Below are positions 1-24,757 of a stretch of 24,757 bases of DNA, in pieces (the first letter of the stretch is position 1; the number at the start of each line of letters is the position of its first letter). A program made the position numbers and the translations under genes. The notes under the pieces were generated by a model that saw nothing but the letters and a program-made list of their open reading frames with translations, was not told the DNA's origin and did no database searches. This DNA is from a virus: positions 1 to 24,757 of IMG/VR virus record IMGVR_UViG_3300043449_001317; one strand, 5' to 3'.

Positions 1-2717
1 TTGCCTTTTTCTGAAACGAGTTTCAATTGGTAATTGAAATCTTTTAGCGATTCAGTACTCAATCCAAGGTCGCCGCTTGCATCTTTCAATACTTTTGATG
101 TCTGTTTTGCGGCATCTTCAAATGCGCCAAAAATCTCTTTCGATGCCCTTCCCATTTCTTTCGCAAATTCGCCAAGTTGCTTTTGGTTGTCCGTCCAGAT
201 TTCACCGGTAATGGCGTCCACGCGAGTGTAATCGTGTTTACTTTTGCGCACCCAGCCGCCCTTTGCCTTAAAGTGCGTTTCCAGCATGCCCGACTCGAAG
301 CCTTCCAGCCCCAAAGAGCCGCTTAACGTAGTTTCTTTTTGTTTCAACGGGCCGCGACCGAACATTGCTGCCAGAAACCCGCCCAATACCGGGATTTTAT
401 CGAATCCTTTTAATTTTTTGTCTCCAGCTAACATCCTCCCGACAACATCAACCGCCGCAAGCGCAATCAACGGCCCAGCTATCGACGCAAATGTCGCACC
501 CATCCCCGCCGCCACGCCCATGCCAGACCCGCCGATAGCTGTTCCAGCGCCACCAATAAATGCAGTTCCAGCACCGCCCGCAGCACTGAATATGCCAGCG
601 CCAGTCCCGGCCATACCCGCGCCAAAAGCACCGAGCGAGCCTAATCCTGTTGCAGAGCCAACCGCTGATAACCCTCCACCGATCAATTCCATCGAACCAA
701 AACCGCCCTTGAACATATTCAGCGCGCTAGTTCCGAGTCCGGCTATATCCAATGCCGATGACATACCAGTCCCGGTACCGGCCTTCCCACCGGTACCAGC
801 CTTCCCACCTTTACCACCAAAAACACTTGCCATAGTATCTTCAAGCGATGTGCCCAAGCGGATTAACCATGGGCGGGCAGTGATCTGATAAAGCATATCA
901 AATAACGATAGTTTAAGTGAGTAACCAATTGATTCAATCTCACTTTTCCCATGTGCCGCAAATTGCGTAAATGCATGCCGCCCGGTTTGTTCCATGTTCG
1001 ACCAGGCTGTGCGCCAATTGCTCTGAAATTCGTTGTGCGCGGTCGTTGTCCTTGATAGCTCTTCTTCCGCTTTTTTCAATGCTCTTGAGTAAGTTTCCGC
1101 GCTTATATGCGGGCGTAGTTCGTTATAACGTTTCAACGTGTCGTTATAACGCTCTTGCTCTGTTTTAACGCTATCGGTTAGGCTTCGCGCTTCATCTAAA
1201 ACGCTTTCGTGCCGCTTTAATTTCTGATATTCGATTTCTCGCGCGTTCGCTAATTGTTGCTGAATTTCCTTAAGCTTATACACTTCAACATTGTATTCTT
1301 TAGTGCGCTTAGTGCCTGTTTGCAAAGCTGCATTGACTTTTTCAAGCGACTTGCTACTTGCTTGCAGTGAATTACTTGTCCCGGTCACTCGGTCAGTTAA
1401 CATCCCTTCCGATATAATGCGCTTGTTAACTTGGTCTTGGTACTTTGTACCATCTTGATACAGCGCCTTCAATGCCTCGCCGGCATTCATAAATGCCTTT
1501 GGCAAGCCGGAAAAATCACCGCTTTTAATGCTAGAAAACCCTGCCGCAGTCATGGTAAACAATATATCAATCTGTTTAATAAACACGCGCGTTATATCAA
1601 GCAAGAAAGCAAATTCAATCGCAATCCTCCGAGCCCAGTCTTTGAGTTCACCGGATGCGGCCATTGATTCGACTTGTTTGTCTAGCTCTTTTAATAGATC
1701 GGTGTACGATGAAACGCCCATCTTAACTGAATCATCGAAAAGCGAACCAAGCTTAACTTTTAGGTTTTCTGTTATACGTTCAGTCGACGCCAGCATTTTT
1801 GAAGCGGTTCCCATCGCTGCTTCATATGCCCCGGCGATGGTCTCCCCTTCCTTCATTACAGCATTCAAAACCGCCTGTACTTTCTGCTCTTGATCCAGCG
1901 CTTCGGTAGTTACACCTAATGCCTGTGCATATTTCTTGTAGGAATTTTCTAACGTCACATTCAAGCCTAATGTGCGTAGGTTTTCCGTTTGTCCTGATCG
2001 GATGCCGTGTAACATACGATCAAAAGCTTCTGTAGAATTAACGTTAGCGATAACAGCCGCGTCCTGTGCAATTCTTGCCAACTTTGTTGCATGTGCTAAA
2101 TCGATATGTGATTGCACGAGCTTTAACACTTGCTCGCGTGAACCGATCATCGTTATACCTGTTTTTTGCAACGCTTGCGCCGTTTCTTCCATTTGTCTAG
2201 CGGTATAACCGGCGTTCTTGCCAATGGTACCCATTACTGTGCCAAGCGTGTCATATCGTGCGCTCAACATCGCGGCTTCTTTCGCATAATCCAGCAACTT
2301 AAAAGCAGCAAAAGCACTCGCTAAAATTTTGACTGAATTGGATAAAACAGTGGTTGCGCTGCTTAGTCCAGTTGTTGCTTTACTACTATTTTCCGTGGTT
2401 TTGGCAGCATTCTCCTGTGCCTCGATTTGCTTTATAAGATTTTGGATATGCGTTTGTTGCGTTTTATTTGCTGCAAGCAGCGATGCGTCGTATTTAAGCG
2501 CAACGGATTCAGCTTTTCCATAAGTCGCAACAGTACGTTCGAGCGACGAAATGAAATTTGCGGTCGTTTTCCCCGCTTCATTCATCGCTTGCTTGTGCAA
2601 GGTTATCGAATCTTCAGCTCTCTTCCCAGCGCTGGCAAAATCATGCAATGACTTCGTGGCGCTATCAATGCGCCGCGCGTCCGCTTCTAATACGATTCTG
2701 CCAACTGTTTCAGTCAT
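1..2717 (-). CDS. Tape measure protein, N-terminal part (runs off the window)
   Basis: About 905 codons are present; the frame stays open to base 1, so the C-terminus is missing. The tape measure sets tail length and acts in DNA ejection. It starts MTETVGRIVLEADARRIDSA, continues with long helical stretches (ALKYDASLLAANKTQQTH, LIKQIEAQENAAKTTE), and has further coiled-coil-like stretches to about residue 570. Residues about 632-745 are Gly/Ala-rich and hydrophobic with GIFSAAGGAGTAF and GVAAGMGATFASIAGPLIALAA, typical of the segment inserted into the host membrane. No lysozyme or peptidase motif is seen in this part. The ATG overlaps the G-T stop by 8 bases. Length and position after the chaperones make the call firm. 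Confidence 0.93.
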   Translation of the reverse strand, partial: MTETVGRIVLEADARRIDSATKSLHDFASAGKRAEDSITLHKQAMNEAGKTTANFISSLERTVATYGKAESVALKYDASLLAANKTQQTHIQNLIKQIEAQENAAKTTENSSKATTGLSSATTVLSNSVKILASAFAAFKLLDYAKEAAMLSARYDTLGTVMGTIGKNAGYTARQMEETAQALQKTGITMIGSREQVLKLVQSHIDLAHATKLARIAQDAAVIANVNSTEAFDRMLHGIRSGQTENLRTLGLNVTLENSYKKYAQALGVTTEALDQEQKVQAVLNAVMKEGETIAGAYEAAMGTASKMLASTERITENLKVKLGSLFDDSVKMGVSSYTDLLKELDKQVESMAASGELKDWARRIAIEFAFLLDITRVFIKQIDILFTMTAAGFSSIKSGDFSGLPKAFMNAGEALKALYQDGTKYQDQVNKRIISEGMLTDRVTGTSNSLQASSKSLEKVNAALQTGTKRTKEYNVEVYKLKEIQQQLANAREIEYQKLKRHESVLDEARSLTDSVKTEQERYNDTLKRYNELRPHISAETYSRALKKAEEELSRTTTAHNEFQSNWRTAWSNMEQTGRHAFTQFAAHGKSEIESIGYSLKLSLFDMLYQITARPWLIRLGTSLEDTMASVFGGKGGKAGTGGKAGTGTGMSSALDIAGLGTSALNMFKGGFGSMELIGGGLSAVGSATGLGSLGAFGAGMAGTGAGIFSAAGGAGTAFIGGAGTAIGGSGMGVAAGMGATFASIAGPLIALAAVDVVGRMLAGDKKLKGFDKIPVLGGFLAAMFGRGPLKQKETTLSGSLGLEGFESGMLETHFKAKGGWVRKSKHDYTRVDAITGEIWTDNQKQLGEFAKEMGRASKEIFGAFEDAAKQTSKVLKDASGDLGLSTESLKDFNYQLKLVSEKG

Positions 2718-3458
2718 TTAGCGCCACTCGATCAAGTAATTTGATAAGCCTAACATCTTCATGCGACGGGTAATTGCCGGTCAATTCTGACCATGCTTTT
2801 ATCTCGCAATAGGTTATCGGATTCAAGCCGAAGCCATTGCTGCCGCGTGCATTGTGCAATTCGATAAACCACGTCCACACATCCAAAAACAAAACAGGCA
2901 ACTCCATTGATAACTGTTCCGGTCGTGTGCCTGTTTGTTTCCATACCGCCTCCAATTGATCCCGCAATGTTTCAGCGGGGCAGTCGTTAATCGCTTCTTT
3001 TACAATTGCATTTAGCTCTTTTTCATTTTTCGCATAAGCAAGCAGTTGTTCTACTTGCTCTTGGTAAAATTTGCAAGATTCTCAGAATGTTGCGCGACTT
3101 GTTGCGTTAATTCTGGGTTTATATGACATAGCAATGCGGCGTTTTCAGGTGTGCATGGGTCAGAAATGCCTTTCCAGCCAACTATGCGAATCGATATGAA
3201 CTCTAAACCAAAGTCTATATCAGCTTCGATCGTTCTTACTAGATCATCGCGCCCGCGCTTCTTGTTCATTGCATCGGCTTGGCGTTGTTGATTCAGCTTG
3301 TTATTGCGCCACTTCTGCACCTTCTCAGAATGCGCGCCGATAATCTCCAAAAACAGGCCGCTTGCTTTGCCATCCGGCTCAATGTACTCAAATTCAAACG
3401 TTTGGTTGCATGCGCTCACTAAGTCAAAGTCTTTTAATGATTTCTTTTCCATGTTCAA
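2710..3458 (-). CDS. Frameshift-extended tail assembly chaperone (lambda G-T-like)
   Basis: A -1 shift at AAATTTT (3072-3066, minus strand) would fuse the first 131 residues of the chaperone to 118 residues read in the -1 frame, giving a 249-residue protein that ends at 2710. The added part (EQVEQLLAYAKNEKELNAI, then VWKQTGTRPEQLSMEL and CEIKAWSELTGNYPSHEDV) has no stop in the -1 frame. It has no well-placed start of its own: the TTG at 2967 lacks a good site and lies 33 codons into the open frame. The stop overlaps the tape measure start by 8 bases. Known: T extensions bind tube subunits and G binds tape measure. Confidence 0.87.
3037..3072 (-). promoter_or_regulatory. Programmed -1 ribosomal frameshift signal
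   Basis: Minus strand: in-frame heptamer A AAU UUU (3072-3066; codons GCA AAU UUU ACC), a 6-base spacer ACCAAG, then a 9-bp hairpin AGCAAGUAG-AACAA-CUGCUUGCU (3059-3037; one U-G pair, five-base loop). The zero-frame UAG is in the stem. The spacing and phase are those of a working X XXY YYZ slip site with a stimulatory stem-loop. Confidence 0.9.
3051..3458 (-). CDS. Tail assembly chaperone (lambda G-like)
   Basis: 135 residues. The protein helps the tape measure fold and recruits tube subunits. It has a short N-terminal DFDLVSACNQTFEFEYIEP segment (10-28), then a charged helical middle (VQKWRNNKLNQQRQADAMNKKR, in pieces), and an end QQVAQHSENLANF. Sequence alone would be weak, but its location between tail tube and tape measure and the -1 frameshift site seven codons before its end make it the G-type chaperone. 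AGGA precedes the ATG by about 9 bases. The zero-frame stop codon lies inside the frameshift hairpin. Confidence 0.88.
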   Translation of the reverse strand: MNMEKKSLKDFDLVSACNQTFEFEYIEPDGKASGLFLEIIGAHSEKVQKWRNNKLNQQRQADAMNKKRGRDDLVRTIEADIDFGLEFISIRIVGWKGISDPCTPENAALLCHINPELTQQVAQHSENLANFTKSK

Positions 3459-3467
3459 TTTTCCTAT

Positions 3468-3528
3468 GACGGGTTAAGATTGCCCTTACCCAAGCTCTTC
3501 CACCCGTCAAGGCGGTCGAGCAAGGGCA
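3468..3528 (-). other. Interleaved inverted repeats between tail tube and chaperone genes
   Basis: Two perfect 7-bp complements cross each other: GACGGGT (3468-3474) with ACCCGTC (3502-3508), and TGCCCTT (3481-3487) with AAGGGCA (3522-3528). A further GCTC/GAGC pair (3494-3497 with 3518-3521) stacks beside the second. The order a-b-a'-b' is that of an H-type pseudoknot, or of two alternative hairpins. It fills the 81-base gap after the tail tube stop. No T-run follows, so it is not a simple terminator. Confidence 0.5.
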
Positions 3529-3539
3529 GGTACTCGTTA

Positions 3540-4751
3540 TTAAGCTGCGGAGTCGTGTACTTGCAAAATGGTCGCGTTTCTTTCAAGCGACGCGCCCCCG
3601 GAGCCGTAATATTCAGCGGTGAAGTTATATGTTCTGACTATTGACTTTTCGCCATCATCAGCGGAATCGCTGGTAAGTTTTACCGATGGCAACGTAAACG
3701 CCACAAAGTCCGATGTATCTGTTTCATTTACAGTAGTTACAATGTCAATTGGTACAACTGTTTCAGCGATAACCAGATCGCGCAAAGTGGTTGAATCAAA
3801 TTGCGCTGTAACGCTACCAGATACACGAATGCGCCCGGTGTTTACATCAGCGCCTACATTTGAACCGATAACAGCCCCGGCATTTTCCGCCCCTTTGTCA
3901 ACGTTCAAAGTGAAGCCGATAAGTGCCGTTTGCACCGCGCCATTGATTTGAATGAAGCCATTGATGGCCGCAATAGTTCCGGTCGTTGACGTTGTTGGAG
4001 TAGTAAGCACTTGTGAACCTGACACAGCACGCCCTAAGCCAACAAAACCAAACGACCCTGTCACCATGCCGCTCGCTGGCATGTTCAGCGACATATTGCC
4101 AACTTTCAAATCGGTGAAAAGCTCAGATTTGCTCTTATCGGAAAACCATTCTTCAACCGAAAAATAGTCTGACGTATGCCCTGTGGTTGGTGTATAAGTG
4201 GTTTTACCAACCGGGGTTACTGTGCAAGATGCTATCGGGCCTTCAGCCGTCAATGCGCTACCGTTCAGCACGCGCACGGTCAGCACTGTGGCTGTCAATG
4301 ATCTCACCCATAGGTTCTTGGACACGTTACCAGCCGCCAAGCTGCCGCCGGTCAATCTGACAACCATGCCGGTCTTAATACCACCTGTTAAAAAATCGCC
4401 CGTTGCTCGTGTTATAGTGTAATCAGATCCGCTTGCTGCAATCGTCAGGCTTAACGATGAAATGGCTGAAACAGCCGCAAAATCGCGTTCTAACAACCCT
4501 GCCATCAAATCGGCATAAGTTCCTGGTGATAGCTCAAAATTACCAGTTCCGTCGGCTTTTTGCAGTCCATACGCCGCGCCGGTTGACATGTGATGAGATA
4601 CGATCTCATTTGATTCGTACATGTCCCGATCGGCTTTGAATTCCGTGGTCGTTCTGCGGAATTCCTTGCCGCCTGATCCACTTGCAGCAGATCCAAGTGC
4701 TGTTTGCTTCTTGTACGTCGTAATCTTTTTGATGCCGCTTGCTATAGTCAT
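3540..4751 (-). CDS. Major tail tube protein
   Basis: 403 residues. It forms the tube of the long tail. Seen: a charged N-terminus (SGIKKITTYKKQTALG, 5-20), FRRTTTEFKADRDMYESNEI (31-50), a beta-rich body high in Ser, Thr, Gly and Val, and a C-terminal FTAEYYGSGGASLERNATI (about 375-393). The body may include a bacterial Ig-like insert (about 120-190, Thr/Val-rich); this is only a guess. AAGGAG stands about 7 bases before the ATG. The position before the assembly chaperones and tape measure is canonical. Size is large for a tube protein, consistent with an added domain. Confidence 0.87.
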   Translation of the reverse strand: MTIASGIKKITTYKKQTALGSAASGSGGKEFRRTTTEFKADRDMYESNEIVSHHMSTGAAYGLQKADGTGNFELSPGTYADLMAGLLERDFAAVSAISSLSLTIAASGSDYTITRATGDFLTGGIKTGMVVRLTGGSLAAGNVSKNLWVRSLTATVLTVRVLNGSALTAEGPIASCTVTPVGKTTYTPTTGHTSDYFSVEEWFSDKSKSELFTDLKVGNMSLNMPASGMVTGSFGFVGLGRAVSGSQVLTTPTTSTTGTIAAINGFIQINGAVQTALIGFTLNVDKGAENAGAVIGSNVGADVNTGRIRVSGSVTAQFDSTTLRDLVIAETVVPIDIVTTVNETDTSDFVAFTLPSVKLTSDSADDGEKSIVRTYNFTAEYYGSGGASLERNATILQVHDSAA

Positions 4752-4763
4752 GGCAATACTCCT

Positions 4764-5162
4764 TTAAATATTCGCATAAAAATCAATTATTACCGCAACA
4801 GCCCAGCGGTCACCCTCAACATTACCCGGCCTAATTGTCGGAGTCTTGTTAATCATTACCGATACCCCGCCATTGGTGAATGTATTGCCGCGTGCAAACG
4901 TTGTCCGCAATAATTCCGCCCTTGCCGCACTTGTCGCAGTGCCAACCGATAGCGGGTACATCAATTTCACCTGCATGTATCCAGTTTCCCTATGCCGCGC
5001 CCCGAATTCGTTATTTTCAGGTGTTGCAAAAAGGACGTTAACCTGCTGGTAAGGCGTTCCAGCAACCGGCGTAAATGCGACATTTTCCCAGGCCACGCTT
5101 AACGATGGCGTCATGGAGTTTAATGCCGTTTCAAGCGCCGCCCTTATCTTGACTACGCTCAT
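4764..5162 (-). CDS. Tail terminator-like protein (DUF4128)
   Basis: 132 residues. The pattern KIRAALETALNSMTPSLSVAWEN (5-27) followed by PYQQVNVLFATPEN (37-50), RETGYMQVKLMYPL (58-71) and a C-terminal VAVIIDFYANI is like the DUF4128 tail terminator proteins that cap the tail tube and contact the neck. It is placed directly between the gp10-like gene and the tail tube gene, the usual order. It overlaps the gp10-like gene by 4 bases. No damage seen. Confidence 0.8.
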   Translation of the reverse strand: MSVVKIRAALETALNSMTPSLSVAWENVAFTPVAGTPYQQVNVLFATPENNEFGARHRETGYMQVKLMYPLSVGTATSAARAELLRTTFARGNTFTNGGVSVMINKTPTIRPGNVEGDRWAVAVIIDFYANI

Positions 5163-5599
5163 TCTTTAAATCCGAACGACTTCAATTTGTTAGCAACAGA
5201 CTGTAGCGCTAATCGATACACGCCCTGCGGCGCTTGTACTTGGCTATGCCCTTCTTCCAGCGCCCTCGCATATGGGACATTATTTGCAATATAATGCACG
5301 CCAACCACCGGTGCCGCTGCAATTAATGACCTGGCTGCCGCCGTCGAGTTGGCACCGGATGCGTCAACGCCTGGTATCTCACTCTCAGGCACGCTTCCAA
5401 ATTTATATTGATTGTTCGCCCTGAAGTGTCCGCCAACATACCCAAATGGCGCGGGGCCTTTCCATAACGACGGATTACCAACCGGCGATCTGCGATCAAC
5501 TTCAGCATGAAGCTCGGTTACGACTTCTTTAACCGCAGCATCAATGCCAAGCTTTGTTTTTCGCGCATACTCGGATATGCTCGCTGAGAAATTAGCCAT
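5159..5599 (-). CDS. HK97 gp10-like neck / tail completion protein
   Basis: 146 residues. It has RRSPVGNPSLWKGPAPFGYV (36-55), GGHFRANNQY (56-65) and YARALEEGHSQVQAPQGVYR (109-128), patterns seen in HK97 gp10-type proteins and related tail-completion proteins. These act at the head-tail join. N-terminal helix (ISEYARKTKLGIDAAVKEV). It overlaps the tail terminator gene downstream by 4 bases. The family call is by pattern; order in the neck module supports it. Confidence 0.8.
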   Translation of the reverse strand: MANFSASISEYARKTKLGIDAAVKEVVTELHAEVDRRSPVGNPSLWKGPAPFGYVGGHFRANNQYKFGSVPESEIPGVDASGANSTAAARSLIAAAPVVGVHYIANNVPYARALEEGHSQVQAPQGVYRLALQSVANKLKSFGFKE

Positions 5600-5837
5600 A
5601 TTTAACCTGCTGTAATTTATTGACTATTTCAACTTCGCCATAGATCGCTTCGGTTTGCGCTTCACCATTAACCGTTCTTATTCGCCCGTTGCTACCCGTT
5701 TTGTAGCGCAAAATCTCATTGGATTCGCTGTCCGCTGTTATGCAATACGGCTGCAATTCACCATCTAAATAAACAGCGAAATGTCTATATTCTGGGGTGT
5801 ATCCAAGGTCATCTTTAACCGCTGAAACGCGCATCAA
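5592..5837 (-). CDS. Hypothetical neck-region protein
   Basis: 81 residues, not recognised with confidence. It contains HFAVYLDGELQPYCITADSE (19-38) and NGRIRTVNGEAQTEAIYGEVEIV (about 50-72), a short mixed beta protein with no enzyme or membrane motif. It starts within a 4-base overlap with the head closure gene, and its end overlaps the next gene by 8 bases. Its location between closure and HK97 gp10-like genes suggests a neck or connector accessory role. The start could be either of two adjacent Met codons. Confidence 0.68.
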   Translation of the reverse strand: MMRVSAVKDDLGYTPEYRHFAVYLDGELQPYCITADSESNEILRYKTGSNGRIRTVNGEAQTEAIYGEVEIVNKLQQVKYG

Positions 5838-6196
5838 TTCGCCCTCACATGTAGATCATATAAAACCACTGCCCCGGCTGGGTTAACCTCGCCGATACTT
5901 ACCGGCGCATACGTTTTACTATTTGCTGTAAACGTGTCATTTAAATCAGGTGCTGCTGCGGCTTCGAGCAATAACCGTTTGTCCCCTGCTTGCAACATTG
6001 ATCCACTAACCATCGATTGCCCGGCTGCGTAGTCCAAAACCACGCCCTTGACCGTTGCCGTGCTTGTTGTAACCGCATTTGCGCCTGTCGTTGGATCATA
6101 TGTGCCTGTTGTTACCCTGGTTACCGTCACATCAGCGCCGAACTTGGTTAGCAAGTTGAGCGCGGTTGCAGCGGTTTTGGTATAGTTGAATGTCAT
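5834..6196 (-). CDS. Head closure / head-tail stopper-like protein
   Basis: 120 residues. Small beta-rich protein with VTVTRVTTGTYDPTTG (23-38), VKGVVLDY (49-56), KRLLLEAA (73-80) and a closing YDLHVRAN. This pattern and size suit the head closure (stopper, SPP1 gp16-like) proteins that follow the adaptor in siphovirus neck modules. It overlaps both neighbours by 4 bases. The assignment is by pattern and order; no motif is decisive. Confidence 0.68.
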   Translation of the reverse strand: MTFNYTKTAATALNLLTKFGADVTVTRVTTGTYDPTTGANAVTTSTATVKGVVLDYAAGQSMVSGSMLQAGDKRLLLEAAAAPDLNDTFTANSKTYAPVSIGEVNPAGAVVLYDLHVRAN

Positions 6197-6720
6197 GCAC
6201 GCACCATCGGCACTTGTCCGCCGCTAGTTTTAAAATACGGTGCTAGCATCGTGTCGATTTCCTTGTACCGCACCGCCTGCCCGCTGTAAGCGTCATAAGT
6301 AACGCTAATCGGGCCGACTGTCTCACTGCTTACTGTCCTGCTTTCATCCGCTAATAACGTCGCTGTAGCAGCGCGTAAAGCCAAGCTCGCACATGCGTTT
6401 TTTACGGTCTGCGGTACGCTTGCATCATCGTAATAACTGGGCGATCCGCCATACAGGATGGGTGCGTCTTTGATAGGCACGTCATAACGCGGCCAGTCTA
6501 GCGCCTGAGTTGATGTTTTGCGCCATCCAGCCCATCTTGGCCGGTAACGTTGCAGCATGTACGCTGTCGCTTTTCTTAGCAGTTGCTCGCGCACTGTGTC
6601 ACTAGCTAGTGCAGCCCATGCTGAATTGCCAATCGATGTGTGATAGGCGGACGCCTCGGCTACAGAGCAGTATGCTTCTGCATTTGCAAGGCCGGTTCCA
6701 TCTTCCACGGTCAGCGCCAC
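6193..6720 (-). CDS. Head-tail connector/adaptor (DnaT_2-like)
   Basis: 175 residues. The pattern is that of phage adaptor proteins annotated as DnaT-like ssDNA-binding: a short start MALTVEDGTGLANAEAYCSVAEASAYH (1-27), KATAYMLQRYRPRWAGWR (51-68) and WPRYDVP (75-81), then an alanine-rich helix (about 107-125) and a C-terminal strand region (VGPISVTYDAYSGQ). Known: these proteins sit under the portal in the connector; the DnaT label reflects sequence similarity, not replication. It follows the small neck gene after 4 bases and overlaps the head closure gene by 4 bases. Confidence 0.8.
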   Translation of the reverse strand: MALTVEDGTGLANAEAYCSVAEASAYHTSIGNSAWAALASDTVREQLLRKATAYMLQRYRPRWAGWRKTSTQALDWPRYDVPIKDAPILYGGSPSYYDDASVPQTVKNACASLALRAATATLLADESRTVSSETVGPISVTYDAYSGQAVRYKEIDTMLAPYFKTSGGQVPMVRA

Positions 6721-6724
6721 GTCG

Positions 6725-7051
6725 TTATCCTTTAATCAGTTGTACGTAAAACCAACAATCAGTAGTCCCGATGGTCTTCGTCGGCCCGGTAGAACTATTG
6801 CAAACAACAATGCCCGTTTGGAACAGTCGTCCAAGCGTTCCGAAATTCATTTCAAAGTTGGCCGCTGTGTCTACGGTGAAAACAATTTTAGGCACAGCGC
6901 CATCGGCTGGAAGTGAAGCGGCATCATGTAGCTGTATAAATTGCGCGGTTCCTTTTGAGTTGTAACCAGTCAACTTATACAACGTAGCCGGGGCATCGGA
7001 AGCAACCAAGCTCGCTGCGTATGCTGTCTTTGTTGCGTTAATCATGCTCAT
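6725..7051 (-). CDS. Hypothetical small head/neck protein
   Basis: 108 residues, not matched to a named family. Composition is beta-rich with Thr, Ala and Gly; it has YKLTGYNSKGTAQFIQLHDA (26-45) and a closing FYVQLIKG. The segments LHDAASLPADGAVPKIVFTV and FQTGIVVCNSSTGPTKT are like small beta-sandwich virion proteins. It begins at ATGAGCATG overlapping the previous stop; either Met could be used. It lies between the coat and the connector genes, so a head decoration or neck role is likely but unproved. Confidence 0.72.
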   Translation of the reverse strand: MSMINATKTAYAASLVASDAPATLYKLTGYNSKGTAQFIQLHDAASLPADGAVPKIVFTVDTAANFEMNFGTLGRLFQTGIVVCNSSTGPTKTIGTTDCWFYVQLIKG

Positions 7052-7191
7052 GTGCTTTTCCTTTTCTGCTTGGCCTTACGCGCAACTGATAAAGCGATTG
7101 CGACTGCTTGCTTTTTTGATTTTCCGTGCTTCATCTCTGTTTTTATGTTTGTACTAACAGACTTTGTACTGTATCCTTTAATAAGTGGCAT
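7048..7191 (-). CDS. Small basic phage protein (DUF6496-like)
   Basis: 47 residues: MPLIKGYSTKS, then a lysine-rich body with NIKTEMKHGKSKKQAVAIAL (16-35) and VARKAKQKRK at the end. This Lys/Ala pattern (IKTEMKxGKxxKQAVAIALxxAR) recurs in many phage small proteins of unknown role, labelled DUF6496. The strong positive charge suggests nucleic acid or protein surface contact. The stop overlaps the next start by 4 bases (ATGA). No strong Shine-Dalgarno is visible. The match to the recurrent pattern makes it a real gene despite its size. Confidence 0.75.
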   Translation of the reverse strand: MPLIKGYSTKSVSTNIKTEMKHGKSKKQAVAIALSVARKAKQKRKST

Positions 7192-7251
7192 GATTAGCTC
7201 GCTACCGGAGCCGTTGTCCTGCTAGTAGATGCCTGTGAACAATCGACACGC

Positions 7252-7425
7252 TCATTTACGACCCCGACGCAGTGTTGGCTCTTCTGCTGGAGCTGGTTCT
7301 TCTGCTGGAGCTGGTTCTTCTGCTTTGTATAGCTTATGACGCGATATATCGAAGTCCTCTTCATTGATGACAAAGTAATCAATGCCCGGAACTTCTGACT
7401 TAATTTTGACGGTAGGACATCCCAT
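7252..7425 (-). CDS. Small acidic head-region protein with EEPAPA repeats
   Basis: 57 residues, function not recognised. The start is well supported by AAAAAGGAG about 7 bases before the ATG. The first half (GCPTVKIKSEVPGIDYFVIN) is compact and may be a short beta unit. The second half carries two A-E-E-P-A-P units and then a third partial one before a basic end (LRRGRK). The DNA has an 18-base tandem repeat here (about 7278-7321). It lies 56 bases downstream of the coat gene, where head accessory proteins are common. It may be a small decoration or linker protein; this is inference. Confidence 0.7.
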   Translation of the reverse strand: MGCPTVKIKSEVPGIDYFVINEEDFDISRHKLYKAEEPAPAEEPAPAEEPTLRRGRK

Positions 7426-7480
7426 GACGTGCTCCTTTTTGGTTAAAACTGTTGCCCCCTCTCACGAAGGGGCAAGGATT

Positions 7481-8653
7481 TTAACCAATCAACAATCCGA
7501 CATGACGAGGCGCGATTACCTTAACGCCCCAGGCCAAAGCCACCTCAAAGTGGACTTGTCGGTATTGACTATAACGTGCGACCTGGAAATTTAACCCGGA
7601 AATGGGATCGACGATCTCAGTCACATCGTCAGCCATGTCGCCGCCGTCAGGCATGTACGGGCTGCGAGTAGCTAACACGATGGCTGATTTGCTAAACACC
7701 ATGTTTCTATCTGTAGCTGCAACAGTGGTTATTGTGGTATTGGATGCCGCAATGGCTTGTTGTAAACCGGGTTCTTGCAATACGATTGTTCCGCCATTTG
7801 ATACGTCAGTATCACCGGTTTTAACAATATATTTGTTGGTATCACCGGCGAAAGTGATGATATCTCCGGCTATAATCGTACCAGTACCGGCAGAAGCCAA
7901 TGTGATGGTCGTTGCGCCAATTGCGTACCCGGCGTTATCAGTTGACGCGGATCCGTTGTTTGTGCCCGCTGTTACGTCCTTTTTAACTTGTGCGGAAGTT
8001 CCCAATCCAACGCCGAAAATGTCGCCAATAATGCCGCGTCGCAGCAATTGATCTGTACCGGCTTCGTTGACTTTGAAAAGTACGCTTTGCTTGCCGCGCA
8101 GGTTGGCAATAGCTGAAGTAGAGAGAACTGCGCGCAGATCATTTTGCGGAGCGCCGTTATCTTCCAGAATCTTTACCATCTGAGCCATATCTGACAAATC
8201 GCCAGCTGTGCCAAATGGTTGGGTATTGTAGGTTCCATAAGCGCGTGATGCATAAATATGCAACGCTGCCAAATCAGTTTCAACTTGGTTGACGATACCG
8301 CGCATTGCTTGGGCGAAACGTTGTGTTATGACGTTTTCATAGATGCCTGTTTCGCTCGTGGCGATTTGCTCGTCACCGTTCCAAGCGATAGGAACTTGAT
8401 ATTGGTTGCTGATGGTAACGGTTACGTTACCAGGTGTGACGCCGCCGGTGTCAGGTGCATATGCTCCTGGTGTGATTGATACCGGAGTAGAAGCGCCTAC
8501 AACTGGGACATTTACAGTTTGATTCAGTGCGACGCGGTCAATACGACTGTCCCGCTGTACATTTGGAATGAAGCCGACCATCTCGCGGCTTACGACATCA
8601 GCCGCTGCGTATAACGTGGGGATTAAATTTGTGAGTGTGTTTGTGGCTGCCAT
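7481..8653 (-). CDS. Major capsid (coat) protein, P22 coat-like
   Basis: 390 residues (P22 gp5 is 430). It builds the capsid shell. Seen: an N-terminal arm and start typical of P22-like coats (TNLIPTLYAAADVVSREM, 7-24; FIPNVQRD, 28-35; ALNQTVNVPV, 42-51), an IAWNGDEQIA segment near 89-98, and a long helix (QRFAQAMRGIVNQVETDLAALH). A Thr/Ala/Gly-rich insert (about 230-320, with ATTITLASAGTGTIIAGDIITF) matches the position of the P22 I-domain. The C-terminus (GWGVKVIAPRH-like, here LAWGVKVIAPRHVGLL) is family-like. AAGGA lies 9 bases before the ATG. The gene follows the scaffold after a 171-base gap with structured repeats. Confidence 0.92.
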   Translation of the reverse strand: MAATNTLTNLIPTLYAAADVVSREMVGFIPNVQRDSRIDRVALNQTVNVPVVGASTPVSITPGAYAPDTGGVTPGNVTVTISNQYQVPIAWNGDEQIATSETGIYENVITQRFAQAMRGIVNQVETDLAALHIYASRAYGTYNTQPFGTAGDLSDMAQMVKILEDNGAPQNDLRAVLSTSAIANLRGKQSVLFKVNEAGTDQLLRRGIIGDIFGVGLGTSAQVKKDVTAGTNNGSASTDNAGYAIGATTITLASAGTGTIIAGDIITFAGDTNKYIVKTGDTDVSNGGTIVLQEPGLQQAIAASNTTITTVAATDRNMVFSKSAIVLATRSPYMPDGGDMADDVTEIVDPISGLNFQVARYSQYRQVHFEVALAWGVKVIAPRHVGLLIG

Positions 8654-8697
8654 GATAGCTTATCCTTAAAATAAATGAACGAAAGAAAATTCCTTAA

Positions 8698-8824
8698 GTC
8701 CATCTCGGACAAACTACCCCTTGCCGCAAACTAGCAGCCTTACCTCTTTACAACTTTAAAACGATACTACTTAAACACCCATCTCGGGTAAACTACCTTT
8801 GCCGCAAACTAGCAGCCTTACCTT
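8698..8824 (-). repeat. Two copies of a ~48-base structured element between scaffold and coat genes
   Basis: Copies at 8698-8745 and 8777-8824 are near identical. In the minus-strand RNA each holds a hairpin GCUGC-UAGUUU-GCGGC (5 bp with one U-G pair) and a second hairpin whose stem differs in the two copies while the GAGAU loop is fixed: ACCC/GGGU in one and GUCC/GGAC in the other. The paired changes keep base pairing. The first hairpin only forms fully in the minus-strand sense because the plus strand has a C-A mismatch. This is the direction of the flanking genes. Confidence 0.8.
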
Positions 8825-9595
8825 TTAATCAACGATCTGATACTTTTTAATCGCAGCGGCCTTCTCATGCGCTGATAGCGATTCAAAAGCGGCGCGCTTC
8901 ATTGTTCTGCTGCCGGTTGATCCGTTACCGCTACCATTTGCACCGCCCCCGCTTGAGCTTGCTGGGAACCAGTGAGGCGCGATTTCAACCATGCTTTCAA
9001 TCCATTCGGCCGGTGAAAATGCTGTTTTACCGTCTTTTCCTAGAACTGGCTTTCCGTCAGCGTCTAACTGTACGGCGTTTCCATGTTCATCAAGTATAAA
9101 TATTTCACGAGCTGCGCGTAATACATCACCGGACTTAATCGCGCTGGTATGCACCTTTCCGGTTACCGCTTCCCGGATTCTATCATCTAAAACGCGCTGG
9201 CTATATTGTTTTGAGCGTTGCTCAGCCGCTTGCGCTTTACCGTGCGCTTCGTCCAATTGTTTTTGCAGATCGGCGCGTAGCTTTTCAGTACGCTTATTCA
9301 CCACTTCATCGATCTTGCCTTCCGCCAGTAGCTTCGCTTCCCCGTCCTGGTCAAGCTTTGCCATCATCTCGCGGACTTTTACCGGGTCAATCCCGGCATA
9401 TTTCTCTTCCAATTCTTTAACCGCTTTCCGCCGGTCTGCTGCTTCGCGATTCGCATGTGATAAATCAGAACGCAGTTTATTAACATCCTCGATACCTTCA
9501 ACATCCAGCTTAAATTTGTCACCATCAGCAACGTACAAGCCGCGTTTACCTTCTTCAACCGCATCTAACGAGTCAACAACTATCGGTAACGCCAT
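8825..9595 (-). CDS. Head scaffold protein
   Basis: 256 residues. Scaffolds guide coat assembly and leave or are degraded. Seen: a long charged alpha-helical region (about 35-135, with DLSHANREAADRRKAVKELE and KLRADLQKQLDEAHGKAQAA), strongly coiled-coil-like. Then come a conserved-looking DGKTAFSPAEWIESM segment (about 188-202), a Gly/Ser/Asn-rich linker (214-229), and a basic C-terminal helix (MKRAAFESLSAHEKAAAIKK) that would suit coat binding, as in P22-type scaffolds. It directly precedes the coat gene in transcription order, and a consensus promoter lies before it. The call is based on composition, architecture and context. Confidence 0.83.
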   Translation of the reverse strand: MALPIVVDSLDAVEEGKRGLYVADGDKFKLDVEGIEDVNKLRSDLSHANREAADRRKAVKELEEKYAGIDPVKVREMMAKLDQDGEAKLLAEGKIDEVVNKRTEKLRADLQKQLDEAHGKAQAAEQRSKQYSQRVLDDRIREAVTGKVHTSAIKSGDVLRAAREIFILDEHGNAVQLDADGKPVLGKDGKTAFSPAEWIESMVEIAPHWFPASSSGGGANGSGNGSTGSRTMKRAAFESLSAHEKAAAIKKYQIVD

Positions 9596-9638
9596 GTTTT
9601 ACCACCTTTTTGAATTGGAACCTTTATCTCTCCACATA

Positions 9639-9667
9639 ATTATACACTATCTGGTGTTCTTTGTCAA
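9639..9667 (-). promoter_or_regulatory. Perfect consensus sigma70 promoter for scaffold/coat genes
   Basis: On the minus strand TTGACA (9667-9662), a 17-base spacer, and TATAAT (9644-9639): exact consensus at both hexamers and at spacing. Transcription would start near 9632, leaving a leader of about 35 bases to the scaffold ATG at 9595, which has AGGTGG upstream. The DNA before the -35 is AT-rich, as in an UP element. It lies between genes, not inside one. Confidence 0.88.
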
Positions 9668-9688
9668 GCGTTTGCAGCAAAATAAAAA

Positions 9689-10687
9689 TCATTTATATAT
9701 CCTCTCCAGTTGTTTTAATGTCAAAGGCGCCCCCTTGCCGCTAACCAAATCGCGCAGGGTAATTTTGCCTGAAGTAAATAGCTCAGCACGTTTAGCGCCC
9801 AACACCTCTTCCACAAATTCTGGCGATTGGCGTTTCAGAAATTCGTTAAATGTCGTACGCCCTTCCACCACGCCGAATTGACTAGCACGCCCGCCGCCGG
9901 GCATGTCGGTTAAGGCTGTTACACCATGAGTAATACACCTGCAAGCCATGTGCAAAGGTGGCTGTTGCCATTCGAGATCATGCCCTACAGGTTTTTTTGA
10001 CAACGTATACCAGCGCAAGCCATCGCGCGGGAAGCACCGAGGGCATGTCCGGCTGTCTAATGTCGCAAGATACTGAATTTGCGAATTATCATTCGCATTC
10101 GCTTCCTGAACTGACATACGCGCATCGTTAAGCACTTGCATGACGCTGGTATGAACGAGAGCTGTTGAGTTCTTTCCCGCCATGTCTACAACGCTATTCA
10201 CGCGGTCGAAAATCTGCTTCATTGTTTCGCCCTGCGCGATGCCTTGACGCACTGCGCCTGCAAATCTAAATGAGGTATCGCCTTGTACCTTTCCCCACCA
10301 TGCCTTGGCCGGTGAACCCTCGATCAATAAATCGCTAACCAAAGCATTCAAAACCGCTTGACTGGGCACGGATGCTGCCAAAGCCGCCGCCGTTTGCGCC
10401 GCCGATATATCAGCAACCAGTGTATAGCTAGGCGCTACAAGCTGCTGCGCCTGTGTGTAATAGGTTGCTATCGTAGTATCAGTATCACGCAATAGCGTAT
10501 TTAACCGCGCTTTTCCCCATGTCGTAAGATCGCCAACAGCAAGCTTCCCTACCAACTCGCGCCGCATTTCTTCTAGCAACGCCAACACGCGCCCTTCAAC
10601 GTCCGCACTATGCCGCAACAAATCCAATTGCGTGCGGATCGCTTTGTCTATGCGTTCTATATCGGATGGGTTGCCGCCTGGCATCAC
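9689..10687 (-). CDS. Minor head protein, SPP1 gp7 / Mu F-like
   Basis: 332 residues. The family works at the portal/capsid junction and in DNA ejection. Seen: a helical N-terminal half, then ALVHTSVMQVLNDAR (176-190), and the zinc-ribbon-like motif LDSRTCPRC (210-218) with a PPLHMACRC partner (243-251), giving Cys215, Cys218, Cys249 and Cys251. This spacing is typical of SPP1 gp7 proteins. GTG at 10687 and ATG at 10684 are both possible; GGAG 7 bases upstream favours ATG at 10684, which overlaps the HTH gene stop (TGATG). It ends about 90 bases before the scaffold gene, and that gap carries a strong promoter. Confidence 0.88.
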   Translation of the reverse strand: MMPGGNPSDIERIDKAIRTQLDLLRHSADVEGRVLALLEEMRRELVGKLAVGDLTTWGKARLNTLLRDTDTTIATYYTQAQQLVAPSYTLVADISAAQTAAALAASVPSQAVLNALVSDLLIEGSPAKAWWGKVQGDTSFRFAGAVRQGIAQGETMKQIFDRVNSVVDMAGKNSTALVHTSVMQVLNDARMSVQEANANDNSQIQYLATLDSRTCPRCFPRDGLRWYTLSKKPVGHDLEWQQPPLHMACRCITHGVTALTDMPGGGRASQFGVVEGRTTFNEFLKRQSPEFVEEVLGAKRAELFTSGKITLRDLVSGKGAPLTLKQLERIYK

Positions 10688-10854
10688 ATTACTCCGTTAA
10701 GCATCTTAAACAGCTTGATCGCTCCCAGTGGGATAGGCTGACTGCCAGCTTCCCACCGGCACCATGTGCGCGCCGATACCTCAACCTGTTGCGATGCTTT
10801 CGCAAGCGACAGGCCAAGGGATTTGCGCAGGGATTTTAGTTCGGCTCCGGTCAT
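10684..10854 (-). CDS. Small XRE-type helix-turn-helix protein
   Basis: 56 residues. Seen: an N-terminal helix (ELKSLRKSLGLS), the HTH pair (LSLAKASQQVEVSARTWCRW, 15-34) and the family ending WEAGSQPIPLGAIKLFKML (33-51), a common pattern of small Cro/CI-like phage proteins. Known: XRE proteins bind operator DNA. The ATG overlaps the stop of the repeat-protein gene (ATGA), and its stop overlaps the start of the minor head gene, so it is co-translated with head genes, an unusual site for a regulator. It may tune late transcription or bind DNA during packaging; inference only. The reading frame is complete and codon-dense, which supports a real gene. Confidence 0.75.
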   Translation of the reverse strand: MTGAELKSLRKSLGLSLAKASQQVEVSARTWCRWEAGSQPIPLGAIKLFKMLNGVM

Positions 10855-11759
10855 TCTTTGCACTCAATAAATTTGCCATCTTTGTTCAACTCATACCACG
10901 TATCCGGATTTATTCCATTCTCCCCGACATACGCAACTATGATCCTATACCGTTTTTCAGATTCAACCCATCGAGTTAAAGCAAGAGCGCAATTCGTTCC
11001 ACCTTTTACTCTACTATCTACCCCAACGGAAATAGCAATGCTGTAGTCGCCCGATGCAGCAAGTTTACTTGAGTCGCCCGATGCAGCAAGTTTGCTGTAG
11101 TTTCCCGATGCTACAAGTTTGCTGTAGTAGCCCGATGCAGCAAGTTTACTTGAGTCGCCCGATGCAGCAAGTTGGCTGTAGTTTCCCGATGCAGCAAGTT
11201 TGCTGTAGTTTCCCGATGCTACAAGTTTGCTGTAGTCGCCAGATGCAGCAAGTTGGCTGTAGAAGCCCGATGCAGCAAGTTGGCTGTAGTTTCCCGATGC
11301 TACAAGTTTGCTGTAGTTTCCCGATGCTACAAGTTGGCTTGATTCGCCCGATGCAGCAAGTTGGCTTGAGTCGCCCGATGCAGCAAGTTGGCTTGATTCG
11401 CCCGATGCAGCAAGTTGGCTTGAGTCGCCCGATGGTTCAATATCCGATTTGCAAGCTGCTTTCATGTAATTTATGCAATCAGTGATAAATTCTGGCAGCT
11501 CCAATTCCGCTTTTATTGTAATTTCAGCAGATGCAATTTTGGAGTAGTCTTGATGCGTTGACGTTTCTCCGCCTATCTCAACATATGCAAACCTTGATGT
11601 TATGTCGTAGTACGATAAAACATCCCAAGGATTAGAGCATGAATGAAACCCTGATGAGCAAGCAGATACTGCCCCATTGTGCTTGTATGTCGCGCCAATC
11701 TCAAATTGGTATCCTCTGCACTTTAATTTAGAATCAAAACCTTTGTAATACATTTTCAT
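10851..11759 (-). CDS. Protein with fourteen 9-residue tandem repeats (DUF7666-like N-terminus)
   Basis: 302 residues. The N-terminal ~105 residues (YYKGFDSKLKCRGYQFEIG, FHSCSNPWDVLSYYD) resemble the phage/bacterial DUF7666 type of unknown function. Residues 110-235 are fourteen units of S-G-[DENFY]-[SY]-S-[QK]-L-[AV]-A, followed by a degenerate unit (SGDYSIAISVGVDS) like a YadA-head beta-roll strand. The C-terminus (236-302) has a Trp/Tyr-rich globular segment. The repeat could form a beta-solenoid, by analogy. No signal peptide is seen. The ATG at 11759 has GAAGGGG right against it; the in-frame ATG at 11753 gives better spacing (about 8 bases) and may be the true start. It overlaps the HTH gene by 4 bases. 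The role, perhaps capsid decoration or host surface contact, is unknown. Confidence 0.75.
   Translation of the reverse strand: MKMYYKGFDSKLKCRGYQFEIGATYKHNGAVSACSSGFHSCSNPWDVLSYYDITSRFAYVEIGGETSTHQDYSKIASAEITIKAELELPEFITDCINYMKAACKSDIEPSGDSSQLAASGESSQLAASGDSSQLAASGESSQLVASGNYSKLVASGNYSQLAASGFYSQLAASGDYSKLVASGNYSKLAASGNYSQLAASGDSSKLAASGYYSKLVASGNYSKLAASGDSSKLAASGDYSIAISVGVDSRVKGGTNCALALTRWVESEKRYRIIVAYVGENGINPDTWYELNKDGKFIECKE
11055..11432 (-). repeat. 27-base tandem repeat array inside the repeat-protein gene
   Basis: Fourteen in-frame 27-base units built on a core of GCTGCATCGGG (as read on the minus strand). They differ mainly at codons 3, 4, 6 and 8 of each unit. Every unit is a multiple of three, so copy-number change keeps the frame. 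Confidence 0.92.
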
Positions 11760-11802
11760 CCCCTTCTAAGCTGCCATAGCGACATGCCATAGCTCTTTTT
11801 GT

Positions 11803-11831
11803 ATTCTATGCCATAATGTCATAGATTGCAA
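11803..11831 (-). promoter_or_regulatory. Candidate sigma70-type promoter before the repeat-protein gene
   Basis: On the minus strand TTGCAA (11831-11826) and TAGAAT (11808-11803) are 17 bases apart (-35 4/6, -10 5/6). It lies in the roughly 100-base gap ahead of the repeat-protein gene. Copies of TATGGCA lie in the spacer and downstream of the -10 and could be operator sites. Moderate confidence only. Confidence 0.42.
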
Positions 11832-11861
11832 GCATTAAATTCCCCTCATAAATATTAGCCA

Positions 11862-12266
11862 TTATAAATTGAGTAACGCCAAGATAATCGCTTCTTCATC
11901 GTCATTTTCCGCTTGTCTTTCTTCCCATTGTCGCATGGCCTTTACAAGTTCTGCCGCTGGTAAATCATACGTTTTAAAACTGACTTTAGGCACATAAGCG
12001 GGAATTATAGCCCGTTTTATAGGTATAAAAGTGCGTTTTTGCGGGGGAAACTGGGGTAAGCTCTCTATATTATTCGCCGATTCAACCGGCTGAATAGCTA
12101 CGTTTTCCGCCTGTAATCGTGCAATATGCTCTTCAGCAGCTTCAAGCGCCTTAGTGCGCTTTATTACTTCCTTGCCTCGTATCGCCCGGTGCGTTAAATC
12201 AGCATCAACACGCTTTCCGGCATGAATCGCATGCCCAATGAACGACGGCCAAAGCGCTAATAACAT
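11862..12266 (-). CDS. Hypothetical protein with a predicted coiled coil
   Basis: 134 residues, function not recognised. A hydrophobic N-terminus (MLLALWPSFIGHAI) is followed by a charged helix (about 30-55, KRTKALEAAEEHIARLQAE) with heptad-like spacing suggesting a short coiled coil. Then comes a Pro/Lys-rich middle (about 72-95) and an acidic C-terminal helix (QWEERQAENDDEEA). It begins 4 bases after the stop of the preceding virion gene. No strong Shine-Dalgarno is visible. It could be a small assembly factor or an inner membrane-associated protein; neither can be shown. Coding is supported by tight packing and the clean open frame. Confidence 0.6.
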   Translation of the reverse strand: MLLALWPSFIGHAIHAGKRVDADLTHRAIRGKEVIKRTKALEAAEEHIARLQAENVAIQPVESANNIESLPQFPPQKRTFIPIKRAIIPAYVPKVSFKTYDLPAAELVKAMRQWEERQAENDDEEAIILALLNL

Positions 12267-12270
12267 CGGG

Positions 12271-13614
12271 TTATATCAACTCTTTCCACAGTGTAGCTGC
12301 TTTTATCGTTGCCGAATTGCTGCTTTCACCAACATATGTTAGCGTCTCGCCGGGATGGATCACGATTTTGTACGAAATAAGGTTTTCTTTGTCTTTATCA
12401 TTCTTCCCTGCTAATTCGAATGATAAGATTGTCTCGCCCCCTGTCACAGTCGTTCCAGCGGTATCCATTTCTACAATAGAATTAGCTAGGTTGATGCTTG
12501 TATAGCTAGGTGTCCCGCCGAGCGTCGCATTCTTGACAAGCCGAACCGTGCCCAGATTGCTGGCCGCCGATGCTTCGATAGAACAACTGCAGCGTTCCAG
12601 CATAATGTCCAGGTAATTCGTCTTGCTGTTGTATAGTGACTTGTTTCTTATTGTAAAAATTGCTGTTGCTGTTGTTATGCTGTTTTTTGTTATTGTACTG
12701 GATGAAAATTGCGGCTGCTGCAACTCGACAAGCTCCGTTATTCCTTCGATAAAGTATCCATATGATGCGCATGATATGGTTAAATTTGAAGTTGTTGCGC
12801 GGTTATTAACGTATAACCTCATATGATAATTCGGATTATATGTCGACGGTGTAGTGTACAAATTAGCGTAAGGTATCGTATGAAATACGAATGGAACGCC
12901 AGTCGCTGAGTCCTCAGCCCAGAACTTGATTGCGCCCGCGCCTAAGTATTGCGCCTGAATGTAAAAAACATTCAACTTTTGCGGGTTAATCGTCATTCCG
13001 CTTGCGCCAGTCCCGTCGAGCGGGTCAGTCCATTGCGCCCGTGGTATGTCGTATTGTGTGTCGTTCGCAAAACGTGATATGACTAGCGAAGTGCCATTGT
13101 ATCCAATAGCAAAGCCGTTCTTAAATACTGCCGTCGATCCAGCATCATCAACCATACCGGCGTATTGATATGTATTAGCTACAGGTGTCGTAAACATCGC
13201 CGAAAAACGAAGCAGCATACCAAATCCGGCCTTATACTTCGCATGATGTCTTGATTCAAGCGAAGCGATGCTTGACGTGGTTGTGCCGGTCGAACAAACC
13301 GCCATTGCATTTGCTTGTGTAACTGCCCCGGAGCCGCTTACAGATTTATAATTAAGTTCTGTATTATCAACAGTATATTCAAACGACTGTTGCCATTGTG
13401 GATGCAATTGGACAACTACTTGCTCACCGAATGCTGCATTGATCTGTGATATTTCACTTCCGAAACTGTTACTAATTACGCTTGTTACCCGTTGCCGGTA
13501 ATATGTAACGCCGTTAACTATCACTTGCTCACAGTCAACCGGATGCCCGTTTGTATCGGCTGCGATATGCGGAACACGCAAATCACCAGGGATATTAGTC
13601 ACATTGGTTGTCAT
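12271..13614 (-). CDS. Probable virion protein, unknown function
   Basis: 447 residues; not matched to a named family. It is rich in Thr, Ser, Asn, Gly and aromatic residues, with little charge, as in beta-rich phage virion proteins. The middle part (about 120-270), with GFGMLLRFSAMF, YAGMVDDAGS, GFAIGYNGTSLVISRF and IKFWAEDSATGVPF, has the look of a lectin- or jelly-roll-type sandwich. A second half from about 300 has NSITTATAIFTIRNK and LSFELAGKNDKDKENL. No signal peptide, membrane segment or enzyme motif is seen. It sits between the portal and other head genes and overlaps the portal gene by 4 bases, so it is probably made late and placed in the capsid. Candidate roles are head fibre or decoration; this is inference. 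Confidence 0.7.
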   Translation of the reverse strand: MTTNVTNIPGDLRVPHIAADTNGHPVDCEQVIVNGVTYYRQRVTSVISNSFGSEISQINAAFGEQVVVQLHPQWQQSFEYTVDNTELNYKSVSGSGAVTQANAMAVCSTGTTTSSIASLESRHHAKYKAGFGMLLRFSAMFTTPVANTYQYAGMVDDAGSTAVFKNGFAIGYNGTSLVISRFANDTQYDIPRAQWTDPLDGTGASGMTINPQKLNVFYIQAQYLGAGAIKFWAEDSATGVPFVFHTIPYANLYTTPSTYNPNYHMRLYVNNRATTSNLTISCASYGYFIEGITELVELQQPQFSSSTITKNSITTATAIFTIRNKSLYNSKTNYLDIMLERCSCSIEASAASNLGTVRLVKNATLGGTPSYTSINLANSIVEMDTAGTTVTGGETILSFELAGKNDKDKENLISYKIVIHPGETLTYVGESSNSATIKAATLWKELI

Positions 13615-15539
13615 TCAGCTTGCGCCCCGGTTATCTTGCCGCTGGCATCGCGCTCGATGGTTATCGATTTCTTGCTATCCGGCGGCATGTTGTTAACGAT
13701 CACATTGGCTGGCGGTTGCTCTGGTACGTTTACATTCACCGTTGCCGCTGGTACGCTCACATCACCGGCGTTAACCGTGATCGGCTGCGCTGGCATGTTG
13801 ACAACAGGCGGCTGAACTGTAATCGGTGCGTTTACAGTAACATTCGCCGGTTCGCTTGGCTTGCTTACTTCAGCTAGTATTGCAGCCAATGCGCCGCTAT
13901 TTTGCGCCCCGAGTTCACGCAATGCGCCGATTAGTAGTTCAGAGTTGTCCAACTCGCGTTCTTCCGGTTCTTCAGGCTCTTCCGGTTCTTCAGGCTCTTC
14001 CGGTTCTGCTTCCTTTTGCATCATCGCAGCCATCGCCTCGGCCAGTGCCGCTTGATTCTGCGCGATTGCCGCTATCGCGTCGTAAAGTGGCTGTAAGTCG
14101 ATTCCTGGTTCTTCCAATTCTTCCGGCTCTTCAGGTGCTTCAGATTGCCCTTGCATCAAACCAATTTGCGCTCCGGCTATACGCTCTTGTTCTTCTTCAT
14201 AGCTCACATCGCCGATGATTTCACCAGCTTTCAGGTTATCGAATAGCGTTTCACCACTGATAGCGCCCTGTTGCCATGCGCTGATAAGCGAAGTAATGTC
14301 TTGCGCCGTCATGCCGGATGGCAAAAAGTCAGTATTTAAGCGGACTTTAATATCGCCATTAATCCCCTGCCAATCGGCAACCAATTGCAAAACCTGCTTT
14401 GCCGCCATGCTTATGGTTAGTGAAATGGCTGCAAGCGTGGATTCTTCGCCATATTGCCGCCTGGCGATTGTGTCTGCTGATTCCACCCCTGCTTTCTGCT
14501 GTTCGAGCATTCTTGCGCCCAATACCGCCATTTCACGCTTCTTGTCTTCGAGGTTTGTCCGCAGGGCGTTGAATTCCCCAGCCACTTCAACAAAGTACGC
14601 CCTCGCTTCTGGCCTTGGCAGAATGTTAGCCAATGCGCCGCCGATGCTTATTTCAATCGGGTTGCCATCGGAATCGAATGAATCCGATCCGGTGATAAAC
14701 ATCGTGGGCAACCCACTAAAAAAGCACCCGCGCTCATAGCTGGTAGCTTGCTGATAGTGGTGGAAATTAGTGGTTACAAGATCAATCAAGGGCGGGGAAT
14801 CAACTTCCATGCCTATATCGTCAGTTCCTACGCAAACGAACGGAATGAATGACATAAATTCGCCATTCATTTTTGGATAGACTTCATCCAGCAAAATGGC
14901 TTCTTCGCCTGTGACTTTAAACAGCCGCTGCCGGTATTTGCCTTCATCCAGGTCAAGCACACGATAGCGCTTTTCTTCTTTGAGCTTGAATTCGTCTTCA
15001 GCGTCTTGAACTTCTACGCATTCCTCAAGCTGCACACGGGTGAGTTGTTTTATGCCGTTGATTGTTTCCTCGCGCCAGTTGTAAATGCTTTCTGCTTTGT
15101 ACAGCTTAACAAATGGGCTGGCGTTAAATGCCGCTGCATCAGCTCGCGTCGTGCCTTCAGGCACAGGGGGATAATCTACTAACAAGCCAACACGGCCAAC
15201 TGTCAACGCTTCTTCAACAACGCGCTGCAATTGTGTGTTAAAAGTCGTTCCAGCTAGGTCGATATTTGTTAACAACTCTTCCATCGCTGGCGGCACTTCG
15301 ATAATCGGCGGCTTTCTGAACATCATCCCACGTAAGCCGGAAATCGTACGCCATACGGCATTAAAAAAAGGCGTACCCATCAATCTGGCGCGATACGCCT
15401 CGTTTGTTTCATCTTGCAAGCTTGGCAAAAATGTCTCGCCCTTCTCATGTACCGCATACTCGCCTTCAGCCGCCGCCCTGCACATTTCCCAGCGCGATTG
15501 CATGCGGTCGTATTCTGCGTGTTTTGTTGTTATGCTCAT
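13611..15539 (-). CDS. Portal protein (DUF4055-like) with acidic, repetitive C-terminus
   Basis: 642 residues. The portal forms the dodecameric ring at the head vertex through which DNA enters. The N-terminal ~450 residues look like DUF4055 portals: residues 1-35 are rich in Arg and aromatic residues, followed by RARLMGTPFFNAVWRTISGL (50-69), GMMFRKP (71-77) and VGRVGLLVDYPPVPEGT (113-129). The C-terminal part is unusual: a stretch of E-P-E-E repeats around residues 510-527 (DNA repeats near 13960-14010), then a low-complexity Val/Asn/Pro-rich segment (VNAPITVQPPVVNMP and similar) before a short charged end. This tail is probably flexible and inside or outside the head; its role is unknown. 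It follows terL with a 4-base overlap. Confidence 0.9.
   Translation of the reverse strand: MSITTKHAEYDRMQSRWEMCRAAAEGEYAVHEKGETFLPSLQDETNEAYRARLMGTPFFNAVWRTISGLRGMMFRKPPIIEVPPAMEELLTNIDLAGTTFNTQLQRVVEEALTVGRVGLLVDYPPVPEGTTRADAAAFNASPFVKLYKAESIYNWREETINGIKQLTRVQLEECVEVQDAEDEFKLKEEKRYRVLDLDEGKYRQRLFKVTGEEAILLDEVYPKMNGEFMSFIPFVCVGTDDIGMEVDSPPLIDLVTTNFHHYQQATSYERGCFFSGLPTMFITGSDSFDSDGNPIEISIGGALANILPRPEARAYFVEVAGEFNALRTNLEDKKREMAVLGARMLEQQKAGVESADTIARRQYGEESTLAAISLTISMAAKQVLQLVADWQGINGDIKVRLNTDFLPSGMTAQDITSLISAWQQGAISGETLFDNLKAGEIIGDVSYEEEQERIAGAQIGLMQGQSEAPEEPEELEEPGIDLQPLYDAIAAIAQNQAALAEAMAAMMQKEAEPEEPEEPEEPEEPEERELDNSELLIGALRELGAQNSGALAAILAEVSKPSEPANVTVNAPITVQPPVVNMPAQPITVNAGDVSVPAATVNVNVPEQPPANVIVNNMPPDSKKSITIERDASGKITGAQAE
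13960..14010 (-). repeat. Tandem Glu/Pro-coding repeats in the portal gene
   Basis: The DNA repeats a GAAGAGCCTGAAGAACCG-type 18-base unit, giving the EPEEPEE tract of the portal C-terminus. Such units can change copy number by slippage. Confidence 0.8.
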
Positions 15540-16843
15540 ATTGGCGATCCTCTTACATGTGCCACTCCCACAGCATTGCTATGGATTGGAAAATCAGTAT
15601 CAATAAAATAACGAATCGCCGTGCCGCTATGCTGGTATTCGCTGTCTTCTTCAAGAAACGTGCTGCCTTTTTTCAAAACCCCAGTGAGAAGTGATCGGTG
15701 CATGTACGGTGCCGTTGTCGGATTTACAAATAGCTTCCGCTCTCCATGGGCGTTGGCAATCATTGCCCGTACGGCATTCTGCCCGTCTTTGATGCTACGC
15801 GTAGAGTTCTGCACCTTTCGATGGAACCCCCAACCATTATCGCGTAACACTTTCTCGATATTCGTATAATCTGATTCATGCCCGTGTTTTTCCCCCTGCC
15901 GTCCTGATGGATCGCCATATATCCGCACGAATTTATTCTCATGGTTTTTATATCGTTCAACAAATTCTAGAGCGGATTGCTGTGCGATAGCCGAAGTCAA
16001 TATGATTTCTTCCAAAATATACACGCATCCATCGCGTATAACACCAATACCAGACGATAGCGGCGTATAATTGAAATCATGAAACCAACATAGCTGTTCG
16101 TGTTTTTCTAACCGTGCATTCGTTTGATTCTGCTTATCGTAGTCCTCATATATCCGCCCCGTAGATGTTTCAAATGATGCCTCGTATTCCTGCCTAAACT
16201 GCCGCAAAGACATCCGCCTTTTCGCAGCTTCGATCACGTCAGGCGGTAATATGTCCGCACTATGCCAGGTATATAGTTTCCAGTCTGGATCATCCCCGGT
16301 CGCGGCACGCTGCGCCATGTCATAATAATGGTTCAGGCCGTCAGGAACGCCGATCAACCAGCACCACGCACGATAACCTGGGCGTGCTGGGTTGAATGTG
16401 TCGAGTGCCGGGCTTATGTTTTCTTCCCAGGCTCCGGGCTTAACATCAGCAATCTCGTCTACGATACCGCCTTCCCAGGTCGACCCTTCCATCCGTTGAG
16501 GTTGATCTAACCCGATGAGCGATAAGGTAGATCCATTTGGATACATAATTTTAAGATCTGATTCTGATGGCTTCGTCGGCAATATAGAACAAAATGAAAG
16601 CCGCTTAAGATCGTTCCAATAGATCCGCTTCACCTGGTCGCGCGTTGGAGCAGCGACGAAATAATTTCCTGTATTTTCAGCAGCAGCTTTTACTATAAAA
16701 CGTTTTGCTCGTTCAGTTTTACCACTGCGGCGACCGGCAGGGACAACTTTAAAACGGACGTTATCTTCAATAAGCGCACGCTGGACAGGATGGTCCTTAA
16801 GCTGATACCAGCGTGCAAAGTCAACGTCGTACGGACGTATCAT
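15536..16843 (-). CDS. terL: Terminase large subunit (ATPase/nuclease)
   Basis: 435 residues, the DNA-packaging motor. Seen: Walker A AGRRSGKT (36-43), Walker B IVDE (127-130), and in the C-terminal RNase H-like nuclease domain HDFNYTP (255-261, Asp256), IYGDPSGRQG (308-317, Asp311) and RYFIDTDFPI (411-420), which supply the acidic residues. Length and motif order fit terminase family 6/17 proteins. The gene overlaps terS upstream and the portal gene downstream, each by 4 bases, forming a packaging operon. Nothing looks damaged. Confidence 0.95.
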   Translation of the reverse strand: MIRPYDVDFARWYQLKDHPVQRALIEDNVRFKVVPAGRRSGKTERAKRFIVKAAAENTGNYFVAAPTRDQVKRIYWNDLKRLSFCSILPTKPSESDLKIMYPNGSTLSLIGLDQPQRMEGSTWEGGIVDEIADVKPGAWEENISPALDTFNPARPGYRAWCWLIGVPDGLNHYYDMAQRAATGDDPDWKLYTWHSADILPPDVIEAAKRRMSLRQFRQEYEASFETSTGRIYEDYDKQNQTNARLEKHEQLCWFHDFNYTPLSSGIGVIRDGCVYILEEIILTSAIAQQSALEFVERYKNHENKFVRIYGDPSGRQGEKHGHESDYTNIEKVLRDNGWGFHRKVQNSTRSIKDGQNAVRAMIANAHGERKLFVNPTTAPYMHRSLLTGVLKKGSTFLEEDSEYQHSGTAIRYFIDTDFPIHSNAVGVAHVRGSPI

Positions 16844-17187
16844 GTCGGTAACTTGCCTATCAGTTCGCGAAAATATTCAGCAGCGTCCTCGCCTTCAAGC
16901 TTCACTGTCTGAGCGACAAGTTTCGCGTGACAATACGGCGCAGCTTTGGCAGCTATCTCGCATGCTTCAATTGCCACACCATGTTGTGTTCGACCCGATT
17001 GCGTTAGAATGGCAATATGCTCAGGATCAGTCGTTGTCGCTGAATACCAAAGCTTTCTCATAGTCCCGAGCATAACATCAATGGGAGTAACCCCTTGCTC
17101 CAAAGCCGCTGCTACGAGCTCTTGTGTCTTTTTGCTAACAGATCCTTTCGGTCTGCCGGCACCTGGTTGTGCACCGCCTCTTGGCAT
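16840..17187 (-). CDS. terS: Terminase small subunit
   Basis: 115 residues. The small terminase recognises phage DNA and hands it to the large subunit for packaging. Seen: an N-terminal basic GAGRPKGS segment (9-16), typical of phage small terminases, followed by helices rich in Ala, Leu and Glu. No Walker motif. Its stop overlaps the large terminase start by 4 bases, the standard arrangement. There is no good Shine-Dalgarno before the ATG. The assignment rests on the basic N-terminal motif and on its place directly before a certain large terminase. Confidence 0.82.
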   Translation of the reverse strand: MPRGGAQPGAGRPKGSVSKKTQELVAAALEQGVTPIDVMLGTMRKLWYSATTTDPEHIAILTQSGRTQHGVAIEACEIAAKAAPYCHAKLVAQTVKLEGEDAAEYFRELIGKLPT

Positions 17188-17218
17188 AGATTTTCAAATG
17201 AATGAATTCAAAAATTTA

Positions 17219-17247
17219 TTTATACCATATCTTGCTCTAAAAAGCAA
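17219..17247 (-). promoter_or_regulatory. Candidate extended -10 promoter for packaging/head genes
   Basis: On the minus strand, TTGCTT (17247-17242) and TATAAA (17224-17219) are 17 bases apart. A TGG directly before the -10 gives an extended -10 (TGnTATAAA). Transcription would begin around 17212, about 25 bases before the small terminase ATG. The -35 is weak (TTG only), the -10 is 5/6. The position at the head of the late genes supports it. Confidence 0.48.
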
Positions 17248-17410
17248 CTGTTAGCAGCATAAAAAATCATACAGTTCATCTCTATAGCTATATAGGAATT
17301 TTTAAGAAAAAATCGCATTCAAAAAAAACCTTCGCGCGCGATTAACAAGCATATTAGTAACACTCGTTCATCATTTTTCTATCATTAAATAACAGCTTGT
17401 TCTTACTACT

Positions 17411-17441
17411 GTATATTAGTATATTAGTAATATTAGTAATA
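17411..17441. repeat. TATTAGTA short direct repeats
   Basis: Three or four overlapping copies of TATTAGTA(AT) stand in tandem inside the AT-rich gap, and a further copy lies about 55 bases away at 17352-17361. They could be iteron-like binding sites or simple AT slippage. Confidence 0.6.
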
Positions 17442-17627
17442 TCGATAAAAAAGAATGTTATTTTTTCCTAAAAAACTGCTATATAGCATCGTAAATTTCT
17501 GCCTCCTGTCAGGTTAAAAAACTGTATAAACCAGTCTTTGTGACCTTGTTGTCAGATGACTCTTATTTAAACTCATTTAAACGCGCTATACACGCTTTTC
17601 TTTCTATTTCCGTGCATTGTATACCAA

Positions 17628-17661
17628 CACTAAAAAACAAACTGTTTAACCGCGGTTAAAC
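17628..17661 (-). terminator. Candidate Rho-independent terminator after the polymerase gene
   Basis: A perfect 18-base palindrome, GTTTAACCGCGGTTAAAC (17644-17661), starts 14 bases past the polymerase stop codon. Read on the minus strand it is followed by AGTTTGTTTTTTAG, a T-rich tract. Such a hairpin plus T run fits an intrinsic terminator for the modification/replication operon. The hairpin is AT-rich at its base and the T run begins about four bases after the stem, so termination may be partial. The palindrome could also be a protein binding site. Confidence 0.55.
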
Positions 17662-17675
17662 GCTATGTTGTATTC

Positions 17676-19691
17676 TTATGCAACGTCTCCCCAGCTTGCT
17701 CCCTCTCCGCGTTCGCAAATCATAGGCACTTTCCACTTGATAGCAGATTCAAGCAAGTGCTTCATCTCAGTTAACGCTTCAGCATGCTCGATTGAACTAT
17801 TAGTCGAAAAGTTTATATCATCATGAACAATCGCGAGGGGATAGCTGACAGTATTGAATAGCCCTGCCTTATAACACGCTACTAACCCTGACTTCAAATG
17901 AGATCCTTCTCCGTCCTGGCAAAGCCGGTTGATAGACAGGTGCGTGAACGCTCGCACCACATCGCTCTCGTTGTCTGTTTTCATTTCTTGCATCAATGCT
18001 GCTTTATCTGAATACAACTTGTATTTTTTTCGCTTATCCCAGGCTCGTGGCTCCCATCTCTCAAATCGATGCTTCCTACCTAAAATGCCTTTTATATAAC
18101 CACGTTGCTGAGCGACTTGCGCCGCGTGGTTTGTAGTTGCCTTAACAAACGGAAGTCCAGAATGATATTGTTCTACGAGTCGCTCTGCATCCTCTAGCGG
18201 AATACCTAAGAGCTGAGCGACTGTTGCCTTTCCGCCAGAAAATGCTATAGCGAAATTACAACACTTGATAGCCTTCCGGCCAAGTTCTAATCCAGTGTTT
18301 GCCTGTATTAAATCACCGGCGAGATTATGGTAGTCAGTTGTTGGATCAGCGGCGTATCTTGCTCGCGCTTCATACGCGCCTTTTCCAGAAGCATAATGTG
18401 CTAAAATTCTGAACTGTATTTGTGAGAAGTCGTAGGTCGTCCATTTTTCACCCTCTTCTGGTAACCATAATGAACGAATCAGTTTACCTATTTCAGGATC
18501 ACGCGAAGGAATATTAGTCAGATTAGGCATCGAAGATGATAACCGTCCTACAATCGTTCCTCCGTCATCCGCGCGTAATTGATGATACTGTGCATGCACG
18601 CGCCCGTTTACATGTTTATCTAATATATATCCGTCGATGAACGTAGTACCTGCCTTATCGTACCTACGTGCGTCATTGATTAGTGTAGTTATTTCGCTTG
18701 GATGATGCGTCAACCAGTCAGAGGCAAATGAAGGTGATCCTTTAGCTGTTTTAGGATATCTGATGCCGCACTTATCCATCGCACGCGCGACGCTCTCAGC
18801 TGCCCAGATGTCTACGTCAACGCCACTGATCGCTTTTATTTTTCGAAGTGCTTCAGCTGTCGATTTCGCAAGATGTATCTTTGCTTGCTCTGCCTTCTCT
18901 ATGTCTACGCGAACGCCCTTCATTCGCATGCCGATAAGTATCCGCGGAATGATAGATTCGAGCTTAAACAAGTCAATGAGACCTTGTTGTTCTAACAAGT
19001 CTTTCTGACGAGCCCAAATCCGCAACGGCAAATCAACGTCGCCTTCTGCATAAGGGCCTACTAAACAAGGTGGCGCTCGATAAATGTTCCCTGCTTGTGT
19101 TCGCCCTGGCTTGCCGCCGTATGCTCTCTGGCACCATTCGTATAGTGCATCATCAACTTTTCCTTCACCGAGGTATTTTTCAGCGAGCGAATCAAGCGAA
19201 TAACTCATCTTGTGCTCGTCTAACAATGGCTCAGCTATCTGTATATCGATGATATCCCCTGCTACTTGTACTCCTTCACTTTCTAACCAACCTAGATCGT
19301 ACTGACTATTCGCGAACACCTTTGGCTGGTTCGCCCTGCTGAATTCATCTCGCGCCCATTGTAAAACTGCGTCAGGAGGTAGATTACCTTCTCCGACAGT
19401 GTGGCGCATTGGAAAATACCAGCGCTGCCCATCATCAGTTCCAACAGCGAGCCCTACAATATGCCCAACGCCTCGCCCCCAACCAGGCCCGTGTGTCGTT
19501 AATTGAGGATCAAATGTTTCAAGATCAATAGCAATAAGATTCGCAGCGTCCAGCCGAGGAAATGAAACAGGCGCTTTCCAGCCTGTGTCCGGTATCGAAG
19601 GCATTGAGTAAACACGCGCAGTCTTTTCGCCGCGTGCTTTGAGTGCAGGGTGATCCTCCCACCACAGCCCGATCGCATCAGCGCGACTCAT
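17676..19691 (-). CDS. polA-like: Family A DNA polymerase with 3'-5' exonuclease
   Basis: 671 residues, a phage replicative polymerase without a 5'-3' nuclease domain. The exonuclease has AIDLETF (54-60, Exo I), NSQYDLGWL (128-136, Exo II) and GPYAEGDVDLPLR (212-224, Exo III). In the polymerase domain, GRLSSSMPNLTNIPSRD (382-398) matches family A. Motif A is DFSQIQFR (421-428), with catalytic Asp421 but Gln426 where the family has the steric-gate Glu. Motif B is RKAIKCCNFAIAF (472-484): Arg472, Lys476 and Phe480 match E. coli R754, K758 and F762, but Phe484 replaces the Y766 equivalent. Motif C is VHDDINF (622-628), HDD instead of HDE. The gene begins within the clamp stop codon and ends just before a hairpin. 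The fold call is secure; the variants may affect nucleotide selection or modified-template use. Confidence 0.95.
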   Translation of the reverse strand: MSRADAIGLWWEDHPALKARGEKTARVYSMPSIPDTGWKAPVSFPRLDAANLIAIDLETFDPQLTTHGPGWGRGVGHIVGLAVGTDDGQRWYFPMRHTVGEGNLPPDAVLQWARDEFSRANQPKVFANSQYDLGWLESEGVQVAGDIIDIQIAEPLLDEHKMSYSLDSLAEKYLGEGKVDDALYEWCQRAYGGKPGRTQAGNIYRAPPCLVGPYAEGDVDLPLRIWARQKDLLEQQGLIDLFKLESIIPRILIGMRMKGVRVDIEKAEQAKIHLAKSTAEALRKIKAISGVDVDIWAAESVARAMDKCGIRYPKTAKGSPSFASDWLTHHPSEITTLINDARRYDKAGTTFIDGYILDKHVNGRVHAQYHQLRADDGGTIVGRLSSSMPNLTNIPSRDPEIGKLIRSLWLPEEGEKWTTYDFSQIQFRILAHYASGKGAYEARARYAADPTTDYHNLAGDLIQANTGLELGRKAIKCCNFAIAFSGGKATVAQLLGIPLEDAERLVEQYHSGLPFVKATTNHAAQVAQQRGYIKGILGRKHRFERWEPRAWDKRKKYKLYSDKAALMQEMKTDNESDVVRAFTHLSINRLCQDGEGSHLKSGLVACYKAGLFNTVSYPLAIVHDDINFSTNSSIEHAEALTEMKHLLESAIKWKVPMICERGEGASWGDVA

Positions 19692-20641
19692 TTCCGAAGC
19701 CCTACAAACATACCCTCTACCTTGTTTCCACAGAATGCGACAGGAGCAGGATAGGCAGCAAAATTAACACGCTGCGCGACACTCAGCGCTAGAAGCAGGA
19801 CTTCAGCTCGATAACACCCGTCAGGAAGAGATATTCCTTCAATTGCTGCCATCTGTTCACCTGCTGCGGTGCTAACACCTTCAGCACTGAAAATGATTTC
19901 AGGCATTTTCGGATCAGGACAGAATGGCAATATCTTTTCAATCGCTTGAATAATACCGCTAGGCACCACATCTCCGAACTCGATATCTTCAAATCGAGCC
20001 GCTACATCAGGCCATTCACCAGTGAGCAATTGCGCTCGTAACCACGCTTCACCTAGTACAAACGTTAGAGCATTTTCATCTAATAATATCTCATCAGGCT
20101 CAATACCTATCCGCAACAACTCATCAATAGCGTACACAGGAAGGTTGATGTCGCCGAAGTCCCAGGCAAACGGCGATCTAACCAGTACAACATTATTCGT
20201 TGCGTAGGCATACCCTTCAGACAACAGAACGCCGTTCGTCCACGGTCGCGAAGCATCATCTGATATAAATGGCTTTAGTTCGCGCAATGTAGAGATGAAC
20301 CTTCCTCCTGTCGCAAGCAATTCGCCACTTTTGATCGCCAGCGGAAAAGCAGAATGCTCTCCTAACGGCAGCGTAGCGCGAAACCCCTTGCGCTTGACTG
20401 ATAGCTTACCGCTATCAGTAATAGAGATATCAGGCTCGCTATCGCAAGCGTCGATAGCTTTGAGGAAGCGTTCCGCAGGTACAGTGAAATCAGTGATGCC
20501 TAGCGAAGCAAATGGTGCATCGATCGCAATACGCCCGTTCTGCCCTTGGATGCGCCCGTTATATAGATGGAAGCATTTCAGCACAGGCACAAAATCTTTT
20601 GTGCTTACCGAGCCGCGTACTAACTTTAGTGTATCTCGCAT
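19688..20641 (-). CDS. DnaN-like sliding clamp / polymerase processivity factor
   Basis: 317 residues, somewhat shorter than bacterial DnaN (about 366). Seen: a DnaN-like middle segment FISDDASRPWTNGVLL (about 124-139), where bacterial clamps have an ISTDExRxxLNGVLL-type block, followed by AYATNNVVLVRSP in the place of the VATDGHRL strand. The C-terminal end (VEGMFVGLRK) resembles the final DnaN strand that reads ...MPMR. A strong Shine-Dalgarno (TAGGAG, 5 bases before ATG) is present. The end overlaps the DNA polymerase start by 4 bases, which fits a processivity partner. Known: some phages with 7-deazaguanine DNA carry a DnaN-like protein. Alternative: another duplicated-domain DNA-binding protein; the repeat structure cannot be proved by eye. 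Confidence 0.68.
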   Translation of the reverse strand: MRDTLKLVRGSVSTKDFVPVLKCFHLYNGRIQGQNGRIAIDAPFASLGITDFTVPAERFLKAIDACDSEPDISITDSGKLSVKRKGFRATLPLGEHSAFPLAIKSGELLATGGRFISTLRELKPFISDDASRPWTNGVLLSEGYAYATNNVVLVRSPFAWDFGDINLPVYAIDELLRIGIEPDEILLDENALTFVLGEAWLRAQLLTGEWPDVAARFEDIEFGDVVPSGIIQAIEKILPFCPDPKMPEIIFSAEGVSTAAGEQMAAIEGISLPDGCYRAEVLLLALSVAQRVNFAAYPAPVAFCGNKVEGMFVGLRK

Positions 20642-20649
20642 GATATCTC

Positions 20650-21582
20650 CTAGAGATCAAATAGTGTCATAGTGCGCCCAGCGGTTGGAACGACCTGATC
20701 AGCCCATCGTTGATTCATAATACCACAGAATAGTACACGAGCGTTGGCGGTGGTGATGAGTGCACGCATATCAATGTTCATCGAGGCAGCAGCGTCGACA
20801 ATTAACTGCTGATGTTGCTCAGGCAAGGTATCGAAATGTTTCCCGCGTTCTTTGCGCTGCGGATTTTGATCAGATATCGCGACAGTTAAGAGTTTCTGCC
20901 CGACGAGAATATCGATACTCCCCATCGCTGCTGAATATAACCATGAAGCAGAATCAACAGACCACCATGGCACTTGCTTTGTCATTATCGCTCCTGTTGC
21001 GGCTAACCCGTGTGAGCGTCCATCCCCCATCAGCTGATGGACTTGATCAGACCATCGCACCCGCAGGTGTTCAGGAAGGTCGTTTCGCGGTGAGACGCCG
21101 ATGTAACGTGTTTGTTGAAGCACTTCGCGCAGGCGCGATTCCGGCTCGCCCTGATGGAATACAGGCAGGACGATATCGCCATACCGCTTATGTAGGATCT
21201 CAAAGTTGATATCGGATTGCCTTGTTGCAGCAGCGATTTCAGCTGGTGTAGGATCGACTCCACGCCGGCCCGGAATAACGTCGAGGTTGATCAGCCATAC
21301 CTTGACGTCCGAACGCGTCATCGTTTCCATCGCACGATCGTAGCAGCGCATGACGTGATCAAGCGAAACTACATCCCCTCGGCTCCAGGCGGTAAATGCG
21401 CCTGAATCAAGCATCCATTCCTCGATCGTACTCTCATGAGATGAGATAATCTTTCCCCATATCAGCGCTTCGCGGATGTAATCGCCATGACAGGAGTTCA
21501 ACCTACGCGTGATATGCGTACCCATGATAGCCTTCTGGTCGACCGTCATAGACGGCGTACCAGAAAAAAACAAGCGTATCAT
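20650..21582 (-). CDS. dpdA: DpdA-like DNA guanine transglycosylase
   Basis: 310 residues, similar to the TGT-fold DpdA proteins of deazaguanine-modified phages, which exchange guanine in DNA for a 7-deazaguanine. Seen: MLDSGAF (57-63) with Asp59 as candidate acid/base, LPVFHQGE (139-146), YIGVSPRN (160-167), HGLAATG (191-197) and SVDSASW (208-214) with Asp210 as candidate nucleophile. The CxCxxC zinc site of tRNA-guanine transglycosylases is absent, as expected for phage DpdA. No strong Shine-Dalgarno is seen; it starts right after the queF stop, so coupling is likely. The last residues (TMTLF, 304-308, then Asp-Leu) resemble a bacterial clamp-binding pentapeptide, and the next gene is a clamp. 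The family call is good; the exact subfamily and the roles of the two Asp residues are inferred. Confidence 0.86.
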   Translation of the reverse strand: MIRLFFSGTPSMTVDQKAIMGTHITRRLNSCHGDYIREALIWGKIISSHESTIEEWMLDSGAFTAWSRGDVVSLDHVMRCYDRAMETMTRSDVKVWLINLDVIPGRRGVDPTPAEIAAATRQSDINFEILHKRYGDIVLPVFHQGEPESRLREVLQQTRYIGVSPRNDLPEHLRVRWSDQVHQLMGDGRSHGLAATGAIMTKQVPWWSVDSASWLYSAAMGSIDILVGQKLLTVAISDQNPQRKERGKHFDTLPEQHQQLIVDAAASMNIDMRALITTANARVLFCGIMNQRWADQVVPTAGRTMTLFDL

Positions 21583-21583
21583 A

Positions 21584-21985
21584 TCAGCGCTTTGTGTATT
21601 CAGCAGTTGGCCAGAAAGGGATGCCCCCGCGTGGTGTGAAGCGTCCTTCTACCTTCAGCCACAGCGGATCGAGCAACTCGATCAAATCTGTAGCAATGCG
21701 GTTGACGCACGACTCATGAAACTCTCCGTGCATCCTAAATGAACCAAGGTACAACTTGTACGACTTTGATTCAACACAGCGTTCGTTCGGCTGGTAGTCG
21801 ACGACGATGGTCGCGAAGTCAGGTTGGCCTGTCTTCGGGCACAGTGAAGTGAACTCAGGAGATACAATGTGAATGTTACACTTCAATCGTGTATCGAAAG
21901 GCGCAGGAAAGTATTCAAGCAAGGTAGAGTCAGGCTTGTCGTAGCTGTAAACGGTTGTGTTGCCGAGATGAGTTAGTTGGTTCAT
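21584..21985 (-). CDS. queF: QueF, NADPH-dependent preQ0 reductase (YkvM type)
   Basis: 133 residues, the short single-domain (B. subtilis YkvM) form. QueF reduces the nitrile of preQ0 to the aminomethyl of preQ1. Seen: catalytic Cys49 in [13 protein letters not shown] with Asp56, the QueF signature [13 protein letters not shown] (72-84), and HGEFHE (86-91) with the conserved His90-Glu91. All catalytic residues are present. AGGAA lies 7 bases before the ATG. It sits between folE and the DNA transglycosylase gene, which argues that preQ1 rather than preQ0 is the base delivered to DNA. It is also of interest because many phage deazaguanine clusters stop at preQ0 or use an amidotransferase for archaeosine. 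Confidence 0.94.
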
Positions 21986-21994
21986 TCGTTGTTC

Positions 21995-22873
21995 CTATTT
22001 GATAAGTGAGAGAAATTCAGCACGTGCTGACGGTTCATCGTGCAACGCGCCACGCATAGCAGAGGTGACCGTGCTCGCGCCCTGCCGCTGGATGCCTCGC
22101 GACTCCATACACATGTGGCGGCATTCAATGACCACTCCTACTCCTAGCGGGTGTAGGTGCTCTTCAAGCGCATCAGCAATCTGGTTCGTTAAGCGTTCTT
22201 GTACTTGAAGGCGCTTCGCGAACATATCGACTAATCGTGATAGTTTCGATAAACCTACGATCTTGCCGTTAGGAATATACGCAACATGTGCTACGCCGAA
22301 GAACGGAGCGAGATGATGCTCGCAGTGACTATATACTGGTATGTCTTTAACCAACACCATTTCATCACACTTCTCAGCGCCGTCCTCAAACACCTTGAGC
22401 AGATCGGAAGCGTTCTCGTTGTATCCTCTGCTGTATTCGCGCCATGCTTTAAGAAACCTCTTCGGCGTCTCAAGCAAGCCGCCGCGTGTTGGGTCTTCAC
22501 CGATGAACTGAAGTAATCGCACCGGAATATCATCCGCGCTCTTTTCATCGCTGCCCTCCCAAGGGAACACTAACCAATCGTCGCTCATGTGCGCTTTATT
22601 AAATAATGCAAAGAATGGGCGCTCAGGATACGCTTCCATATACTGCGCCATGGTTGCGCCGCTATCGATAAGATCATCAATAAAACATGTTGCATTATCC
22701 GGGTTATCTATAATATACATATCCGGTAGAAACCGCTGCACCGCATAAGCGGCAGAAACACCTCCTCGCGGGATAGGATAGACACACGGCGCTCCGCCGA
22801 TATCTGCTCTGATTGCTTCCGCGACGCTTCGAGCTGCTTCGGCAATGTTATCATGCGTAAGTATTCGCATCAT
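21995..22873 (-). CDS. folE: Gpt-like phosphoribosyltransferase fused to GTP cyclohydrolase I (FolE)
   Basis: 292 residues with two domains. Residues about 1-110 resemble a type I phosphoribosyltransferase of the xanthine-guanine (Gpt) kind: PRGG (35-38), the PRPP loop [12 protein letters not shown] (63-74), and W100 followed by PWE (104-106), like the base-binding WxxxPW of Gpt. Residues about 115-292 are GTP cyclohydrolase [16 protein letters not shown] (125-139), the zinc motif SHCEHH with Cys184 and His187, and third ligand Cys255 in [13 protein letters not shown] makes dihydroneopterin triphosphate from GTP, the entry to the deazaguanine pathway. Inference: the PRTase half may salvage guanine or xanthine to feed the GTP pool. 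It overlaps queE by 4 bases, with AGGGG just before the double ATG. The FolE call is firm; the PRTase substrate is unknown. Confidence 0.9.
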
Positions 22874-23586
22874 GGAACCCCTGCTAATTTATGTAGTTGT
22901 AATGAAAGACGATAGCCGTGACGCAGGCATGCTTGAACTGCTTCATGTGTGTTCGCGTTTGTTTCAAGCTGTTTGCCTGGGCCTTCATCGATCGGCTGGA
23001 CATATATAACGCCAGCAGATGCTCTGTATATGTGCACTGTCATGCCTCTCCGTTGGGTACTCTTTTCAGGTAAGCTGTCCGTTGCACTGACTTCACCAGA
23101 ACGAATGAGATATTTCCAGACACGACATCTCGCCGCGATCTGCGGATGTACTTTCGCAGTCTTCGGCGAGCATACGATCTCAACCTCCTGCGGCAAATCA
23201 GGTACCCATACTGTTCCCGCAGTTTCTATCTGTATTGTATATCCATTTGAAATTAGTAGGTTACAAAGCGGAGCAATGTTTTGTCGCATAGGCTCGCCGC
23301 CAGTCAGTACAATCAACCCTGTTTGAATATACCGCTGCACCTCTGCGAGTAACTCTTGTTGACTATATGTAACACAATTTGTCTCAAAGTCAGTATCACA
23401 AAAGTGACAACGGAGATTACATCCTCCTAACCTGATGAATACGGCGACGTGTCCAGCGTGAGGACCTTCTCCTTGAATTGTGTAAAAAACCTCTTTTACA
23501 CGTAAGGCGTCAGGTTGTGATAAGTCCTGCTTATGAATAAGGTTGTTCCCGTACATCATCCCTCCTTTATAAAGGAGGCAGCACAT
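22870..23586 (-). CDS. queE: QueE, 7-carboxy-7-deazaguanine synthase (radical SAM)
   Basis: Up to 238 residues. QueE is a radical SAM enzyme that contracts the ring of 6-carboxytetrahydropterin to 7-carboxy-7-deazaguanine. Seen: [11 protein letters not shown] (35-45), the CxxxCxxC cluster motif with Cys56, Cys60 and Cys63 (CNLRCHFC), TGGEP (95-99), ETAGT (121-125) and CSPK near 138-141, all standard for QueE. Start choice is ambiguous. The ATG at 23586 has AGGAG 8 bases upstream and overlaps the end of queD by 31 bases. The ATGATG at 23559/23556 overlaps the queD stop and has GGAGG 1 and 4 bases upstream. The upstream start has better spacing, but the first ten residues are not family-like. 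It overlaps the next gene by 4 bases. Confidence 0.95.
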
Positions 23587-23981
23587 TTTCGTGTCTCCTC
23601 CATCCGAACACTAATTAATACCGCGCCAGTTCCGCGTAGTCGCTCTGGGCCGACTACTTCGCATAAGTATTGCGCTATATTTTCAGCGGTTGGATTGAAT
23701 GGCACTATAACCACTCCATGCGGATCAACTGCTGAAAGAGACTTTGCCCATGGGTCTTCTTTCCAGATAAGGAATCGATGATCCCACTCATCCTCTAAAA
23801 ACTGGCACAATAATCTTTTTATCACTGAAAAATCGAGCACGCGACCTATCTTGTCTAGTTCAGGCGCTGTGATAGTGAAGTGCGTCCTATAATTATGCCC
23901 GTGCAACATAGCGCACTTGCTTTCGTGCTGATATACTCGATGCCCAGCACTCCAGTCATGAAATCTATCTGCAGTTATCAT
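23556..23981 (-). CDS. queD: QueD, 6-carboxy-5,6,7,8-tetrahydropterin synthase
   Basis: 141 residues. QueD converts dihydroneopterin triphosphate (the FolE product) to 6-carboxytetrahydropterin, the second step toward preQ0. Seen: zinc ligands His14 (SAGHR), His27 and His29 (HGHNY), catalytic Cys23 just before them (KCAMLHGH), Asp50 in VLDF, the Asp67-His68 pair (DEWDH), NPTAEN near residues 116-121, and the acidic EET near the C-terminus. These match the QueD/PTPS fold with all expected catalytic residues. The ATG overlaps the end of queC (ATGA-type), and the stop overlaps a possible internal start of queE, so translation is probably coupled. Length and motifs are normal. A folate-type PTPS is less likely because its neighbours are queC and queE. 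Confidence 0.95.
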   Translation of the reverse strand: MITADRFHDWSAGHRVYQHESKCAMLHGHNYRTHFTITAPELDKIGRVLDFSVIKRLLCQFLEDEWDHRFLIWKEDPWAKSLSAVDPHGVVIVPFNPTAENIAQYLCEVVGPERLRGTGAVLISVRMEETRKCAASFIKEG

Positions 23982-24736
23982 TTTCCCTCCGATGCCATAG
24001 CGGTCATTTGATAGTTTGCAGTGTCAGGTAACAGCATCAAGCCCTCTTTCACAGCACGCATCACCAACGGATCGGGCAACCCTGCTCGCTCAAAACCTTC
24101 GGCGCGTAACACGTTCGCATGATTCATATCAGTCGGAGGATATTCGCCATTGTAGCTGGTGTGACTATACGCAAGTGCCTCCCAGCAACCAGGCAACGTA
24201 TGTGCTAACTTGATCGATTCAGCTTTATTCAAGTACATCAAGGGCGCGAATATCTTGAACTTCTTTTCGCCGAGGGACTGGTTGGCTAGATCTTCAAATA
24301 AAGCACGAAAGATCCCAGTACAATCAGGATAGTTCGCATTGTCCTCTTGGCAGATACCTGTCACTATGTTTTCACAGTCTAATTCAACCGCGCGGTTCAT
24401 CGCGATTGTCAAGAATAACGTGTTTCGCATAGGTACAAATGTTCGCTCAACACGTTTTCCGATTGTTTGTGCCATGCTCACCGCATCACTGTACTGATCT
24501 AGAGGAACGTTTGATAGCAGGGGAGATACTGAGTGCATAAGCCCTTCTATATTTACCACTTCATGCGAAGTTACATGCGCCATTGTAGCTACTCGTCGTG
24601 CTGATTCAATCTCAATACGATGTCGCTGCCCATAATCAAACGTTATAGCATGCACTTCATCGAAATCGCGCTTCGCGAGAAAAAGGCAAGTCGTACTATC
24701 TTGCCCACCAGATAAGATCACTATCGCTTTGTTCAT
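23978..24736 (-). CDS. queC: QueC-like 7-cyano-7-deazaguanine (preQ0) synthase
   Basis: 252 residues, about the usual QueC length. QueC uses ATP and ammonia to turn 7-carboxy-7-deazaguanine into preQ0 in the cytoplasm. Seen: N-terminal PP-loop SGGQDS (9-14), FDYGQRH (33-39), FVPMRN (100-105), NYPDC (135-139), and the C-terminal LRAEGFERAGLPDP block (210-223). Odd: the zinc site of the family (a Cys before YNG, then CxxCxxC before xLR) is gone. The residues at those four places are Ser194, Thr202, Asn205 and Asn208, with spacing kept. AAAGGA lies about 6 bases before the ATG. It is the first gene of the que operon in this window and overlaps queD by 4 bases. The family call is firm; activity without the zinc ligands is inferred only from the intact PP-loop and intact operon. 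Confidence 0.93.
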   Translation of the reverse strand: MNKAIVILSGGQDSTTCLFLAKRDFDEVHAITFDYGQRHRIEIESARRVATMAHVTSHEVVNIEGLMHSVSPLLSNVPLDQYSDAVSMAQTIGKRVERTFVPMRNTLFLTIAMNRAVELDCENIVTGICQEDNANYPDCTGIFRALFEDLANQSLGEKKFKIFAPLMYLNKAESIKLAHTLPGCWEALAYSHTSYNGEYPPTDMNHANVLRAEGFERAGLPDPLVMRAVKEGLMLLPDTANYQMTAMASEGK

Positions 24737-24757
24737 TCTTTTATCCTTTCTAATTCT

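Follow-up and report, generated by a model that had tools for sequence, protein, structure and literature searches.

In the single-stranded RNA phages, the MS2/R17-type coat operator is a single hairpin whose loop is read by a structural protein; in P22, post-transcriptional feedback acts on scaffold and not on coat; in T7, the structured leader of gene 10, the major capsid gene, raises expression; and put RNA acts on polymerase for terminator read-through. The element analysed here, present in a 24,757-base viral contig (the window, that is, the whole stretch of DNA that was analysed), resembles the first three of these in part. With the MS2/R17-type operator it shares phage hairpins before a virion gene region, the reader protein here being a candidate only; it is not homologous to that operator, which belongs to ssRNA phages and has one hairpin. 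With P22 it shares the coat family and a scaffold-coat system, and the strong control of scaffold and weak control of coat proposed below would match P22 scaffold autoregulation; In P22 itself, in contrast, there is hardly any gap ahead of gene 8 or gene 5, and no such hairpins were seen in the stretch before gene 8. With T7 gene 10 it shares a structured major-capsid leader, but the T7 leader lacks repeated fixed-loop hairpins and is not homologous.

CsrA/RsmA/RsmE hairpins (hcnA leader, RsmZ, CsrB) are likewise tandem leader hairpins with a fixed GGA loop motif, variable stems and dimer-suited spacing, and their site consensus is given, in the accessible part of PMC4005645, as A(N)GGAX with GGA in the loop; in contrast, the loops of the element lack the ANGGAX adenine, the window's loop has no GGA, the tested hosts have no CsrA, and the element occurs only in capsid and tail leaders. 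TwoAYGGAY (RF01731) also has two hairpins with YGGAY-like loops, and some copies of the element's hairpin 1 have GA opposite GA, a tandem GA being reported for TwoAYGGAY in the accessible part of PMC4333381; however, the element is found in different genes and phages, and the RF01731 covariance model gives no match at the gathering score, at E 1 (10 loci) or at E 5 (one leader). Rfam 15 at the gathering score gives no match in the window or in any of 16 relatives, and membership of the element in an Rfam family was rejected, relaxed searches included. Titles and opening lines of abstracts in the literature on phage capsid-leader RNAs, P22 scaffold feedback, HK639 and TwoAYGGAY, in which subscription journals were thinly covered, do not describe the element; the accessible part of PMC8040213 mentions phage-linked motifs without a capsid link.

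The 171-nt gap before the coat gene of the window contains two copies of a unit of ~50 nt, 79 nt apart on the minus strand, which is the sense of the coat transcript (Table 1), where the first-pass annotation had placed them between scaffold and coat. The copies differ, in a 50-nt alignment, by six substitutions and one 1-nt gap. Four of the six substitutions fall in hairpin 2, where they form two double exchanges (G-C to A-U, and U-A to C-G) that keep all four pairs, and in simulation six random substitutions yield such compensation with P ~7e-5. These exchanges, and the occurrence of hairpins of this type in relatives far above chance, bear out the annotation's proposal of a fixed GAGAU loop on compensating stems in the transcript sense. 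Hairpin 1 gives no covariation signal, because it is identical in the two units. Folding energy is unremarkable for each unit alone (z -0.7 and -0.95), and the minimum-energy fold of 146 nt (z -3.0) pairs the copies with each other instead; folding energy was therefore rejected as evidence, and the case is built on comparison. UAGUUU occurs four times in the leader span, in both hairpin 1 loops and immediately 5' of both hairpin 2 stems.

Table 1. Features of the coat leader of the window and of its surroundings.
Feature	Position	Strand	Remark
Major coat protein, P22 coat family	7481..8653	-	PF11651 E 2e-13; phrog_283 E 6e-97
Likely Shine-Dalgarno AAGGA of coat gene	8663..8667	-	~30 nt past hairpin 2 of unit a; read from sequence
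Leader span before coat gene	8698-8826	-	Holds units a and b
Unit a, nearer the coat gene	8698..8748	-	Hairpin 1, linker, hairpin 2
Hairpin 2 (P2) of unit a, GUCC-GAGAU-GGAC	8698..8710	-	Conserved loop hairpin; loop class as in relatives
Hairpin 1 (P1) of unit a, GCUGC-UAGUUU-GCGGC	8723..8738	-	Placed like the first hairpin of the tandem element; loop has diverged
Unit b, transcribed first	8777..8826	-	Hairpin 1, linker, hairpin 2
Hairpin 2 (P2) of unit b, ACCC-GAGAU-GGGU	8777..8789	-	One further outer U-G pair; compensatory to unit a
Hairpin 1 (P1) of unit b	8801..8816	-	Sequence as hairpin 1 of unit a
Head scaffolding protein	8825..9595	-	phrog_206 E 3e-46
Consensus sigma-70 promoter TTGACA-17-TATAAT before scaffold gene	9639..9667	-	Read from sequence

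Relatives were collected by coat protein only, giving at least 113 coat loci (24, plus the best 80 of several hundred, plus 9 from GenBank). Seven of the 113 were omitted, five for little upstream DNA or a partial gene match (L019, L020, L025, L080, L082) and two as duplicates (L037, L039); the remaining 106 loci were used with the window, and removal of near-copies gave 82 non-redundant loci. Within 250 nt upstream of the coat gene, the 82 loci have 31 hairpins with a GGAU tetraloop (19 loci), compared with 0-2 for each of 11 permuted loops, and 24 hairpins with a GNGAU pentaloop (16 loci), compared with a permuted-loop mean of 1.5, the highest permuted pentaloops (NGGAT, 14; GGNAT, 11) overlapping the GNGAU motif itself. 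Hairpins of both classes are oriented in the coat leader 57 sense vs. 3 antisense, and a second peak, 750-1250 nt upstream and corresponding to the scaffold leader, is oriented 71 sense vs. 5 antisense. Of 49 tandem pairs (12-40 nt apart), 28 fall in the scaffold region and 20 in the coat leader, and these 48 leave a single pair outside the two leaders; seven near-complete phage genomes have six such pairs, all sense and all confined to the two leaders. The stems of scaffold leaders are wholly unlike between phages (gtttcGGATgaaac, gtggcGGATgccac, gctgcGGATgcagc). Counted with no preselection for pairing, GGAT lies inside a hairpin of at least 4 bp at 93 of 322 sense sites in leaders, vs. 54 of 1673 other sense sites and 44 of 1987 antisense sites, and GNGAT does so at 45 of 287, vs. 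45 of 2221 and 67 of 2495. For ten control loops, 1-5% of the sites within leaders are in hairpins. G.U exceeds A.C by 35 to 5 in the GGAT stems, and we conclude from this excess that the sense RNA, the transcript, is what is selected.

The results bear on two expectations set out beforehand. Description of the element as a coat-leader element was right in that it is present before coat, but it is not coat-specific: scaffold leaders have it equally often, and in three loci it precedes a major tail gene. Relatives that keep the gap and lack the stems, sought as a refutation, are mostly not what was found: where the gap reaches 60 nt or more (45 genomes), coat-leader hairpins are present in 31 and hairpins before scaffold only in 5 more. 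Nine were scored with neither, among which several have other repeated-loop hairpins and one (L046) has a tandem pair missed by the count. Seven loci (L060, L073, L083, L095, L107, L110, L113) have coat ORFs with a hydrophobic, signal-peptide-like N-terminal extension of ~60 residues, which lies downstream of the hairpins and ahead of the usual coat start.

The closest neighbours of the window on the coat tree (L036, L002, L023, L008, L007) all have GNGAU loops. Loci L006, L008 and L007 have GNGAU hairpins before both scaffold and coat; the window has them in the coat leader only, with the unit doubled, and its scaffold leader is without the hairpins. Two traits mark the family: a sense-strand hairpin of 4 bp or more, with GGAU or GNGAU as its loop, in the leader of coat or scaffold, as seen in hairpin 2 of both units of the window; and a second motif-loop hairpin 12-40 nt away, which the window lacks, its motif hairpins lying 79 nt apart. 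Hairpin 1 of the window is in the right place for a tandem partner, with 27 and 26 nt from loop start to loop start (mostly 19-27 nt in relatives), but its loop is UAGUUU. The GCUGC/GCGGC hairpin, which the annotation described as the other hairpin of each copy, did not hold up as a conserved part: in relatives that position is taken by another hairpin with a G(N)GAU or GGAU loop. The UAGUUU hairpin was also rejected as a conserved motif in its own right, its exact 16-mer occurring at one other viral-contig site (L026), in apparently unrelated DNA. Hairpin 1 of the window has thus kept its place and changed its loop. An alignment of pentaloop hairpins (A4) holds 23 of 31 distinct ones, its rows picked as hairpins and its pairing therefore 100% by construction. 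We read the window copy as one member, itself duplicated, of a family in which at least two short hairpins 19-27 nt apart share a loop and have free stems.

Viral contigs were also scanned, with no protein information, for the pattern GGATGGG-N8-24-GGGCYGGATRGCC. The pattern was found in 116 viral stretches or contigs, 95 of which have a coat gene within 700 nt downstream, 94 of these at 5-83 nt. The other 21 comprise 11 before an ORF read as scaffold, 5 at a stretch edge, 2 before a cut-off coat gene, 2 that are chance-like (L135, L223) and 1 before another gene (L128). In the last, a classic tandem element at 1513-1544 precedes a 509-aa ORF, which the search identified as neither coat nor scaffold. 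Among 119 matches listed for bacterial genomes, at least 15 lie before a coat gene (in Duganella, Janthinobacterium, Aquitalea, Acidovorax, Kaistia, Xanthobacter and Gellertiella among the matches listed), and we take the other listed matches for chance. A second pattern was found in 120 stretches, in 75 before scaffold; where it forms two true hairpins (n = 38), 27 are before scaffold and 11 are not, 8 of these 11 having no ORF in reach.

Alignment of 60 copies (A2; 51 of 62 pattern representatives and 9 others, with some stem letters fixed by the pattern selection) supports hairpin 1, comprising an outer and an inner stem, and hairpin 2. Seven of 13 pairs are changed on both sides (shuffled mean 3.9), and there are 25 further pair types (shuffled mean 19.6, with none of 500 shuffles reaching 25). 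The covariation score of the same alignment does not exceed that of the shuffles, 116 of 500 of which score as high, and the outer stem of hairpin 1 is paired in only 74% of cells. A covariance model (R1), run over 100 sources, yields strong matches only in sense and only before coat and/or scaffold; it misses the units of the window. Matches to R1 were found in 37 of 38 whole records, mostly as one or two copies. Three records (G040, G026, G027) have an extra strong copy 6-10 kb downstream, directly before a 244-aa protein, and the one such protein searched (L351) is a phrog_158 major tail protein (E 3e-9). Several R1 matches elsewhere, near the 0.01 limit, we take for chance.

Motif hairpins are present in both leaders in 25 genomes, with one class in both for 22 of the 25. 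An exact loop is common to coat and scaffold leaders in 13 of 48 genomes (permuted mean 6.4; 1 of 2000 as high), and loop sharing outside GGAU and GNGAU is not significant (1 genome vs. a permuted mean of 0.53). Pairs of hairpins with the same loop occur in 19 of 82 leaders (shuffled mean 1.4), the antisense count being 10 on a strand where a hairpin also reads as a hairpin. Other repeated loops include AGGA, shared by the two leaders of L015 and identical there with the scaffold Shine-Dalgarno, and GGGAC, shared by the two leaders of L052, both cases picked by eye, and repeated triloops with different stems in L087 and L067. L085 has five CGGGG hairpins with quite different stems ~60-215 nt before coat and none elsewhere in the 7-kb locus.

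By sequence comparison, position, sense strand, loop invariance, stem compensation and tandem arrangement are properties of the element. We put at about 0.5 the probability that it is a cis-acting leader RNA family for post-transcriptional control of high-copy virion genes, with a loop read by a trans-acting factor; recognition by a factor is argued for by the fixed loop, the changing stems, the tandem arrangement and the switching of loop class by phage lineage, host identity and phage lineage being inseparable in such comparisons for most metagenomic contigs. The targets would be scaffold, coat and, in some phages, the major tail protein, and the factor would read the loops (GGAU; GNGAU in the clade of the window), probably as a dimer. 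The median distance from the end of the last hairpin to the start codon is 13 nt in scaffold leaders, which puts that hairpin against the Shine-Dalgarno; in 19 of 31 coat leaders the distance is 35-56 nt. A factor bound at the hairpin against the Shine-Dalgarno should block translation of scaffold, as feedback; a coat-leader hairpin, outside the ribosome footprint, would act more weakly, or on mRNA stability. These differing distances suggest that scaffold is strongly controlled and coat less so, and we infer the direction (repression or boosting), the ligand and the effect. A translational operator, one of the roles first considered for the leader RNA, is a candidate role and one of the best-supported options. 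A fixed loop on freely changing stems suggests a switch, not described before, for the amount of shell protein. An upstream reading frame starting from an AUG inside the loops was considered and rejected: loop spacing varies by single bases, hairpin 2 often has GAUAG, and no frame is kept.

The factor would more likely be phage-encoded than host-derived, with scaffold or coat protein as leading candidates. Comparison of the gene content of seven element-bearing phages (from Caulobacter, Klebsiella, Escherichia, Salicola, Rhizobium, an animal-faeces source and the clade of the window; ORFs of at least 40 aa, BLAST E 1e-4, one record minus 695 bases) finds only coat, scaffold and portal common to all seven; therefore the factor, if phage-encoded and universal, is among these or too divergent to see. 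A structure model of the scaffold protein (mean pLDDT 84) has no PDB match at E 0.001, RNA-binding or other. A tentative possibility is that scaffold or coat proteins are sequence-specific RNA-binding autoregulators, each with a lineage-specific loop (GNGAU, GGAU, CGGGG, AGGA, GGGAC), protein and loop co-evolving; if true, scaffold/coat feedback in dsDNA phages would have its RNA operator here.

A booster of translation, or a stabiliser of the mRNA 5' end, could raise abundant virion proteins with no dedicated factor, by shielding from nucleases or by keeping the ribosome site open, much as the T7 gene 10 leader raises expression of its gene. The targets are high-copy proteins (scaffold, coat, and the major tail protein in three loci), and the tail-gene copies fit a scaffold feedback loop poorly and a general high-copy booster better. 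In three coat leaders (L006, L008, L034), hairpin 1 follows the end of a sigma-70-like promoter by 8-15 nt, so that it is there near the 5' end; however, a recognisable promoter lies within 150 nt in only 5 of 42 tandem leaders, and stability needs no fixed loop, yet permuted GGAU loops gave 0-2 hairpins each against 31. We consider this reading rather doubtful. Antitermination or attenuation, in which the RNA would act on polymerase to pass scaffold-coat terminators by analogy with put RNA, is unlikely: many relatives do have terminators in the scaffold-coat gap, some upstream of the hairpins (L060, L077, L102) and some separating them from the coat gene (L056-L058, L096), but the order of hairpin and terminator varies, the gap is free of terminators in the window and in many leaders that carry the element, and the copies go with particular genes and, in scaffold leaders, with the ribosome site. 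The proposal that the hairpins are themselves partial terminators fares poorly, there being no U-run directly after them and real terminators adjoining hairpins in several relatives. Intrinsic terminators are also present in the scaffold-coat gap of L044, L046, L047 and L054, sometimes just before the coat start.

Tandem GGA hairpin loops 19-27 nt apart look like host CsrA/Rsm sites that a CsrA dimer would bridge, and RMfam linked the similar TwoAYGGAY RNA to CsrA (PMC4333381, accessible part). However, the window's GAGAU loop has no GGA, a GGA-to-AGA change being the one used to abolish RsmE binding (PMC4005645, accessible part), and the loop adenine of A(N)GGAX is missing, other clades having GGAU without that A. 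CsrA is absent from all 11 bacterial genomes carrying prophage copies, in a search with positive controls in E. coli, B. subtilis and T. maritima, which refutes CsrA as a general ligand and makes this reading very improbable; a CsrA gene was found in 0 of 22 records, including the 11 bacterial genomes, and in 0 of 9 further phage records (Klebsiella hosts outside the set). Hardly any weight falls on the last alternative, that fixed-core inverted repeats, near promoters in some cases, are double-stranded DNA sites bound by a phage transcription factor, with RNA irrelevant: an asymmetric loop is fixed while the stems vary freely, orientation is nearly always sense (57 vs. 3 in coat leaders), and G.U exceeds A.C by 35 to 5.

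The element offers a concrete RNA target for scaffold/coat balance in tailed phages. The family is widespread and strongly supported, lacks an Rfam entry, and is tied to genes whose ratio decides capsid assembly; the hairpin-loop pair is short, portable and testable in E. coli with HK639-type prophage sequences.

The minus strand of the window encodes terminase, portal (DUF4055), a Mu-F-like head protein, scaffold (phrog_206), coat (PF11651, phrog_283) and more head and tail genes, and the promoter before the scaffold gene (Table 1) is the probable source of the coat transcript. A 7-deazaguanine cassette is present at 20650-24736 (minus strand), with QueC, a PTPS-type QueD, a radical-SAM QueE-like protein and GTP cyclohydrolase I by Pfam; the 310-aa ORF beside it (20650-21582) has no Pfam match and may, we presume from its resemblance, be a DNA transglycosylase. 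At 10851-11759 (minus strand) a DUF7666 protein is followed by many 10-residue repeats of the AASGNYSKLA type.
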